From contig CACZBK010000009.1 in the NCBI GenBank assembly GCA_902779395.1, forward strand, positions 108,705 to 172,704: a stretch of 64,000 nucleotides of DNA, written 5' to 3'. The translations under genes were made by a program, and so were the position numbers. Source of the stretch: an uncultured Lachnospiraceae bacterium (GTDB lineage: Bacteria > Bacillota > Clostridia > Lachnospirales > Lachnospiraceae). This document shows, one piece after another, positions 1-64,000 of this stretch. Below the pieces are notes generated by a model that saw nothing but the letters and a program-made list of their open reading frames with translations, had not been told where the DNA came from and did no database searches. Each line of letters opens with the position of its first letter. Positions within the stretch are counted from its first letter, which is position 1.

Positions 1-1588
1 CTACCCTCTTTTCAACGGAAAGATTAGCGTTCTCTACGCTCTCTTTCTGCTTGTCATTTTTCTCATTTATAACAGCCTGAACGTTACGGTAGACCTTAAC
101 GCTCTCCTTATGCATGAAATCTTCGGCAGCCTTAAAGCGCTCATCCAGAAGTTTGCGCTCTGCTTCTGCCTTTGAAGCTTCCTCAGCCTTCTTCTGCTCT
201 TCCGCCTCTTCATCTTCGGTCTTCTTGATCAGATTTGCGTTCATACGCTGCAGGAATTCAACGATCTCCTTATTATCCTGCTTGAGGCCGTATATACTGC
301 TGTCTAAAGCCGATTTCAGTGTATTCTTATTCTCATCCGTAGCCTGCTTTAAATTCCTGATATTTGCGCTGACCTCGGTATTATTTGCCATAAGGTCGCT
401 CAATGTCTTAACAAGCTCTTCCTCATTCCCGGATGACTCCGAACGTGATGCCACACCCGCCTTAAGCTCTGCCACATCCGACTTGGTAGCCTGAAGTACG
501 TGGAAGATATCTTCCAGAGCACTCCTGTTCTCATCATTGGCAGTCTTTAACTCAGCCAGGCCGTTTTTGGCAGCCTCACCGGCATCTGCTGCAGCCTTTG
601 CCGCTTCAAGCGAGCCATTGTTTCCTTCCTTAAGGTTTCCTACAGCTGTCTTTAACTCAGTGATCGAATCCTGTGTCTTTGAACCGGCCTGCGCCAGAGA
701 CGAAAGCGTCTCCTGGATAAGGCTGCTGAGCTGTGCCTGCTGCTTAAGCTCTTCTATTGAAGCACTTATCTTTTCCAGGATTTCATTATCATTACTGCTT
801 TCTTCGGAAGGCATGCTCTTCATTCCTTCCATACGCTCAGAGATACCATCTAGCGTATCCCTCTGCATCCTGTCGAGCTGTTCACCAAGCTCCTTTACGG
901 CTGCCGCCATAGAGCTGATAGTTTCTTCAGTATTGCTGCCGGTCTGCTGGATCGCGAAAAGCTTATCCTGCATTCCGCCTATCTCATCTTTGACACCGCC
1001 TATCTCTTCTTTGACACTGCCGACGCCGTCACTTAGCTGCTCAACACTTCCCTTCAGATTTTCCATGCCTGAAGTAACAAGCTCCATGCCGGCCGTCAGG
1101 TCTTCCATGCTGCTCTTGACCCTGTCAACGCCGCTGCGCATATCATCAGCAGAGCTCTGAACAGCCACTACCGAATTCTTAACATCCTCAGTGGACTGAC
1201 GCAGCTGATCCGCGGGCCGGACTAAAGCATCTTCAAGCGTACGGGTAAGGGAGCGGACCATGTTTTCATCCATATTGCTTACCGCTTCACTCATAGCACG
1301 GTTCACGGCATCCGTCATTTCTTTCGATACCTGTTCCGTATTGGCCCCGCCTTCTGCTTCTATCTGAAGAGTCCTTACCTTCTCTATGCTCTCATCAACA
1401 AGTGCATACATCTTTTCGGTAAGCTCGGTATTCTTATAATTCAGCTTACGCATTTCCTGCAGAACAGCCTCATATGCTTCTACCTGATCCTGCAGATTCT
1501 GCATCTGGGCGCTTTCAGCCTGTGAATTTGCCCTTATCATATCCTGCGCATTATACTTCTCCGCAAGCTTATCCATAAAATTATCCAT
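1..1588 (-). CDS. Long coiled-coil protein, C-terminal end outside the window
   Basis: This frame runs leftwards from an ATG at 1588 and is still open at the window edge, so about 529 residues of an unfinished protein are visible. GGAGG at 1595-1599, six bases before the ATG, supports this start (MDNFMDKLAEKYN). Nearly the whole visible part is polar and charged (Glu, Lys, Ser, Gln, Met) with heptad-like spacing. Short blocks such as SGVDRVKSSMEDLTAGM and VTSGMENLKGSV are reiterated at roughly residues 150-215, the pattern of a long coiled coil. No signal peptide, membrane segment or catalytic motif is visible. It could be a cytoskeletal or scaffold protein, or the coiled-coil part of a larger protein whose functional domain lies beyond the left edge. 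I do not recognise a family. Confidence 0.75.
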   Translation of the reverse strand, partial: MDNFMDKLAEKYNAQDMIRANSQAESAQMQNLQDQVEAYEAVLQEMRKLNYKNTELTEKMYALVDESIEKVRTLQIEAEGGANTEQVSKEMTDAVNRAMSEAVSNMDENMVRSLTRTLEDALVRPADQLRQSTEDVKNSVVAVQSSADDMRSGVDRVKSSMEDLTAGMELVTSGMENLKGSVEQLSDGVGSVKEEIGGVKDEIGGMQDKLFAIQQTGSNTEETISSMAAAVKELGEQLDRMQRDTLDGISERMEGMKSMPSEESSNDNEILEKISASIEELKQQAQLSSLIQETLSSLAQAGSKTQDSITELKTAVGNLKEGNNGSLEAAKAAADAGEAAKNGLAELKTANDENRSALEDIFHVLQATKSDVAELKAGVASRSESSGNEEELVKTLSDLMANNTEVSANIRNLKQATDENKNTLKSALDSSIYGLKQDNKEIVEFLQRMNANLIKKTEDEEAEEQKKAEEASKAEAERKLLDERFKAAEDFMHKESVKVYRNVQAVINEKNDKQKESVENANLSVEKRV

Positions 1589-1753
1589 TATATACCTCCA
1601 ACCCGGGCGCGTCCCACCGCCCTCAGTGTTTATAGTATCTGAATTATTTTATCAAAAGAGTCTGCTTTTTACAACACCAAAAAAGATTACACGAACAAAT
1701 AAATTTTATGCACGAATTAACATGAAATTAACTGCTTATTCATAATCTATTCA

Positions 1754-1782
1754 TATTTAGCATGTACAATTTGACTTGTCAG
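1754..1782 (-). promoter_or_regulatory. Possible promoter of the coiled-coil gene
   Basis: On the minus strand CTGACA (1777-1782) is followed after 17 bases by TAAATA (1754-1759). Both hexamers are imperfect. The placement, downstream of the relQ terminator and 165 bases before the coiled-coil gene, is reasonable. This is a weak inference. Confidence 0.3.
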
Positions 1783-1926
1783 ATGGAAGATATCGGATAA
1801 AAAAGAGTTTGATTGTTAGTTTGTTTGATTGTTTGATTTAGTCGGTTGTTTTGTTTTTTCATAGTTCGTATCCGGACAACCGGATACACCTCCTTTCTAG
1901 TTTTGCAATATACGAAAAAGCCCCAT
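1779..1926 (-). other. Cascade of three tiny ORFs with strong ribosome binding sites
   Basis: In the gap between relQ and the coiled-coil gene, three very short minus-strand ORFs follow each other. The first (1926-1897, MGLFRILQN) has GAGGAGG seven bases upstream and starts inside the relQ terminator hairpin. The second (TTG at 1879 to 1859, MSGYEL) has AAAGGAGG at 1889-1896 and lies in the perfect hairpin 1868-1887 (GTATCCGG/CCGGATAC). The third (1862-1779, 27 codons, Asn/Gln-rich, starting MKKQNNRLNQ) begins with an ATGA overlap on the second's stop. Translation is not proven. The remaining bases to 1589 hold only the candidate promoter and the RBS of the next gene. Confidence 0.35.
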
Positions 1927-1965
1927 AGCGCAACCTCCTCAATGCGCGGCAGGGGCTTTTTCGTA
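1911..1965 (-). terminator. Intrinsic terminator after relQ
   Basis: The arms at 1911-1924 and 1952-1965 are a perfect 14-bp inverted repeat (TACGAAAAAGCCCC and its complement), with an inner GCGCA/TGCGC pairing. The helix ends in a T-run on either strand, so it could work in both directions. It starts 27 bases after the relQ stop codon. Confidence 0.85.
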
Positions 1966-1991
1966 TGTCATTTCTGTTTTATCCGGGATGA

Positions 1992-2636
1992 TCATTCCGA
2001 ATCCAGAAGCTTTTGTATCTCCTCATTAAGAGCCAGCATCTCCTGGTCAAGATCTGAGACCATGGACGCACACTGGATCAGCGCCTTCTGGATATGCTCC
2101 GGTGCTTCCTCGCCTTCATATTTGTAATAGATCTTATGCTCAAGGCTGGCCCAGAAATCCATGGCTACGGTACGTATCTGTATCTCCACCTTTACGTCGA
2201 CCACACGGTTCGATAAGAATACCGGCACCTGTACCAGCATATGATATGATTTATATCCGCTGGGTTTGGGTGTTTTAAAATAATCCTTTACGGCAAGCAC
2301 CGTCAGATCGTCCTGATCGGCGATCATTTCGGCAATACGGTATATGTCCGAAGTAAATGAGCATATGACTCTTACTCCGGCTATATCATTTACGTATTCC
2401 ACCATATTCTCAATGGTGGAATCCAGGCCTCTTTTCTTCAGCTTCTTGACTATGCTTTCGGAACTCTTGAGCCTTAACTTGATATGTTCTATCGGATTGT
2501 ATTTATGGACATGCTGAAACTCATCATTCAGTATCTCCAGTTTGGTCCCGATTTCCTTAAGAGCCGAATTATAGACCAGTGTAACTTCTTTCCAGCGGTC
2601 TACCTCTTCAGCATCCGGGGAGGGTCTGTATTCCAT
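1992..2636 (-). CDS. relQ: Small alarmone synthetase, RelQ-like (RelA/SpoT synthetase domain)
   Basis: The 214-residue protein is a single RelA/SpoT nucleotidyltransferase domain without the hydrolase, TGS or ACT domains of long Rel proteins, which is the size and form of RelQ/YjbM. It would transfer pyrophosphate from ATP to GDP or GTP, making (p)ppGpp in the cytoplasm. Family motifs are visible: GVRVICSF around residue 90, the KDYFKTPKPSGYKSYH segment around 120-135, VEIQIRT near 155 and FWASLEHKIYYK near 165. It is the last gene of the suf operon, only 12 bases after sufU, and is followed by a strong terminator. Cotranscription would tie alarmone synthesis to iron-sulfur cluster assembly. 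The family call is secure; RelQ rather than RelP rests on overall form. Confidence 0.9.
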   Translation of the reverse strand: MEYRPSPDAEEVDRWKEVTLVYNSALKEIGTKLEILNDEFQHVHKYNPIEHIKLRLKSSESIVKKLKKRGLDSTIENMVEYVNDIAGVRVICSFTSDIYRIAEMIADQDDLTVLAVKDYFKTPKPSGYKSYHMLVQVPVFLSNRVVDVKVEIQIRTVAMDFWASLEHKIYYKYEGEEAPEHIQKALIQCASMVSDLDQEMLALNEEIQKLLDSE

Positions 2637-2648
2637 GTTGCTGTTCTC

Positions 2649-3113
2649 CTATTCCTCTTTCTCTGTACAGGCTTTTCCGCCTTCTCCGTTCAGCATTTTC
2701 TGCATGGTCTTCCAGCCAAGAGTGGCACATTTCACCCTGGCCGGCATATGGGCTATGCTCTCAAGTGCAGCTGCTTCATCAAGAGCCTCTATCTGTTCGG
2801 ATGTGGCAGTACTGCGCACCATCGACATAAAGCCTTCTGCCAGCTTAAGCGCCTCATCCTTATCCTTACCGATTATCAGATCCAGCATCATATCCGTGGA
2901 TGCCTGGGATATCGCACAGCCGGAGCCGTTAAACATCCCATCCGTTACCATACCGTTTTCATCCAGCTTAAGCTGCAGATAAATATCGTCTCCGCAGCTG
3001 GGATTTACCCCCTCCAGTATCATGTCCGGTTTTTCCATCTCTCCCTTATGAGCAGGATACAGATTATGCTCATTTACTATCTCTCTGTATAAATCCTTAA
3101 TCTCCAAAACCAA
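2649..3113 (-). CDS. sufU: SUF iron-sulfur assembly sulfur acceptor SufU
   Basis: This 154-residue NifU-N/IscU-like protein has the three conserved cysteines of SufU, in NPSCGD (about residue 40), GSGCAIS (about 65) and RVKCATLGW (about 127). It also has the insertion before the third cysteine that separates SufU from IscU. SufU is a zinc protein that takes persulfide sulfur from SufS and passes it to the SufBCD scaffold. Its start overlaps the end of sufS by 17 bases, so the two partners are probably translationally coupled. The C-terminal tail (GGKACTEKEE) has one additional cysteine. It belongs to the sufCBDSU-relQ operon. Confidence 0.95.
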   Translation of the reverse strand: MVLEIKDLYREIVNEHNLYPAHKGEMEKPDMILEGVNPSCGDDIYLQLKLDENGMVTDGMFNGSGCAISQASTDMMLDLIIGKDKDEALKLAEGFMSMVRSTATSEQIEALDEAAALESIAHMPARVKCATLGWKTMQKMLNGEGGKACTEKEE

Positions 3114-4332
3114 GCCACTTCCTTACTTTTGATACCGCAGACACAAAGCGCTCTGCTTCTTCCTCAGTATTATAAAACGCCACGCTCGCCCTGGCGGCAG
3201 CCCGAAACTCCATGGCACATTTTTCCTGCATATATTCCATAAGAGGCTGCGCACAGTGATGACCCGCTCTTATGGCTATATTCTCCTCATCCAGAACCGA
3301 TGCTATATCGTGCGGATGACAGCCGTCTATATTAAAGGTCACTATGCCATGATGGCGCTTCGGATCCTCCGGGCCGTATACATGCACATGGGGGAGTTTT
3401 CTCATGCCGTCAAGGATCTTCGCCGTCACGGCATTCTCCTGCGCTTCCATCGCTTCATAGCCTATGGCATCTATATAATCGATAGCGGCAGCCAGTCCCA
3501 CAGCATCAGCGGCATTGACCGTTCCCGCCTCAAATTTATGCGGAAGCTCCGCATAGGTTGCACTGTCTCTTTTAACATACTCGATCATCTCACCGCCGCG
3601 CATAAAAGGCTGCATGTCTTCCAGCAGCGCACGCTTTCCGTACAGGACGCCTATACCCATGGGTCCGGGAAGCTTGTGTCCTGAAAAAGCATAAAAATCG
3701 CAGTCCATATCCCGCACATCGGTCTTAACATGCGGAAGCCCCTGAGCTCCGTCAACCAGTATCATCGCACCGTGCTCATGGGCTATGTGTGCCGCTTCCT
3801 TAACGGGATTGGCTGCACCCAGCACATTTGAAACCTGGCCCAGCGCCAGTATCGCGCACTTATCGGTGACAGCTTCTTTGATCATATCTGCAGTGATGGT
3901 ACCGTCCGTTTCCGGCTCTATATACTTAAGCACCGCTCCCCTTGCCTTTGCGACCATCTGCCAGGGCAGGATATTTGAGTGATGCTCCATAACGCTTATC
4001 ACTATCTCATCACCGGCATTTACCTTTTCCATGCCGTAGCTGTATGCCGCAAGGTTAATGGCCTCGGTGGTGTTGCGCACGAAGATCACTTCCGCATCAT
4101 CCGCAGCGTTTATAAAACGCGCCACACGGCTCCTGGCATTTTCATACGCATCGGTGGCACCCACACTCCATGCATAGAGCCCCCTTAAAGGATTGGCATT
4201 TGTAGTGATGTAGAAATCTTCTACAGCCTTAAGTACCTGCACAGGTCTCTGGGCGGTAGCAGCATTGTCAAAATAGACGACATTATTGTTTTTTATTATC
4301 GGGAAATCGTCCCGGACAGTGGAGATGTTCAT
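3097..4332 (-). CDS. sufS: Cysteine desulfurase SufS
   Basis: This 411-residue PLP enzyme removes sulfur from L-cysteine to give alanine and an enzyme persulfide for iron-sulfur cluster assembly. Visible motifs are YFDNAATAQRP at the N-terminus, EHHSNILPW near residue 117, ILVDGAQGLPH near 191, the PLP lysine in FSGHKLPGPMGIG near 217-225, and the catalytic cysteine in RAGHHCAQPLM near 365. Length and motifs match group II (SufS-type) desulfurases. It lies between sufD (31-base gap) and sufU (overlap), the usual Firmicute order, supporting a specific SufS-SufU pair. Confidence 0.96.
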   Translation of the reverse strand: MNISTVRDDFPIIKNNNVVYFDNAATAQRPVQVLKAVEDFYITTNANPLRGLYAWSVGATDAYENARSRVARFINAADDAEVIFVRNTTEAINLAAYSYGMEKVNAGDEIVISVMEHHSNILPWQMVAKARGAVLKYIEPETDGTITADMIKEAVTDKCAILALGQVSNVLGAANPVKEAAHIAHEHGAMILVDGAQGLPHVKTDVRDMDCDFYAFSGHKLPGPMGIGVLYGKRALLEDMQPFMRGGEMIEYVKRDSATYAELPHKFEAGTVNAADAVGLAAAIDYIDAIGYEAMEAQENAVTAKILDGMRKLPHVHVYGPEDPKRHHGIVTFNIDGCHPHDIASVLDEENIAIRAGHHCAQPLMEYMQEKCAMEFRAAARASVAFYNTEEEAERFVSAVSKVRKWLGFGD

Positions 4333-4363
4333 TGTATTTTATCCTCAATATAAAATATAGTTC

Positions 4364-5530
4364 CTAACAGCAGGGAGCGACACAGTTTTCGCGATCGCAG
4401 TAAAGTCTGTCAAGGTAACGTTCAACAGCCTTCTTAAGCTCATCATCGGGGATCTGCGAAGCCAGATGCATGATACGCGAACGTACCATCAGTTCCTGTG
4501 CCTTGACTTCATCTATTCCCCTGCTCTGCATATAGAAGAGCATATCCTGTGAGAGCCTGCCCACCGATACGGCATGCCGGCCGCTGACATCCTCTTCCTC
4601 GCCAAGTATCATGGGATTTGCCTTATTTACCGCATCTTCTCCCAGTACCAGCAGGTCTTCCTCTTCATCGCCGTCGGCACCCGTACAGTACTGCCTGAAA
4701 TCCAGCGTCTCTCTGGATACCTTTGTGGCGTTATCCATCAGAACTCCGTTAAAACGCATGACGCCCACGGATTTCTTACCTCTGAATGTATCAACATAAT
4801 TGTAGTCCAGAAAACTGTCCTTAAGGCCTATATAGCCCAGGCCTGCCCATAATTCCGACTCACAGCCCCACTGATCGAAGCATGCCCCCAGATAGTTCTT
4901 TAAGCTTCCCAGCTGGAGGCTTATATACTTAAGCCTGGCGCGGTCTTTAAGCCTGGCTCCGGCATCTTCAAAATACATAAAGCCGGGGGGAAGCATCTGA
5001 AGCCTTATGATCGTGCATTTCACATCTTCTTCCAGAAGAAGCTTAAGCGAATGCCCCACACTCCCGCTGCCGCTTTCGCCGCTTATATTCAATATCAGCG
5101 TAAATTCACAGCCCCGGCGGACATGGACTATCATATTCTCCAGTATCGCGTCCCCATCGCTGTAGAAATAGTCAAAGCGCAGGGGCCTCTCGATACTCCT
5201 GCTAACCTCGTAAAGTACTGCCGGAACATCTCTGTCCTTAAACAGCTTATCCACCTCTGCTCCCATACCCGTCGGGAAAGCCTGGACATCCGGCATGGGA
5301 TATTTCCCTGCCACCACAGCTTCCTTCACATACTCTATACCGTTATCTTTCAGCCACTCTTCATATGCTCCGGGATCTAACATGCCTTTAAAGGATACTC
5401 CTTCAGGAAGGTTATTGTCCCTGATGCCGCTCTCAGCCTTAAGGCCGTCGCTCACATCCATCTTCGCATGATTAAGATCCAGTTGATTCCAGGTGAGCAC
5501 CGAAAGAGGGTTTACTCTAATCTCACTCAT
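4364..5530 (-). CDS. sufD: SUF scaffold subunit SufD
   Basis: This 388-residue protein belongs to the SufB/SufD beta-helix family and pairs with SufB and SufC in the cytoplasmic scaffold that builds iron-sulfur clusters. The C-terminal half carries the family pattern, with repeated beta-strand blocks, ALVLG-like segments (LLVLGEDAVNKANPMILGEEEDVSGRHA is the equivalent region at about residues 290-320) and the terminal helical region MLFYMQSRGIDEVKAQELMV. The final residues include a Cys pair (VAPCC). It shares a single base with the sufB stop region, so translation is coupled to sufB. Confidence 0.93.
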   Translation of the reverse strand: MSEIRVNPLSVLTWNQLDLNHAKMDVSDGLKAESGIRDNNLPEGVSFKGMLDPGAYEEWLKDNGIEYVKEAVVAGKYPMPDVQAFPTGMGAEVDKLFKDRDVPAVLYEVSRSIERPLRFDYFYSDGDAILENMIVHVRRGCEFTLILNISGESGSGSVGHSLKLLLEEDVKCTIIRLQMLPPGFMYFEDAGARLKDRARLKYISLQLGSLKNYLGACFDQWGCESELWAGLGYIGLKDSFLDYNYVDTFRGKKSVGVMRFNGVLMDNATKVSRETLDFRQYCTGADGDEEEDLLVLGEDAVNKANPMILGEEEDVSGRHAVSVGRLSQDMLFYMQSRGIDEVKAQELMVRSRIMHLASQIPDDELKKAVERYLDRLYCDRENCVAPCC

Positions 5531-6978
5531 CAGCCCATCTCCATCTCAAGCTTTATCAGATTGTTCATCTCTGCAGCATATTCCAAAGGCAGCTCCTTGC
5601 TGACCGGATTGGCAAAGCCGCTTACTATCATGGCTCTGGCCTCCGCCTCGCTTACTCCGCGGCTCATCATATAGAATACCGCCTCATCGCTTATCCTGCC
5701 TATCTTTGCCTCGTGCCCGACATCCGCCTTATCGGTGCGTATATCCATGGCCGGTACAGTATCGGAACGTGATACGGAATCCAGCATAAGGGATCCGCAG
5801 TTGATAGATGCCTTTGAACCCTCGGCCTGTCTGCGTATCTCCACGCTGCTGCGGTAGGTGCTTATGCCACCGCTCTTGCAGATCGACTTTGTATCAATAA
5901 AGGAAGAAGTATTCTTCCCCAGATGTATCATCTTGGCACCGGTATCCAGATTCTGACCCTTGCCGGCAAAGGTAACACCAGTGAACTCCGCATGGGAATG
6001 ATCGCCCTTTAATACCGATGTGGGATACAGATAGGATACATGCGATCCGAAGGAACCGGATATCCATTCTATGGTACCGCCTTCCTCACAGATGGCGCGC
6101 TTGGTATTTAAGTTGTACATGTTCTTCGACCAGTTCTCTATAGTGGAATAACGCAGGTGTGCATTCTTTCCGACAAAGAGCTCCACGCAGCCCGCATGCA
6201 GATTGGCCACGTTATATTTAGGCGCGGAACATCCTTCGATAAAATGCACGTCCGCTCCTTCATCGATTATTATCAGTGTATGTTCAAACTGTCCTGCGCC
6301 GGGAGCGTTGAGTCTGAAATAAGACTGCAGCGGTATCTCAACCTTTGCCCCCGGAGGTGCGTAAACAAATGAGCCGCCGCTCCATACCGCACCGTGAAGC
6401 GCCGCAAATTTATGATCCGTGGGAGGCACCAGCTTCATAAAATGACTGCGTACCATCTCCTCATATTCACCCGTAAGGGCGCTCTCCATATCGGTGTATA
6501 CCACACCCTGGGCTTCCACATCCTTACGGACATTATGATAGACCAGCTCCGAATCATACTGTGCGCCCACACCGGCTAAAGCTTCACGCTCAGCCTGAGG
6601 TATACCCAGCTTTTCGAAAGCATTCTTTATATCCTCGGGTACCTCGTCCCAGCTGCCCTTCATACCGGTCTTCGGCTTTACATACGTTACGATATGCTTC
6701 ATATCAAGCCCGTCGATAGGCGGTCCCCAGTCGGGTACCTTCAGTTCGTTATATATCTTAAGTGACTTAAGGCGAAAATCCAGCATCCACCCGGGATCGT
6801 GTTTTTCTTCGGAGATACGGCGTACTATATCCTCCGTAAGGCCCTCATCTACCTTGTAGAAGTCCTCGTCGTTCTCCTCTTCCCTGAAGTCATAAAGCCC
6901 CCGCTCCACGTCGGCCAGGAGTTCTCCCTTTCTGTCCTCCGCTATATCAATGGGGCTGTCCTTTCTTGCCTCTGCCAT
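5530..6978 (-). CDS. sufB: SUF scaffold subunit SufB
   Basis: SufB (482 residues) is the core scaffold on which the nascent iron-sulfur cluster is formed, working with SufC and SufD. The sequence has the typical N-terminal DWGPPIDGLDMKHIVTYV region, the AALHGAVWSGGSFVYAPPG segment near residue 200, the HFIEGCSAP block near 250 with its conserved cysteine, and the C-terminal HEAKIGRISDEAVFYMMSRG motif. Its length matches the family. It begins two bases after sufC ends and its stop overlaps the start of sufD, consistent with coupled synthesis of the complex. Confidence 0.96.
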   Translation of the reverse strand: MAEARKDSPIDIAEDRKGELLADVERGLYDFREEENDEDFYKVDEGLTEDIVRRISEEKHDPGWMLDFRLKSLKIYNELKVPDWGPPIDGLDMKHIVTYVKPKTGMKGSWDEVPEDIKNAFEKLGIPQAEREALAGVGAQYDSELVYHNVRKDVEAQGVVYTDMESALTGEYEEMVRSHFMKLVPPTDHKFAALHGAVWSGGSFVYAPPGAKVEIPLQSYFRLNAPGAGQFEHTLIIIDEGADVHFIEGCSAPKYNVANLHAGCVELFVGKNAHLRYSTIENWSKNMYNLNTKRAICEEGGTIEWISGSFGSHVSYLYPTSVLKGDHSHAEFTGVTFAGKGQNLDTGAKMIHLGKNTSSFIDTKSICKSGGISTYRSSVEIRRQAEGSKASINCGSLMLDSVSRSDTVPAMDIRTDKADVGHEAKIGRISDEAVFYMMSRGVSEAEARAMIVSGFANPVSKELPLEYAAEMNNLIKLEMEMG

Positions 6979-6980
6979 CT

Positions 6981-7724
6981 TTATCCCTCAATATATTTAG
7001 CAAAGCCGTCCGTATTGATCTCATCAACCAGGCCCGCATCTCCGCTCTTTACTATCCTGCCGTTTACCAGCACATGTGTCTTATCTACACTGAGCGCATC
7101 AAGTATACGTGTGGAATGCGTTATTATCAAAAGACTGCCGCCGCGCTGCTTGAAGATGTCTACGCCCTTTGATACGGTACGTACAGCATCCACATCCAGC
7201 CCGGAATCCGTCTCATCCAGTATAGCCAGCTTGGGCTCCAGTATCAGCAGCTGGAATATCTCTGCCTTCTTTTTTTCACCGCCGGAAAAGCCTACGTTCA
7301 GATCCCTGTCTACATATGAAGGATCCATTTCAAGGAGCTTACAGGTCTCCTCTATCTTTTTCTTAAAGGCAAATACCTTAACGGGCTTTCCTGTGCGCTC
7401 TCTTATGGCATTGCGAAGGAATGCCTCCATAGAAAGCCCCGGCACCTCAAGCGGATTCTGGAAGGATAAAAATATTCCCTTTTTGGCACGGCTGTCAACG
7501 GCATCATGAGTTATATCCTCACCGTCAAATGTGACGCTCCCCGCGCTCACATTATAAACCGGACTCCCCATGATCACATTGCCCAGCGTTGATTTGCCTG
7601 CACCGTTAGGTCCCATCAGCACATGTGTCTCACCTGCCGCGATGGAAAGGTCGAGGCCGTGCAGTATCTCCTCGCCTTCTATACCTGCATGCAGGCCTTC
7701 TATTTTAAGTATGTTTTCTGCCAT
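6981..7724 (-). CDS. sufC: SUF ATPase SufC
   Basis: SufC (247 residues) is the ABC-type ATPase that drives conformational change of the SufBD scaffold. It has no membrane partner. The Walker A is GPNGAGKST near residue 40, the signature is FSGGEKKKAEIFQL near 145, Walker B is LAILDETDSGLD near 165-175, and the switch histidine is in LIITHSTRIL. It is the first gene of the suf operon, with RBS GGAGG and a consensus promoter about 25-50 bases upstream. Confidence 0.96.
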   Translation of the reverse strand: MAENILKIEGLHAGIEGEEILHGLDLSIAAGETHVLMGPNGAGKSTLGNVIMGSPVYNVSAGSVTFDGEDITHDAVDSRAKKGIFLSFQNPLEVPGLSMEAFLRNAIRERTGKPVKVFAFKKKIEETCKLLEMDPSYVDRDLNVGFSGGEKKKAEIFQLLILEPKLAILDETDSGLDVDAVRTVSKGVDIFKQRGGSLLIITHSTRILDALSVDKTHVLVNGRIVKSGDAGLVDEINTDGFAKYIEG

Positions 7725-7747
7725 ATCTAAAAACCTCCGAACACGTC

Positions 7748-7776
7748 ATTATAACGTAACATTTGTTACGTGTCAA
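7748..7776 (-). promoter_or_regulatory. suf operon promoter with palindromic operator in its spacer
   Basis: On the minus strand TTGACA (7771-7776) and TATAAT (7748-7753) are both perfect sigma-A hexamers separated by exactly 17 bases. The spacer is filled by an 18-bp palindrome at 7754-7771, ACGTAACA-TT-TGTTACGT, with 8-bp arms. A protein bound there would block RNA polymerase, so a repressor site is the natural reading. A near copy lies at 58517-58534 upstream of pfl. Confidence 0.85.
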
Positions 7777-7786
7777 GTACCGGGGT

Positions 7787-9400
7787 TCAGCCCCTGGGAG
7801 GGGTCAGTGCCGGTATCTCCGTCATCTGCAGATCATCACCTACACTTAAGTAGATCTCGCTGCCATACGGATCATAAGCATGTAGTACGCACTCACCGCC
7901 AAGATCCATTATCTCCGTTGCATACCACCAGCCGGCATCGGAAAGATCCCTCTCTGTCGTGGTACCTGTGCTTACATCAACACGCACAAGCTTTTCTCCG
8001 TTCCCGGCTGTAAAATAGCAAAAGGTATCCTTAAAGAGCACGTTGTAGGTATCACTCATCCTGCCCTCATATTCATCTCCTACCATGCGCACATCCCCGG
8101 TCCATATATTCAGCGCCCATAAAGATATGCTGGTACGGTTATAATCATATGCTACGTAATAGATATAATCTTCGGTATGCTTGCTTATATCACATTCATA
8201 GCCGTATTCCAGACCGTTCACTATATATCCGTAATCCTCGCCGGTCTTTGCATCCAAAAGCTCCCAGGCATCACCGTCATAAAGGAATATCATATCATCC
8301 GCAACTTCGTAACTGTATACGGTATAATCCCAAAGCAGCTCCGTACGTCCGTATTTATCCAGCCTGACCAGCTTATCATAATCGGTATAGTAGATGATCC
8401 CGTCAGCAACACAGAAATCCTGTACCCTGTCTTTGACCAGACTGCTCACCAGGCCGTTTCCCATATCCATGAGCATCAGCTCCTCCGTATCATAGCCGCC
8501 GGAATATACCTTTCCCAGTCCGAAGATAAGGTCGTAGCCGTCGGTGCCGAAAACGGTTATATCCCTTCCGTCAGCCGGGATATACAAAGGCTCAGGATCT
8601 TCCGTGCTCCCCATGGCTGTTACATAAAGGCCGATGACACCGTTATCACCTTCTCTTTTTAAAACTATACTGTTACCTATCTCTATCGCATTCCAGCTCT
8701 CTTTTATATTCTCGACTGTATTGAAATCCACATCTTCCCTGGAAAATACCGAAGGATCCCCTCCCGGGCCCCATACGTTCGCATTGGCGATCTGATCGGA
8801 AGCAAAATGATCTTCCAGAGATGCCTGCAGGGGATATTCAACACGCTCCACATTTACGGTCTCGCCCCAGCCCGAATCATAGATATAAGCCTCATCACCG
8901 TCTATCCCCATATAAAGGACATAACTGTATCCGCCCCTTCTGCTGCCGAAATACAGTTCCTCCAGCACCAGCGCATCTATCCTGAAATATTCGGCGACGC
9001 TGTCCCCGGTGAGGACCGCCTCCCCTTCAGTACCCATAAGCTCCGCCGCACTTACCTTTTTTACGCTTACGGACCCGCGGATATAGTTTTCGGTCTTATC
9101 ATTTATATAGAACAGCTCATCATTCTCCGGAGTGAAATAATAATCCCCTTCCGGCGAAGTCCATCCGCTGCCCGCAAGAGTATTCCCGTTTTCAATGACC
9201 GGCACTGCCGGCTCCTCTTCTTCCTCCTGAAGCATTGCCATAGCCGCATCATATGTTAAACGTTCCGGTCCTTCTTTTGTCTCCAGCCATCCGCTGCATA
9301 AAGCCGCGAGCACAAGAAGATAAGCCGCCCCGGCCAGCACTATGGCTGTAAGAAGCGAAAACTCCGCGCCACCCTTGTTTCCTGACATCAGCGGTCTCAT
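7787..9400 (-). CDS. Membrane-anchored beta-propeller-like protein
   Basis: A 537-residue protein with one N-terminal membrane segment (about residues 15-38, rich in Leu/Ala/Val) and a long extracytoplasmic region. An acidic linker (MLQEEEEEPAVP, about 55-66) follows the anchor. The C-terminal two thirds contain repeated units that read like propeller blades: a Tyr/Asp-rich strand such as GIIYYTDYDKLVRLDKYGR or FCYFTAGNGEKLVRVD every 40-50 residues, similar to DUF5050-type sheets. No catalytic motif is seen. It begins three bases after mfd, so it is probably cotranscribed, though no functional link is obvious. An alternative start at the second Met (MSGNKGG) is possible. Function unknown; a surface sensor or binding protein is plausible. 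Confidence 0.7.
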   Translation of the reverse strand: MRPLMSGNKGGAEFSLLTAIVLAGAAYLLVLAALCSGWLETKEGPERLTYDAAMAMLQEEEEEPAVPVIENGNTLAGSGWTSPEGDYYFTPENDELFYINDKTENYIRGSVSVKKVSAAELMGTEGEAVLTGDSVAEYFRIDALVLEELYFGSRRGGYSYVLYMGIDGDEAYIYDSGWGETVNVERVEYPLQASLEDHFASDQIANANVWGPGGDPSVFSREDVDFNTVENIKESWNAIEIGNSIVLKREGDNGVIGLYVTAMGSTEDPEPLYIPADGRDITVFGTDGYDLIFGLGKVYSGGYDTEELMLMDMGNGLVSSLVKDRVQDFCVADGIIYYTDYDKLVRLDKYGRTELLWDYTVYSYEVADDMIFLYDGDAWELLDAKTGEDYGYIVNGLEYGYECDISKHTEDYIYYVAYDYNRTSISLWALNIWTGDVRMVGDEYEGRMSDTYNVLFKDTFCYFTAGNGEKLVRVDVSTGTTTERDLSDAGWWYATEIMDLGGECVLHAYDPYGSEIYLSVGDDLQMTEIPALTPPRG

Positions 9401-9403
9401 TCT

Positions 9404-12400
9404 CTAAGCATATCTCTCCGGATACAGCTGTTTGAAACTCTCTATCATCTTCTCTGTATTTTCAAGGAGCAGCGCTTCATCCGGTGCTGCCACTCCTACT
9501 ATATCATAGGTATATATAAACTCAGGCACGGCTCCCGTTACAAGCTTCATTTCTCCCCTGTATTCATTGATCAGAAGCGGGATCGCCGTTGTCTCTACCG
9601 GAGCATTTCTGTCCATCTTAACACGTATGCGTCCCACTCTTCCTCTTATCTCGGTAATGAACATGGACGAAGCGGTATTCTTCGCCAGGGCTATACGAAG
9701 CAGATTCTGCGCTTCCTTCGGAATGGTGCCGAAGCGGTCCTTAAGCTCATCCCGCATGGCATCCGCATCGGCATTATCACTTATCTGTGCGATACGTTTA
9801 TACAGATCCAGCTTCTGCATCTCGTTGACCACATATTCCGGAGGCAGGAACGCATCCACATCCAGATCGATGGTGCAGCTGCTTTCTGCTTCCTTTGTCT
9901 CACCCTTTTCCTCCCTGACGGCTTCTTCCAGCATCTTACAGTACAGATCATATCCGACACTCTCGATATGTCCGTGCTGCTGTTTGCCCAGAAGGGTACC
10001 TGCTCCGCGTATCTCAAGATCACGCATGGCTATCTTGAATCCGCTGCCCAGCTCCGTAAATTCCTTTATGGCAGTAAGACGCTTCTCTGCCACTTCCTTA
10101 AGGACCATGTTCCTGCGGTACATAAGAAAAGCGTAACTGCTGCGGTCGGACCTTCCCACGCGCCCTCTCAGCTGATAAAGCTGTGCAAGTCCCATCTTAT
10201 CCGAATCGTGGATTATCATGGTATTGACATTCGGGATATCAAGCCCGGTCTCTATAATAGTGGTGGATACAAGGACGTCTATCTCCTTACGGATGAAAGC
10301 CATCATGATATCCTCAAGCTGCCTTTCATTCATCTGTCCGTGCGCAAAGGATACCCTGGCTTCGGGTACGAGCGATGCTACCTCGGCAGTCATCTCCTGT
10401 ATCGTATCCACACGGTTATATACATAGTAAACCTGGCCTCCGCGGTTTAATTCCCTGCTTATGGCCTCACGCACCATCTCTTCATTGTACTCACAGACAA
10501 AAGTCTGAATGGGCAGACGGTCGCGCGGTGCCTCCTCGAGAAGGCTCATATCCCTTATACCTACAAGGCTCATATGAAGGGTACGGGGGATGGGCGTGGC
10601 CGTGAGAGTCAGGACATCCACATTTTCTTTTATCTGCTTTATCTTCTCTTTATGGGATACTCCGAAGCGCTGCTCCTCATCTATGATAAGAAGCCCCAGA
10701 TCCTTATACTCCACATCCTTTGAAAGCAGGCGGTGGGTACCTATCACTATATCCACCCTGCCTTCCTTAAGATCCTTAAGCGTCTCCCTTATCTGGGAAG
10801 CAGTCCTGAATCTGGAGAGCATGGCGATACGTACCGGATATGCAGCCATACGTTCGCAGAAAGTAGTAAAATGCTGCTCTGCCAGTATCGTGGTGGGCAC
10901 CAGATATGCAACCTGTTTTCCGTCCTGGACTGCCTTGAACGCCGCTCTTATAGCCACCTCCGTCTTGCCGAAGCCCACATCACCGCATATGAGGCGGTCC
11001 ATTATCTTGGTGCTCTCCATGTCATCCTTGGTCGCGATGATGGCCTGCATCTGATCATAGGTTTCTTCATAAGGGAAAAGTTCCTCAAATTCCCTCTGCC
11101 AGGGAGTATCTTCTCCGAACTCGTATCCCTTTCTTAAGCTGCGCTGCGCATAGAGGCTTACCAGATCCTTTGCCACACCGCTTACGGCAGCCCTGACTTT
11201 CTCCTTTGTCTTATGCCATTCGCTGCCGCCCAGTTTATTAAGCCTGGGTTTCCTGGAATCCTTATCCGCATAGAGCTGCACACGGTCCAGTGAAGAAGCC
11301 AGCACATACAGGCTGCCTCCGTCACGGTATTCTATCTTCATATAGTCTTTAAGGACATGCTCTACTTCGATCTTTTCAATCCCGCGATATACGCCCACAC
11401 CGTGGTCCTCATGGATCACATAATCGCCCACATGCAGCTCACCGTATGAGCTTACTTTCTTACCGCCGCTGTATTTAGGGCGCTTGCGCCTGTTTTTATG
11501 TTCAGCGCCGAAGATATCCGTCTCGGCTATCACGGTGAATTTTATCTGCGGATATGTAAAACCTTTATGTATACGGCCGTATACCGTGACCACTTCACCC
11601 GGAAGTATCCTTTTAGATTCATCCTCCGAAAAGCCCGCTTCAACGCCGTCCTCACGCAGGTCCGATGCAAGCCGCTCAGCGCGTGAACGTGATGCGGATA
11701 CTATCACAATACGTCCGCCCTCTTTCTTTAAATTCTTGAGATTATCGGTAAGCGTGGAAAAACTGCCGTTATAGGAAGCCAGTGTGCGCGAGCTTATCTG
11801 ATAATCTTTTTCATCGCCGAAAAGCCCGTAAGCGGCATCAAGCGAACTTAAGGTCACACTTCCGTATCTGCGAAGTTCTCCAAGGCTTTCTTCAAAGGAT
11901 CTCAATACGTCTGCCTGTGCGGGAAGCGCATATCCCTTTTCCAGGCGGTTTGACATACTCTCCGAAAACTCAGCCATTACTCCGTTTCCGTGCTCGGTAA
12001 GCCTTACCGGCTCATCCAGGAAGATAAGCGGCGCTTCTTTATACAGTTTTAATAAACTGCCGGTTTCCTCCCGGCTGTAGAAAAAGCGAAGGTAACTGTC
12101 AAGATTTATGCTTCCGGTATTATATACCAGGTACTGTTCGAGCTCTTCCAGTGCAAGCGAAAGGCGCTGGGCCGCTTCAGGCTTTTTTGCATCCCGCATT
12201 ATCTCTATCTGGGCAGAAGCCTCAAGCCTGATCTTCCTGTAGCCTTCGGCACGTTTAGCCTCACTCAAGATCATCTCGGTAGCAGGATAGACAGTAAGCT
12301 CCGACAGCTCCTCTATGGACCTCTGACTCTGGGCATCAAAACTCCGCAGGGATTCCACTTCATCCCCCCAAAGCTCTATACGGTAAGGATTTTCCGAACA

Positions 12401-12946
12401 CAGATCGAAAACATCGATTATACCGCCCCTTACCGAAAACTGTCCGGGACTTTCGGCCTGATAATTCTTCTCATATCCCATCGATATGAGTTTGATCGCT
12501 GCTGCTTCCTCATTCAGTATACTGCCTTTTGATACGGTGATCTGACTGTCCCTGTATACCCCGGCAGGAAGACAATCGGAAAAAAGCGCATCTATGGTGG
12601 TAACTACGGTACCTTTTTCTCCCGATATAATGCGTTTTAATACCCTGATACGTTCGGTAGCTGTTTCCCTGCCGTTGATATCGGCCTGATAAAAGATAAG
12701 ATCCTTGGCAGGATAGACCAGACATTCCCTGTCATAAAAACGGTATTCTTCCGCGATCTCCCTGGCACGGCGTTCGGAGTATGTCAGAATAAGAGTGCTG
12801 CCTTCGCCTTCCGAAAGCGCAGAAATAAGATGCAGCTTCGCAGGATCTGCACAGCCGCATAAAATACCGTGTCTTTTGTTTAAAAGGTCCTCTTTAAGCT
12901 TCGGGAAAAAATCCAGCTCTTTAAGAGGACTGTTAAGCATCTTCAT
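9404..12946 (-). CDS. mfd: Transcription-repair coupling factor Mfd
   Basis: At 1180 residues this is a full-length Mfd, the DNA translocase that dislodges RNA polymerase stalled at DNA damage and recruits UvrA. The N-terminal UvrB-like region (about 1-350) includes the partner-binding fold. The RNA polymerase interaction domain contains GDYVIHEDHGVGVYRGIEKI near residue 510. The RecG-like translocase has Walker A GDVGFGKTEVA near 655, the DEEQRFGV box near 760, and motif VI in QLRGRVGRSDRSSYAF near 935. The TRCF C-terminal domain follows. It is a core gene with no abnormality. Confidence 0.97.
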   Translation of the reverse strand: MKMLNSPLKELDFFPKLKEDLLNKRHGILCGCADPAKLHLISALSEGEGSTLILTYSERRAREIAEEYRFYDRECLVYPAKDLIFYQADINGRETATERIRVLKRIISGEKGTVVTTIDALFSDCLPAGVYRDSQITVSKGSILNEEAAAIKLISMGYEKNYQAESPGQFSVRGGIIDVFDLCSENPYRIELWGDEVESLRSFDAQSQRSIEELSELTVYPATEMILSEAKRAEGYRKIRLEASAQIEIMRDAKKPEAAQRLSLALEELEQYLVYNTGSINLDSYLRFFYSREETGSLLKLYKEAPLIFLDEPVRLTEHGNGVMAEFSESMSNRLEKGYALPAQADVLRSFEESLGELRRYGSVTLSSLDAAYGLFGDEKDYQISSRTLASYNGSFSTLTDNLKNLKKEGGRIVIVSASRSRAERLASDLREDGVEAGFSEDESKRILPGEVVTVYGRIHKGFTYPQIKFTVIAETDIFGAEHKNRRKRPKYSGGKKVSSYGELHVGDYVIHEDHGVGVYRGIEKIEVEHVLKDYMKIEYRDGGSLYVLASSLDRVQLYADKDSRKPRLNKLGGSEWHKTKEKVRAAVSGVAKDLVSLYAQRSLRKGYEFGEDTPWQREFEELFPYEETYDQMQAIIATKDDMESTKIMDRLICGDVGFGKTEVAIRAAFKAVQDGKQVAYLVPTTILAEQHFTTFCERMAAYPVRIAMLSRFRTASQIRETLKDLKEGRVDIVIGTHRLLSKDVEYKDLGLLIIDEEQRFGVSHKEKIKQIKENVDVLTLTATPIPRTLHMSLVGIRDMSLLEEAPRDRLPIQTFVCEYNEEMVREAISRELNRGGQVYYVYNRVDTIQEMTAEVASLVPEARVSFAHGQMNERQLEDIMMAFIRKEIDVLVSTTIIETGLDIPNVNTMIIHDSDKMGLAQLYQLRGRVGRSDRSSYAFLMYRRNMVLKEVAEKRLTAIKEFTELGSGFKIAMRDLEIRGAGTLLGKQQHGHIESVGYDLYCKMLEEAVREEKGETKEAESSCTIDLDVDAFLPPEYVVNEMQKLDLYKRIAQISDNADADAMRDELKDRFGTIPKEAQNLLRIALAKNTASSMFITEIRGRVGRIRVKMDRNAPVETTAIPLLINEYRGEMKLVTGAVPEFIYTYDIVGVAAPDEALLLENTEKMIESFKQLYPERYA

Positions 12947-13018
12947 TTTCTTTCAGTTTATAATACAGCCCCGACAGCTGCGGGATCACAACATAACACA
13001 GGTATTTTACATTTTTTG

Positions 13019-14350
13019 TTATATTCCGTCAATCTCGGAGGCGTCCCCATCCGTAAGCTCAAGAATATCCGCAAGCTCCGAAAAATCCCTTATGACCGCT
13101 TCCGGTGCATCCGCGTCGCCAAAACCGTATGAAGCAAAAATGAACGGCACGCCCGCCTCATGCGAAGCGTCCTGATCTCCCTGTATATCACCCACATATA
13201 CCGGCAAGCCGTATCCGTTCCTGTTCTTCACAAGCTTTATATTTCCGGCCTTATAAAGCCCCGTATCCCCGTAGCACTCCTTATCGCTTATATATTCCGC
13301 GATACCGAGCTTGTTCATCACCAGTTCAATATAGCCCGACTGACAGTTGCTCACTATGCACACCGGCAGTTTCTCCGAAAGCTTTATTATCGTATCCTTT
13401 ACTCCGTGAAAGCTGATATCCTTTTCATTCTCTTCAAGGATCTGCTGTTCATAGACTATGCATTTGTCCATGATCTCATCACGAACGGACCGGTCTATAT
13501 CCGGCAAAAGCTCCATGGCTATCACATCCATAGGTTTTCCGAACAGCTTCTTCAGCTCACCGGCCTGTACCACCCTGTCGATCCCGGTCTCTTTTAAGGC
13601 CCTTGTCCATGCTCCTGCCACAAGAGGAGTCGAGTCCCATAAAGTTCCGTCCACATCCAGAAAAACAGCATCCGCTTTTATCTTTTTAATCCCCTGTATC
13701 TCTTTCACTTCCAGCTGATCATCCTTTACGGTAAATCTTATATTCAATCCGGCATAACTTATTCCCCATATGCGTTCCTCATCATGTATATGTCTGGTAC
13801 GCGGATCCTGAGAAAGCAGCTGTATAATGTTCTGCCGCATATTATCATCCAGCTGCCCCAGAAGCCTTTCGGGGATGTGTACCTTAAGCTCTTTAAACTC
13901 TACGCTGTCGGTAAATCCGCCCTTTGCGTCCGGAAAAGAATCCGCATACGGCAGATAAGGTTTTATATCATAAACGGGTGTATTATCGAGCATATCAACA
14001 CCGCTCACTATAAGGCTTCCGTCTTCATCAACGGCTTCCAGCTTCACACAGGAAAGCCCAAGGGGATTGGGCCTGAAAGGAGATCTGCTGGCAAATACTC
14101 CCACTCTCTTCCTGCCCCCAAGCCTTGGAGGTGCCACTGTAGCACTGAAATTGGCCTTATGGTTTTCCGAGAAATCCCAGATAAGCCACAGACGGCTGTA
14201 TTCCTCAATGCCTCTTATGGCATCGGGATGGAAATATGCGGGTTCAAAAACTATCCTACCCATCGCCCCTTCGACAAGGCCGCTCTGTCTCGGTATACCG
14301 AATTTTTCAGGAAAATCCGTACGGATGTGCGCTATCGGTTCTATGTTCAT
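13019..14350 (-). CDS. TrmO-type tRNA methyltransferase fused to a HAD phosphatase
   Basis: This 443-residue protein joins two complete domains. Residues 1-225 are a TsaA/YaeB (TrmO) domain, with FGIPRQSGLV, SRLWLIWDFSENH, GVFASRSPFRPNPLGLS and DIKPYLPYAD, the family that N6-methylates t6A37 in tRNA with SAM. Residues about 228-443 are a haloacid dehalogenase fold of the phosphoglycolate phosphatase type: nucleophile DVDGTLWDS, serine/asparagine motif VSNCQSGY, lysine in YKAGNIKLVK, and VGDIQGDQDASHEAG. The reading frame runs unbroken across the joint. The preceding gene overlaps its start by four bases (ATGA). Both activities are predicted from family motifs; their connection is unknown. Confidence 0.88.
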   Translation of the reverse strand: MNIEPIAHIRTDFPEKFGIPRQSGLVEGAMGRIVFEPAYFHPDAIRGIEEYSRLWLIWDFSENHKANFSATVAPPRLGGRKRVGVFASRSPFRPNPLGLSCVKLEAVDEDGSLIVSGVDMLDNTPVYDIKPYLPYADSFPDAKGGFTDSVEFKELKVHIPERLLGQLDDNMRQNIIQLLSQDPRTRHIHDEERIWGISYAGLNIRFTVKDDQLEVKEIQGIKKIKADAVFLDVDGTLWDSTPLVAGAWTRALKETGIDRVVQAGELKKLFGKPMDVIAMELLPDIDRSVRDEIMDKCIVYEQQILEENEKDISFHGVKDTIIKLSEKLPVCIVSNCQSGYIELVMNKLGIAEYISDKECYGDTGLYKAGNIKLVKNRNGYGLPVYVGDIQGDQDASHEAGVPFIFASYGFGDADAPEAVIRDFSELADILELTDGDASEIDGI

Positions 14351-15867
14351 TTGCGCTTAAACCTTGAATATAACATGAATTTGGTATTGGTAACCAGATA
14401 TCTTTTGAACAGACGCCTGGGATTCTGGAAAAGCCTGTAAAGCCACTCAAGACCTATTCCCTGAATAAGTTTGGGGGCACGATCCACAGTACCGGCATGG
14501 AAATCAAACCCTGCCCCGACACCGAGCATCACAGCATTTATCCTGCCTTTATGGGCTGCCATCCATTTTTCCTGTTTGGGCGCACCCAGACCTATCCAGA
14601 CCAGATCAGCCCCGCTGTCATTTATCATCTTTACCACCGCTTCATCTTCTTCTTCCGTAAGTTCCCGAAACGGCGGAGAATACATACCTGCGATATTCAT
14701 CCAGGGAAAACGCTCCTTAAGCTGTTCTTTTAAGCAGCCAAGGGTCTTTTCCGTTGATCCGTAGAAGAAATGCTTTTCGCCGCTCTCCATGCTCAGGCGG
14801 AATACTTCCTCCATGAAATCCGGCCCCGCAACACGCTCCGCCTCGGGATATCCTGATGCCGCTATCTTCGAAGCTATGGGATTTCCGTCCGGGAAGGTAA
14901 AGACACTTGAATTCAGTATATCACGGTAATCCCTGTTATCGCAGGCCATCACAGTGGTATGGACATTTGAAAAACATATATAGCCGCCCTTCAGCTCCTT
15001 AACATGATCGAGCACATAAGATGCAGCCTCGGTACGGCCTGCCGTAGTATACTCCACTCCAAGCACGGGAAGCCGGTTATGCATGTTGCTCATGAAAAGC
15101 GCTGCCGATCCGCCCTCATTTATGACCGCCCTTTCGGGAAGGGATCTTCCAAAGGCTTTCAGTCCTATACATACGGGTACTCCGGTAGAGCGAAGATATT
15201 CGTTTTCCTTATCCGTAAGCTGTTCCGCGGCAGCAGCGGATACATAGATCATCTTACAGTTTTCGGGAATCTTCAGGCAGGCTTTTTTCACATCAGCCAC
15301 ATCCGCCATACCCGTCACATGGTCTATAACCCAGATATCTTTCCACTCGTTCAGATAGCCGTATCTTTCTATGCAGAATTTAAGCCTTTCGCTTTCGGCT
15401 TTAAGAGCTACCATCATGATATCCCTGTGCTTAACACCCGGGCCGTATTTTTTTACATACCACCTGGAATACTGTCTTCTTGCAAAGATGTCAAATACGA
15501 TGCCCATCACAAAAAGGATGGCCACAACAGTTCTGGATATCCTTCTTCCCCAGCTGATGAAAAAAACAAAGATAAGTTCAAGAAACAGGAGTATCGTCTG
15601 GGATTTTATCACCTCGGAACTCTTTTCCCAGAAATCCATCTCCCAGGCATGCTTTATCCTGTTTCTCCTTAAAAAGAAAATAACCGAATAGGCGAGGAGC
15701 AGAAAAATAAAAAACATGCGATAAAACGCATACTCTCTCGTCTTATTCGGATAAAGGGGTTCCAGTATAAGATATCTGAAAAGGAGCGCTATAACATAAG
15801 CGGCGGTCTCTCCCACAAGGCTCCATATCAGCATCACTATTTCGTGCGGATTCTTTCTTTCTCTCAT
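14347..15867 (-). CDS. Membrane protein with C-terminal WecG/TagA/CpsF glycosyltransferase domain
   Basis: The 506-residue protein has an N-terminal half like the membrane and nucleotide-binding part of polyprenyl-phosphate sugar transferases: hydrophobic segments at about 10-30, 48-66, 90-110 and 113-132, then a Rossmann-like CoA-binding region to about 245. The C-terminal 240 residues are a GT26 domain (WecG/TagA/CpsF), with TAGRTEAASYVLDH, FSNVHTTVMA, FPDGNPIASK and the hallmark GLGAPKQEKWMA near 435. GT26 enzymes transfer ManNAc, ManNAcA or similar sugars to lipid-linked acceptors in wall polymer synthesis. The bactoprenyl sugar transferase catalytic domain that normally follows such a membrane region is absent and replaced by GT26. 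It overlaps the downstream TrmO-HAD gene by four bases. Confidence 0.82.
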   Translation of the reverse strand: MRERKNPHEIVMLIWSLVGETAAYVIALLFRYLILEPLYPNKTREYAFYRMFFIFLLLAYSVIFFLRRNRIKHAWEMDFWEKSSEVIKSQTILLFLELIFVFFISWGRRISRTVVAILFVMGIVFDIFARRQYSRWYVKKYGPGVKHRDIMMVALKAESERLKFCIERYGYLNEWKDIWVIDHVTGMADVADVKKACLKIPENCKMIYVSAAAAEQLTDKENEYLRSTGVPVCIGLKAFGRSLPERAVINEGGSAALFMSNMHNRLPVLGVEYTTAGRTEAASYVLDHVKELKGGYICFSNVHTTVMACDNRDYRDILNSSVFTFPDGNPIASKIAASGYPEAERVAGPDFMEEVFRLSMESGEKHFFYGSTEKTLGCLKEQLKERFPWMNIAGMYSPPFRELTEEEDEAVVKMINDSGADLVWIGLGAPKQEKWMAAHKGRINAVMLGVGAGFDFHAGTVDRAPKLIQGIGLEWLYRLFQNPRRLFKRYLVTNTKFMLYSRFKRK

Positions 15868-15903
15868 AACCAGCAGATATTATAGCATTAATACCCGCCT
15901 GTT

Positions 15904-16968
15904 TCAAGCAATGGTGCCGCCTCCCACAACGACATCGCCGTCATAGAGCACCACAGCCTGTCCGCGGGTGATGGCTCTCTGCGGCTCATCAAAAACGACC
16001 CTGATACTGTCTTCACCGGTCTGTTCCACCACCGCCGGCTGTTCCTGCTGCCGGTAACGCACCTTGGCTTTAACACGCATCCGGCCTTCTATATGATCAA
16101 CGGAAATAAGATTTACATCACGTGCCGTAAGAGTATCCGTAAACAGTTCCTTACCGTGGCTTAGGCACACCCTGTTATTCTCCACATCGATACCGCATAC
16201 ATACCAGGGATATTCTGCCGCTATCCCCAGGCCTTTACGCTGGCCTATGGTATAGCGTATTACACCCTTATGACGTCCCAGCACATTACCTTCGGTATCC
16301 ACAAAGTCTCCTTCGGGATAACTTACGCCTGTCTGCTGTTCTATAAAAGAAGCATAATCGCCGTCCGGTACAAAACATATATCCTGTGATTCAGCCTTAT
16401 CCGCATTTACAAAACCGTATTCTGCGGCTATCTGCCTGGTCTGTGTCTTACTCAGCTCTCCCAGAGGAAATCTGCAGTATTTAAGCTGTTCCTGACTCAG
16501 ATTAAACAGCACATAACTCTGATCCTTCGCGGGATCAAGCGCCTTTTTTAAGATATAGCGCCCGTTTTCTTCATTATATCCTGTCCGGGCATAATGCCCC
16601 GTGACTATCACATCACAGGCTCTTGAGAGACCGTATTCAAGCAGTTTTTCAAACTTGAGATATCTGTTACAGTCGATGCAGGGATTTGGCGTGCCGCCGT
16701 TCTGATAGGTCCGTATGAATTTATCTATGACCGCTTCGGAAAAATCAGCGGTATAATCCTTAACCTCATAAGGTATGGACAATAAAACAGCGACCCTGGC
16801 GGCATCATCCACATCCCTTACGGAACAGCAGCTTTTGGGGCTTAATCTCTGTTCCTCACTGTGGAAAAGCCGCATGGTCACTCCCATGCATTCATATCCT
16901 TTATCCTTCATAAGAGCGGCAGCTACGGACGAATCCACGCCTCCGCTCATTGCTATAAGTGCTTTCAT
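15904..16968 (-). CDS. mnmA: tRNA-specific 2-thiouridylase MnmA
   Basis: MnmA (354 residues) activates and thiolates U34 of tRNA-Lys, -Glu and -Gln. The ATP pyrophosphatase P-loop MSGGVDSSVAAAL lies at the N-terminus. The catalytic cysteines are in TPNPCIDCNRYLKF near residue 97 and SQDICFVPDG near 195. The C-terminal beta-barrel ends with EPQRAITRGQAVVLYDGDVVVGGGTI. It starts two bases after fliS ends, so it appears to be read in the flagellin-fliS transcript, an unusual company for a translation gene. Confidence 0.96.
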   Translation of the reverse strand: MKALIAMSGGVDSSVAAALMKDKGYECMGVTMRLFHSEEQRLSPKSCCSVRDVDDAARVAVLLSIPYEVKDYTADFSEAVIDKFIRTYQNGGTPNPCIDCNRYLKFEKLLEYGLSRACDVIVTGHYARTGYNEENGRYILKKALDPAKDQSYVLFNLSQEQLKYCRFPLGELSKTQTRQIAAEYGFVNADKAESQDICFVPDGDYASFIEQQTGVSYPEGDFVDTEGNVLGRHKGVIRYTIGQRKGLGIAAEYPWYVCGIDVENNRVCLSHGKELFTDTLTARDVNLISVDHIEGRMRVKAKVRYRQQEQPAVVEQTGEDSIRVVFDEPQRAITRGQAVVLYDGDVVVGGGTIA

Positions 16969-16970
16969 AT

Positions 16971-17441
16971 CTATACTAAAAATCCGCGATTTGATCCCGC
17001 AGCGATGCTGCCGGTATTAATATCGTTTCTCCCATATGTCATTCCGGCATATACCACATCGGTATTCTTCATCACAGGAGCAGACGTATCGCTTTTTGCC
17101 GCCTCGGCGTATGCATCCCTTAAAGCGGTAATAAGCTTAAAACTTCTTGCGAGACCTTCCGTCTCACGACGCACGCCCGCAGTGATCAGCTGCCTGTCCA
17201 CAAATCTGTATATCTCGTAAAAGTTCCTTGCAAGTTCGTATTTCATATCCAGGGATTCTATAAGTTCCCTTATGCAGCAGCGGCAGTTCCAGATCAGATC
17301 CTTAAAATCTTCGCTCATGGGATCCGCTGCAAGAAGCTCCCTGCTGTATTCTTCAAAAATATCATAAACAACAACTACCATAGCTGACGGATTCGCCTGG
17401 CTGATCCTGAGAATAAAATCCTGTCGTTTATCGTCTGTCAT
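16971..17441 (-). CDS. fliS: Flagellin export chaperone FliS
   Basis: FliS binds the C-terminus of flagellin in the cytoplasm and prevents premature polymerisation before export. The helical pattern fits: QANPSAMVVVVYDIFEEYSRELL at the start, then CIRELIESLDMKYELARNFYEIYRFVDRQLI and SFKLITALRDAYAEA. I placed the start at the ATG at 17441 (MTDDKRQDFILRIS), because GGGAGGAGG lies directly upstream at correct spacing. A longer upstream start has no such site. The 156-residue product has a low-complexity tail rich in Gly, Asn and Thr. It follows the flagellin gene, the standard position for fliS. Confidence 0.85.
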   Translation of the reverse strand: MTDDKRQDFILRISQANPSAMVVVVYDIFEEYSRELLAADPMSEDFKDLIWNCRCCIRELIESLDMKYELARNFYEIYRFVDRQLITAGVRRETEGLARSFKLITALRDAYAEAAKSDTSAPVMKNTDVVYAGMTYGRNDINTGSIAAGSNRGFLV

Positions 17442-17509
17442 AAAATGCCTCCTCCCGATATGATCCTTCGCTACGAATGTCATTTTCCGGGCTTAAACCC
17501 GAAGGATCC

Positions 17510-18691
17510 TTACTGTAATAACTGCAGTACGGTCTGCGGACGCTCATTTGCCTGCGAGAGCATCGAGGTTCCTGCCTGTACCAGTACCTGCTGTGTGGTA
17601 TACTCCGTCATTTCCTCTGCCATATCCACATCCATTATACGCGAGTAGGAAGCCGTAAGATTCTCAAATGAAATATCTACACTGGCAACATTGTGCTCAA
17701 GTCTGTTTTCATAAGCACCAAGCCTTGACCTGATATCGTTTATATAATCCAGCGCGCCTTTTATGGCATCTATGCCTGCCGATGCTCCCGTAGCATTTTC
17801 ACTTCCGTCCACGGTTGATATATCCAGCTTATCCAGCCCCATGCGATAAAGTGATACGGTAGGGATCTGTACTGCCAGCTCCTGTCCTTCGTTAGCGCCG
17901 ACCTGTATCTTCATGGCTCCTATACCGGTAATATCCATGTTCATGGTACCTATCTCCCGTATAGCTGCTTTCTTCTGAGCCGGGGTAGTCTTTCCTTCAA
18001 GAACCTTATCATTGATGCCTACCACAAGCTTGAAATCCCCGGGGCCCGTAAGGGTCACCTGATCAAGATCATCATTGACAGTTGCGGTGTAGCCGCTGTC
18101 GGAAGGCTTTGCGGGAGCTTCTACGGAAGGAATGGTAAAAGCATCCGGATCCGCGGGATCCTTACCGAAAAGCTTTGAAAAATCCACCTTATAGTCTTTG
18201 CTGGGGGGCACATCCTGGGAATAGAAGTCCACCTGGGCCTGTTCGGGTTTATCTGTATAAGCCTTCATATCAAAACTGCCGTCAAGAAGGGGCATTCCGT
18301 TAAATTCGGTGTCCTTTGAGATACGGGTAAGTTCCTGCTTAAGCTGCTGGACTTCCTGATCCAGAAGCCTTCTGTCATCATCGGTATTGCTTCCGTTCGC
18401 AGACTGTACAGCCAGCTGGTTCATACGCTGAAGGATAGCGGACATCTCCGATAAAGCACCCTCCGCAGTGGATATAACGGAAATACCGTCATTACTGTTT
18501 CTCTTGCCCACATCAAGGCCCTTTATCTGCGAGTCCATACGATGTGCTATAGCCAGACCCGCAGGATTATCCTGGGCTCTGTTTACCTTAAGTCCTGATG
18601 ATAAGCGCTGTAATGACTGACTTAAAAGTGAATCATTCTTGTTAAGCGATTTATTTGTTACTACAGCGGAAGCGTTATAATTTATTCTCAT
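17510..18691 (-). CDS. fliC: Flagellin
   Basis: This 393-residue flagellin has conserved D0/D1 ends and a short variable centre. The N-terminus has MRINYNASAVVTNKSL, LQRLSSGLKVNRAQDNPAGLAIA and GISVISTAEGALSEM. The C-terminus has LGAYENRLEHNVASVDISFEN, SRIMDVDMAEEMTEYT and the terminal LSQANERPQTVLQLLQ. The centre (about 150-290) carries a compact domain rich in Asp, Pro and Thr. The protein is exported by the flagellar system. In the upstream gap a weak sigma-28-like pattern is visible: TAAA (18761-18764), 14 bases, then GCCATGGA. Its similarity is poor. It may be a target of the nonulosonic-acid pathway at 47-55 kb. Confidence 0.95.
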   Translation of the reverse strand: MRINYNASAVVTNKSLNKNDSLLSQSLQRLSSGLKVNRAQDNPAGLAIAHRMDSQIKGLDVGKRNSNDGISVISTAEGALSEMSAILQRMNQLAVQSANGSNTDDDRRLLDQEVQQLKQELTRISKDTEFNGMPLLDGSFDMKAYTDKPEQAQVDFYSQDVPPSKDYKVDFSKLFGKDPADPDAFTIPSVEAPAKPSDSGYTATVNDDLDQVTLTGPGDFKLVVGINDKVLEGKTTPAQKKAAIREIGTMNMDITGIGAMKIQVGANEGQELAVQIPTVSLYRMGLDKLDISTVDGSENATGASAGIDAIKGALDYINDIRSRLGAYENRLEHNVASVDISFENLTASYSRIMDVDMAEEMTEYTTQQVLVQAGTSMLSQANERPQTVLQLLQ

Positions 18692-18761
18692 ATCTACTCC
18701 GTTCCCGGTGATCTCCTTATCTCCGTATCAGTCAGCCGTCCATGGCTTCATTCGTCTCTGT

Positions 18762-21731
18762 TTATGCCTCTCCCATCGTCTTCAGGAATATCTTTGCACT
18801 CCTGTAAAGCACAGAGGTATCAAAACCGTCAATATTATCATCGGATCTTGTGATGCGATTATTAATAGCAAAGTGGGAAGAATATGCAAAATTCATGGCA
18901 TATATGCCTATCTGAGCCTCCGCAAAACGCTGTGATAAACGTTCTTCCATAGCAGCTGCATTGTCCCGGCCTTCCTTGCTGTCGCTTACCACATAGATAT
19001 CGAGCCCTGCTTCAAGCGCGGTAAATTCAGCGTTCAGATTACCCCAGTATGCGCTGCTCAGACTGATATCCACCCTGCCGCGTATGCCTTCTTCATGCTT
19101 TATCTTAACGCTTACCGCAGTCTGCTCACCATTAAGCTCCATGGGGATCTCATAGCTTTCTTCCCTTGCCAGTGCTCTTGCCGTACCAAGCTGCTTCATG
19201 GCTGCGCTTATGGATCTTAAATCGATATTGCCGTCCGCATCAATACTTGCATTGACCAGTGTCTCCATAGCCGCATCCGACATACGGGAATATGCCTCCT
19301 TTGCATCAGATTCCGAATCAAACTTATCAAGTACATCCGAGAAAGCATCCTCTGAAGAAGCCTCCGCTATCCCCTCTGTAAGTTCAAACGGATCGGCAGA
19401 CGGACTTCCTGCACTTCCGGCACTCACCACACGGCCATCAGGCAAAGTATGCTGCCTTTTGCGTTCTGATCCCGAAGCCTTCCTGCAGATGTCAAACAGC
19501 TCTCCCTTATTCTGTCTTAAACCTTTTAAGCCGATCAGATCATCCGCATCCGCCCCAAGGCCGTTCTGTATCAGCTCTTCATATAAGGCAGGGCTCAGAT
19601 CCGCAGCTTCCCTCAATTCCTCTCTGGCCGCTTTATACATGGCTGTCTCTATCTGGCGGGCTATATCATTTTCAACATTGCCCTCTACTCCGCCCAGGGT
19701 ATCATCAACACTTACATCCATTCCGGCACTCTTCCTGCTCCTTACGGCGGTAAGAAGATTTTCAAAACTCAATTCCCTGTCCTGTTTTATCAGGCTGCCG
19801 ATAGCCGCTCCGTCCCTTGAACTTACCTGATGGAGCATGCGGTATACACCTATATAGCTCTCACGCTCATCTGCGGTGATCCTGTTTTTCTGCTCCATTC
19901 TTACAAGGAATTCACTGTAGCTTTCGCTGCCCGCACCGCTGTCGCCTAAATATGCATCCAGCTCCTCCATGCTCATTTTCAGAGGATTCATACCCTCTCT
20001 GATCATCTGAAGCGTATTGGCAGGCGTCATCCTTTCGATGATATCATCTACCATGCTGCCGGCTTCCCTGATACGTTCTATATTTTCCATGCTTATCTCC
20101 ATGCTGTTATATCCCAGGATACGGGTAGCACGGAGGTTTTCCTCACTTGTTTCTATATGGAGCTCCTCAAGCAGGCTTTTTGCATGTACAAAGGCTTTTG
20201 ATATGCTGTCTCCCAGATCTGAGCGGACCTGCGTCTGCATAGTCTCATAACTCATGCCTGCCGCTTCATATTTAAGCCTCAGCGAACTTCCTGCCGCAGA
20301 AAAATTCTCAAGTGATGAAAAGCTTTCCGAAGCATCCTTTAAGAAATCTCCAAGCAGTGATACGGGCATACCGGGTATCTGCCGCAGATCGTCCATCGTC
20401 TGAGCAAATATATCCGAACGCTGCTTTGCAATACCGGCATCATCCGTATTATAACGGCTCTTCAGCATGTCCTGTTCGGCACTCTTCAGCTGATCTACCA
20501 GCTCAGACAGCTCCAGGGTGTCAACATTCACACCGGCCTTCAGCATATGATAGCTTACCTGCACCGTCATGGAAAGACGCACTTCCTCAAGCTGCCTTCT
20601 TGCCGTTACAGCTCTCGCTTCCATACTGACCGATATGCTTATGCTTGTCATTGAAGCACTGACGCGTGACAGATTCCTCAGATTTACAGGCAGATCCTTT
20701 GATATCACCTCATCTACCGCTTCATCCTTTATATCCGCCACTTCGTCGCTGAGCTTTATCGCTTCTTCAAGCATGGTCTTATCCCTGCTGATATCATAAT
20801 CCGCAGGATGCATGCCGTCCGCTAATGCCATTGCCGCCTTCTCGGCCGCTTTGTCCGCACTCATCGGAAGCTTTAACCCGTCCAGCTTCTTCATTAGCAT
20901 AAAGTTCTCTTCAGTAAGAGGAAGTCCCTGCCTGATCATTTCCTCAGCAAGGGCCATATTTTCTTCATTTTTCTCTTCTCCGCTGCGCTCTATCACTTTC
21001 TCCATCTGACCCGAAAGCTGCGAAAGAGAAGCATCATCAGCCGATGCCGTCCTTGTAAGATAGCCTCCTGCCTGCACATAACCCTGTGCACCCGAATGTG
21101 CTGCGCTGCCGCTGTGCTGCGCCTTATACAGGGCATCTGCAGAAGGCTCCGTTCCGTTTTCGACCATGTAGGCTTTAGTGCCGGGATCGAGCGTGCTTAG
21201 GCTTCCCAGCCGTTCCATAAATACGGAAGCTTCTTTTGCATTTTCTTCATTTAACGGTACACCGTTTTTCTCAAAAGCTTTCGATATTTCCCTGGCATAA
21301 GCCTCACTGCCGGTGATCTCCTTAAGCTGTTCATCACTCAGATCATCATTATATCCGGCTATGACCACCCCGCTCTTTGCCATGGTAGCCTTTATCTCAT
21401 CAACTATATTTACGGTATCTTCCGGATCTATCTTCCCCGGATCAAAACCCTCGTCCTGCATCTTTTTATAAGCTTCCGGACTTAAGGTATTTGACATGAG
21501 CACCATCATGTCCTGACGGTTCTTCACATCCGCAGGGCTCCCTGCCTCGATCAGCTGCTCAGCCGTTTTCTTCTTATCTCCGATAATGGAAGTATTGTTA
21601 TTACCTATATCCAGAGTATAGCCGGGAAATGCTTTCCCGTTTTCCGTTCTTTTGGGATCCGCAAGCTCACGCGGCTGCGCGGAAGAGGTTCTTGGCGATT
21701 CATCGGGGATATTGTTAAACTGTACGTTCAT
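18762..21731 (-). CDS. Large helical flagellar-locus protein (DUF6240-like)
   Basis: A 989-residue, mostly alpha-helical protein encoded just upstream of flagellin. The start at 21731 (MNVQFNNIPDESPRTS) is chosen because AAGGAG precedes it; longer starts would run through the glgB terminator. The N-terminal region has the pattern AEQLIEAGSPADVKNRQDMM and LSPEAYKKMQDEGFDP that I associate with the DUF6240 family of flagellate Lachnospiraceae. Short helical repeats such as NGVPLNEENAKEA and MIRQGLPLTEENFMLMKKL recur along the first 350 residues. The C-terminal part (about 880-960) resembles the C-terminal domain of flagellar hook-length control proteins, with VSVKIKHEEG...GRVDISLSS and GLDIYVVSDSKEG. 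Role unproven; a flagellar assembly or length-control function is inferred from position and tail. Confidence 0.65.
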   Translation of the reverse strand: MNVQFNNIPDESPRTSSAQPRELADPKRTENGKAFPGYTLDIGNNNTSIIGDKKKTAEQLIEAGSPADVKNRQDMMVLMSNTLSPEAYKKMQDEGFDPGKIDPEDTVNIVDEIKATMAKSGVVIAGYNDDLSDEQLKEITGSEAYAREISKAFEKNGVPLNEENAKEASVFMERLGSLSTLDPGTKAYMVENGTEPSADALYKAQHSGSAAHSGAQGYVQAGGYLTRTASADDASLSQLSGQMEKVIERSGEEKNEENMALAEEMIRQGLPLTEENFMLMKKLDGLKLPMSADKAAEKAAMALADGMHPADYDISRDKTMLEEAIKLSDEVADIKDEAVDEVISKDLPVNLRNLSRVSASMTSISISVSMEARAVTARRQLEEVRLSMTVQVSYHMLKAGVNVDTLELSELVDQLKSAEQDMLKSRYNTDDAGIAKQRSDIFAQTMDDLRQIPGMPVSLLGDFLKDASESFSSLENFSAAGSSLRLKYEAAGMSYETMQTQVRSDLGDSISKAFVHAKSLLEELHIETSEENLRATRILGYNSMEISMENIERIREAGSMVDDIIERMTPANTLQMIREGMNPLKMSMEELDAYLGDSGAGSESYSEFLVRMEQKNRITADERESYIGVYRMLHQVSSRDGAAIGSLIKQDRELSFENLLTAVRSRKSAGMDVSVDDTLGGVEGNVENDIARQIETAMYKAAREELREAADLSPALYEELIQNGLGADADDLIGLKGLRQNKGELFDICRKASGSERKRQHTLPDGRVVSAGSAGSPSADPFELTEGIAEASSEDAFSDVLDKFDSESDAKEAYSRMSDAAMETLVNASIDADGNIDLRSISAAMKQLGTARALAREESYEIPMELNGEQTAVSVKIKHEEGIRGRVDISLSSAYWGNLNAEFTALEAGLDIYVVSDSKEGRDNAAAMEERLSQRFAEAQIGIYAMNFAYSSHFAINNRITRSDDNIDGFDTSVLYRSAKIFLKTMGEA

Positions 21732-21757
21732 AGATCGATTCTCCTTATACAGACACA

Positions 21758-21788
21758 AAAAGTCAGATGCGAAACACATCTGACTTTT
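21758..21788 (-). terminator. Intrinsic terminator after glgB
   Basis: Minus-strand AAAAGTCAGATG and CATCTGACTTTTT form a perfect stem around a seven-base loop and end in a T-run. It lies 25 bases after the glgB stop and just before the RBS of the flagellar-locus gene. Confidence 0.88.
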
Positions 21789-21813
21789 ATTTCGGCATAA
21801 CCGGTCAAACTCT

Positions 21814-23757
21814 TTAATATGAGAATGAATATACTGCTGCTCCGTAAGGAGGAAGGTTGAATTTGATGGCATACTGACGGCCGTCGCATTCAAATTCCTG
21901 TGCTTTTATCTCGGCAGGGAGCTCTCCTCCGTTACCCGCAAAACGCTTTTCATCCGAATTAAGGACCAGCTTGTACTTGCCCTTTTTAGGTACACCCACC
22001 GCATAGTCATCAAGAGCTATGGGCGTCATATTCAGCACAAATACCATGTTATTCTTGCCGTCACGGCTCTTACGGATAAAACTGTACGTGCTGCGATAGG
22101 AATCATTGGCATTGATCCACTCAAAGCCGTCCCAGGAATCATCGAGCTCGTAGAGACAGCGGTTATCCCTGTATATCTTCAGCAGCTCCTTAACATATTC
22201 GAGCATACCCTTGTTAAGATCCTCTCCCAGAAGAAACCAGTCAAGCTCACGTTCCTCACTCCATTCACGCTCCTGTGCAAATTCCTGGCCCATGAACAGG
22301 AGCTTCTTTCCTGAATGCCCGAACATAAATGCATATCCGACACGAAGATTGGCATATTTATCAACCTTGTATCCCGGCATCTTATTTACCATGGAACACT
22401 TAAGATGAACCACTTCATCATGTGACAGAGGCATTATATACTTCTCCGCACAGTTATAGCTCATAGCGAAGGTCATCTTATTATGATTATCCTTGCGGAA
22501 ATAAGGATCCAGTTTCATGTAATCACAGAAATCATGCATCCAGCCCATATTCCACTTAAAAGTAAAGCCAAGGCCGTCATCTTCGGGACGCGCGGTCACC
22601 TTAGGCCATGCTGTGGATTCTTCCGCTATTGTCATCACGCCGTTGTTGAGGCCCCTGATAACGGAATTGAGATGCTTAAAGAACTCTATGGCATCAAGAT
22701 TTTCATTTCCGCCATATTTATTCGCAACCCACTGTCCGTCACGTTTTCCGTAATCCAGATACAGCATGGACGCCACAGCATCAACACGCAGTCCGTCCAC
22801 ATGGAACTCTCTTATCCAGTACAGAGCATTCGCGATAAGGAAATTCCTTATCTCAGTCTTGGCATAATTGAATATCTTGGTACCCCAGTCGGGATGCTCG
22901 CCCAGTCTGGTATCAGGATGTTCATACAGGGGTTCCCCGTCAAAATCAGCAAGTCCGAAGGCATCTCTGGGGAAGTGAGCAGGCACCCAGTCAAGGATGA
23001 CGCCTATTCCCGCATTATGCAGTTTATTTACAAGATAGGCAAAATCCTCCGGCGTACCGTAACGTGATGTGGGGGCATAATAACCTGTTACCTGATATCC
23101 CCACGATCCGTCAAAAGGATGCTCCGCTATACCCATCAGTTCCACATGGGTATACTTTACATCTTTAAGATAATCCGCTAAACGGTCGGCAAATTCACGA
23201 TAATTATAAAAACCGTCCTTTGTCCCGTCGGGATGCTTCATCCACGAACCTATGTGACATTCGTAAATGGCTACGGGCTCCTGGAAGTAATTCTTCTGTG
23301 CCCGCTCCGAGAGCCATTTCTCATCCGACCATCTGATCTTTCTGATATCGTATATAACAGATGCCGTACCGGGCCGGAGCTCCGCATAATTGGCGTATGG
23401 ATCTGCTTTATAAATACCCTCTCCGCTCCGGGTGGTGATAAAGAACTTATACAGCTCTCCTTCCCCTACATCCGGGATAAAGCAGGTATAGATGCCACCC
23501 TCTCCCAGGCGTGTCATCGCATGCGCATTCACATCCCAGTTATTGAAGGTACCCACCACATGCACTTCCGTTGCATGCGGTGCCCAGACAGCAAAAAAGA
23601 CGCCCTTCTTCCCGTTCTTCGTACAGGGATGAGCGCCCAGCTTCTTATAGATATCATAATGTGAACCCTGACCGAATACATACTGGTCAGCCTCGGAGAT
23701 GAATACTTCCTCCTCCTGCAGGGAATGAACTGCCTTTTCCTGCTTCTTTGGTGCCAT
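21814..23757 (-). CDS. glgB: 1,4-alpha-glucan branching enzyme GlgB
   Basis: GlgB creates alpha-1,6 branches in glycogen. The start at 23757 (MAPKKQEKAVHSL, 647 residues) has GGAGGG eight bases upstream; longer starts run into an upstream terminator. An N-terminal CBM48 domain contains VFFAVWAPHATEVHVVGTFNNWD. The GH13 barrel has DWVPAHFP, the nucleophile region VDGLRVDAVASMLYLDYG, the acid/base glutamate in TIAEESTAWP, and LPLSHDEVVHLK. The C-terminal all-beta domain ends with PPYGAAVYSFSY. No other glycogen gene is nearby, so it is transcribed alone between two terminators. Confidence 0.95.
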   Translation of the reverse strand: MAPKKQEKAVHSLQEEEVFISEADQYVFGQGSHYDIYKKLGAHPCTKNGKKGVFFAVWAPHATEVHVVGTFNNWDVNAHAMTRLGEGGIYTCFIPDVGEGELYKFFITTRSGEGIYKADPYANYAELRPGTASVIYDIRKIRWSDEKWLSERAQKNYFQEPVAIYECHIGSWMKHPDGTKDGFYNYREFADRLADYLKDVKYTHVELMGIAEHPFDGSWGYQVTGYYAPTSRYGTPEDFAYLVNKLHNAGIGVILDWVPAHFPRDAFGLADFDGEPLYEHPDTRLGEHPDWGTKIFNYAKTEIRNFLIANALYWIREFHVDGLRVDAVASMLYLDYGKRDGQWVANKYGGNENLDAIEFFKHLNSVIRGLNNGVMTIAEESTAWPKVTARPEDDGLGFTFKWNMGWMHDFCDYMKLDPYFRKDNHNKMTFAMSYNCAEKYIMPLSHDEVVHLKCSMVNKMPGYKVDKYANLRVGYAFMFGHSGKKLLFMGQEFAQEREWSEERELDWFLLGEDLNKGMLEYVKELLKIYRDNRCLYELDDSWDGFEWINANDSYRSTYSFIRKSRDGKNNMVFVLNMTPIALDDYAVGVPKKGKYKLVLNSDEKRFAGNGGELPAEIKAQEFECDGRQYAIKFNLPPYGAAVYSFSY

Positions 23758-23786
23758 AATGTAACCCTCCATAGTCTGATTATAGT

Positions 23787-23811
23787 AAAACCCCGGGAAT
23801 CCCTCCCGAGG
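23787..23811 (-). terminator. Intrinsic terminator after the TPR/acidic-repeat gene
   Basis: Minus-strand CCTCGGGA and TCCCGGGG pair (one G-U) around GGGAT and are followed by TTTT. It sits 37 bases after the stop codon of the large gene and before the glgB RBS. Confidence 0.8.
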
Positions 23812-23847
23812 TCTTATTTTACCACATATCACACTAAAAAGGAAGTA

Positions 23848-26800
23848 TTACTTGCCTATGAAATCCTTTTCCCGAAGTATTATCATATCCTCATAATCAT
23901 AGCGTTTTCCGCTCAATACCTGGAAATATGCCGCAATACGTTTTCTTTTGGAATGCTCTATGGCTTCATCCACTATATCTTCCACTTCCATTGTGGTCAC
24001 GTTATGTTCGCCTATCTGCAGCTCGCTTATACGCTGATGAAGGGCTAAAACTCCTCTCTCTTCATCTATCTTATATTCCCTGGAATAAGCGTATTTCTTT
24101 GCGTATTCCACTAAAGCGTTATTGTTCATGGGTGCTATATCGATGCGGGCATTAAAATATCCCGTTATCATCTCATACTCTTCAAGCATCTTATCCATGC
24201 CTTTTTTCTTATCGATCATCACCACGAAGATCCCTTCCGTCATACTCTCCAGGGTCTTAGCGATGGTCTCTAAGGTTTCCTTTTTCATATCCGAAGCATG
24301 ATCGATCAGAAGGGCACCGTTAGACAGCTGATTCAGCATCTGGGGTATATCCCTGTGATTCATCTTATTACCGCTGATCTTTGCTATACGTGTGGATACA
24401 AAATTTGCATCTATCATCTGTATCTCTTTGATGAGATTCTTGCCCAGTTTAAGAGAAGCTTCCTCATTATCGCCTGTGATTATGACATTTCCTACATAAG
24501 ATGCAAGACTCACCTTATCGATAGCCTCCACAAGCTGCGTGCGCATTTTCCTGGAATAAAGGAAATCGGCAAAGAGCTTCTGCTCGTCACCGCTAAGCTC
24601 ATTCTCTTCCTCAGGCGTAAACTCATCGTTCATCTCATCAACGGTTTCATGGCCCACGCGGTCCGCATCGGCTTCAAGTGCACCGGATATCTCCTGTATC
24701 TGTGCAGTATTCATCCCGCTGCCCCAGTTACCGTCATCGGAAGCCTTATCCGCCCCGGCGGCTGCTTCATCTGCTATATCCGTCTCCCCGTTTTCTTCTG
24801 CTGAAGGCATCTCTTCACCGGACGGCTGTTCCTCTCCGTTCACGTCCTGACCGGGCTCTTCATCCTCAGACAGCTCACCATCGGTACTTTCCTCCGCATA
24901 TCCGCTCTCTTCATATGCGTCTTCCCCGTATTCTCCGTCGGCATACTCTTCGTCGGCGTACTCTCCTTCTGCATACTCACCGTCTTCATAGCACCCGTCA
25001 TCTTCGTAGTATTCACCGTCCTCATAGTATTCGCAGCCGGCCTCATAATATCCGCCGTCTTCGCTGTATCCGCCTTCCTCGTAATACCCGTCGTCTTCGT
25101 AGTATTCGCCTTCCTCATAATATTCACCGTCGGCATATTCACCTTCCTGATACCCGCCTTCGGGATATTCATCTTCTTCATACTGCTCCTGTGCATAGCC
25201 TTCATCTTCGGGCTGTTGTGCTTCAGGCACGGAATTTTCAGGCTGTTCTTCCGGGTTTGAGTTATCTGCCGGCTGTTCCTTTTCGCTCTCGTCTTTTGCG
25301 GATCCTTCTATTTTTTCTTCGATCTCATCGGAGGCCATGACCGCCGTGGCCGTGATCTCCCTCATGATACCGTAATCCTTTGTATCCGCAAGCTCACCGG
25401 CCCCCGCTACAGCCGCATCTACAAGACCGGTAGTACTCTTCTTATCCGCCTCTACAGCTTCGTTAACCTCATCCCAGATAGAACGTCCGGATACAGCCTC
25501 TCCCATAATGTCCACTTCGCCTGCTGCCGGCTCATCCGCAAGCACTCCGTCAGACACTCCTTCAGCCGCTGCGGGATCTTCACTTATCTCTTCTATCGTA
25601 CGAAGCTCGATATCATCGGCCTGATACTTATCCGCAAAAATCTTCTGTTCACGTTCAAGTTCCTGTATAAGACCGTTTCTGCTCTTTTCCTCATAATCTT
25701 TATAAATGGGACCGGTACGCTCTAAAATACTGCGATGCAGCTCTTCATCCTGCTGGGCCAGCTTGCGTCTTTTGGTCTTTTCCCACTCGGAAAGATAATC
25801 ATTGATATGGATCTGTCCGGTTATCTGTTTTTCGACCGGACTGCTTGCAGGTACCGCAAGTCCGAGCTGTCCGTCATCACCAAGATAAAACATACCGTCC
25901 ATAGCCGGTCTGCCGGATCTGACAGTCCTTCTTTCCACATCATTGCCCATATACTGCGAACGCTGTGCACGCTCCCGTTCCTCTTCCAGCATAACCTCGC
26001 GCGCTTTGCTTAATACACTCTCATAGGCCGGATTAGTATTGGACGGAAGATTGTCTATCACGATATCATCCGTACGGTCTTCAAAGAATATCTCATCATC
26101 TCCGGTATTGATACTGCCGGTATTGAACACCTTTCCCCTTTTTTCCTTATTTACGGAATTCACCGTATTTACTGCAGGCGGGATCTCTTCCGGTCTGAAA
26201 TATATGGTCTGATCCTCCACACCTTCGGGTTCGGATGCCAGTTCGCCGGGAACCGATTCAAAAGGATCCGGCTCCGCCTCCCCATATCCTTCGGAGTAAC
26301 CGTTCCCGTTTCCGCCGTCCGTATATTCTTCTGCGGCAGGTTCCTCTTCATATCCTTCTTCACTGTATCCCTCAGCGTAGCCATCCTCGGGATAATATTC
26401 GCCGTCCCCGTAGCTTTCTTCGGGATAATCGCCTTCATAACCTTCTTCCGGATAAGCTTCTTCATATGTCTCCCCGGAATAGTCTCCCTCATAGCTTTCT
26501 TCAGGATATTCCTCTTCATATCCTTCGCTGTTTTCCTCAGGATAATGTTCCGATCCGGCATATGCCATCTGTCTTTCCAGTTCACCGGTAGACATATAAT
26601 CATCTTCCATCATCGGCTTCATATCCCTGCCGCCGGAACGCGTATCACTGCCTGATGCGTTCTCCACGCCCATCAGTTCTCTCATGCTCTCCGCAAGGGT
26701 TTTCTGCAGATTGATCGTGTTGAACTTGCTCATATCTATGGTCTTTACATGAAAATCCACATCGCTCATCTCTGGATGCAGATCCGGATCTGCCTTTTCA

Positions 26801-27456
26801 GCTGTGTACTCGTCACTCTCTACCGCTTCTATCTCATCCGCGATATCTTCCCTGCGGTCATATATAGCCTGCTGCTCGGGCTTAAGTCTGGCATGAAGCA
26901 TCTTAAGTTCAAGAGTCTTTATAACAAAGGGGCCTTCCTTGAACCAGTTGAGCAGATCATCACAGGTCTCAACGCACTTTGTGCCCAGCCCCATCCTGTG
27001 GTACAGATATGCCAGCTGGTATACCCACTCCTCCCGGTAATCCTTTCTGGTAAACTCCTCCAGAAGCTGTATCTGATCCTCTATGGATGCTCCTTCAAGC
27101 TCCTGGAATTTATACTGTAATATATACACTCCCGGATCATGAGGAGCCATTCTCTTATATAATGCAAGGAATTCAAGGGCCTTTACATGATTGCCCAGGA
27201 TTATATAAAGCTCACACAGACTGTATACGATATCCCGGTTCTTCGGATTATGATCATATGCCATTAGCATGATCTCAAGAGCATCATCATAACGGCGGTT
27301 CAGCTGATAAAGCTCGCTTATCTTCATGAGCATGCTGAAGCTGCGTACCTTTCTCCAGTCTATCCTGTCAGCGATACCTGCTGCATCCTGAAACTGCTCA
27401 TTTGCGGTAAGCGTCATTATTTCTTCCGAAAGCAACTTGTATTCCTGTTTATTCAC
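23848..27456 (-). CDS. Giant TPR / acidic Tyr-Glu repeat / AAA-like protein
   Basis: A cytoplasmic-looking protein of about 1202 residues. I set the start at the GTG at 27456 (MNKQEYKLLSEE), because GGAGG lies five bases upstream and inside the longer frame. Residues 1-200 form TPR-like helices (RRYDDALEIMLMAYDHNPKN, NHVKALEFLALYKRMAPHDP). Residues about 300-395 and 755-870 are extreme low-complexity blocks of E, Y, G, D and P (for example EEGEYYEDDGYYEEGGYSED). The C-terminal 250 residues resemble the AAA domain of CbxX/SpoVK-like ATPases: VGNVIITGDNEEASLKLGKN, NGALLIDHASDM, GIFVVMIDKKKGMDKML. However, the Walker A lacks the GKT/S signature. It is monocistronic, with a promoter upstream and a terminator downstream. 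Function unknown. Confidence 0.8.
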   Translation of the reverse strand: MNKQEYKLLSEEIMTLTANEQFQDAAGIADRIDWRKVRSFSMLMKISELYQLNRRYDDALEIMLMAYDHNPKNRDIVYSLCELYIILGNHVKALEFLALYKRMAPHDPGVYILQYKFQELEGASIEDQIQLLEEFTRKDYREEWVYQLAYLYHRMGLGTKCVETCDDLLNWFKEGPFVIKTLELKMLHARLKPEQQAIYDRREDIADEIEAVESDEYTAEKADPDLHPEMSDVDFHVKTIDMSKFNTINLQKTLAESMRELMGVENASGSDTRSGGRDMKPMMEDDYMSTGELERQMAYAGSEHYPEENSEGYEEEYPEESYEGDYSGETYEEAYPEEGYEGDYPEESYGDGEYYPEDGYAEGYSEEGYEEEPAAEEYTDGGNGNGYSEGYGEAEPDPFESVPGELASEPEGVEDQTIYFRPEEIPPAVNTVNSVNKEKRGKVFNTGSINTGDDEIFFEDRTDDIVIDNLPSNTNPAYESVLSKAREVMLEEERERAQRSQYMGNDVERRTVRSGRPAMDGMFYLGDDGQLGLAVPASSPVEKQITGQIHINDYLSEWEKTKRRKLAQQDEELHRSILERTGPIYKDYEEKSRNGLIQELEREQKIFADKYQADDIELRTIEEISEDPAAAEGVSDGVLADEPAAGEVDIMGEAVSGRSIWDEVNEAVEADKKSTTGLVDAAVAGAGELADTKDYGIMREITATAVMASDEIEEKIEGSAKDESEKEQPADNSNPEEQPENSVPEAQQPEDEGYAQEQYEEDEYPEGGYQEGEYADGEYYEEGEYYEDDGYYEEGGYSEDGGYYEAGCEYYEDGEYYEDDGCYEDGEYAEGEYADEEYADGEYGEDAYEESGYAEESTDGELSEDEEPGQDVNGEEQPSGEEMPSAEENGETDIADEAAAGADKASDDGNWGSGMNTAQIQEISGALEADADRVGHETVDEMNDEFTPEEENELSGDEQKLFADFLYSRKMRTQLVEAIDKVSLASYVGNVIITGDNEEASLKLGKNLIKEIQMIDANFVSTRIAKISGNKMNHRDIPQMLNQLSNGALLIDHASDMKKETLETIAKTLESMTEGIFVVMIDKKKGMDKMLEEYEMITGYFNARIDIAPMNNNALVEYAKKYAYSREYKIDEERGVLALHQRISELQIGEHNVTTMEVEDIVDEAIEHSKRKRIAAYFQVLSGKRYDYEDMIILREKDFIGK
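24870..25200 (-). repeat. In-gene acidic low-complexity repeat (Glu/Tyr/Asp/Gly)
   Basis: The coding strand reiterates GAA/GAG-TAT/TAC-GAC/GAT codons so that units such as YYEDGEY and YADGEY recur about every 6-12 residues. A second, shorter block of the same type lies at about 26305-26550. The units are degenerate, so this is a protein-level repeat rather than an exact DNA tandem array. Length variation between strains would be expected. Confidence 0.8.
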
Positions 27457-27535
27457 TTCAACCTCCAAACACGTTAAGGCCTTAACGGCCGATTCTTTAG
27501 TGTTAACTCTTTATGTAAACCACTATATCTTGATG

Positions 27536-27564
27536 ATTTTACCACAGCATTTATAATAAGTAAA
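27536..27564 (-). promoter_or_regulatory. Probable promoter of the TPR/acidic-repeat gene
   Basis: TTTACT (27559-27564) and TAAAAT (27536-27541) on the minus strand are separated by 17 bases. They sit immediately after the tRNA-Val terminator and about 80 bases before the gene. A perfect 14-bp palindrome, GTTAAGGCCTTAAC (27473-27486), lies in the leader close to the RBS and could act as a regulatory hairpin or operator. Confidence 0.5.
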
Positions 27565-27565
27565 G

Positions 27566-27593
27566 AAAAAACCGCCGATAAACGACGGTTTTC
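27566..27593 (-). terminator. Terminator after tRNA-Val
   Basis: Minus-strand AAAACCG and CGGTTTT pair, with an inner CG/CG after single mismatches, around a small loop, and end in a T-run. It lies 13 bases after the tRNA-Val 3' end. Confidence 0.7.
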
Positions 27594-27605
27594 TGAAGCC
27601 TTATA

Positions 27606-27679
27606 TGGGACCTACAGGGTTCGAACCTGTGACCTTCCGCACGTGAAGCGGACGCACATCCCAGCTGTGCTAAGATCCC
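27606..27679 (-). tRNA. tRNA-Val (anticodon CAC)
   Basis: The minus strand folds into a full cloverleaf. The acceptor is GGGATCT/AGGTCCC (one U-G), followed by T8-A9, D-stem GCAC/GTGC and anticodon stem TCCGC/GCGGA around TTCACGT. The variable region is AGGTC, the T-arm is ACAGG-TTCGAAC-CCTGT, and the discriminator is A. The anticodon CAC is at 27643-27645 (plus-strand gtg), reading GUG codons. CCA is not encoded. Confidence 0.95.
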
Positions 27680-27794
27680 CTACAAGCTTTTATTTTACTA
27701 CAGCCACTTACAATATGCAAGAAAAAAAATCTGTCCATACAGCCCTGAAACCATCATAAGATCCAAGGTGGCAGTGGCGGTGATAATTTAATCA

Positions 27795-27823
27795 TTGCAA
27801 TTTTGTCCGGATTCCTATATAAT
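27795..27823 (+). promoter_or_regulatory. Promoter of tRNA-Ser
   Basis: TTGCAA (27795-27800), a 17-base spacer and a perfect TATAAT (27818-27823) lie 14 bases before the tRNA-Ser 5' end. Confidence 0.8.
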
Positions 27824-27837
27824 AGCCAAAGTTGTTT

Positions 27838-27927
27838 GGAGACGTAGCGAAGCGGTCATAACGCGGCGCACTCGAAATGCGTTTGTCGGTTTATCCCGGC
27901 ACAAGGGTTCGAATCCCTTCGTCTCCG
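27838..27927 (+). tRNA. tRNA-Ser (anticodon CGA)
   Basis: This class II tRNA has acceptor GGAGACG/CGTCTCC, a D-arm with GCGGTCATAACGC, and anticodon stem GCGCA/TGCGT around CTCGAAA (anticodon CGA, codon UCG). A long variable arm (TGTCGG..CCGGCA type) and T-arm AAGGG-TTCGAAT-CCCTT follow. The discriminator is G and CCA is not encoded. The long variable arm supports serine identity. Confidence 0.95.
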
Positions 27928-27949
27928 CTCTTTCATAAATCCTTTTAAA

Positions 27950-27994
27950 CACCTGCAAGAGCCTTTATTACATGGCATTGCAGGTGCTTTTTTA
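27950..27994 (+). terminator. Terminator after tRNA-Ser
   Basis: CACCTGCAA (27950-27958) and TTGCAGGTG (27978-27986) form a perfect 9-bp stem followed by CTTTTTTA. It isolates tRNA-Ser from the structured RNA that follows. Confidence 0.88.
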
Positions 27995-28055
27995 TCCATT
28001 ACAGATAATGTGGGATCACCCGAAATAATGTCTTATTTATATGAACCGTATGATG

Positions 28056-28084
28056 TTTACATTTGGAATTGAAACTGTTATCAT
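28056..28084 (+). promoter_or_regulatory. Promoter of the structured RNA
   Basis: TTTACA (28056-28061), 17 bases, then TATCAT (28079-28084). Transcription would start near 28091-28093, exactly where the first helix of the RNA begins (28094). That agreement supports the promoter although the -10 box is imperfect. The bases from 27995 to 28055 hold nothing else I can recognise. Confidence 0.6.
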
Positions 28085-28091
28085 AAAATAT

Positions 28092-28384
28092 ATCGTCGGC
28101 AGCTGATCGGGTTTACTCCTTCGGTGGACCGGGAGGTCACGGGTCAGATTCCCGTCGGTTTCTCCGGAAACCGTAGCTCAGAGAAAGAGCGCCCGGATGG
28201 ATAATCCGGTAATATCGCCGGCGAAAAGGCCATAGCTGACAATGCTTACTTCATGTCTTTGAAAAGTGTTGTGATAACATGGCCGCCACACTGCCGGCAG
28301 CTATCTGCGTTTACTTCGCGATCCGATATGGATGGGCGAAAGCCCGCCATATACTTTTAACGCAGAAATATCGCCGGTTTTTTT
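28092..28384 (+). ncRNA. Structured RNA: three tandem modules, one carrying a permuted tRNA-like cloverleaf
   Basis: Three modules share the same plan: helix P1, internal loop AGCU[GA/AU] facing a seven-base loop ending AUAWC, helix P2, then UACUYC. Module 1 has P1 28094-28100/28217-28223 and P2 28108-28113/28203-28208. Module 2 has P1 28228-28233/28279-28284 and P2 28240-28246/28265-28271. Module 3 has P1 28294-28298/28373-28377 and P2 28305-28311/28359-28365, and contains a GAAA-capped hairpin at 28327-28351. In module 1 the distal arm (28129-28196) is a complete tRNA cloverleaf in circularly permuted order. Module 3 is followed by seven T residues (28378-28384), so its P1 doubles as an intrinsic terminator. 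It is either an independent RNA or the leader of the lipoprotein gene 18 bases on. I do not recognise a known riboswitch or RNA family. Confidence 0.75.
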
Positions 28385-28401
28385 ATGGAAGGATATATTC
28401 A

Positions 28402-30141
28402 TTGAAACATGATCAGCTAAAAAAGATAATAACCTGTATCCTCTTTTCTGTCCTGATATTATGTGCGTGTGAGAATGATCCTGCAGCCCCGGCAGGAGAT
28501 GTAAACGATACTGTCACGCCTTCGCCGGGAGTTTATTCACAGGCAGAACCTACGCCTGTCCCCGCACCTGTGATAAGGGATAACAGGCAGATCATCGAGG
28601 AACTCATAGAGAGTTACGAAAAAGGAAAGGGTGATGCGCAGGCAGCTGCCCTTCTCTCTGAGCTGGCTTTGAATGATGAAGATGCGGCAGAACGCTGGTC
28701 GCTGATACTGGAACGCTGGAAAGAAGCAAACGGCGGTATAACGATCAATCAGGATGTTATACCTGATGATATTCAAAAAAGCGCAAGGTTATGTATAGTG
28801 GTCCTGGGATACCAGCTCAACTCCGACGGGAGCATGAAAGATGAACTTGTCGGCAGGCTTGAAGTGGCGCTGCAGAGCGCTAAGAAGTATCCGGAGGCAT
28901 ATATCGCATGTACGGGCGGAGGGACAGCCTCTGCAAACAGGGATGCGACAGAGGCCGGCAGTATGGCAGAATGGCTGATCGATAAAGGGATCGACAGATC
29001 CCGTATAATCGTTGAGGACAAGTCCCTTACAACAGCCCAGAATGCGATATTTACCTGTGCCGTCTTAAAAGAGGACTATCCCTGGCTCGACCGGCTGGCT
29101 ATAGTTACAAGTGATTATCACATTCCTTCGGGTATGCTGGTGTTCGAAGCGGAAGAGATACTGAAGTCGGAGGATCCGTCTTCCCCGAAGATATCCGTGA
29201 TCACAAATGCGGCATATCAGACCGATACGAAAGACTTATCCTTATCATTCCAGGCCGGAACACTCAGCGAGCTTGCCCGCTTTGATAATTATTCGGAAAA
29301 GGCAGTTACAGAAGGGGGCGGTGATATAACCCGCTCATGGATGGAAAAGACCGGGATAGATACGCAGGCGGAAGAACTTGACCTCAGCGGAACGGATCTT
29401 TCGCTTGTTGATATGGATGTTGTACTGGATAGTATGCCGAAACTTAAGAAGCTTACTCTCATCGGCTGCGGGCTTGATAATAAGCGTTATGCCGCCCTTC
29501 AGGACAGACATCCGGATGTAAAGCTGGTATGGGAGATCGTGCTTTCGAACTGGACACTGCGTACGGACGATGTGGCTTTTTCCACAAGCAAGAGCTGTGA
29601 TCAGGAATTTTTTCTGAAAAATGACGAAGCGTATTATCTCAAATACTGTACGGACCTCGTGGCACTCGACATAGGCCATAATTATGTTTCGGATCTGAGT
29701 TTTCTTGAATATATGCCTGAGTTAAAAGTTCTTATACTTGTTGATAATGTACGGGGAAGAGTGAACGGAAAGCTTACGCATATCAAAGATCTTTCCGAGC
29801 TTAAGTATGTCCCGAAACTCAGGTATCTGGAGATATTCGCGAATAATGTCACGGATCTTGAATTTATGGATCACCTGCCCGAGCTTGAGGATCTTAATAT
29901 AAGCTACAATTCCGTAAGCAGTATAGAACATCTGAAAAACCTGCCTAAGCTTGAGAGGCTCTGGATGGAGCACACTTATATTTCGGGATACGATGTTCAG
30001 CAGCTAAGAGCACTCTATCCTTCGGCGCGGATAGTTTCGGAGGGGGAAGGCTCCATCGATCAGGGCTGGCGCAGCGGTACTCATTATACCGCCATGCGCA
30101 GGATGTTCAGGGAAAATGTCATCGATGATGTTTATCGCTGA
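28402..30141 (+). CDS. Lipoprotein with DUF218 (SanA/YdcF) domain and leucine-rich repeats
   Basis: I chose the TTG at 28402 because GGAAGG lies nine bases upstream and a lipoprotein signal follows directly (KKIITCILFSVLILCAC, lipobox LCA-C). A longer start would read through the structured RNA. The 579-residue product has a Pro/Thr linker, a helical region, and a DUF218 domain at about 125-265 (LCIVVLGYQLNSDG, ACTGGGTASANRDATEAG, VEDKSLTTAQNAIF, IVTSDYHIPSGM). Leucine-rich repeats occupy about 310-560 (LVALDIGHNYVSDLSFLEYM, LEDLNISYNSVSSIEHL). DUF218 proteins act in envelope processes, but the reaction is not established; the LRRs suggest protein binding at the cell surface. Confidence 0.8.
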   Translation: MKHDQLKKIITCILFSVLILCACENDPAAPAGDVNDTVTPSPGVYSQAEPTPVPAPVIRDNRQIIEELIESYEKGKGDAQAAALLSELALNDEDAAERWSLILERWKEANGGITINQDVIPDDIQKSARLCIVVLGYQLNSDGSMKDELVGRLEVALQSAKKYPEAYIACTGGGTASANRDATEAGSMAEWLIDKGIDRSRIIVEDKSLTTAQNAIFTCAVLKEDYPWLDRLAIVTSDYHIPSGMLVFEAEEILKSEDPSSPKISVITNAAYQTDTKDLSLSFQAGTLSELARFDNYSEKAVTEGGGDITRSWMEKTGIDTQAEELDLSGTDLSLVDMDVVLDSMPKLKKLTLIGCGLDNKRYAALQDRHPDVKLVWEIVLSNWTLRTDDVAFSTSKSCDQEFFLKNDEAYYLKYCTDLVALDIGHNYVSDLSFLEYMPELKVLILVDNVRGRVNGKLTHIKDLSELKYVPKLRYLEIFANNVTDLEFMDHLPELEDLNISYNSVSSIEHLKNLPKLERLWMEHTYISGYDVQQLRALYPSARIVSEGEGSIDQGWRSGTHYTAMRRMFRENVIDDVYR

Positions 30142-30175
30142 AAAGAACGGAGACGAAGAGATTTAAGCGTGATCA

Positions 30176-32419
30176 TCAGTGCTTATCATCTGTTTTCTGC
30201 TCTTTTCTCATCTTCAGAAAAGTCTCATATTCATTCGGATGTTTATGTTTTATATAATTCCTTATCACCTTTTCATGCTTGTTTAAAAGGTGAATGGCTC
30301 CCGGATTTATCAGGCTAAGCTTCTTCTGTCCGAAGCGCCTGCGCCTCTCAATATGCCTTTCTATCCTGGACGTTGTCTCGCTGCTTATCCTGCCCCCGGC
30401 CTTCAGCTCCTCCAGCCGTATCTCCAGAAGGTCCCAGAATTCATCTTCATCAAAGCGCCCTAAAAGCCCCCATGAGGTACGTATCCCTTCTTCATCCAGC
30501 ACCTTCTCTTCCAGCTCTTTCCCGTCAGCACCGGAAAATGCCAGTTCATCCGCTACTCCGCGTGCCAGAGCCTCCATCCTTTCATCAGCCTCATCGCCGA
30601 ATACCCACTCAAATTCAGAAAGCCTCTCTTCCGCTTCCACCGCATTTTCCGCATCATTCAGCCTTATCCCTGATGTTGCAGACATATCCTGCTCCCCTGT
30701 ATTTTCCAGCTCATACGGCTTTTCAAGCCCCGCATCCCGGAGCGCGAGTGTAATGGTACGACGTACAGCCCCTTCCTCAATGAGCATGCTTCCGCCAAGA
30801 CTTCGCAGCTGGTCGTTCAATGAACCGTCATGTTCGGTAAGATAAAAAAGAATACCTCTCTCGCGAAGACTGATGTATAACTGAACAAGCCTTCCTACAG
30901 CCGTCATATCTACGCTTCCTATACCGCGGGCATCCACAACCACCTGATGCGTATCCTCTTTTATACCTCCTTCTATCTCACTGCAGAAGAACTCTATATT
31001 TGCAAAAAAGAGGTTTCCGCTGAACCGGTATATCACCGTATTTCTGATCGGTCTTGCGGCAGAGTTTCGTTTTAGTGAATAAAAGTTACCATGCCCCGGA
31101 ATGCGGCCTACAAATGCAGTGGGAGGACTTACACTGCGTATGGCAGTCTCTCCGAAGGAAAGCACCACACCTATGACTATACCGTACAGTGTCCCTAAAA
31201 ACATTACCCCAAAAAATGCAAGCATAAAGACTATCCATTCATTCCTGCCCATATGCCACAGCTTACGCTCCAGCTTAAGTTCCAGTATCCCGATCAATGC
31301 CGTGATGACTATACCAGTTAAGACCGGAACAGGAAGATATCCGATAAAGGGAGTACCGAAAAGGAGTACGATAAGCATGATCAATCCTGCCGATACCGAC
31401 ATGAGCTGCGACCTTACTCCCTGGGAATCCGCTATACCGCTTCGGGATACACTTCCGTTTATCGGACACGCCCCCAAAAAAGCACTTGCAAGGTTCATAG
31501 CTCCGTAAGCAAGCAGTTCGGCATTATTATCAAGATCATCCTGATATTTCCTTGCATAATTTCCGGAAGCCAGAAGAGTCTGTGCCATTATAACAGCAGC
31601 TATTCCAAGCGACTGCATTATCAGATCGGGAAGACTGTCCCAGAAGCTTTTTATACCGGTAAGGGCGAAAACCGGCAGGCCCGAAGCCGTGAACACATAG
31701 CCGGGAAGGATCAGCTTAGGAAGCCCCGGAGCAACCTCTGCCATCAGTTTTACCCCATAACGGTCAAGATGAAAAATGATCTGAAGTACAGCACCCGCCA
31801 GCATCATGATCACGGTCATCGGTACTTTGGGTATCAGCTTTTTACATAAAAGTATGATCAGGACTGTCCCAAGCCCAAGAATAAATGAGATCAGATGAAA
31901 TCTGTCCGACTGGATAACGATATTGGTAAGAAGCTCTATCACTTCACCGGTCCCCGCCATGCCGCCAAAAAGTTTGGGGATCTGCATAAGGATTATGGTA
32001 AAGCCCACGCCGGAGATAAACCCTCCCATCACAGGTGTGGATACATATTTTACTATCCTGCCGGCTTTAAGAAGATATAATACAAAAAACCATACGGCCG
32101 TAAGCAGTGTCATAAAAGGGACAAGGATAAGTGCTTCTTCCGATCCCGGACCTACTCCCATCTGCGATAGCATGGTTCCTGCTATCACGGCAGGCATAGC
32201 ATCCACTCCCACAACAAACTGTCTGGAAGTAGTCATGAGTCCAAAGATGATTATCGGTAATAAAGAACCGTAAAGACCGTAGACAGGCGGCAATCCGGCT
32301 ATCTGGGCATACCCCATTGATATGGGTATCGAAACCAGCCCCACAACTATCCCACCGAAGATATCCCTTCCGTAGTTGATCGTTTCGGATCCTGTTCTTA
32401 AATGCGTGATCAGACGCAT
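30176..32419 (-). CDS. SulP-family anion transporter with STAS domain and long C-terminal tail
   Basis: The 747-residue protein starts with the SulP permease core of multiple membrane helices. It includes the signature PISMGYAQIAGLPPVYGLYGSLLP near residue 32 and NLASAFLGACPINGSVSRSG near 310. A cytoplasmic STAS domain follows at about 430-545 (TVIYRFSGNLFFANIEFF, VVDARGIGSVDMTAVGRLV). Such transporters move sulfate, bicarbonate or other anions. Beyond the STAS domain is an unusual tail of about 190 residues, acidic then basic, with RRRRFGQKKLSLINPGAIHLL near the end. The substrate cannot be read from sequence. It lies 17 bases after the histidine kinase, in the same direction, so it may belong to that operon. 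Confidence 0.88.
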   Translation of the reverse strand: MRLITHLRTGSETINYGRDIFGGIVVGLVSIPISMGYAQIAGLPPVYGLYGSLLPIIIFGLMTTSRQFVVGVDAMPAVIAGTMLSQMGVGPGSEEALILVPFMTLLTAVWFFVLYLLKAGRIVKYVSTPVMGGFISGVGFTIILMQIPKLFGGMAGTGEVIELLTNIVIQSDRFHLISFILGLGTVLIILLCKKLIPKVPMTVIMMLAGAVLQIIFHLDRYGVKLMAEVAPGLPKLILPGYVFTASGLPVFALTGIKSFWDSLPDLIMQSLGIAAVIMAQTLLASGNYARKYQDDLDNNAELLAYGAMNLASAFLGACPINGSVSRSGIADSQGVRSQLMSVSAGLIMLIVLLFGTPFIGYLPVPVLTGIVITALIGILELKLERKLWHMGRNEWIVFMLAFFGVMFLGTLYGIVIGVVLSFGETAIRSVSPPTAFVGRIPGHGNFYSLKRNSAARPIRNTVIYRFSGNLFFANIEFFCSEIEGGIKEDTHQVVVDARGIGSVDMTAVGRLVQLYISLRERGILFYLTEHDGSLNDQLRSLGGSMLIEEGAVRRTITLALRDAGLEKPYELENTGEQDMSATSGIRLNDAENAVEAEERLSEFEWVFGDEADERMEALARGVADELAFSGADGKELEEKVLDEEGIRTSWGLLGRFDEDEFWDLLEIRLEELKAGGRISSETTSRIERHIERRRRFGQKKLSLINPGAIHLLNKHEKVIRNYIKHKHPNEYETFLKMRKEQKTDDKH

Positions 32420-32436
32420 AGTCTTTCCTTCCCGTT

Positions 32437-33402
32437 TCAGTACAGACTTATGATAAACTTTGTCCCCTTATCCACTTCGCTCTCCGCCTCGATGTTTCCG
32501 TCATGTGAGCGGATTATCTGTCTGGCCATGGCAAGGCCTATCCCCACACTGTCGTGGGATGAATTGCCTGCTTTATAAAATCTTTCAAATATATGAGGGA
32601 GATGCTCCTTCTCTATTCCCTTTCCGTTATCCTCTATAACAATGGTAGTGCACAGATTATTCTGAGCAGCGGATATCTTAACATATCCGCCCGCCTTTGT
32701 ATGCTCGATGCAGTTTTTGATGATATTGGTGAGCGCTTCTTTAAACCAGTGCGCATCAACACTTACTTCTATCTCTGCCGGGATACTGCATTTATAGTCT
32801 ACTTCAGCCACTTCCGCCATTACCGAAAGAGGCTCGGAGAGATCCGTGATCAGTTCATTAAGAGAAGCCTTCTCCGCTTTCATCTCCAGAACCCCCGCCT
32901 CCAGCTGGGAAAGCGTCAGGAGGCTCTTTATCAGCCAGGTCATCTTGCTGATCTGCGCATCTATTTTCCCGGCATATTCCATACGCTGTTCGGCGCTCAC
33001 TTCCTCATTCATAAGAAGCTCATTCATCAAAGAGATCGCAGTAAGCGGAGTTTTGAACTGGTGGGATATGTCAGACATCATATCCGACATGTATTTTTTC
33101 TGGTCATGCTCGGATGCATACTGCTCACGCAGTATGGTGATCACTTTGTATATCTCGCTCTGCAGTATGCCTATGCTTCCTTCCGATATCTTCTGCATTT
33201 CAGGCAGCGAAGTATAGTCCTGTACTTTGGTTATATAAGAGACCAGTTCATTTATCTGCTTTTCCGATCTTCTTTTTTCTATTATATCGATAACTATCAC
33301 GGCGATCAGCGCAAGAAAGAGTACTCCCGCCTTCAGGAGCGGATCTCTTAACAGTATGCAGAGCGCTGCCGCTATGATAAAGACCGCGATCCTGAGTTTC
33401 AT
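32437..33402 (-). CDS. Sensor histidine kinase
   Basis: A 321-residue kinase with two closely spaced N-terminal membrane helices (about 3-18 and 22-42) and almost no external loop, the arrangement of intramembrane-sensing kinases that monitor a partner ABC transporter. The phosphoacceptor is in DISHQFKTPLT near residue 113. The ATPase lid has NIIKNCIEHT, EDNGKGIEKEHLPHIFERFY and GIGLAMARQIIRSHDG. It shares one base with the upstream response regulator stop, so they are coupled. The order ATPase-permease-regulator-kinase suggests control of the transporter operon itself, typically in response to peptide antibiotics (family inference). Confidence 0.92.
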   Translation of the reverse strand: MKLRIAVFIIAAALCILLRDPLLKAGVLFLALIAVIVIDIIEKRRSEKQINELVSYITKVQDYTSLPEMQKISEGSIGILQSEIYKVITILREQYASEHDQKKYMSDMMSDISHQFKTPLTAISLMNELLMNEEVSAEQRMEYAGKIDAQISKMTWLIKSLLTLSQLEAGVLEMKAEKASLNELITDLSEPLSVMAEVAEVDYKCSIPAEIEVSVDAHWFKEALTNIIKNCIEHTKAGGYVKISAAQNNLCTTIVIEDNGKGIEKEHLPHIFERFYKAGNSSHDSVGIGLAMARQIIRSHDGNIEAESEVDKGTKFIISLY

Positions 33403-34112
33403 CAGTCCATCCTGTAGCCCATGCCGCGAACGGTCTGTATCACGGGCTCATCGCCTTCCTGCTCGAGTTTTTTCCTAAGCCTTTTAACATATACGGTCAG
33501 GGTATTGTCATTAACAAAATCCCCCGCGCTGTCCCACATCGAATGCAGTATCTGCTGTCTGGTAAGAAGCTGCCCCCTGTTTCCCGTAAAGGTAAGCAAA
33601 AGCCTGTACTCCACGGCAGAGAGAAAGATATCTTCATCCCCGCGCATCACCTTACCTGTCTTTATATTCAGGGTATTCTTTCCTACCATGATCACATCAT
33701 TATCTTCCTTTAGCTCTGCCGCATCCTTTGATCCCGCTGCAGTCACAGCTCCCCTGCTCCTTCTTATCACCGCCTTTATCCTGGCTATCAGTTCCCTTAT
33801 CCTGAAAGGCTTTGCGATATAATCGTCTGCCCCCTGTTCAAAAGCCAGCACGGTATGTATCTCATCATCACAAGCTGTAAGGAATATAACCGGCACCTCC
33901 GACTTATCCCTTATCGCCTTGCATATCTGAAATCCGTCACCATCGGGAAGATTAACGTCAAGGAGGCATGCATCAAAGCATACCTCCTTCTGTATCTCTT
34001 TTAAACTGCTCTTCATATCTCCGAAAGACTGTACTTCATATCCTTCCTGGGAAAGCGCTATCTTTAATCCCTCCACTATGATCGGATCATCTTCAACTAT
34101 AAGTATCCTCAT
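33402..34112 (-). CDS. OmpR-family response regulator
   Basis: The 236-residue regulator has a receiver domain with acidic residues EDD near 7-9, phosphoacceptor Asp in CLLDVNLPDGDGF near 52, and Lys in DYIAKPFRIREL near 102. A winged-helix DNA-binding domain follows (EYRLLLTFTGNRGQLLTRQQIL, VNDNTLTVYVKRLRKKLE, VRGMGYRMD). A short Ala/Glu linker with KDAAELKEDND joins the domains. It overlaps the permease gene by four bases and the kinase by one. Its target is probably the promoter region upstream of 37769. Confidence 0.94.
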   Translation of the reverse strand: MRILIVEDDPIIVEGLKIALSQEGYEVQSFGDMKSSLKEIQKEVCFDACLLDVNLPDGDGFQICKAIRDKSEVPVIFLTACDDEIHTVLAFEQGADDYIAKPFRIRELIARIKAVIRRSRGAVTAAGSKDAAELKEDNDVIMVGKNTLNIKTGKVMRGDEDIFLSAVEYRLLLTFTGNRGQLLTRQQILHSMWDSAGDFVNDNTLTVYVKRLRKKLEQEGDEPVIQTVRGMGYRMD

Positions 34113-37087
34113 ACACTCTCCATGCGTATCTGTTCTATGATCTGCGTATTGTCATCTTCTCTGTAGCATATAGCAGTAAAAATATGCAAGCCTGCAATGC
34201 TTATGCCAAGAGTCAGCAGTATCTGCCACAAAGGAAGGCTGAATATCATATGCCCGAACCTCTTATCCAGCAGTATACGTAAGCATACCACAAATACGAT
34301 GGTTATTAAAGACGAATTTATGACCGAATGAATAAGCAGTCTGATATTCTCCAGCATCAGCATCTTTGATCTCCGGGCTCTGCCTATACCCATTGAATGA
34401 AGGACCGAAAGCTCTTTTTGTCTGGCCAGACGTCTGCCCATCACGGAATTATACAGATTCATAAGGCAGATGATCGCGATCAGTATCGTAAAACATACTG
34501 CAACTATATCAGCTATTTTTGTCACTGCGGTCTTAAAATCCGTGTACTCGCTGATCAGGCCTGCGTTTTCCACTGCGCTGTCCCCATACTCATCTTTTAT
34601 CTGCGAAAGTCTTCTTATCAGCTTTGAGTCATCCGTATTTACATCAAAGAGTATGACTTTTGTATCTATCCCATGCGCAGCAATTCCGGTCATCTCATCG
34701 ATCTGCGCTTTTGTGCTTTCGGATACCAGCAGCCAGAGTTCGCCGCCTCTTAAAGTATAGAATTCTTTTATATCTTCAGCAGATACATAGCCTGCTATCC
34801 TCACGGGAACCGTTACATCAATAAAATCCTCATTTTCCTCATCATACTCGTAGGTTAAGAGTTCCGTCATATCCCCCGCTTCTGCCTTAAGAGGTCTCTT
34901 TATCTGATACACACTGTAATCAGGCTTTATGGCCCCGTCCGAACCAAAGCGGAAATCATCGGTCGATATCGAAATATCCTCATATATCAATGCATTTATC
35001 TCATCTGAATATCCGGAAACATCTATACCGGCTTTTTTTGCTATGCTGTCATACTCCTCCTGAGAGAACGTGATGATGTTGACCGCAGGATCCGAGAAGA
35101 GATCACCTTTTCCCAGGAATGACGTCCCGACCCATTCAGGCATGCCGTCAGGGAAATACTTTTCAAGTGTTGTGCTGAGGGCATTTTGGTATTCATCAGT
35201 GAATAGATCATAATCAATGTGATAGGAATACATGTTAAAGTTCATCTCTCTGTATCCGCTCACCTCATCGGAGGAAGCTATATCTTCTTTGCCTTTTTGA
35301 TACTGTATATCGTCTTCTATACTGAATCGATAAGGGTAGCTGCTGTAAGCTTCTCCGGGCACAAGCTGTTCGCGGTTCGCTTTACTCTCAAGTATATCGG
35401 TGAAGCTTCGTGCGGCAAATGCCGTAATAAGCGTAAGCGCGATGAACGCCGTGATGCTTCTGATTATGCCTCTGGTCGAATGAGTGTTTCTTTCCACGGA
35501 TGCATTGGCAAGCAGCCTTTCCGCCTTTCCCTTTAACATAAAGTTCAGATATGTCCTGTATCCTTTCTTCTTAAGCTTTGCTACGCCTTCATTCCCCTTT
35601 ATGCTTTCCACAGGTCCCACTTTGCTGATCCTAAGAGCCGGTATCAATGCGGAAAGCCATACCGTCAATGCGGAAAACAATACTATGAATACAAGGTTAA
35701 CCGGATTTATTATCAGCCTGTATTCTATCTCGCTGCTCCTGCCGTTTATCACATTGGACGCTATAGCCGATATGATCTTTGCGAAATGCGGCTTTAATAA
35801 TTCCATCCCCCCTTTTATCACAAAGAGTCCCATTATGATACCAAGAGGCAGCGCTATCAGCAGCAGAGAAAACACTTCATAATATACACTCCATCTTTTC
35901 TGGGAACCTGTAGCGCCTACCGATGAAAGCATACCCAGATATCTGCTCCTTTCCTTAAAGGACATGCTGAAAACATTGTATATAAGAACCAGCGAAGCAG
36001 CCGTGATCAGTATGATAAAGAATGCCTGGAAAAACACCATCAGGAAATTGAAGCTCTCATCCTGTCCCTTTGCTGCAAAGGAAAGCAGCATATCGTTGGA
36101 AAGAATCTTTCCGTTCTCCATAGGGATACGTATACCGTCTTTACCAACATATGCAATGCCCGACTCTATGAGCTTTTCTCTTTCCTCATCTGTCCTGGAT
36201 GCATCGATGAGCTTTGCAATTTCCCCATGAACATCCAGCTTAGTATCAAGATCTATCGTAAGCACGAGATTTACTTTTTCATTATCAGCCACATCACTGC
36301 CGGTTGTTGTAAGCGCTATATACCCACCCTGTCCCGCTGATTCGTAATCAGGTGATCCCATTATGCCTACTACCGTGTATGTGCCCTTAAGTCCCGTAGG
36401 CTTATGGATCTCCTCAAATATATCATTCTCTTCATAGCAGGGAAAATGATCGGGGACTTTTACGGTATCCCCGTGAGTAACAGTGAAGCCCGTTCCGAAC
36501 GTCACACCTCCGGGTTCTTTGCCTTCTTCTTCGATCGTCTTTTTTTCTTCATCTGACAGATATGCGTGAATATATCTTGTAAAGGCGTCAACCTCCATAG
36601 TGTCTCCGACCTTTATATCCGCCCCTTCGTCGATAGCTCTCTTACTTATGATCAGTTCCCTGTCATTCTGCGGGAAACGCCCTTCGACGAGTCTGATGTT
36701 CATCCGGTTGAAGATCTCACCTGAATATCCTTTAAGCTCGATAAACGGAGTATATGCGGGATTTCCGCTTGCCGCAAATTCGCTGTATCCAAGCGGCCTG
36801 GAAACTTCTGCCTTATCTATGCTGGGTAATGCTTTGATCTTATCGACTATGGTCTTATCCACATCATATACCTGCATATGCCAGCTTCCCTGATCTGCAG
36901 CTACGGCATTTTCCATATATTTCATAACGGTATCCTTGCCTATGAATACTGCTGTCATAAGCATTACCGTTACCAGTATTCCCAGAAAAGTTATGCCAGT
37001 CCTTTTCCTGTTTTTCTTCATGTATGTCTTTGTTACCTGAAATACTATTTTCTTATTATTCACTGTCGTCCCCTCTATTTCACACAA
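34109..37087 (-). CDS. ABC transporter permease, FtsX/MacB fold with large extracytoplasmic domains
   Basis: This 992-residue permease has two FtsX-type blocks. A first membrane segment (TGITFLGILVTVMLMTAVFI) is followed by a large external domain. Three helices come next at about 340-480 (FFQAFFIILITAASLVLIYNV near 350), then a second anchor (ITAFIALTLITAFAARSF, about 545), a second external domain, and C-terminal helices from about 860 (VAVCFTILIAIICLMNLYN). The duplicated MacB-like plan is seen in transporters that act on lipoproteins or membrane-active peptides. It overlaps the ATPase by eight bases and the regulator by four. Confidence 0.87.
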   Translation of the reverse strand: MCEIEGTTVNNKKIVFQVTKTYMKKNRKRTGITFLGILVTVMLMTAVFIGKDTVMKYMENAVAADQGSWHMQVYDVDKTIVDKIKALPSIDKAEVSRPLGYSEFAASGNPAYTPFIELKGYSGEIFNRMNIRLVEGRFPQNDRELIISKRAIDEGADIKVGDTMEVDAFTRYIHAYLSDEEKKTIEEEGKEPGGVTFGTGFTVTHGDTVKVPDHFPCYEENDIFEEIHKPTGLKGTYTVVGIMGSPDYESAGQGGYIALTTTGSDVADNEKVNLVLTIDLDTKLDVHGEIAKLIDASRTDEEREKLIESGIAYVGKDGIRIPMENGKILSNDMLLSFAAKGQDESFNFLMVFFQAFFIILITAASLVLIYNVFSMSFKERSRYLGMLSSVGATGSQKRWSVYYEVFSLLLIALPLGIIMGLFVIKGGMELLKPHFAKIISAIASNVINGRSSEIEYRLIINPVNLVFIVLFSALTVWLSALIPALRISKVGPVESIKGNEGVAKLKKKGYRTYLNFMLKGKAERLLANASVERNTHSTRGIIRSITAFIALTLITAFAARSFTDILESKANREQLVPGEAYSSYPYRFSIEDDIQYQKGKEDIASSDEVSGYREMNFNMYSYHIDYDLFTDEYQNALSTTLEKYFPDGMPEWVGTSFLGKGDLFSDPAVNIITFSQEEYDSIAKKAGIDVSGYSDEINALIYEDISISTDDFRFGSDGAIKPDYSVYQIKRPLKAEAGDMTELLTYEYDEENEDFIDVTVPVRIAGYVSAEDIKEFYTLRGGELWLLVSESTKAQIDEMTGIAAHGIDTKVILFDVNTDDSKLIRRLSQIKDEYGDSAVENAGLISEYTDFKTAVTKIADIVAVCFTILIAIICLMNLYNSVMGRRLARQKELSVLHSMGIGRARRSKMLMLENIRLLIHSVINSSLITIVFVVCLRILLDKRFGHMIFSLPLWQILLTLGISIAGLHIFTAICYREDDNTQIIEQIRMESV

Positions 37088-37769
37088 TATTTTTTACTTT
37101 TTCGTTCCTGCTTATCTTTCCGTCCTCTATGCTTATCACCCTGTCAGCCTGCATTGCCAGTGCTTCATCATGGGTTATAAGTATAAGAGTCTGCTTGTTA
37201 ACTTTATTTGATTCTTTAAGCAGATCGATTATCTCTTCGCCTGTCTTGCGGTCCAGATTACCTGTAGGTTCATCTGCCAGAAGTATAGCGGGGTGGCTGT
37301 ATAATGCCCTTCCTATCGATACGCGCTGCTGCTGTCCGCCGGAAAGCTGATTCGGCAGGTTCTGCCTTCTGTCCGTAAGCCCCAGGTGTTCCACTACCTG
37401 ATCCAGCCTTTCCTTATCAAGCGGCCTTCCGTCCAGCAGATGGGGCAGCGCTATATTCTCATCTATGTTAAGTACCGGCATCAGGTTGTAGAACTGATAT
37501 ACCAGGCCGATCTGTCTTCTTCTGAATATGGCCAGCTTATCCTCACTTAAGCTGTGTATATCCGTTCCGTCTATGAATACCTTTCCTTCCGTGGGCTTAT
37601 CCACACCGCCCAGTATATGCAGCAGGGTGGATTTTCCGCTGCCCGAAGGACCTATTATCGATACAAACTCTCCCTTATCTACCGAAAAGCTCACTTTATC
37701 CAGAGCCCTTACTTCCGTCTCACCTTTTCCGTATATCTTTGATACATCTTCACATCTTAATATTTCCAT
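37080..37769 (-). CDS. ABC transporter ATP-binding protein (LolD/MacB type)
   Basis: The 229-residue ATPase has Walker A GPSGSGKSTLLHILGG near residue 42, Q-loop region YQFYNLMPVLNIDENIALP, signature LSGGQQQRVSIGRAL near 143, Walker B ILLADEPTGNLD near 160 and switch His in LILITHDEA. It begins the operon ATPase-permease-regulator-kinase, which resembles antimicrobial-peptide detoxification modules. No clear promoter could be fixed on the minus strand between 37770 and 37840. Confidence 0.93.
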   Translation of the reverse strand: MEILRCEDVSKIYGKGETEVRALDKVSFSVDKGEFVSIIGPSGSGKSTLLHILGGVDKPTEGKVFIDGTDIHSLSEDKLAIFRRRQIGLVYQFYNLMPVLNIDENIALPHLLDGRPLDKERLDQVVEHLGLTDRRQNLPNQLSGGQQQRVSIGRALYSHPAILLADEPTGNLDRKTGEEIIDLLKESNKVNKQTLILITHDEALAMQADRVISIEDGKISRNEKVKNIV

Positions 37770-37844
37770 TTTATCCTCCCTGTTTTGTGCTGTTCTTTTA
37801 TGATACCTACTTTAACACCCTAATATTACATTGCAGTGACAAAA

Positions 37845-37876
37845 AAAGTGACTGTTTAGTCACTTTATGTTATAAT
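37845..37876 (+). promoter_or_regulatory. hpt promoter overlapping a 9-bp-arm dyad
   Basis: A perfect inverted repeat, AAAGTGACT-GTTT-AGTCACTTT (37845-37866), contains the probable -35 GTGACT (37848-37853). It is followed after 17 bases by TATAAT (37871-37876). A third copy of AGTGAC lies just upstream. The dyad could be an operator controlling hpt and possibly the divergent ABC operon. Confidence 0.6.
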
Positions 37877-37912
37877 CACTGTAAATAATGCTCCGGACGG
37901 GAGGAAGCACAG

Positions 37913-38431
37913 ATGGATGAGATCAAAGTACTGATAAGCGAAGAGGAGCTTGATAAAAGGATAAGGGAACTTGGTGCACAGATCAGTAAAGACTATGCGG
38001 GTAAAAAGCTCCATCTTATAAGCGTATTGAAAGGCGGTGTATTCTTTACCTGCGAGCTTGCAAAGCGTATCACCGTACCCGTTACAATTGATTTTATGTC
38101 CGTTTCCAGCTATGGCAATGCAACAGATTCCAGTGGTGTTGTAAAGATCGTAAAAGACCTTGACGAGAGCATAATGGGCAAGCATGTTATGGTGGTCGAG
38201 GATATAATCGACACCGGACGCACTCTCTCATATCTTCTGGAGCTGTTAAAAGACCGTGAACCTTACAGCCTTTCCCTGTGCACGCTTCTCGACAAGCCTT
38301 CCCGGAGGACCAATGAAGTCCGCGTGGATTATACCGGTTTTGAAGTACCTGACGAATTCATAGTCGGATACGGACTTGATTATGCACAGAAATACAGAAA
38401 CCTGCCTTATATAGGTGTTATAGAAAGCTGA
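37913..38431 (+). CDS. hpt: Hypoxanthine phosphoribosyltransferase
   Basis: Hpt (172 residues) makes IMP or GMP from hypoxanthine or guanine plus PRPP in purine salvage. The PRPP-binding loop is VMVVEDIIDTGRTLSYLLELL near residue 95. The N-terminal LISVLKGGVFFTCELAKRI block holds the pyrophosphate loop. The C-terminal IPDEFIVGYGLDY-like segment (VPDEFIVGYGLDYAQKYRN) completes the active site. RBS GGGAGG lies upstream. The next gene follows after four bases, so hpt and trmL form a small operon. Confidence 0.96.
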   Translation: MDEIKVLISEEELDKRIRELGAQISKDYAGKKLHLISVLKGGVFFTCELAKRITVPVTIDFMSVSSYGNATDSSGVVKIVKDLDESIMGKHVMVVEDIIDTGRTLSYLLELLKDREPYSLSLCTLLDKPSRRTNEVRVDYTGFEVPDEFIVGYGLDYAQKYRNLPYIGVIES

Positions 38432-38435
38432 GATA

Positions 38436-38975
38436 ATGAGCCTTAATATCGTATTACACGAGCCGGAGATCCCGGCAAATACGGGAAACATCGGAAGAAG
38501 CTGTGTTGCCACAGGCACACGGCTTCATCTTATTGAGCCGCTCGGTTTCCGCCTTACGGAATATGCATTGAAACGGGCCGGCATGGATTACTGGGCCAAG
38601 GTGGATTATACCCGTTATATAAATTATGCCGATTTCCTTGATCGTAATCCGGATGCACGTATATTTATGGCTACTACCAAAGCAAAAAGATGCTATACGG
38701 ATGTGGAATACCACGACGGAGACTATATCATGTTCGGCAAAGAAAGTGCCGGTATACCGGAAGAGATCCTTGTTGAAAATGAAGAGCGCTGCATCCGCAT
38801 TCCCATGCTTCCCGCAATACGCTCCCTTAATCTTTCTAATTCCGTTAATATCGTTCTTTTTGAAGCCCTCAGGCAGCTCGGCTTCCCCGGACTTCTTGAA
38901 GAAGGTGAGCTTCACCGCCTGAGCTGGAAGCAGGATACCGCTTTCAGCGGCCAAAATCCGGCTCAGTCACTTTGA
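38436..38975 (+). CDS. trmL: tRNA (cytidine/uridine-34 2'-O)-methyltransferase TrmL
   Basis: The 179-residue SPOUT methyltransferase methylates the 2'-O of the wobble nucleotide in tRNA-Leu isoacceptors. Family motifs are visible: VLHEPEIPANTGNIGR at the N-terminus, LHLIEPLGFRL near 35, the SAM-binding knot MFGKESAGIPEEIL near 100 and RIPMLPAIRSLNLSNSVNIVLFEALRQ near 125-150. A tail of some 25 residues extends past the usual end. Its 3' end overlaps the convergent DUF4015 gene by 13 bases. Confidence 0.93.
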   Translation: MSLNIVLHEPEIPANTGNIGRSCVATGTRLHLIEPLGFRLTEYALKRAGMDYWAKVDYTRYINYADFLDRNPDARIFMATTKAKRCYTDVEYHDGDYIMFGKESAGIPEEILVENEERCIRIPMLPAIRSLNLSNSVNIVLFEALRQLGFPGLLEEGELHRLSWKQDTAFSGQNPAQSL

Positions 38976-40312
38976 CCGCTCTCTGCCTCTTCTTCCTGAC
39001 CGGTCCCGTTTTCACTTATACTTTCTTCCTCAAAAGAAATGCTGTAATTATTCTTTGCATTCCATAATATCCACTCATCATAGCCGGCATCATAAACACC
39101 CTTTATCTGGTCCTGTACTTCTTCCGGCCCGTATGAAATATGCCCTTTCACCCAGGTAGCGGTAAAATCCTGTAGCCACGGCCTTACCACCGCCCTCTTT
39201 TCTTCTTCTATACCCGAAAGTTCCCTGGCCGAAAGACCAAGAGCACCGATCACTGTATCGTACGGCTGTGCATCCGGTATATCCAGCCCGAATACACCGT
39301 TCCCATAATGGGAAGGATAGATCATGGGACACAAAACATCAACTGTAGATGCAAGTTCCACATAATCCTGTCCCACTTTTCCCACATCGGTCGGATTGCC
39401 TATCACTGTTCCGAAAAGATCTGCAGTTATAGGCACCTCTTTTTCGTGAAGCCGCTCTGCTGCATAGTTCAAAAAGCCGCTTATGAACTCGTGCTTATTC
39501 TCCTCAGTAACTTCAGTTTTATAATCCGCTTTCTCGGTTCCTTTCCCCACCGGGAAGCGCACATAATCAAACTGTACCTCATCGAAGCCCAGATCTGCAC
39601 AATAAAGAGCTATATCCGTGATATATGCCCAGACTCCCTCCTGACAGGGATTGACCCAGGCAAGGTCATTCGAATCCGTGATAGCTTTGCCATCGGTATC
39701 GATCAGGGCCAGCTCCGGGGCGGCAGCTGCCAGCATAGGATCTTTAAAACACACTATACGGGCTATGGTATATATCTCATGCTCTTTAAGCTCCCTCATC
39801 AACTCTTCGATATCCCTGATATAACGCACGCAGTTTCCCATCTGTGCCGGCTGCGTATCCTCCGGCATTTTAAATGTCACCTCTCCGCCGTCATTCTTGA
39901 TATCTATTACCATGGCATTAAGCTCTGTTTTATCCAGAAGCTCGATCAGTCCTGCCATACGTTCACTTCCGGCTACGGGTCCGGTAACATAAATACCTTT
40001 GACCGGTGTATGTTCCTTTTTCCACACCTTAAGGCTGAATCCCTCCGGTACGGGTTCGGGCTCCGTCCGGTCTGCGGACACCGCAGGCTCCGGTACGTCT
40101 TCCGATACTGCCGCGGCGACGATATCGGCACTTACCGGCACTTCTCCGGGTTTCTGTTTATTTATCAGCGGAAGCCCCCATCGTATAAATGCAAAAGTAA
40201 GACCTGCCAAAACGGCAAGTCCCAGAACTATCCCCAGCACAATGAATATGCCTTTATATTTCCCGTATTTTCTTTTACGCTGCTGTCGCAGCCACTCTCT
40301 GCGCGTAGTCAT
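38963..40312 (-). CDS. Membrane-anchored putative glycoside hydrolase (DUF4015)
   Basis: I take the start at the ATG at 40312 (MTTRREWLRQQRKRKYGK, 449 residues); longer starts add an atypical, unsupported N-terminus. A basic cytoplasmic stretch precedes one membrane helix (about 22-45), then a Pro/Glu/Ser-rich linker. The TIM-barrel-like DUF4015 domain runs from about 105 to 425: VKGIYVTGPVAGS, AMVIDIKNDGGEVTF, TIARIVCFKDPMLA, GFDEVQFDYVRFP, ITADLFGTVIGN, DVLCPMIYPSHYG, DEWILWNAKN. The acidic residues in DEVQFDYVRFP and the DLFG strand are candidate catalytic residues. The domain is related to polysaccharide hydrolases; the substrate is unknown. The C-terminus is a Glu/Ser tail. Confidence 0.85.
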   Translation of the reverse strand: MTTRREWLRQQRKRKYGKYKGIFIVLGIVLGLAVLAGLTFAFIRWGLPLINKQKPGEVPVSADIVAAAVSEDVPEPAVSADRTEPEPVPEGFSLKVWKKEHTPVKGIYVTGPVAGSERMAGLIELLDKTELNAMVIDIKNDGGEVTFKMPEDTQPAQMGNCVRYIRDIEELMRELKEHEIYTIARIVCFKDPMLAAAAPELALIDTDGKAITDSNDLAWVNPCQEGVWAYITDIALYCADLGFDEVQFDYVRFPVGKGTEKADYKTEVTEENKHEFISGFLNYAAERLHEKEVPITADLFGTVIGNPTDVGKVGQDYVELASTVDVLCPMIYPSHYGNGVFGLDIPDAQPYDTVIGALGLSARELSGIEEEKRAVVRPWLQDFTATWVKGHISYGPEEVQDQIKGVYDAGYDEWILWNAKNNYSISFEEESISENGTGQEEEAESGQSD

Positions 40313-40387
40313 ATATCGAATAATATCAAAAACGGCTCCCTCCCACAAGTTAAAAATCAATATATTATATTCATATGGCAATAAACA

Positions 40388-40448
40388 CCGTATTATGATA
40401 TAATACGGCATTGTACAGTAAGTGCGATCACTTATTGCGCTTACTGTA
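40388..40448. promoter_or_regulatory. Two adjacent dyads in the divergent DUF4015 / envelope-operon promoter region
   Basis: The first dyad (40388-40408) is CCGTATTAT-GAT-ATAATACGG, with perfect 9-bp arms. The second (40414-40448) pairs TACAGTAAGTGCG with TGCGCTTACTGTA, allowing two G-U pairs. Neither has a terminator T-run. A weak minus-strand promoter (TTACTG, 17 bases, CATAAT) would overlap both. They may be operators for one or both of the divergent units. Confidence 0.45.
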
Positions 40449-40503
40449 AATACGGCAGCCGGAAACAGCTGTCATACTATGGAAAGAACCAGAGAATTCA
40501 GGG

Positions 40504-41661
40504 ATGAAACAGAAAGATACAATGACAAATGACAGGGCTTCGGATCGTCTTGGTCTGGTACTGGTGATCATAAGCCTGCTTCTTATGATAATATGTGTTT
40601 ATGTTATAGCATCAAAGACTGATATCAATATCAGCTATAATGGCGATAAATGGTATGAAACCCATGATATGGCCATTCCCGAATTACCAAAGATCTCTAT
40701 TCCGGATACTTATCCGCTTTCTGCTTCTGCCATATCGGCAAACTATGTTTACGGCAATCTTCCCCAGCTCAGTGCTTCAAAGGCCGCACTCTGTCCGGAT
40801 GACGAATACTATTATCTGGCAGATCCAACCGACGGTAATGCCCTGGTGAAGATCAGTAAAAACGATCTTTCGGAGCGCGAGCTTCTTTCTTCCCTTTCGG
40901 TAAGATGTATCAATGTAAAAAATGATATGCTGTATTTTATTACCTCCGGAGATAACGAAAACTGTCCTGCAGGCATCTACTGCACCGGCACGGACGGCAG
41001 CGGGCTTAAGCTTATGAAAAAAGGAGATTTCCGGGATCTGCAGCTTATGAATGACCGCTTATACTATCTGCGCGCTTACGACGGGTGTATCTGCCGGCTT
41101 GATATAAACGGCACAGGCGATACGCTTATAGCTAAAGAAGAATGCAGACAGATGCTCCTGGCGGAAGGAAGGATTTTTGCGATCCTTGAAGATGAAAGCG
41201 GAAAAGACGGTCATCAGAGCGTGATATGCAGTATGGATCCGGATGGCGATGACAGGGATTATCTTACCGAATACGCTGATTACGACGCTCTTGGCTATTA
41301 TGACGGTATGCTGCTTTATTCCGTTTATGATGAAGGCTACGGAAAACTTGATATAAACAAAAAAAAGCCGGCCCCGGAAAACAGCAGTGAAAAAAGTTTT
41401 ACCAGGATCAAAGGTCTGCATTCCGTACCTGTGATCATTGACGGTGAGTTATGGTATATCGATTCTACCACAGGCAATACACTGACTTCTTTTGATATCG
41501 AAAGCGATGAAAGACACAGTACGAAGATAAACAATGTGCTTTCCTTTTTCATATTTGATGATATTATTTCTGTTTACTATGTTGACAGCGGTTCGGAATA
41601 CAGTGTTGCTGCATACTCGCTGAAAAACGGCGAAAACGTATCATTATTCGGAGAACGATAA
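40504..41661 (+). CDS. Membrane-anchored propeller-like protein (DUF5050-like)
   Basis: The 385-residue protein has an N-terminal membrane helix (about 17-36, LVLVIISLLLMIICVYVIA) and an outside domain of propeller-like repeats: LCPDDEYYYLADPTDGNALVKI, NVKNDMLYFITSGDNENCPAGI, LMNDRLYYLRAYDGCICRLD, YYDGMLLYSVYDEGYGKLD. This is the pattern of DUF5050-type domains. No catalytic residues are apparent. It is the first gene of a five-gene operon, two bases before the next gene. It resembles the propeller-like protein downstream of mfd (7787-9400) in plan but not closely in sequence. Confidence 0.75.
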   Translation: MKQKDTMTNDRASDRLGLVLVIISLLLMIICVYVIASKTDINISYNGDKWYETHDMAIPELPKISIPDTYPLSASAISANYVYGNLPQLSASKAALCPDDEYYYLADPTDGNALVKISKNDLSERELLSSLSVRCINVKNDMLYFITSGDNENCPAGIYCTGTDGSGLKLMKKGDFRDLQLMNDRLYYLRAYDGCICRLDINGTGDTLIAKEECRQMLLAEGRIFAILEDESGKDGHQSVICSMDPDGDDRDYLTEYADYDALGYYDGMLLYSVYDEGYGKLDINKKKPAPENSSEKSFTRIKGLHSVPVIIDGELWYIDSTTGNTLTSFDIESDERHSTKINNVLSFFIFDDIISVYYVDSGSEYSVAAYSLKNGENVSLFGER

Positions 41662-41663
41662 AG

Positions 41664-43730
41664 ATGAGGGAATTAAAATCGGAACCAATGCTCTTTACAG
41701 GAGTGATCACGATGATCATCGCCGTGATCTTCTTCATATTTGCTCTTTTCTTTTATCTGATCCCCGGCTCCATGACCCACAGGGAAGCCAGCCTGGTCAA
41801 CGAATATCTGAATGCGGACAATATCGCCGAAGCCGATGTTACGGCATCAGAGCTTAAACAGACATCATACGCCGGAGATACTGCCGCTCTCGAAAGCCTA
41901 ATGCAGCTTTCGTACGAAAAGAGCGATCTGAGAAGCTTAAAGTATTATTATGCATTATGGTCCGAAACGGCTGCCGATCCCGAAAAGGCGGAAATGATGC
42001 GCTCTGTTATCGACAGAATGGAGCTGCAGGAAGAATTAAGGACCGTTACAGCCATGATAGATGAAGGAAACCGGGATGATGCCCTGGAATACCTTAAGTC
42101 CATGCATGAGAAATACCCTGACAGAGAAGATGTCACAGAGCTCCTGCGAAGGATCACCATAGCTATCGCCGAAGAAAAATGGGCCCGGCAGGATCACGAT
42201 TCAGCTCTTTCTCTCTTGTTTGAGATCGAAAGCATGATAAGCGGCGATGAGATGCTCAGAAATGAACTTCTTAAGATCGCTGACAGTGCGGTTACCGAAT
42301 ATACCGCTGCACAGCGTTATACTGATGCCTTCGATGCAGTGTACAAATGCAGCGGACTGTTCGGTACGGATGTCCTGAGTAACCGCAGGCCCGAAATAGC
42401 AAGGATGAAAGAAAATGACAGGCTGCTCCAGCTCTGCATGTCAAAACTCACAACAGCTCTTAAAGAAGATGATGAGCAGAGTCTTAAAGAAATGCTGGAT
42501 AATAAAGAATTCATAAAAGCAGTAAACAGTATTCCAAAATGCATTTATGAAACCGCTCTTCTGGAACAAAACAGATCCGGGATCGGGATCGCGCTGTATA
42601 ATGTCAACGGGATACCCTATGTTTATTACGGCTCCTTTGCAGACGGCAAAAGACAGGGTGGAGCCGAATGGCTGTATATCGATGACAATGGTGAGCTGTG
42701 CACATACAGACTGAATTTTGAAAATGATATCCCTGATGGTGATGCGGAATGTTTCAGAAAGGATGTGCTTACGGTTTTTGATAATAAAGGAAGGCAGATA
42801 GAAAGCTTCGATGTGACCGTAAGTGAAAACTTTACTGTGAGAGACGGCGTGGCTGAAGGAAAATGCATTGCATCTGTATCGGGAAATAAGAGTCTTTTTG
42901 TATGTGAAAAAACATATAAAGACGGCTATCTTGAAGTATTGGATGAAAGTGAGCTCCCCGAAGGACTGGACAAATATATGGCTCATCCCATGCCGGTAGC
43001 CGGATGGACTGAAGCCGAACTGTATGACAGCTACTGGAAAAAGAACTACAAAACCACGATATGGTATTGCCCTTCCGACGAACAGAGATGCATAGAAGGT
43101 ATATATACCGAAGCCCCGGATGCACTGGTAAAAAAAGGAAAGCTAGAGATCCTTTCGGAGAACAGTGCCGAATACCACATCGATGATAACGGATTCTACG
43201 CCACTGCCAATCCGAAAAAAAGGCCTCTGCCAAGAGCAGCCGCAGCACAGAGCACTTCTGTTTCCTACCTTCCGGATGTTCTTCATCCTATAGACCGTTC
43301 TGTTTATCCGGCTGCAGCACAGGCTCTGGACCTGGCCGGCTGGGATCTGAAAGCCGCTTATTACTGGTCCGTAAACACTCTGTCATATTACGGTCACGGC
43401 AAGCCGGATATGCCGGAGAACGGTTCCCCCGGAACCAGATGGTTCGCGGATTTCGGTTTTGAAAAACATAAAGGAAACTGCTTTGTATTTGCAGCCACCT
43501 TCTGTGAGATGGCCAGACTTTTAGGCTATCCGTGCAGGCAGATGTACGGACAGGTTCCTGCAGCCAGGGGAGGTCTTACCCCTCACTCATGGACTGAGAT
43601 CGATATTAACGGAAGCACATATGTCTTTGACCCGGAGTTTCAGCATGCAACAGGCAAAAACGGATTTATGATCAACTACGGCACCCCGGGTACCTGGAGA
43701 TATACAGCATATACTCCTATGAACGATTAA
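41664..43730 (+). CDS. Membrane protein with C-terminal transglutaminase-like domain
   Basis: A 688-residue protein with one N-terminal membrane helix (about 10-33). A helical, TPR-like region follows to about residue 270 (YYALWSETAADPEKAEMMRS, NRDDALEYLKSMHEKYPDRE). The middle region has a MORN-like stretch (YYGSFADGKRQGGAEWLYID, near 325) and a beta-rich part. The C-terminus (about 590-688) is a transglutaminase/papain-like domain with a full triad: Cys in HKGNCFVFAATFCEMARLLG, His in LTPHSWTEI, Asp in YVFDPEF. Such extracellular domains can be peptidases, amidases or cross-linking enzymes. Its place in an operon with a D-Ala-D-Ala-type peptidase suggests a cell-wall substrate (inference). 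Confidence 0.75.
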   Translation: MRELKSEPMLFTGVITMIIAVIFFIFALFFYLIPGSMTHREASLVNEYLNADNIAEADVTASELKQTSYAGDTAALESLMQLSYEKSDLRSLKYYYALWSETAADPEKAEMMRSVIDRMELQEELRTVTAMIDEGNRDDALEYLKSMHEKYPDREDVTELLRRITIAIAEEKWARQDHDSALSLLFEIESMISGDEMLRNELLKIADSAVTEYTAAQRYTDAFDAVYKCSGLFGTDVLSNRRPEIARMKENDRLLQLCMSKLTTALKEDDEQSLKEMLDNKEFIKAVNSIPKCIYETALLEQNRSGIGIALYNVNGIPYVYYGSFADGKRQGGAEWLYIDDNGELCTYRLNFENDIPDGDAECFRKDVLTVFDNKGRQIESFDVTVSENFTVRDGVAEGKCIASVSGNKSLFVCEKTYKDGYLEVLDESELPEGLDKYMAHPMPVAGWTEAELYDSYWKKNYKTTIWYCPSDEQRCIEGIYTEAPDALVKKGKLEILSENSAEYHIDDNGFYATANPKKRPLPRAAAAQSTSVSYLPDVLHPIDRSVYPAAAQALDLAGWDLKAAYYWSVNTLSYYGHGKPDMPENGSPGTRWFADFGFEKHKGNCFVFAATFCEMARLLGYPCRQMYGQVPAARGGLTPHSWTEIDINGSTYVFDPEFQHATGKNGFMINYGTPGTWRYTAYTPMND

Positions 43731-43749
43731 ACAGATCAGGTGAATGATA

Positions 43750-44031
43750 ATGAATGAAGATAAAAAGAAAACGGATAAAACTGTTGTGGTCACATATGTT
43801 TTGCTGCTGCTCCTTGCCGCGAGCATGTACCTGTGGATATACATGGCCGCCCCCTGGGAAAGATCCCCCGAGGCTGAGCCGATACAGAAAAACACAGCTC
43901 AGACAACGGTAAGTAATGACGAAGCCGTAATAGCCATAGAACCCGTAACAGCCACACCGACACCGTTTGTAAAGAAAGCTTCAAACGATGCGGATAACGG
44001 ATGTATAGGAGACGAAGGACTTGTCTGGTGA
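43750..44031 (+). CDS. Small single-pass membrane protein of the envelope operon
   Basis: A 93-residue protein with one membrane helix near residues 10-32 (VVVTYVLLLLLAASMYLWIY), followed by a Pro/Thr/Glu-rich outside region. I prefer the ATG at 43750 over 43744 because AGGTG at about 43738 is better spaced. Its end overlaps the next gene's TTG start by 11 bases, so translation is probably coupled. No family is recognised. It may be an accessory or assembly subunit for the neighbours. Confidence 0.6.
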   Translation: MNEDKKKTDKTVVVTYVLLLLLAASMYLWIYMAAPWERSPEAEPIQKNTAQTTVSNDEAVIAIEPVTATPTPFVKKASNDADNGCIGDEGLVW

Positions 44032-45064
44032 AACTGCTGCCAACAAACGCATAGAAGGTGCTGTCATACTGAGAGTGATCGCCGGTATGGCTATAGTCAT
44101 GCTGCACACAATGAACATATCGGAAATGATATGGCATGACAGTTTAAGTGTTGTCCAGGAAAGAGTGTCAATGTCAGCGGTATATTCACTCATGTGGGCA
44201 GTACCTGTCTTTATCATGGTATCGGGAGCGCTTCTGCTGGATCCCGCAAAGGAGATCAGCATCAAAAAGATCTACAGCAGTTATGTTCTGCGTGTCGCCG
44301 CCGCCCTCGTGTTTTTTGTATTTGCCTTCCGCATATTTGATATGATAATGAACGGTGAAAAGTTCAGCGCAGATATCATTTTCGATGCGGTATATAAACT
44401 GATCTCAAACAGCAGCTGGTCGCATTTATGGTATCTGTATCTGCTCCTGGGACTTTACATCCTGCTTCCGGCATACCGGATGATAGCTTCTGCCTGTGAT
44501 GAAAAGACCTTCGGATATTTATTCATTTGCTGCATGATATTTCTTTCGATAATTCCCGCTCTTGAAAGTACCGTATTACCGATAGGGTTTGAGCTGCAGA
44601 TCCCGGCCATATATACTTTGTATTTTTTTGCAGGATACGGCATAAGCAGCGGAAAGCTCAGGATCCCCAAAGAATGGGGAATGCTGCTTTTTGTCACGGG
44701 ATTTGCCCTTAATCTTTTTCTCATGATCTTAAGCTGGAAACTTCCCATGAACGGGTTTGACGGCATACTTCAAAGCTATGCTTCTCCGGCAGTCATTCCC
44801 GAGGCACTGGGACTTTTTGTGATGATATGGCATTGCCGTATACCGGAAAAAGCCGTAAATGTCTTAAATATACCTGATGCAGCAGGCTTTGGTATTTATC
44901 TTATCCATATGATACCTTTGCGTTTTATCCTCAGGTACTCCGGCCTCAACCCCTATGATGTGGGATGGGCTGCTTTTGTATTTATCTGGGCAGGATGTTA
45001 TGCTACCGCGGTTCTCGTTACGGCTCTGCTCAGATGCGTGCCCTTTGTCAGGAGGATATTATGA
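44021..45064 (+). CDS. Acyltransferase 3 family membrane protein
   Basis: The 347-residue integral membrane protein has about ten hydrophobic helices. The N-terminal signature is EGAVILRVIAGMAIVMLHTMN, with the conserved His of acyltransferase-3 enzymes near residue 29. Further features are MVSGALLLDP near 68 and WSHLWYLYLLLGLYILLP near 130. Family members O-acylate cell-surface polysaccharides, peptidoglycan or lipids. The start is a TTG with AGGAG about nine bases upstream, inside the preceding gene. The stop overlaps the next start (ATGA). Confidence 0.88.
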   Translation: MSGETAANKRIEGAVILRVIAGMAIVMLHTMNISEMIWHDSLSVVQERVSMSAVYSLMWAVPVFIMVSGALLLDPAKEISIKKIYSSYVLRVAAALVFFVFAFRIFDMIMNGEKFSADIIFDAVYKLISNSSWSHLWYLYLLLGLYILLPAYRMIASACDEKTFGYLFICCMIFLSIIPALESTVLPIGFELQIPAIYTLYFFAGYGISSGKLRIPKEWGMLLFVTGFALNLFLMILSWKLPMNGFDGILQSYASPAVIPEALGLFVMIWHCRIPEKAVNVLNIPDAAGFGIYLIHMIPLRFILRYSGLNPYDVGWAAFVFIWAGCYATAVLVTALLRCVPFVRRIL

Positions 45065-47241
45065 GCGAAAAAAAGAAACTGAAAAAATGGCAAAAGATAA
45101 GGATCTTCAGGATCTGTCTGCTTGTAAGCTTTATTCTTGCATTTGCTGCCGTATTGCTCCTGATACGCAGCGGCTATATATGGCCTGTACAGCCGGCAAT
45201 GTCACAGGACATCAGTGTAAGCCTTCGAAAGGCAGATGACGGCTGGCACACTTCCTGGACTGAAGGAGAATATGTAAGCCGCTACACTCTGGAAATATTA
45301 CGTGACAGCAATTCCGGACAGTCACTGTTTAATTGCGAAAGCGAAAGCAATGAGTGCATACTGCCGCCGGATCTTCCCGAAAAATCTAATATATGTTTAA
45401 GGATAACTCCCATAAAACAATACAGTGTTCTTGGTATAAAAGGAAATACGGTAGACGGAGATCCTGTGGAAATGACTTTCTGCCTGCGTGAAACAGACCG
45501 TTATGTTCCCGAATGGTATGTTGATGCCGAGCGTAAGACCCTTACCGTGGGCTGTGCCGGCGGAGGCAGTGATATATATCATCTGTACAGAAAAATGGAC
45601 AGCGGCGAACTTAAGGAGATCTCGCGTCTGCAGTATACTGCTATGGACCGCAACGGCAGCGGATACGGAGAAATGGTAGTCGGATTCGGTGATGACCGTG
45701 ATTTTCCCATGCCTGAGACAGATGAGGAAATGCATTTCGTACTTATGGCTGAACGCGTAGAGGAAAATGTCAGAATATGGGAAGAGATGGTTGATACCAT
45801 TACCGTGGTAAGAAACGATCTTCTCTGCAGCAACCTTACCGCAGATGCAGAACAGCTTGGCTATAACCGTTACCGGATAAGCTTCTCCGAAACAGCCGGA
45901 AAAGGTTACCGTGTACAGCGGCGTGACGACGACAGTCTTATCTGGGATACCGTCGCGGAATACGGCGTTGATGATGAACGGATCTATGAAACAGAATATC
46001 TCCTTTCCGGAAAAGAATACCGCTATCGTGTGACATCGATCACCGAAGGAAGCACACCCTGGTCCGTGGCTGAGGTTGATATATTTACCGGATATTCTCC
46101 CATTTATGCTACCATCTGGCCGGTAAAAGAACTCTCCCTGTATTCCGGAAGTGATATGTCCGAAAGCATCGGAAAAGCTTCTGTCGGGAAAGCTCTTTGC
46201 GTTACCGGCGAAGAAAACGGCATGTTCAAAGTATACAGACCTGAAGGCGATGCCTATATAGACAGTAATTACTGCATGATCGACCTGAACGATTACCTTG
46301 GCGGTATGTGCTCTTACGACATCACCAACAGCTATTTCTCTTTATATATGGCTCACGATCATGAGATACGCGGGATCAGCGGTACCGTCATACCGGGATA
46401 CGAACACGTCCTTAAGGAAGACGGAACTTTTCTGGTCCCTCTTCTTTATCCGGTGGCAAAACGTCTTGCTTCAGTTGCCGAAAAAACCATGAATGACGGT
46501 TACCGTTTAAAAATTTATGACAGTTTCAGGCCTTACGTGGCAACAAGGTATATATATGATGCCACCGAATCACAGCTTGATGAGGAAGCTCCTGCAGAGT
46601 TGATGCAAAGACTTACTTTACCGGAATATCTCAGCATGAACTATAATGACGAAGAGATTTATACAGAAGAACCTGCCCCCACAGATCCTGAAGACCCGGC
46701 TTCCGCAGACCCCGGGCAGCCCGGAGAAGACAGTGAAATGCCCGAGGGACAGGCCGAAGACGGGGATGTACAGCCCGAAGGCTCGGGAATAACTTACCGC
46801 CAGCTTATGACTAATGCTACTTACGGCCTAAGCTTCTTTCTGGCAAAAGGCGGCTCTATGCATAACCTTGGTGTAGCGCTTGACCTGACCCTTGAAAGAA
46901 GGGATAATGCCGAGGAGCTTCCCATGCAGAGCAATATGCATGACTTAAGTTACAATTCGATACAGTCTCTTAACAGCGGCGAGGCCAAACTGCTGCAGAC
47001 TTACATGTATGATGAAGGCTTTGGCGGAATAGCAAGTGAATGGTGGCATTTTCAGGATAATGATGTGAGAAAGCAATTAAGCCCGCCCTCCATACAAAAA
47101 GGTGTCAGCGCAGAAGGCTGGAAAAAGGATAATGACGGACTGCGTTATCAAAAAGCCAATGGCGCATATACCAGAGACGCTATCGAGACGATAGACGGAA
47201 TTGAATACCGCTTTAACTCAGACGGATATTTAGAACAATAA
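45061..47241 (+). CDS. Membrane-anchored M15-family (VanX/VanY-like) D-Ala-D-Ala peptidase
   Basis: I start at the ATG at 45061 (MSEKKKLKKWQKIRIF) because AGGAGG lies five bases upstream and it overlaps the previous stop. The 726-residue protein has one membrane helix (about 17-38) and fibronectin-like beta domains to about 430 (RYTLEILRDSNSGQ, GYRVQRRDDDSLIWDTVAEY). A C-terminal M15 metallopeptidase domain follows: YRLKIYDSFRPYVATRYIYD, zinc-ligand motif SMHNLGVALDLTL and catalytic/ligand motif ASEWWHFQDND. This is closer to VanX dipeptidases than to VanY. An insert rich in Pro/Glu/Asp (near 540-585) interrupts the domain. A tail with a GWKKDNDGLRYQKANGAY repeat resembles wall-binding repeats. 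It probably trims peptidoglycan stems outside the cell. Confidence 0.85.
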   Translation: MSEKKKLKKWQKIRIFRICLLVSFILAFAAVLLLIRSGYIWPVQPAMSQDISVSLRKADDGWHTSWTEGEYVSRYTLEILRDSNSGQSLFNCESESNECILPPDLPEKSNICLRITPIKQYSVLGIKGNTVDGDPVEMTFCLRETDRYVPEWYVDAERKTLTVGCAGGGSDIYHLYRKMDSGELKEISRLQYTAMDRNGSGYGEMVVGFGDDRDFPMPETDEEMHFVLMAERVEENVRIWEEMVDTITVVRNDLLCSNLTADAEQLGYNRYRISFSETAGKGYRVQRRDDDSLIWDTVAEYGVDDERIYETEYLLSGKEYRYRVTSITEGSTPWSVAEVDIFTGYSPIYATIWPVKELSLYSGSDMSESIGKASVGKALCVTGEENGMFKVYRPEGDAYIDSNYCMIDLNDYLGGMCSYDITNSYFSLYMAHDHEIRGISGTVIPGYEHVLKEDGTFLVPLLYPVAKRLASVAEKTMNDGYRLKIYDSFRPYVATRYIYDATESQLDEEAPAELMQRLTLPEYLSMNYNDEEIYTEEPAPTDPEDPASADPGQPGEDSEMPEGQAEDGDVQPEGSGITYRQLMTNATYGLSFFLAKGGSMHNLGVALDLTLERRDNAEELPMQSNMHDLSYNSIQSLNSGEAKLLQTYMYDEGFGGIASEWWHFQDNDVRKQLSPPSIQKGVSAEGWKKDNDGLRYQKANGAYTRDAIETIDGIEYRFNSDGYLEQ

Positions 47242-47273
47242 ACCTGCAGGGATTATACGGATATGTATCAGCT

Positions 47274-48275
47274 TTACTGTGTGATCCGGATAATGGCATC
47301 CGCTATGCGTTCCGCTCCCCTGCCGTCTACCATTTTACGCGCGCCGCAGCTCATGCTGTTTCTCTGTCCCGGGTCATTCAGAAGAGTCATAGCACGCCCT
47401 GCAAGCTTTCGCGCGAGCAAAGCATCTTTTCTCGCATCACCTTCATAGCATACAACTCCCTTTTTTCCGAAACTCTCTGTAAACTCCAGCTGATTATCTG
47501 CCATAGTAAAGGCTATGGTGGGAACCCCTGCCGCACAGAGCTCATAAAGAGTGGTACCGCCTGCCGTGATCGCCAGATCACAGCTGTTCATCAGTGACGC
47601 CATATCCTGTACGCCTTCATTAAGCATAACTCCTCTGTATCTGGCTGAAAGAAGCTTTAAAGCCGACTTATACTTTTCATCGAATACCGCTCCTATCACC
47701 ACATCACAGTGAAGCATCGATACCGGATCAAATCTGTTCGGAGAGTATAATTCTTTAAGAAGCTTTTCAATGATCCTGTACGGGTCAGTCCCGCCGCTGG
47801 ATATAAACAGCCTGTTTGCGGAAGAACGCACTTTAAAACTGCAGGAAGAAAACTGCTCACGAAGCGGTGCATAAGCGGTTCCAAGAAGCTGAACAGGGGC
47901 ATGATACAGATCAGCAGGCGGATCGGGATCATAATTGATCAGAAGATCCACGTCCGGATCACATTCACACAGATCATCTATATAGGCTGTCTTTGCGGCA
48001 TGCTCCCTGAAGGAAGAAAAATCATCTTTGCGTATGGAATATGAATCCAGCAGAAGAAGATCCGCTTTACTTTCCGGAGGCTCCATCGTGTATGGAAAGT
48101 CATTATCTCCTGTGCAGAAACGTTTAATTATCTCAGGACTCTCTTCATCCGAAAACCAGAAACACACCCCGGTGCCCTTTCTTTTTAAGGCCTCCGCGAT
48201 GCTTAAGCATCTTCGGATATGACCGCTGGCAATAACCTTATTACCGTCAGCTTTTATGACAACACTTTTCATCAT
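47274..48275 (-). CDS. pseG: Nucleotide-sugar hydrolase PseG-like (nonulosonic acid synthesis)
   Basis: This 333-residue GT-B-fold protein matches PseG/SpsG, which removes UDP from UDP-2,4-diacetamido-trideoxy-hexose to give the sugar condensed by PseI. The N-terminal VIKADGNKVIASGHIRRCLSIAEAL is the family motif, with the catalytic His near residue 18. Other blocks are LLDSYSIRKDDF, YIDDLCECDPDVDLLINYDP, SSGGTDPYRIIEKLL and DLAITAGGTTLYELCAAGVPT, the nucleotide-binding region. Its start overlaps the pseI stop by four bases. It is the last gene of the cluster; PseB, PseC and PseH partners are not in the window. Confidence 0.87.
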   Translation of the reverse strand: MMKSVVIKADGNKVIASGHIRRCLSIAEALKRKGTGVCFWFSDEESPEIIKRFCTGDNDFPYTMEPPESKADLLLLDSYSIRKDDFSSFREHAAKTAYIDDLCECDPDVDLLINYDPDPPADLYHAPVQLLGTAYAPLREQFSSCSFKVRSSANRLFISSGGTDPYRIIEKLLKELYSPNRFDPVSMLHCDVVIGAVFDEKYKSALKLLSARYRGVMLNEGVQDMASLMNSCDLAITAGGTTLYELCAAGVPTIAFTMADNQLEFTESFGKKGVVCYEGDARKDALLARKLAGRAMTLLNDPGQRNSMSCGARKMVDGRGAERIADAIIRITQ

Positions 48276-49339
48276 TCGAAATCCCCGTATCTGAGCGGCT
48301 CTCCGCGTTCCAGATTGGAAACAGCCGTCTTACCCATTACATTTTCCGTTTCTATCGGAGGGAGTCCGTTTCCGGGACGGATGGAACGTATATTATCAGC
48401 AGTCAGCTTCTCTCCCTTTTTGATATCCTTTACAACAAAAAGCGATCTGGCACCTTCCCGTTCCGTCTCCTGAACAGGTGTAAGCTTATATTCACTGCTG
48501 CCAAGCGCCTTTTCCATAATACGTACATCTTTGACCATCTGAGCGAATTCTGACGGTTCCATGGAAAATGCTCCATCAGGACCGCCGTCTTTACGCGACA
48601 GTGTCAGATGCTTTTCTATCATGCATGCTCCCAGAGCGACAGCCCCGACAGGAACAGTACTTCCCATCGAATGATCCGACAGGCCGGTCAGTACACCATA
48701 TTCCTTCGCAAGTGTGGGTATCATCCTCAGATTGATATCCTCATAAGGTGTAGGATAAGCCGAAACACACTTAAGCAGGATCACATTTTCGTTACCCTCT
48801 GCAAGGCATGCATCAAGCGCTGCCCTTATGTCCTCAGCTCTTGCAACCCCTGTAGCTATTATCACAGGTTTCTGCTTCGATGCGCAAAGACGGATCAGCG
48901 GTATATCCGTGATCTCATACGAAGCGATCTTATAAGCAGGCATGTTCATCTCTTCCATAAATGCCACAGCCGAAGGATCAAAAGGAGAAGAAAAGCAATC
49001 CATCCCAAGTCTGGCTGCTTCTTCACACAGCCCGGGCTGCCATTCCCACGGGGTATAGGCCTCCTCATAAAGCTTATAAAGAGTAGTTCCGTCCCAGATA
49101 GTCCCTCCGCTTATCTGAAAATACGGTTTATCACTGTCTATCGTAATTGTATCAGCGGTATAGGTCTGCAGCTTTATGGCATCTGCACCGGCTTCTTTAG
49201 CCGCATGTATTATCTCAAGCGCCCTGTTTTTATCCTGAAGATGATTGGCACTCATTTCCGCCACGATATACACCGGGTGCCCTTCTCCTACCGGTCTGTT
49301 TCCGATCCTGATCTGTCCCATAAATTTCCCTTTATGCAT
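48272..49339 (-). CDS. pseI: Nonulosonic acid synthase (PseI/NeuB family) with SAF domain
   Basis: The 355-residue enzyme condenses phosphoenolpyruvate with a six-carbon amino sugar to form a nine-carbon acid. The NeuB barrel has VYIVAEMSANHLQDKNRALE, GADAIKLQTYTADTIT, CFSSPFDPSAVAFME, YKIASYEITDIPLI, GLSDHSMG and the metal/PEP region IEKHLTLSRKDGGPDGAFS. A C-terminal SAF (antifreeze-like) domain runs from about 290. Spacing and the partner PseG favour a pseudaminic-acid synthase, but legionaminic acid cannot be excluded. Both the ATG at 49339 (GGAG upstream) and the one at 49321 (AAGGG upstream) are possible starts. Confidence 0.88.
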   Translation of the reverse strand: MHKGKFMGQIRIGNRPVGEGHPVYIVAEMSANHLQDKNRALEIIHAAKEAGADAIKLQTYTADTITIDSDKPYFQISGGTIWDGTTLYKLYEEAYTPWEWQPGLCEEAARLGMDCFSSPFDPSAVAFMEEMNMPAYKIASYEITDIPLIRLCASKQKPVIIATGVARAEDIRAALDACLAEGNENVILLKCVSAYPTPYEDINLRMIPTLAKEYGVLTGLSDHSMGSTVPVGAVALGACMIEKHLTLSRKDGGPDGAFSMEPSEFAQMVKDVRIMEKALGSSEYKLTPVQETEREGARSLFVVKDIKKGEKLTADNIRSIRPGNGLPPIETENVMGKTAVSNLERGEPLRYGDFE

Positions 49340-49341
49340 TT

Positions 49342-51237
49342 TTATACTCCATATCCCTGCAGATAATCATCATTTGTCCATGGCCTTCTTGCCGTAAACA
49401 GCCTGCCATTGCTTTTCTTCACATAAACCGCCGGAAAATATCTGATAAACAAAGGAGATAAACACAAAGTATAACCACCGGCATTTGTATATACCACTCT
49501 GTCTCCTGTGATCAGTTCTTTTTCATTTTCCATTTCAAAAAGCCTGTCATACTCCATACAGGTATGTCCGCATATCATCTGAGACGGAATGGCCGCTCTT
49601 TCTTCAGAGGAATATTCTATCCTGTGAGGATACCACCTGCGACTTATCTGCGGATTCAGATACAGCCTGCTGCCGTCCGTTACTATATAACGGTAGTTTC
49701 TTATCGCTTTAACATCCAGAACCGATGTAACAAACTCAAAACATGAAGATATAAGCGATACTCCGGGCTCGACTATAAGTTTTGTTTTTTGCGGATCGAA
49801 GTTTTTTTTCAGCTCCTCGGAGATCGCAGGCATATAATCCGAATAATCAGGCTTATCCTTAAGACCGCCGTAATAACCTCCGCCCATATCGATATAATCA
49901 GGCTCAATACCGAATTCATCCGCAAGTTTAACGGCCACTTTTGCCAATGCCCTGTATGCATTGACCGAACGTGACCTGGTGGATGAATGAAGATGCAGTC
50001 CCGAGATCCGGATATTTTTCAATGACCTTATATGAGCAATAACACGGGCAAGTTCTCCGTTCTCATAGCAATAACCGAATCGGCTCCCTTCGTCATCCGC
50101 AAGCTGTTCATCCGGTACCAGTGTTGACAGGTCATAATTCACACGAATGCCTATATTAATACAGTCCATTTTATCGGACAGCTCTTTCAGCCAGACCTCT
50201 TCCTCATGCGAATCAATGTTGACTATCCCTCCTGCTTTTAAGACCGTTTCAAAAACACTTCTGTCTTTTATAGGACCGTTATATATCATATGGGATGCTT
50301 CATAGCCAAGGCGTATCGCAAGCTCAAATTCTTCTTTCGATACCACTTCAGCATAAAAGCCTTCCTTCTTAAGTTTTTCAAGAAGCCACGGAAGCGCATT
50401 AGTTTTTACCGAATAAGAGTAAACACTGTTTTCCCATGATGCTGCAAGCGAATCTTTAAGCAGCATTATATCTCTGTCAAGAGCATCTTCATCCACACGA
50501 TAGTATGGTGTTTTAAGTACACTGTCATCAAAAACAGGATCTGTTTCGTTGATCTTTTTATCACGCAATAAAAGGAACTTTCTCTCTGCTGTCTTCCAGT
50601 CTTCTATTGTATCGATATCCTGCACCTCTTCATCATTTAAGACCAGAGGGATCATATCATCCGTATCGGTACTCTCTTCACGCATAAACGCATCGGTACG
50701 GCATGCATAAAACTGTCCTGCATCATGATACAGCTTATCCAGATCCTGCGAACGCATCATGGCATATTCCGGATATGCTCTCCTAAGCAGGCCATCCCGG
50801 ATAACAAAAGCCCTTTGAGGAGGATATGAAAAAAGACACACCGGACAGACAGATTCATGATCATTCAGCAGATCCATTGTCTGTTTAAGCCTCTGAGCCG
50901 TGATAAAAGGTGCCGTCGGATAGATGCAGCAAAACCGGTCGAAGTTAATGCCCCGCTTTTTATAACATTTAAGAACTTCCGCTATTACAGCGTCCGTTCC
51001 CGCAAAATCATCAGACATATCTTCTGATCTCATAAACGGAACAGAAGCACCTGCTTTAGCTGAAATATCCGCGATCTCTTTATCATCGGTGGATACCATC
51101 ACTTCATCAAAGGCACCACTCGCCAGCGCCGCTTCTATCGAGTATTCAATTATCGGTCTTCCGCAGAATTCCTTTATATTCTTCCGTGGGATGCGTTTAC
51201 TGCCTCCCCTTGCGGTAATTATTGCAAGGCTTTTCAT
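49342..51237 (-). CDS. CMP-nonulosonate cytidylyltransferase fused to a PLP decarboxylase-like domain
   Basis: A 631-residue two-domain protein. Residues 1-230 are a NeuA/PseF cytidylyltransferase: IITARGGSKRIPRKNIKEF, PIIEYSIEAALAS, VSTDDKEIAD, CIYPTAPFITAQRL, NDEEVQDIDTIEDW. It would activate the nonulosonic acid as its CMP derivative. Residues about 245-631 are a fold-type III PLP domain of the LysA/ornithine decarboxylase family. The Schiff-base Lys is in YSYSVKTNALPW, and SGLHLHSSTRS, DYIDMGGGYYGG, VEPGVSLISS, GHTCMEYDRLFE and TNAGGYTLCLSP follow. The frame is unbroken. It overlaps the ATP-grasp gene by four bases and precedes pseI by two. Confidence 0.9.
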   Translation of the reverse strand: MKSLAIITARGGSKRIPRKNIKEFCGRPIIEYSIEAALASGAFDEVMVSTDDKEIADISAKAGASVPFMRSEDMSDDFAGTDAVIAEVLKCYKKRGINFDRFCCIYPTAPFITAQRLKQTMDLLNDHESVCPVCLFSYPPQRAFVIRDGLLRRAYPEYAMMRSQDLDKLYHDAGQFYACRTDAFMREESTDTDDMIPLVLNDEEVQDIDTIEDWKTAERKFLLLRDKKINETDPVFDDSVLKTPYYRVDEDALDRDIMLLKDSLAASWENSVYSYSVKTNALPWLLEKLKKEGFYAEVVSKEEFELAIRLGYEASHMIYNGPIKDRSVFETVLKAGGIVNIDSHEEEVWLKELSDKMDCINIGIRVNYDLSTLVPDEQLADDEGSRFGYCYENGELARVIAHIRSLKNIRISGLHLHSSTRSRSVNAYRALAKVAVKLADEFGIEPDYIDMGGGYYGGLKDKPDYSDYMPAISEELKKNFDPQKTKLIVEPGVSLISSCFEFVTSVLDVKAIRNYRYIVTDGSRLYLNPQISRRWYPHRIEYSSEERAAIPSQMICGHTCMEYDRLFEMENEKELITGDRVVYTNAGGYTLCLSPLFIRYFPAVYVKKSNGRLFTARRPWTNDDYLQGYGV

Positions 51238-52409
51238 TTCTCCACCTCAAATTCACATTTCAGAGCCTCACTGTATTCACGAAGCCGCCCCTTATCCTCT
51301 GCCTTTAAGATATAATACCCTCTCCCCATCAACGAATGTCCGTCTTTCACACTGCCCAAAAGATCTCCTGCGCTGATATTGCACTTATAATCCGACAAAG
51401 GGTATTTTTTCTTTATGTATTCCTCTTCAGGAACAGATATCACTTTACCCTCCATATCAAAGTAGCCTATCATCAAAGGCTCATTTACAGAGGGTTCAAA
51501 AGAATACTCCATTCCGAGTACATATCTTAAGAAAGTCTCAAGCTCATCAACTCCGCTTGCCAGTGTGGTAAACAGATTATGCAGGTTATGTCCGGACGGA
51601 CGCGGCGACATCTCTATCACAAAGGGCTCACCGTTTTCCTGCTTTATGATATCCGCATGCATTACGCAGTCTCTGAGTCCGGCTGCCCGGACTGCCGCCT
51701 GCATAAATTCATCTGTTCTTTTTCTGAAGGGATCACTTATATCCGCTGAAAAATAGGCAACACACTGCCTGTACGGAGGCGGAGTGATCATCTTTTCACG
51801 GAGCAGTATCATATGGAAAATGCCGTCCATACATATCCCGTCCACTCCGTATTCACTACCTGCTATACAGCTTTCAAATATATAATCTTCATCAAAAACC
51901 GCATTTCCCATAAAAGCCGCTTTTAAAGAAGCCGGATCGTTATAGATAGAGACCCCTCTGCTTCCCGAGCCGAATCGCGGCTTCATTACGAGCGGATACG
52001 AAAGATGTTGCGCATCGAAAACGGCCTTTCCTTTTTCCAGAAGACATACTTCGGCATCGCGTAACCCGTTTCCCGACAAACAATTATGAAAAGCATATTT
52101 GTCTGTACACAGATCCGCTGCGGCATAACTCACACCTTTAATGCCGTATCGGTCATTCATTGCTCCGGCAGTGATGAGATACCTGCCTATGGGAACCGGC
52201 AATATTACCTCAGGCCTGTATTTATCCAGTATCTCTGCTGTTTTATCACTATCCCTGATATCAACTACAAATGACGCATCTGCATATTTAAGACCTGCAG
52301 CATCCGGATCGCCATCCAAGGCTGTTACTTTAAGGCCCATAGACTGAGCCTTTTTTATCGCAAATACCGATTCTATGCCGGCACCTATAACTGCTGCGTT
52401 CATACTCAT
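51234..52409 (-). CDS. ATP-grasp carboxylate-amine ligase of the nonulosonic acid cluster
   Basis: The 391-residue enzyme has a Rossmann-like preATP-grasp domain (AAVIGAGIESVFAIKKAQSMG) and an ATP-grasp domain: YPLVMKPRFGSGSRGVSIY near 148, EDYIFESCIAGSEYGVDG near 180, and the metal-binding end PFVIEMSPRPSGHNLHNL near 265. Such enzymes join a carboxylate to an amine through an acyl phosphate. It is the first gene of the leftward cluster and overlaps the fused cytidylyltransferase, so it probably attaches or builds an amino-acid substituent of the sugar (inference). A divergent GT52 gene starts about 230 bases away. Confidence 0.85.
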   Translation of the reverse strand: MSMNAAVIGAGIESVFAIKKAQSMGLKVTALDGDPDAAGLKYADASFVVDIRDSDKTAEILDKYRPEVILPVPIGRYLITAGAMNDRYGIKGVSYAAADLCTDKYAFHNCLSGNGLRDAEVCLLEKGKAVFDAQHLSYPLVMKPRFGSGSRGVSIYNDPASLKAAFMGNAVFDEDYIFESCIAGSEYGVDGICMDGIFHMILLREKMITPPPYRQCVAYFSADISDPFRKRTDEFMQAAVRAAGLRDCVMHADIIKQENGEPFVIEMSPRPSGHNLHNLFTTLASGVDELETFLRYVLGMEYSFEPSVNEPLMIGYFDMEGKVISVPEEEYIKKKYPLSDYKCNISAGDLLGSVKDGHSLMGRGYYILKAEDKGRLREYSEALKCEFEVEK

Positions 52410-52574
52410 GCCCTGTCCTTCATACGCGTACTAATATTCATGATCATCTCCCGGAAAATGACGGTCTCTTTAACCGTCCGACAGCATCAAGGTTACCATA
52501 AAAGGCCCTGTTTATCAAGTTTTCACAGAAACGTTTCCCATTTCTTTCAGCCGACTGTCAAACTCCCCGGATCA

Positions 52575-52603
52575 TTGACATTAACCCGTTTTTTCATTAA
52601 GAT
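52575..52603 (+). promoter_or_regulatory. Promoter of the GT52 gene
   Basis: TTGACA (52575-52580), 17 bases, TAAGAT (52598-52603), 34 bases before the chosen TTG start. The -35 is perfect; the -10 is 4 of 6. The rest of the 228-base gap back to 52410 shows no other clear signal. Confidence 0.7.
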
Positions 52604-52637
52604 AAGCATGATCATTTTATTAAAAAGGAGTCATCAA

Positions 52638-53714
52638 TTGGCAGAAAGCAGCCGGATATACATATGCCATACCTTCTACCACGTATACATAGCCTGCCTG
52701 AAGGAATTCTATATAAACGACGGCAGCCGGGCGGATCTTGTACTCTCAAAAATGTCCAACAGATTCGGCTCAATGGTCGAGCGTGCCGGAAAATGTCCTC
52801 TGTTTAATGAGGTATATGAATTTGACGAAAAAGAATATACAGAGTTCCCTGATCTTGTAAAGCTTAAGGAAAATACCGGTAATATCGTAAGCAATATGCT
52901 CCGCCGCATCAGATTCTGCAAAAAGATGGCTGAACACACGCGGCCTCTCATCCCCACCGACCTGAAAAGATATAAGGATATATATGTTTTTTGTGATTCC
53001 GATCCCATAGGTTATTATCTGGATCACAAAAAAATACCTTATCATGCCGTGGAAGACGGTCTGGACTGCATAGCCGCCTATGATACCGCCCGCTACGATA
53101 ATCGCGGCGCTTTCAGGATAAAGGCCCTTATGGCCAGGCTCGGGCTTATCCATATACAGAACGGTTACGGAAGATACTGTATCGACATGGAGGTAAATGA
53201 TATCTCCAAGCTTAAATATCCCACCAAAAACATGGTAGAACTGCCCAGAAGCACTCTTACCGGGCGGCTGACATCATCTGAAAAGGAAATACTCCTTGAT
53301 CTGTTTATAGAGAATATAAGTGAACTCAGGAAAACCCTGCGCACATCCCCCGATGCCCCAACCTTGCTGGTACTTACAGAGCCATTATGTGATCTTGAAA
53401 CAAGAGAACGGATCTTTAAGGATATTATCGACACTTATCATATAATAGACAGTAAGGAAGCTACCGTAATACTCAAACAACACCCCCGGGATCTGCTCGA
53501 TTACAAAAAACTCTTTCCTGACGCAGTTCTGCTTGACGGGACATTTCCCATGGAGATGCTGAATTTCATCGACGGGCTCACATTTGACCGTCTGGTATCG
53601 GTATACACCCGTCTTGACGCTATCAGCTTTGCTAAAGAAAAGATCCTTCTATATGATGATTTCATGGATAAATATGAAGCACCTGAGATACACAGGCAGA
53701 ATGAAGCGATCTGA
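52638..53714 (+). CDS. Glycosyltransferase family 52 (sialyltransferase-like)
   Basis: The start is the TTG at 52638, with AAGGAG seven bases upstream and a promoter before it; a longer frame has an implausible N-terminus. The 358-residue product begins AESSRIYICHTFYHVYIACLKEF, the N-terminal motif of GT52 enzymes such as lipooligosaccharide sialyltransferases. Other matching segments are YVFCDSDPIGYYL, YHAVEDGLDCIAAY, VILKQHPRDLLDYK and the C-terminal VSVYTRLDAISFAKEKILLY. GT52 enzymes use CMP-activated nonulosonic acids, so this is the likely transferase for the product of the divergent cluster. The acceptor (flagellin or surface polymer) is not known. Confidence 0.82.
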   Translation: MAESSRIYICHTFYHVYIACLKEFYINDGSRADLVLSKMSNRFGSMVERAGKCPLFNEVYEFDEKEYTEFPDLVKLKENTGNIVSNMLRRIRFCKKMAEHTRPLIPTDLKRYKDIYVFCDSDPIGYYLDHKKIPYHAVEDGLDCIAAYDTARYDNRGAFRIKALMARLGLIHIQNGYGRYCIDMEVNDISKLKYPTKNMVELPRSTLTGRLTSSEKEILLDLFIENISELRKTLRTSPDAPTLLVLTEPLCDLETRERIFKDIIDTYHIIDSKEATVILKQHPRDLLDYKKLFPDAVLLDGTFPMEMLNFIDGLTFDRLVSVYTRLDAISFAKEKILLYDDFMDKYEAPEIHRQNEAI

Positions 53715-53745
53715 GATGTAAAGAACGTATGCTTCAGACTTTTGG

Positions 53746-54801
53746 TCATCTGCTCCTCAATCCTCTGTAGAACCATAAAAGCCTGTAATAAACATAAAAC
53801 AGAAGATCACTCTTCATCTGCATGTTCATAAGCTTTTTTTCTTCCGCATCGGTACGTTCTCTGTAATACGGGTTTTCGGAAAAATCCGGAAGGAGCTCTT
53901 TTACTTCCTTAGAAAGATTTTTGATAAAAGCAAAACAGCCTTTCTGTAAGCCTGTTTTTTTAGGCATAGCTGAAAACAGGGTGTTTTTATAAAAAAGAGT
54001 TATGAACTGATAATCCAATTCATCCTTATACTCTTCGTAATAGCCTTCTTCTTTCGCATTCTTAAGTATCATTCTCCCGGCTTCCATACGGTCCTTAAGA
54101 TTCTTAAGCGATACAGTATGAACCGTGGATGCATCATGCTGATAATAAAAATACATGGCTTCCGGTATATATTCAAAATGCCTGCAGTGCAGCATCCAGC
54201 TGTTACTTACTGCATTATCCTCATAAAAAATATCCTCCGGGAAAACATCCACCTTTGGCGAACTTCCCGCAGCATAATCCTTAAGGATCAGCTCCCTGCG
54301 GTATACCTTTACCACCAGACTGCCGGTTTCCAGCAGCAGTTTTTTATATTTTTCATGATCCATCACTCCTGTCTGGTCTGCATGGTTGCTGCTCACCTGC
54401 CTGCCGGGCTTAAATGAATGCTCTTCGGTAAAGCAATAATCGCAGCCCACCATATCGGCTCCGGTCTCCTCCGCTTTATTCAGCAGACGTTCGTAATACT
54501 CCGGTACTATCCAGTCATCAGAATCGATGAAACCTATCCATTCACCCTTAGCGGCCGCAAGTCCGATATTTTTTGCCCCTCCCTGATGATGATTGACTTC
54601 GCTGTGAAGAGCCTTCAGGAGCTTCGGATATCTTTTTTCATAATCCTTCAGAACAGAAAAAGAATCGTCGGTAGAACAGTCATCTACCGCGATCACCTCA
54701 AATTCCTGCTTAAGGCTTTGTGCCAGCAGACTGTCAAGGCAGTATGAAAGCCGGCCATCGGCAGACATATTATAAACGGGAACTATGATACTGAGTTTCA
54801 T
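53746..54801 (-). CDS. Glycosyltransferase family 2
   Basis: A 351-residue GT-A enzyme with the family N-terminus LSIIVPVYNMSADGRLSYCLD. It has EVIAVDDCSTDDSFSVL near 38, GLAAAKGEWIGFIDSDDWIVPEYYERLL near 82 (DSDD is the metal-binding DXD site) and PEDIFYEDNAVSNSWML near 190. It transfers a sugar from a nucleotide donor to a cell-surface acceptor; donor and acceptor cannot be read from sequence. It ends 31 bases from the convergent GT52 gene and follows the unknown gene at 54806-55333 after four bases. Confidence 0.92.
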   Translation of the reverse strand: MKLSIIVPVYNMSADGRLSYCLDSLLAQSLKQEFEVIAVDDCSTDDSFSVLKDYEKRYPKLLKALHSEVNHHQGGAKNIGLAAAKGEWIGFIDSDDWIVPEYYERLLNKAEETGADMVGCDYCFTEEHSFKPGRQVSSNHADQTGVMDHEKYKKLLLETGSLVVKVYRRELILKDYAAGSSPKVDVFPEDIFYEDNAVSNSWMLHCRHFEYIPEAMYFYYQHDASTVHTVSLKNLKDRMEAGRMILKNAKEEGYYEEYKDELDYQFITLFYKNTLFSAMPKKTGLQKGCFAFIKNLSKEVKELLPDFSENPYYRERTDAEEKKLMNMQMKSDLLFYVYYRLLWFYRGLRSR

Positions 54802-54805
54802 CAGA

Positions 54806-55333
54806 TTATTTCAAGGCCGAAATGATGTCGATGCATCTTTGCACTCTCTCTGCCAGCCCCGGTGTTTCTATTCTTAGGGAATATGCTTTAGGTAAAGGAT
54901 ATTCATGAAAATGATCTAACAGCTGGTCGTCATTTAATCCGTTGAGATAATACTCATAAGCCGCCGTGCAATCACCATGCGGCAGACTGCCAGATTGCTC
55001 GGGAAAAATAACATAAGGCGGAAGGATCTCCGGAAAAGTATCAGCAATACCACGTCTGTGCAGGCTGCACTCGGCATGCTCTATATACCTGGTCCTGGCC
55101 AGAAAATATCTCTTCTTCTGCTTGTTATCCATGATAACACTCAGATCCACAAGATTAAATGAATCCGCAGCTTCAGGCTCAAGTACATATCTGTCAGGAA
55201 ACTTCTCGTTTACCCTGTCATAAGCATTTTTTATCATAGTAGTAGCATCACTGAGACTAAGACTTAATCCAAGCGACAGTTTCCCTTTTTCGATAACCTT
55301 GATCAATGAATTTTCCAGCTCGACGATCCCCAT
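54806..55333 (-). CDS. Unknown protein beside the glycosylation cluster
   Basis: A 175-residue soluble-looking protein that I cannot assign. It has no signal peptide or membrane helix. The sequence is mixed alpha/beta, with ESLIKVIEKGKLSLG-type N-terminus (ENSLIKVIEKGKLSLGLSLS), DLSVIMDNKQKKRYFLARTRYI in the centre, and a C-terminal helical part HGDCTAAYEYYLNGLNDDQLLDHF. It is four bases upstream of the GT2 gene, so they form a two-gene unit. A role in glycan acceptor recognition or modification is only a guess from position. Confidence 0.6.
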   Translation of the reverse strand: MGIVELENSLIKVIEKGKLSLGLSLSLSDATTMIKNAYDRVNEKFPDRYVLEPEAADSFNLVDLSVIMDNKQKKRYFLARTRYIEHAECSLHRRGIADTFPEILPPYVIFPEQSGSLPHGDCTAAYEYYLNGLNDDQLLDHFHEYPLPKAYSLRIETPGLAERVQRCIDIISALK

Positions 55334-55402
55334 GCCTGTAATATCCCCCTAAATACCATGCATTAAGAATTTGGTCCTGCTTAAGAAATAAGATACTGTT
55401 AT

Positions 55403-55434
55403 AAAAGGGCGTATGCTCATAATAGCATACGCCC
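55403..55434 (-). terminator. Terminator of the pfl operon
   Basis: GGGCGTATGCT (55407-55417) and AGCATACGCCC (55424-55434) are a perfect 11-bp stem. On the minus strand it is followed by TTTTAT. It lies 19 bases after the glycyl-radical subunit gene. Confidence 0.92.
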
Positions 55435-55452
55435 GGGATAATTGATCTACTA

Positions 55453-55698
55453 TCAGATAGACTCGTGGAATGTACGGCTGATAACGTCTGCCTGCTGCTC
55501 GGGAGTAAGCTTGATGAAGTTTACTGCATAGCCGGACACACGAATGGTCAGCTGGGGATAGTTCTCGGGATGTGCCTGAGCATCAAGAAGAGTATCCCTG
55601 TTAAGTACATTAACGTTAAGGTGATGGCCGCCCTTTGTTGCATAGCCATCCAGTAATGAAACCAGGTTTTTAACCTGTGCTGCACTTGCTTCTGCCAT
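55453..55698 (-). CDS. grcA: Separate glycyl-radical subunit of pyruvate formate-lyase (GrcA-like)
   Basis: This 81-residue protein is the glycyl-radical domain of PFL as an independent polypeptide. The radical glycine is in [12 protein letters not shown] (about residue 55), preceded by [16 protein letters not shown] and [16 protein letters not shown] and ended by [14 protein letters not shown]. The upstream pflB gene lacks precisely this region, and 684 plus 81 residues equals the usual PFL length. So it is probably an obligate subunit rather than only a repair cofactor as in E. coli. RBS AGGAGG lies upstream. It would be activated by a PflA radical-SAM enzyme that is not in the window. Confidence 0.92.
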
Positions 55699-55761
55699 TT
55701 TATTTTCCTCCTAAAAATCTTAAGTATTCAAATTGTTATTATTATTGATAAAAACTGCTCC

Positions 55762-55896
55762 GTTGCTACGCAACTCCCGCAATTCCAACATACATTCGGA
55801 ATCCGCTTCGATTTCCTACGGATATCTTGCTGCTTCCTCATGTATGTTAGGTCTTCAAGGTCAGCGTTTATTCCATGCAGGCATGGAAAACACTGA
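55762..55896 (-). other. Structured intergenic RNA between the two small glycyl genes
   Basis: The 213-base gap 55699-55911 holds three stem-loops: GTTGC-TAC-GCAAC (55762-55774); AACATACAT with ATGTATGTT (55787-55795 and 55840-55848) enclosing ATCCG/CGGAT; and a long, nearly perfect stem at 55861-55896 with CCATGC/GCATGG at its core. None has a terminator T-run on the minus strand. They may stabilise or process the mRNA so that the last gene is expressed at a different level. Confidence 0.55.
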
Positions 55897-55911
55897 CTTT
55901 GAATCCCTTTA

Positions 55912-56127
55912 TCACTCATAATCATCAAGTCCCTGATGAAGGGTAGGAACGGAACATGCCAGAGGCGTACGGCTGCAGTCTGTACAGCCCATGGTCTCCA
56001 CTTCCTTTTTCGCGGAAGCTTCATCATCCACGTTTACATTCACATGGCCTACGCCCTTGGAGAAACCTCCGTCAAGCTGTGCCACGAGATCCTGTATCAT
56101 CTGATCCTCTGTCATCTGATCTGCCAT
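55912..56127 (-). CDS. Small Cys-rich protein resembling the start of the glycyl-radical domain
   Basis: A 71-residue protein with a good RBS (AAGGAG). Residues about 11-33 (QDLVAQLDGGFSKGVGHVNV) align with the separate glycyl-radical subunit ([20 protein letters not shown]). However, the RVSGYAV radical motif is missing. It is replaced by a segment with three cysteines, MGCTDCSRTPLACSVPTL. It lies 54 bases after pflB and is in the same operon. It could be a metal- or thiol-based accessory factor for the split enzyme. A remnant of duplication is the main alternative. Confidence 0.7.
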   Translation of the reverse strand: MADQMTEDQMIQDLVAQLDGGFSKGVGHVNVNVDDEASAKKEVETMGCTDCSRTPLACSVPTLHQGLDDYE

Positions 56128-56181
56128 ATAGGGCTCCTTCCTTATATATCATCCGCTCGAGCGCGGACTCATTGCCTCATA

Positions 56182-58236
56182 TTATTTTTTGCTCAGGTCT
56201 ACTTCGATATCGCCTGCGAATACCTTATCCTCTTTGCCCAGAGCGCCGGGGATGATGGTGAAGGTATTGGAGATACCATCCTGGCTGTCATTGAAAGGCA
56301 GCTTAGCAACAGAGCTAAGGGATGCAACAGCACCGTGGGTATCACGGCCGTGCAGCGGGTTAGCACCGGGTGCGAAAGGCTGTCCCTTACGACGTCCGTC
56401 AGGGGTGTTACCTGTAGCCTTACCATAGGTTACGTTAGAAGTAATGGTAAGAACTGACATTGTAGGGAATCCGTCTCTGTAGGTGTGGTGACGACGGATC
56501 ATCATCATGAACTTGCTTACAAGGTCGTGAGCGATCTGGTCTACGCGGTCATCATCATTACCGTACTTAGGGAAGTCTCCGGTTGTCTCGAAGTCTACGA
56601 TTATGCCGTCCTCATCACGGATAGGCTTAACGGTTGCATACTTGATAGCGGACAGAGAGTCAGCAACAACTGACAGACCAGCCATACCGGTTGCGAAATA
56701 GCGGCGTACGTCGCGGTCATGCAGAGCCATCTGTGCACGCTCATAGCAGTACTTATCATGCATGTAGTGGATAACGTTAAGGGTATTTACATAAACGTCA
56801 GCCAGCCACTCCATCATATCCTCGAACATAGGCATGAACTTATCATATTCGATAACGTCGCCTTCGTACTTGCGGTACTTGGGACCAACCTGCTTCTTGG
56901 ATACTTCATCGATACCGCCGTTAAGAGCGTACAGCATACACTTAGCAAGGTTAGCACGTGCTCCGAAGAACTGCATTTCCTTACCAACGCGCATTGAAGA
57001 TACGCAGCATGCGATAGCGTAATCATCACCGTGGGTAACTCTCATCAGGTCATCGTTCTCATACTGGATGGAAGAAGACTTGATGGACATCTTTGCGCAG
57101 AACTCTTTCCAGGGACGAGGCAGTCTGGTTGACCACAGAACTGTCAGGTTAGGCTCGGGAGCTGCACCCAGGTTATTCAGTGTGTTCAGATAACGGAAGC
57201 TGGTCTTTGTAACCATATGACGTCCGTCAACACCTACACCGCCCAGAGACTCGGTAACCCATACGGGATCGCCGGCGAAGATCTGGTTGTACTCAGGTGT
57301 ACGTGCGAACTTAACGCAGCGGAGCTTCATGATGAAGTGATCAACGAACTCCTGGATCTGCTCCTCAGTGAACTTGCCGTTCTTAAGGTCACGCTCTGCG
57401 TAGCAGTCGATGAAGGTAGAAGTACGGCCAAGGCTCATTGCTGCACCGTTCTGCTCCTTAACTGCGCACAGATAACCGAAATATGTGAACTGGATAGCTT
57501 CCTGTACGTTGCTTGCGGGCTTGGAAATGTCGATGCCGTAAGAAGCAGCCATTTCCTTCATCATCTTCAGAGCTGTCATCTGCTCGGAAAGCTCTTCACG
57601 AAGACGGATAACATCATCTGTCATAACACGTCCGGTGGAATCCTTCTGAGCCTGCTTGTCCTCGATCAGACGATCGATACCGTACAGAGCGATACGACGA
57701 TAGTCACCGATGATACGGCCACGTCCGTAAGCATCGGGAAGACCTGTGATAACATGGCTGGAACGGCATGCTCTCATCTCCTGATTGTAAGCATCGAAAC
57801 AGCCTGCATTATGTGTCTTTCTGTGTACTGAGAAGAACTCGCTGATCTCGGGATCTACTGTATAACCGTTATCTGCGCAAGCTTTCTCTGCCATACGGAT
57901 ACCTCCGTAAGGCTGCATTGAACGCTTGAAGGGCTTATCTGTCTGGAAGCCTACGATCTTCTCCTTGCTCTTGTCCAGATATCCGGGGCCATGGGATGTA
58001 ATGGTGCTTATAACCTTGGTATCCATATCAAGTACGCCGCCTGCCTCGCGCTCCTGACGCTGCAGATCGAGCACCTGCTCCCACAGTTCCTTAGTTGCCT
58101 GTGTGGGACCTGCCAGGAAGGACTCATCACCGTCATAAGGTGTGTAATTCTTCTGGATGAAGTCGCGCACGTCGATCTCGTTCACCCACTTACCGCCGGT
58201 GAAGCCTTCCCACTCTGATCTCATTTCCTGACTCAT
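56182..58236 (-). CDS. pflB: Pyruvate formate-lyase catalytic body lacking the glycyl-radical domain
   Basis: This 684-residue protein is the PFL barrel, which converts pyruvate and CoA to acetyl-CoA and formate in anaerobic fermentation. The N-terminal [20 protein letters not shown], the substrate-binding [17 protein letters not shown], and the catalytic Cys pair in [20 protein letters not shown] (about residue 418) are intact. The sequence stops at [22 protein letters not shown], just where other PFLs continue into the glycyl-radical domain. That domain is encoded separately at 55453-55698. The start has AGGAGG at good spacing, and a promoter lies about 90-120 bases upstream. Confidence 0.95.
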
Positions 58237-58299
58237 TGCATTGCCTCCTATAAAAAAGTATTAGTTAACGGCCGGATTTGGTCGCTAAAGTTAATGTAC

Positions 58300-58354
58300 G
58301 GGACTTAAGTCCCAATTACCCACTATTATATAAAAAACCACCTGTGATAGTCAA
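58300..58354 (-). promoter_or_regulatory. pfl promoter with a perfect 14-bp palindrome near the start site
   Basis: On the minus strand TTGACT (58349-58354), 18 bases, then TATAAT (58325-58330). The palindrome GGGACTTAAGTCCC (58300-58313) lies at about +5 to +18, where a bound protein would repress. Its 5-4-5 layout matches CRP/FNR/HcpR-type half-site spacing, but the half-site sequence is unusual. The rest of the 292-base gap 58237-58528 is otherwise featureless apart from the dyad at its far end. Confidence 0.8.
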
Positions 58355-58516
58355 TAATAAAGAGGCCCATTTTTACAATAATTTATATGTAAAAATACCT
58401 AAAATATTATGTCTACCACGTGTTCGGCCATCCTCTGTACCGGGCACCCTCAGCTGCGCCGGAGATCACACGGCAAATGGCTTATGATGTATGATACAGC
58501 CTGAGATCCCTTTTGT

Positions 58517-58534
58517 ATGTAACACATGTTACGT
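58517..58534. promoter_or_regulatory. Second copy of the suf-promoter palindrome
   Basis: ATGTAACA-CA-TGTTACGT (58517-58534) matches the suf spacer palindrome ACGTAACA-TT-TGTTACGT in 15 of 16 arm positions. It overlaps the stop codon of the J-domain gene and lies about 165 bases upstream of the pfl -35 box. A shared regulator is inferred. Confidence 0.6.
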
Positions 58535-59353
58535 AGCATATTTGTACAATATAGCATAACACTCATTGATCTTTTTGCACATTTCTTCGGAACCGCCCGG
58601 ATTGTCCGGATGGTATTTCTTAATCAGAAGATTCCGTTTTTCTTTTATCTCTTCTTCAGTAAACGGAAGTTCAACATTAAAGATGGACTTGGCTTCGTTA
58701 AGGGCAGCATTACTGACATGCGGCTCTTTATCGGTCTTTACATGCGGACCTCCCCGTTTGTCCCGCTCCCTCTGCGCTTCCTCCTCCATGCGCCGGCGTT
58801 TACGCTCTGTGTGTTCACGGCGTTTTTCCTGCCTGGCCTCCTGACGCACCCTGGACCATTCCGCCTTCATACGCTCTTCGCGGGCTTTCGCTTCTTCGGC
58901 ACGTCTTTTCTCACGAGCTTTCTTTATCTCTTCTTCCCGTGCCTTTGCCTGCCTTGCCTTTTCTTCATCTTCCCGCCTCTGCTTTGCGCTGCGGTGTTCA
59001 TAGTCGTAGCGGGCTATGGCGCTCTTACAGTCATCATAGCTTTTAGCGAACATATGGGTAAATGCTTCAAGAAAAATAAAGAATGCGGCAAATCCTTTCA
59101 TCACAGGCTTATATAACAGAAAAGCGATGACCGCCAGCGCTGTACCTCCCGCTACGAGAAGTACGGTGTTTTTCCTCATCAGCCACAGGCCAAGCCCCAC
59201 CAGCATCAGTATAAACATCAGAAAAACAACACGTCCGATATCCTTTCGTGCCCTTATCCTGCCTAACAGTACATGCAGCCCCTTACCGGGCGCTGCGAGT
59301 ACCATCTCTGTTTTTAACATAAAACGGCTGACCCGCGTCTTTTCATCCGGCAA
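58529..59353 (-). CDS. Membrane-anchored J-domain protein
   Basis: I start at the TTG at 59353 (PDEKTRVSRFMLK), which has GGAGG seven bases upstream; the longer frame would place that site inside the gene. The 274-residue protein has two adjacent membrane helices (about 40-80), then a long charged helix (about 110-210) extremely rich in Arg, Glu, Lys and Ala. The C-terminal J-domain (about 215-270) contains the HPD tripeptide in LIKKYHPDNPGGSEEMCKKIN. J-domains stimulate Hsp70 ATPase, so it probably recruits DnaK to the membrane. C-terminal placement of the J-domain resembles DjlA-type proteins. Confidence 0.82.
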   Translation of the reverse strand: MPDEKTRVSRFMLKTEMVLAAPGKGLHVLLGRIRARKDIGRVVFLMFILMLVGLGLWLMRKNTVLLVAGGTALAVIAFLLYKPVMKGFAAFFIFLEAFTHMFAKSYDDCKSAIARYDYEHRSAKQRREDEEKARQAKAREEEIKKAREKRRAEEAKAREERMKAEWSRVRQEARQEKRREHTERKRRRMEEEAQRERDKRGGPHVKTDKEPHVSNAALNEAKSIFNVELPFTEEEIKEKRNLLIKKYHPDNPGGSEEMCKKINECYAILYKYAT

Positions 59354-59419
59354 ACTATCAACCTCCAAATATATTTAATTGTATGCTTTTTTTGTATATC
59401 GTGCAATAGCGGCGTATAG

Positions 59420-59448
59420 TTTACAAACCGTAATGGTGATGATAGTAT
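59420..59448 (+). promoter_or_regulatory. argC promoter
   Basis: TTTACA (59420-59425), 17 bases, TAGTAT (59443-59448). Transcription would begin near 59455, almost at the ATG of the small leader ORF at 59456. Confidence 0.6.
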
Positions 59449-59455
59449 ATAGAGC

Positions 59456-59533
59456 ATGAAAAGAACCGCCGCTCATGAATTACAGTGCAGGCAGAGACGG
59501 ACGGTACATATTATACAGGAGAAGATCTTATGA
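59456..59533 (+). CDS. Possible Arg-containing leader peptide coupled to argC
   Basis: A 25-codon ORF (MKRTAAHELQCRQRRTV...) contains four Arg codons (AGA, AGG, AGA, CGG), three of them clustered at positions 12-15. Its TGA overlaps the argC ATG (ATGA). Its own ribosome binding site is poor, but the promoter places the transcript start next to its ATG, so leaderless initiation is conceivable. A role in arginine-dependent control of argC is inference. A chance ORF is the main alternative. Confidence 0.35.
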   Translation: MKRTAAHELQCRQRRTVHIIQEKIL

Positions 59534-60474
59534 AAAAAGTTTTTATCGACGGAAGCGAAGGAACCACGGGGCTGCGCATACATGAACGCCTGGAAGGCCG
59601 CAGCGATATAGAGATACTTAAGATAGACAGCGATAAAAGAAAAGATCCCGATGAGATAAAGAAATTCTTAAATGCATCGGATATCAGCTTTCTGTGTCTG
59701 CCTGATGCAGCAGCAAAGGAAGCCGTTGCTTTATGTGATGATCCGGATACGGTGATCATTGACGCTTCCACAGCTCACAGGACCGAAGAAGGCTGGGCAT
59801 ACGGCTTTCCTGAGCTTTCCGAAAAGCACCGCAGTGCAATAAAAAACGGCAAACGCATAGCTGTTCCCGGCTGCTACGCCAGCGGATTCATTGCTCTGGC
59901 CTATCCTCTGATAAGTGCGGGAGTAATGCCGAAAGATTACCCCGTTTCCATTTTTGCCGCTTCCGGCTACAGCGGCGGCGGCAAAAAACTCATTGCCGCT
60001 TATGAGGAAGAAGGCCGTGATAAAAAGTTTGATTCCGCCAGAATGTATGGCTGGGGCCAGACGCACAAGCATCTCAGGGAAATGAAAGTGATCAGCGGTC
60101 TTGACAGGGAGCCTCTCTTCCTGCCTTTTACCACAGATTACCACAGCGGGATGATCGTACAGCTTCCTTTATATACCGGACTTCTCAGCAAAAAAAGGAG
60201 CCCCGAAGAGCTCCGTGATATACTCGCCGATCACTACAGCGGCGAAAAATTCATACGTGTTATGCCGTCAGGTGCAGACGCAGAAGTCGGTGGCGTACTC
60301 TTTTCAGATGCCTGCGCAGGCTGGGACGGAATGGAGATCTTTGTTACCGGTAATGAAGATCGCGTAGTTATCGCCAGCCGTTTTGATAATCTTGGCAAAG
60401 GAGCTTCCGGCGCCGCGATCCAGTGTATGAACCTGGTACTTGGCGCCGACGAAGCAACGGGACTGGTCGTATAA
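59530..60474 (+). CDS. argC: N-acetyl-gamma-glutamyl-phosphate reductase ArgC (short type)
   Basis: ArgC reduces N-acetylglutamyl phosphate to the semialdehyde with NADPH in arginine synthesis. The start at 59530 (MKKVFIDGSEGTTGLRIHERL, 314 residues) has AGGAG nine bases upstream. The length and GSEGTTG nucleotide-binding loop fit the short, type 2 ArgC. The catalytic Cys is in VPGCYASGFIAL near residue 117, and the catalytic His in TTDYHSGMIVQLP near 205. The C-terminus has RFDNLGKGASGAAIQCMNL. No other arg gene is adjacent, so it is a single-gene unit. Confidence 0.94.
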   Translation: MKKVFIDGSEGTTGLRIHERLEGRSDIEILKIDSDKRKDPDEIKKFLNASDISFLCLPDAAAKEAVALCDDPDTVIIDASTAHRTEEGWAYGFPELSEKHRSAIKNGKRIAVPGCYASGFIALAYPLISAGVMPKDYPVSIFAASGYSGGGKKLIAAYEEEGRDKKFDSARMYGWGQTHKHLREMKVISGLDREPLFLPFTTDYHSGMIVQLPLYTGLLSKKRSPEELRDILADHYSGEKFIRVMPSGADAEVGGVLFSDACAGWDGMEIFVTGNEDRVVIASRFDNLGKGASGAAIQCMNLVLGADEATGLVV

Positions 60475-60488
60475 GCGGCCTGTCCCAT

Positions 60489-63131
60489 TCAGGTCCCCCT
60501 GGCTGTTATCTTAAAGGTCAGCGTCTTCTGTCCGCCGTATTCTCCGCAGCCTTTTATCGTGACCTTAGCAGTACCTTTATTTACATTATTCTCATAGCTT
60601 CCGGGCACAATCTTAAAATCCACACCCAGGATCAGTGTTTTATCTCCCATGACAGCCTGAGAGAACTGGTCCTGAGATTTTATCCTAATCGCATTCCCTG
60701 TATATACCTGATCTTTTATAGTAAACTTCGCCTTGCTTAAAGTTCCAGCAGCCTTTACTATCTTATACTTTGTAAAGGCCTTATCCCTGCTGTATCCGCC
60801 CATGCCTTTTATAAATACATATACTTCCTGGCCGGCTACAGGCACATCCTTGCTCCTTACGCTGTACAGCTTGCTGCCTTTACGATAGTAATATTTCGGA
60901 GCTGTATAATCCCTGCCTTCCACAAGCCTTGTCCCGTCTATATCCGTAACGAATACAGGCTGTTTAAATCCGTCCCCCGCAGTCTTATCTGCGGCAAACA
61001 TCCTTATATTAGATTTGAAATCCCTGGCGATGACCTTATATCTGACATTCACCGTTCCTTCAAACCGTCCCATGCCCTTTACCGTCATAGTCGCATTGCC
61101 TGCTTTTTTATGCCCGGAATAAGCAAGTTTATAGTCAGTGCCTTCCTTAAGAGCCGCCCCGTTAAACGAAAGCGCCGGCCTTATGAATGCTCCGTCCCTC
61201 TTATAATCCACTGCTATCTCGTTTGTACTCACAGCTGTTCCGTCATCATAATACAAATCCATGGATACACTGTTTATCTGCAGTCCGGTGATCTTAAAGC
61301 TTTTCTTTTTTACGCCGGTATATATACCCTCACCACGGACTATAAGCGTTGCTTTCCCGGGCATGATATTATTCTCATAACTGACGGAATAATCGCCCTC
61401 CTTCAATCCGGATATCCCGCTTATCTGCGGCACAGGCCTGATCTCCTCTCCGGTATAGGGATATTTTTTTTCTATCCCGCTTATCTTAAGCCTGCCTATC
61501 GATCTGCCTTTAACCTTAAAGCCTATCTTCTTCTCTCCGATAAAACTGTAGCCGGTAGCAGAGGCTTCACAGTTACTTCCCCTTATGATTATATACGCCT
61601 TTCCGGGCATATCACCGCCTTCTATGCCTACCACTTCCACATCATTCTCGCTTAAAGTCTTTCCCTTATATTTCAGTTTTATCTCGAACGGGGTTCCCTT
61701 TTTAGTGAGGAGGTTATTCTGCGAAAGACTTACAGCACTGTACCCGCCCTCCTTATATTCCTGATTCGGGACAGATACGGCTTTAACTTTACCCATCATT
61801 ATCTGGGGAAGTCTGGCCTTACTGTCGGTGGTCTTTCCTATATAATTGATCGATATGGTCTTTTTTCCGCAATAATTTCCACGCCCGCAGATATCGATGC
61901 TCACGCTCACATTTCCGGATTCACTGCCCGTAAAACCGCTCTTTGAATAAGCCGGTATATAAAAATCTTTTTCATACTTAAGCTTAACACCGTGCATGCT
62001 CACTTCCGGCTTAGGTTTCTGCTCTTTTCCGGTATATTTCAGTGTTATATCATCCGCATCCGCATCTTTCAGATCGAGAGCCTTTATCTCAAATGTCTTT
62101 ATGATCGTTCCGCTGTAATTACCTTTGAGACTGACAGTCATATAAGCGGTACCGGCTGTTTTATTATTAGAATAACTGACAGTATAGTCGGTTTTATCTT
62201 TAAGCAGATGTGATGAGTTATATAAACGGAATTCCTGCTTAACTGCATTACCGGTGTAATCCTTATCCTCCAGTCCCGCAAACCACAACCCCGTCGGTAT
62301 CACTCCATCTTCAGGTACATCCTCTTCAAGGACAGACGAAGTCTGCTCTTCATCTTCAACTTCATCTTCCTGAGCAGGCTGCTGATCCTCATCATCGGGA
62401 ACAGGGATCACCTCAACAGGCTCTTCAGGTACAGGGGTAGGAGTAGGGGCTGCCGGATTATCGGCATCCGGTTCACCGTATATTGGCCAGAATTTATCCC
62501 TTGCCAAAGCACCGCGCTGTTCGGATTTTGCTATGGTATCTGCAGGAACTTCGAAATTCTTGCAGAATAGATATGCACTGCGGTATGCTCCGTCAGCATC
62601 ATTTCCCGTCTTGTTCCTTATCGCGTCCATGGTATTGGGATAATCATTATCACATTCGTGCTTAAGATAATGAAGCTGCCCGTTTAAGCTGTGCCAGTCA
62701 AGACCGTTACTATCACAGAAGTTCTTGAGTTTTTCCCATCTGCCTGCATGCCACTGGCATATACCATAACTGGTCCCTCCGTCACCGACGGCATCAGGCC
62801 GGAATGAAGACTCAGCAAAACAGTTTGCAAGTATTCCCACTGCCGCTGCCGAATGCAGTCCCATATTGCTCCTTAAAAAGCCATATATGGTGTGTGCATT
62901 CTCTCCGTCTATCCCAAGAGCATCCCCGTCTGTTCCGGGCTCAGGCACCGAAGGATCATAAGACTCAAGATCGGTATCCACACCATAAAGAGCACACCAT
63001 TCATTTGAATATACTTCCGGTCCGTCACCACCGGCATCGGGATCTGCGGCATGTACAAATGGCGCCAGCTCCATGAACAACATAACGGCAAATAAAAACA
63101 AAGCCGTTTTTCTGCGGCATTTACTTAACAT
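60489..63131 (-). CDS. Secreted lysozyme-like protein with Ig-like repeats
   Basis: The 880-residue protein has a signal peptide (KTALFLFAVMLFMELAPFVHA, cleavage near 29). A phage-tail-lysozyme-type domain runs from about 65 to 220 (GFLRSNMGLHSAAAVGILAN, ESSFRPDAVGDGGTSYGICQW), in which the Glu of FAESSF is the candidate acid. A Pro/Glu/Asp-rich linker follows to about 285, and then about seven repeats of 75-85 residues. Each repeat has a YTGN/YTGK start and a KDKTDYTVSYSNNKTAGTA-like core, ending in K-F-I/ITG; this pattern is common in surface Ig-like (MBG-like) proteins of Firmicutes. It probably binds and cuts peptidoglycan or acts as an adhesin-like surface protein. No sortase motif is seen. 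Confidence 0.82.
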   Translation of the reverse strand: MLSKCRRKTALFLFAVMLFMELAPFVHAADPDAGGDGPEVYSNEWCALYGVDTDLESYDPSVPEPGTDGDALGIDGENAHTIYGFLRSNMGLHSAAAVGILANCFAESSFRPDAVGDGGTSYGICQWHAGRWEKLKNFCDSNGLDWHSLNGQLHYLKHECDNDYPNTMDAIRNKTGNDADGAYRSAYLFCKNFEVPADTIAKSEQRGALARDKFWPIYGEPDADNPAAPTPTPVPEEPVEVIPVPDDEDQQPAQEDEVEDEEQTSSVLEEDVPEDGVIPTGLWFAGLEDKDYTGNAVKQEFRLYNSSHLLKDKTDYTVSYSNNKTAGTAYMTVSLKGNYSGTIIKTFEIKALDLKDADADDITLKYTGKEQKPKPEVSMHGVKLKYEKDFYIPAYSKSGFTGSESGNVSVSIDICGRGNYCGKKTISINYIGKTTDSKARLPQIMMGKVKAVSVPNQEYKEGGYSAVSLSQNNLLTKKGTPFEIKLKYKGKTLSENDVEVVGIEGGDMPGKAYIIIRGSNCEASATGYSFIGEKKIGFKVKGRSIGRLKISGIEKKYPYTGEEIRPVPQISGISGLKEGDYSVSYENNIMPGKATLIVRGEGIYTGVKKKSFKITGLQINSVSMDLYYDDGTAVSTNEIAVDYKRDGAFIRPALSFNGAALKEGTDYKLAYSGHKKAGNATMTVKGMGRFEGTVNVRYKVIARDFKSNIRMFAADKTAGDGFKQPVFVTDIDGTRLVEGRDYTAPKYYYRKGSKLYSVRSKDVPVAGQEVYVFIKGMGGYSRDKAFTKYKIVKAAGTLSKAKFTIKDQVYTGNAIRIKSQDQFSQAVMGDKTLILGVDFKIVPGSYENNVNKGTAKVTIKGCGEYGGQKTLTFKITARGT

Positions 63132-63289
63132 AATCTTACTCTCCCTGTTAATATTATACTGATTTTATGCGGCTATTTTAGCACTACTGCCAAATTTTGT
63201 AAACCATGCTGTATCTTGAATAAAAAACCAACATATAAGACCATAGCCGGTGAATGGAATGCAGATGAAGCTGCGACCAGACTGTTAAA

Positions 63290-63343
63290 CTTTTCCGAAT
63301 ATGCACTTGCCGGAAAAGACAAAAGGCCCAAAAGCGGACCTTT
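63290..63343 (-). terminator. Two hairpins after the ABC exporter gene
   Basis: Minus-strand AAGGTCC/GGGCCTT (63323-63342, one G-U pair) is followed by a short T-rich stretch. A second perfect 8-bp stem, CTTTTCCG/CGGAAAAG (63290-63318), comes next. Together they make a plausible terminator for the gene ending at 63401. The other bases of the 269-base gap 63132-63400 show nothing definite beyond a TATAAT close to the 63131 gene. Confidence 0.55.
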
Positions 63344-63400
63344 ATCTTCTGCATATGACATTGCCCCCTCAAAGGGATATAAAAGCTGTCTCTGACCGGA

Positions 63401-64000
63401 CTACGCCCGGGCACCGGTATACAGCTGGTAATACTTTCCTTTCTCCGCGATCAGCTCATCGTGTGTACCGCGCTCTATGATCCTTCCCTGTTCAAGCACC
63501 ATGATACAATCACTGTTACGTACCGTTGACAGCCTGTGGGCTATAACGAAAGTAGTGCGTCCACTCATAAGGCGGTCCATGCCTTCCTGTACCAGTTTCT
63601 CTGTACGCGTATCGATAGATGAAGTAGCCTCATCCAGGATAAGCACGGGAGGATCCGCTATGGCGGCCCTGGCAATAGATAAGAGCTGTCTCTGGCCCTG
63701 GCTCAATGCCCCGCCATCACCGGCCAGCATCGTATCATAACCTTCGGGAAGCCTGCTGATAAAGCCGTGCGCATTGGCCAGCTTTGCTGCTGCCTCCACT
63801 TCCTCATCTGTTGCATCCAGTCTTCCGTAACGGATGTTCTCGCGCACGGTGCCGGTAAACAGATGAGTCTCCTGAAGCACTATTCCCAGTGAATGACGCA
63901 GGTCATCTTTCTTTATCTTATTGACATTGATGCCGTCGTATCGTATCTTTCCATCCTGTATATCATAGAAACGGTTGATCAGATTGGTGATGGTGGTCTT
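63401..64000 (-). CDS. ABC exporter ATPase domain, N-terminal part outside the window
   Basis: The frame is open to the right edge and begins inside the Walker A (KTTITNLINRFYD), so only the last 200 residues of a type I ABC exporter are seen. The Q-loop is GIVLQETHLFTGTVRENIRYG. The signature is LSQGQRQLLSIARA, Walker B is VLILDEATSSIDTRTE, and the switch His is in TFVIAHRLSTVRNSD. The form fits multidrug/lipid exporters of the MsbA type, often heterodimeric. The transmembrane part and partner lie beyond the edge. A shorter GTG start within the visible part would cut off the Walker A and is not real. Confidence 0.93.
   Translation of the reverse strand, partial: KTTITNLINRFYDIQDGKIRYDGINVNKIKKDDLRHSLGIVLQETHLFTGTVRENIRYGRLDATDEEVEAAAKLANAHGFISRLPEGYDTMLAGDGGALSQGQRQLLSIARAAIADPPVLILDEATSSIDTRTEKLVQEGMDRLMSGRTTFVIAHRLSTVRNSDCIMVLEQGRIIERGTHDELIAEKGKYYQLYTGARA

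What the first reader, a model, noticed from the sequence alone, without database searches (positions are those of the whole stretch)
28129..28196. Complete tRNA cloverleaf in circularly permuted order, acceptor stem capped by a UCCG tetraloop
Read in order, the bases give: anticodon 3' strand CCGGG, variable AGGTC, T-arm ACGGG-TCAGATT-CCCGT, acceptor 3' strand CGGTTTC, TCCG, acceptor 5' strand GAAACCG, T8-A9, D-arm GCTC-AGAGAAA-GAGC, G26, anticodon 5' strand CCCGG. All four stems have canonical lengths (7, 4, 5, 5) and every pair is Watson-Crick. The sequence strongly resembles a bacterial tRNA-Arg, so descent from a tRNA is likely. The c(UNCG)g cap closes the acceptor and the anticodon end opens into module 1, so it cannot be aminoacylated. 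It may serve as a tRNA mimic, for example for a synthetase, RNase P, tRNA-modifying enzyme or the ribosome.
Basis: partly seen in the sequence, partly recalled or inferred. Interest (0 to 1): 0.93.

Follow-up and report, generated by a model that had tools for sequence, protein, structure and literature searches.

The report
Ro-less Y RNA with permuted tRNA
The sequence encodes a three-part RNA whose first part folds like a tRNA cut open and re-joined in a different order, and in its relatives this RNA sits beside a little-studied protein that may take the place of the usual Y-RNA partner Ro60.

Summary
The cloverleaf at 28129-28196 is real and not chance: it is the only perfect permuted cloverleaf in the window, and 12 shuffles give none. 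It caps the first of three tandem modules (28093-28378), each with two stems around an AGCUR/RAUA-type internal loop and UUACU opening the cap.

In 34 relatives 97.8% of pair cells hold and 30 of 35 pairs change on both sides, so the structure is selected.

A permuted tRNA domain is a known mark of bacterial Y RNA (YrlA). But RF02553 scores only 34 bits (gathering score 69), and no Ro60/TROVE gene was found in this genome or 23 others.

Instead, relatives lie beside a ~690-aa protein of the MXAN_6230/SCO0854 superfamily: 69 of 81 loci by motif, 74 with a covariance model, phage contigs included. In 397 family genomes, RNA matches of 70 bits or more occur in 8, all protein carriers. Here RNA and protein gene are unlinked, so trans action is likely. 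The same architecture accompanies true Ro60 in other clostridia.

Best reading: a Y-RNA-like RNP with a different protein partner. Transcription, binding and function are untested.

The parts
28056..28084 (+). Promoter-like site TTTACA-17-TATCAT with TG before the -10
   Evidence: 10 of 12 consensus letters; 4 such sites in 551 bases against 1.4 in shuffles, so a consensus match only
28093..28224 (+). Module 1: outer stem, AGCUG/AAUAUC internal loop, inner stem, cap opening with UUACU and holding the permuted tRNA
   Evidence: R1 110.1 bits (the window is in R1's training set)
28129..28196 (+). Permuted tRNA cloverleaf: anticodon 3' strand, variable, T-arm, acceptor hairpin with UCCG loop, U8-A9, D-arm, anticodon 5' strand
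28228..28284 (+). Module 2: AGCUG/GAUAAC internal loop, plain cap opening with UUACUUC
28293..28378 (+). Module 3: AGCUA/AAUATC internal loop (AAUAUC in RNA), hairpin cap opening with UUACUUC
28378..28384 (+). Run of seven T directly after the module 3 stem, possible terminator
   Evidence: read; the terminator scan reports no terminator-like site in this stretch

Best explanation
The locus encodes a stand-alone, multi-module Y-RNA-like noncoding RNA. Shown by sequence and covariation: three tandem modules with a common two-stem core and conserved loop letters, the first carrying a permuted tRNA domain; in relatives the RNA gene lies beside a gene of one protein family. Inferred: each core is a docking site for one copy of this protein (MXAN_6230/SCO0854 superfamily, possibly with a TerD-like C-terminus), which holds the place that Ro60 holds in classical Y RNPs; the tRNA mimic is the effector arm that recruits or blocks a tRNA-binding factor (a nuclease, modifying enzyme or ligase), so that the particle steers RNA decay or repair, perhaps when tRNAs are cut in conflict between phage and bacterium. 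In this genome the RNA acts in trans, since the protein gene lies on another contig.
For: Structure: 34 permuted modules, 35 pairs, 97.8% of 1104 cells paired (shuffled mean 76.5%; slid partners 36-47%), 30 pairs changed on both sides, 0 of 500 shuffles; acceptor 98.7%, anticodon stem 93.2% paired. 40 plain modules: 96.2% paired, covariation score reached by 0 of 500 shuffles. Association: motif within 700 nt upstream of the protein in 69 of 81 loci, against 10 matches in 2.40 Mb of other strand-bases of the loci; five more loci by R1. Genomes: R1 at 70 bits or more in 8 of 397, all among the 10 protein carriers (Fisher p 3e-15). Phages: 8 of 9 viral contigs have the motif near the protein, two pairs of them looking alike; Rhodococcus phage Weasels2, whose protein is 28.8% identical over 35% of the query, has three tandem modules, the middle one with a permuted tRNA. 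TROVE: 0 of 24 genomes, while Pfam TROVE scores 4e-17 to 9e-37 on the proteins beside R1-found RNAs in two other clostridial families. Own genome: RNA on C9, protein on C35; no RNA found beside the protein.
Against: No transcript, binding or structure data; the fold prediction never finished. 12 of 81 loci lack the motif; 7 of these also lack a full-length R1 match, though one of the 7 (L177) has a wider-spaced motif. R1 was trained on RNAs taken from beside the protein; 4 of the 8 strong genomes are in its training set; the cut-off was chosen after seeing the gap from 70.7 to 55.7 bits; related genomes are not independent. Modules in A3 and A4 were chosen for closable outer and inner stems, so those helices are partly selected (the four cloverleaf stems were not). 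In A4 the count of pairs with a change on both sides does not beat shuffles (183 of 500 reach it). In the class sample of 341 genomes, R1 and the protein meet only in G000; the other carrier, G678, is not among the R1 matches at 1e-6 and shows only a 31.5-bit module. G393 and G079 have 52-56-bit matches with neither partner found nearby (G079 was not tested for TROVE). RtcB-like genes flank only 5 of 89 loci.
Confidence: 0.68

Rival explanations
1. The RNA is a cis-acting leader of the protein gene: the modules bind the protein and attenuate its own expression, and the tRNA-like cap is a sensor in the leader.
For: The RNA lies directly upstream of the protein in 69 of 81 loci, and a T-run of at least 4 follows the last module in 23 of 69 loci against 10 of 63 other modules.
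Against: In the window's own genome the two genes are on different contigs; in G227, G275 and phage Weasels2 the RNA is downstream of the protein gene. TATAAT occurs exactly within 30 nt upstream of the first module in 18 of 68 loci against 3.0 in shuffles, suggesting an own promoter.
Confidence: 0.12
2. It is a classical YrlA whose Ro60 gene is missing from the assembly or too diverged to be seen.
For: Same permuted tRNA domain as YrlA; the assembly is 97% complete, not 100%; closely similar RNA architecture occurs beside true Ro60 in families f55 and f10.
Against: TROVE was found in none of 24 genomes, the partner protein shows no profile similarity to TROVE (hhalign probability 0.3%), and the RNA tracks that protein.
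Confidence: 0.08
3. The RNA is mainly a decoy: its tRNA mimic soaks up an anticodon nuclease or a tRNA-binding factor of phage or host, and the protein only stabilises it.
For: Varied tRNA caps (permuted, normal order, class II) and presence in phages; a competitive-inhibitor role was proposed for YrlA (PMC7790460, passage).
Against: Permuted caps lack an anticodon loop, and 85 of 133 modules have no tRNA-like cap.
Confidence: 0.1
4. It is a decayed remnant of tRNA genes without function.
For: Two ordinary tRNA genes lie 160-520 bases upstream.
Against: Covariation in all six helices of the structure and the shared module letters in loci from other genomes.
Confidence: 0.02

Closest known systems
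YrlA (Y RNA-like A), Rfam RF02553, partner Rsr/Ro60 (TROVE)
   Same: Long stem with a protein-docking site plus a tRNA-like domain with T, acceptor and D arms (PMC8394870, passages; order of the arms seen in the RF02553 alignment). In some bacteria near RNA-repair genes (PMC7790460, passages). A multi-module form occurs beside true Ro60 in L234-L238.
   Different: Scores 34 bits against a gathering score of 69; no Ro60 gene found; AGCUA/RAUAUC core; two further modules in tandem; caps exchangeable.
MXAN_6230/SCO0854 family RING domain protein (NCBIfam NF041916), for the partner
   Same: The partner matches over residues 289-613 with 94.6 bits, E 4e-27; a profile built from partner and distant members finds relatives from Streptomyces, Variovorax, Vibrio and phages (ten of those were in the profile).
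   Different: Far below the family cut-off of 600 bits; no RING match seen in the Lachnospiraceae members, while Streptomyces and Variovorax members have one.
Permuted tmRNA (RF04321)
   Same: A circularly permuted tRNA-like RNA; it lies beside the present kind of RNA in two alphaproteobacterial phages.
   Different: A separate RNA family (messenger-like tag part recalled); the window RNA has no RF04321 match at E up to 10.
Permuted tRNA genes of algae and archaea (recalled)
   Same: 3' half encoded before the 5' half.
   Different: Those are processed into normal tRNAs (recalled); here the acceptor stem is a closed hairpin and the anticodon end runs into the module.

Membership tests
YrlA (RF02553) | Score at or above the Rfam gathering cut-off | tested here: not met
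   34.3 of 69 bits. The five Ro60-linked clostridial RNAs also stay at 42-51 bits, so this cut-off excludes them too.
YrlA (RF02553) | Permuted tRNA-like domain: T-arm, acceptor-like hairpin, D-arm | tested here: met
YrlA (RF02553) | Genome encodes the partner Ro60/Rsr (TROVE) | tested here: not met
   0 of 1 own genome, 0 of 23 others
YrlA (RF02553) | Binds Ro60 and tethers PNPase (RYPER) | not testable with these tools
   needs biochemistry
MXAN_6230/SCO0854 family (NF041916), partner protein | Score above the curated cut-off | tested here: not met
   94.6 of 600 bits
MXAN_6230/SCO0854 family (NF041916), partner protein | RING domain | tested here: not met
   no Pfam match in P0001; no RING among the 25 shown of 37 Pfam families over 59 members
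TerD (PF02342), C-terminus of the partner | Significant domain match | tested here: inconclusive
   3 of 59 members, best E 0.0027; a Vibrio relative is annotated TerD family protein

The most novel reading that the evidence does not exclude
A second class of Y RNP exists in bacteria and phages: a multi-module RNA with exchangeable caps (permuted tRNA, normal-order tRNA, T-arm only, plain loop) is bound by MXAN_6230/SCO0854-superfamily proteins instead of Ro60. tRNAs have been captured into it more than once and in two topologies, so that tRNA mimicry itself is what selection keeps.
Probability: 0.55. Interest if true: 0.9.

Novelty: new variant of a known kind. Interest (0 to 1): 0.8.

Why it matters
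Ro60 and Y RNAs have been treated as one pair (my reading of the passages seen). If the same tRNA-mimic RNA architecture works with an unrelated protein, and phages carry it, then the RNA is the constant element and the protein the exchangeable one. It also gives a largely unstudied protein superfamily, seen here in several bacterial phyla and in phages, a testable RNA partner.

Tried and rejected
RF02553 alone as evidence: rejected, since it matches 378 of 397 genomes at E up to 1, and 3 of 16 inspected loci are tandem tRNA genes. The class hit G523 reads as two tandem tRNA genes. Descent from one tRNA of the genome: best agreement 45 of 68 and 48 of 64, with best isotypes over the 34 caps scattered over ten amino acids. 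RtcB as a fixed third component: 5 of 89 loci; the name RtcB rests on recall of the sequence, not on a family search. Homology of the partner to TROVE: none by hhalign. PDB relatives of the partner: none convincing. Y-like RNA beside the relatives in L208 (LpeD), L209 (WXIN), L214 (Variovorax), L215 (Niallia), L216, L217 (Streptomyces), L218 (Vibrio), L219 (Mycolicibacterium): none with R1 or RF02553. Dropped rows: G331 as protein carrier (E 4e-4, in a frame that does not look related). Of 38 permuted caps 34 went into A3; L119 and L135 (near-duplicates) and both L138 modules (longer, one with a class II variable arm) were left out. 25 of 158 motif hits could not be closed by pairing. Literature: no paper on this pair in searches for SCO0854/MXAN_6230 (0 papers), YrlA, RtcB/TROVE/TerD, bacterial Y RNA/Rsr, Ro60/Firmicutes, circularly permuted tRNA; of most listed papers I saw only the listing. 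PMC11109978 has none of five terms searched in it. Six look-ups of key papers found them not held, so absence from print is not shown.

Full report
Observation. ARAGORN and Rfam at gathering scores do not report it. Rfam in e-value mode gives YrlA (RF02553), 34.3 bits over 28093-28227. That is weak evidence by itself: RF02553 matches 378 of 397 family genomes at E up to 1, and 3 of the 16 top loci that I looked at are tandem tRNA genes, which read as a permuted tRNA.

The unit. Reading outward, 28093-28378 holds three tandem modules. Each has an outer stem, a 5' internal loop AGCUG or AGCUA facing AAUAUC or GAUAAC, an inner 7-bp stem, and a cap opening with UUACU. Module 1 carries the permuted tRNA, module 2 a plain loop, module 3 a hairpin followed by seven T. 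A promoter-like site lies just upstream; the terminator scan finds no terminator-like site.

Relatives and their neighbour. RF02553 hits without tRNA genes led to loci with the same core letters, and the gene after the RNA looked alike in several of them, which the protein searches confirm. The protein P0001 has no Pfam match; NCBIfam gives NF041916 at 94.6 bits over residues 289-613, under its cut-off of 600. With an 11-sequence alignment (A1) 175 relatives were found in genome contigs, of which 80 were returned, and 9 in viral contigs. Of the 81 loci with at least 300 bases upstream, 69 have the motif within 700 bases; the same pattern occurs 10 times in the remaining 2.40 Mb of strand-bases. 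R1 adds L147, L154, L159, L164 and L165, two of them downstream and one 2.7 kb upstream, making 74 of 81.

Caps. Of 158 motif hits 133 could be closed by pairing. By script and one hand correction (L134), 38 are permuted tRNAs, 2 are tRNAs in normal order (L171 and one module of L176), 8 were called T-arm only (two of these, L137 and L183, look like false calls), and 85 are plain. One L138 cap resembles a tRNA-Leu with a long variable arm in permuted order (61 matching letters). Two topologies and scattered best-matching isotypes point to repeated capture of tRNAs; this is inference.

Covariation. On a MAFFT alignment of 34 permuted modules 97.8% of 1104 cells pair, 30 of 35 pairs change on both sides, and none of 500 shuffles reaches any of the five measures; sliding the partners drops pairing to 36-47%. 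Forty plain modules give 96.2%, although there the number of pairs with a change on both sides does not exceed shuffles (183 of 500 reach it). Closable outer and inner stems were a selection criterion for the modules; the T, acceptor, D and anticodon stems were not.

Co-occurrence. In 397 family genomes 11 match the protein, of which I drop G331. R1 reaches 70 bits in 8 genomes, all carriers. Four of them (G000, G036, G193, G327) are in R1's training set, judged by equal contig lengths. The next scores are 55.7 (G393), 51.6 (G079) and 47.8 (G144), then 47.5 for tandem tRNA genes. In the stretches fetched for the other two carriers, G106 and G409, only a plain module was seen. Fisher p is 3e-15, with a cut-off chosen after the fact and related genomes counted as independent. 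In the genus 6 of 35 genomes have the protein; BLAST finds the RNA in G000 and G012, and motif or R1 searches in G017 and, as one motif, G016. TROVE is absent from all 24 genomes tested. In a class sample of 341 genomes the protein occurs in 2, G000 and G678. R1 at 1e-6 finds 7 genomes: G000, G523 (tandem tRNAs), and five with 53-67 bits whose next gene is a TROVE protein. Four of these five have AGUGCAG in place of AGCUA, the fifth a UGUAG-like strand; plain modules keep UUACUUC, permuted ones UUACUUC, AUACUUC or CUACUUC. G678 shows only a 31.5-bit module beside the protein (L227). So one RNA architecture occurs with two proteins that hhalign does not relate (probability 0.3%).

Depth. tblastn finds protein relatives in 9 phage and 20 plasmid records. 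Rhodococcus phage Weasels2 has three tandem modules after the protein gene, the middle one with a permuted tRNA (68 bits). Rhodobacter phage RcXuper and Ruegeria phage RpAliso have permuted-tRNA matches upstream of it (51.8; 47.2 and 40.4 bits), beside a permuted tmRNA. G227 has three modules downstream of a distant protein. In eight other fetched relatives no such RNA was found.

Trans action. In the window's genome the protein gene is on contig C35, after a NUDIX-like frame (named by eye), with no module found beside it; the RNA is on C9 before a lipoprotein-like gene. A purely cis role does not fit this genome.

Known background. YrlA is described as a stem that tethers Rsr plus a tRNA-like domain that binds PNPase and is modified by DusA and TruB (PMC8394870, passages). 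The Salmonella operon joins rsr, yrl and rtcBA, and the tRNA-like domain was proposed as a possible competitive inhibitor of an anticodon nuclease (PMC7790460, passages). Some jumbo phages carry TROVE proteins, which in cells work with a tRNA-like partner (PMC7824862, passages). I found no paper on the present pair; the main YrlA papers could not be read.

Conclusion. The finding is real and larger than reported: a Y-RNA-like, probably trans-acting RNA with a non-Ro partner candidate. Membership in YrlA fails on score and on partner, but it probably works like one. Transcription, binding and function remain to be shown.

Noticed in passing
window 55746-55914, - strand: Clostridiales-1 RNA (RF01699), 90.4 bits.
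   Followed up: no
L171 (module 598-729) and L176 (7027-7162 and 7424-7558): Module caps that are tRNAs in normal order, closed on the acceptor stem; ARAGORN reports them as tRNAs, those of L176 with odd anticodon loops.
   Followed up: partly
L210 1126-1428 and L213 463-684: Permuted tmRNA matches directly beside permuted-tRNA Y-like RNAs in Rhodobacter phage RcXuper and Ruegeria phage RpAliso.
   Followed up: no
G393 C12, G079 C1, G144 C42, G053 C9 (L195, L196, L198, L200): R1 matches of 42-56 bits (RF02553 40-46 bits in L195, L198 and L200) without a partner-family gene in the fetched surroundings; no TROVE in G053, G144 and G393, G079 not tested.
   Followed up: partly
L214: A Variovorax plasmid encodes a RING-bearing relative of the partner protein close to a gene annotated rtcR, the RNA-repair activator.
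   Followed up: no
L104, L105, L106, L111, L118, L162: Later modules whose cap is a lone T-arm.
   Followed up: partly
L010/L074 (G125): The partner gene is in pieces next to an intact-looking RNA, with transposase-like frames (named by eye) around it.
   Followed up: no
L183, L184, L185, L186 (viral contigs): The partner gene has early in-frame stops under the standard code although the match covers its whole length; a recoded stop or a broken gene are both possible.
   Followed up: no
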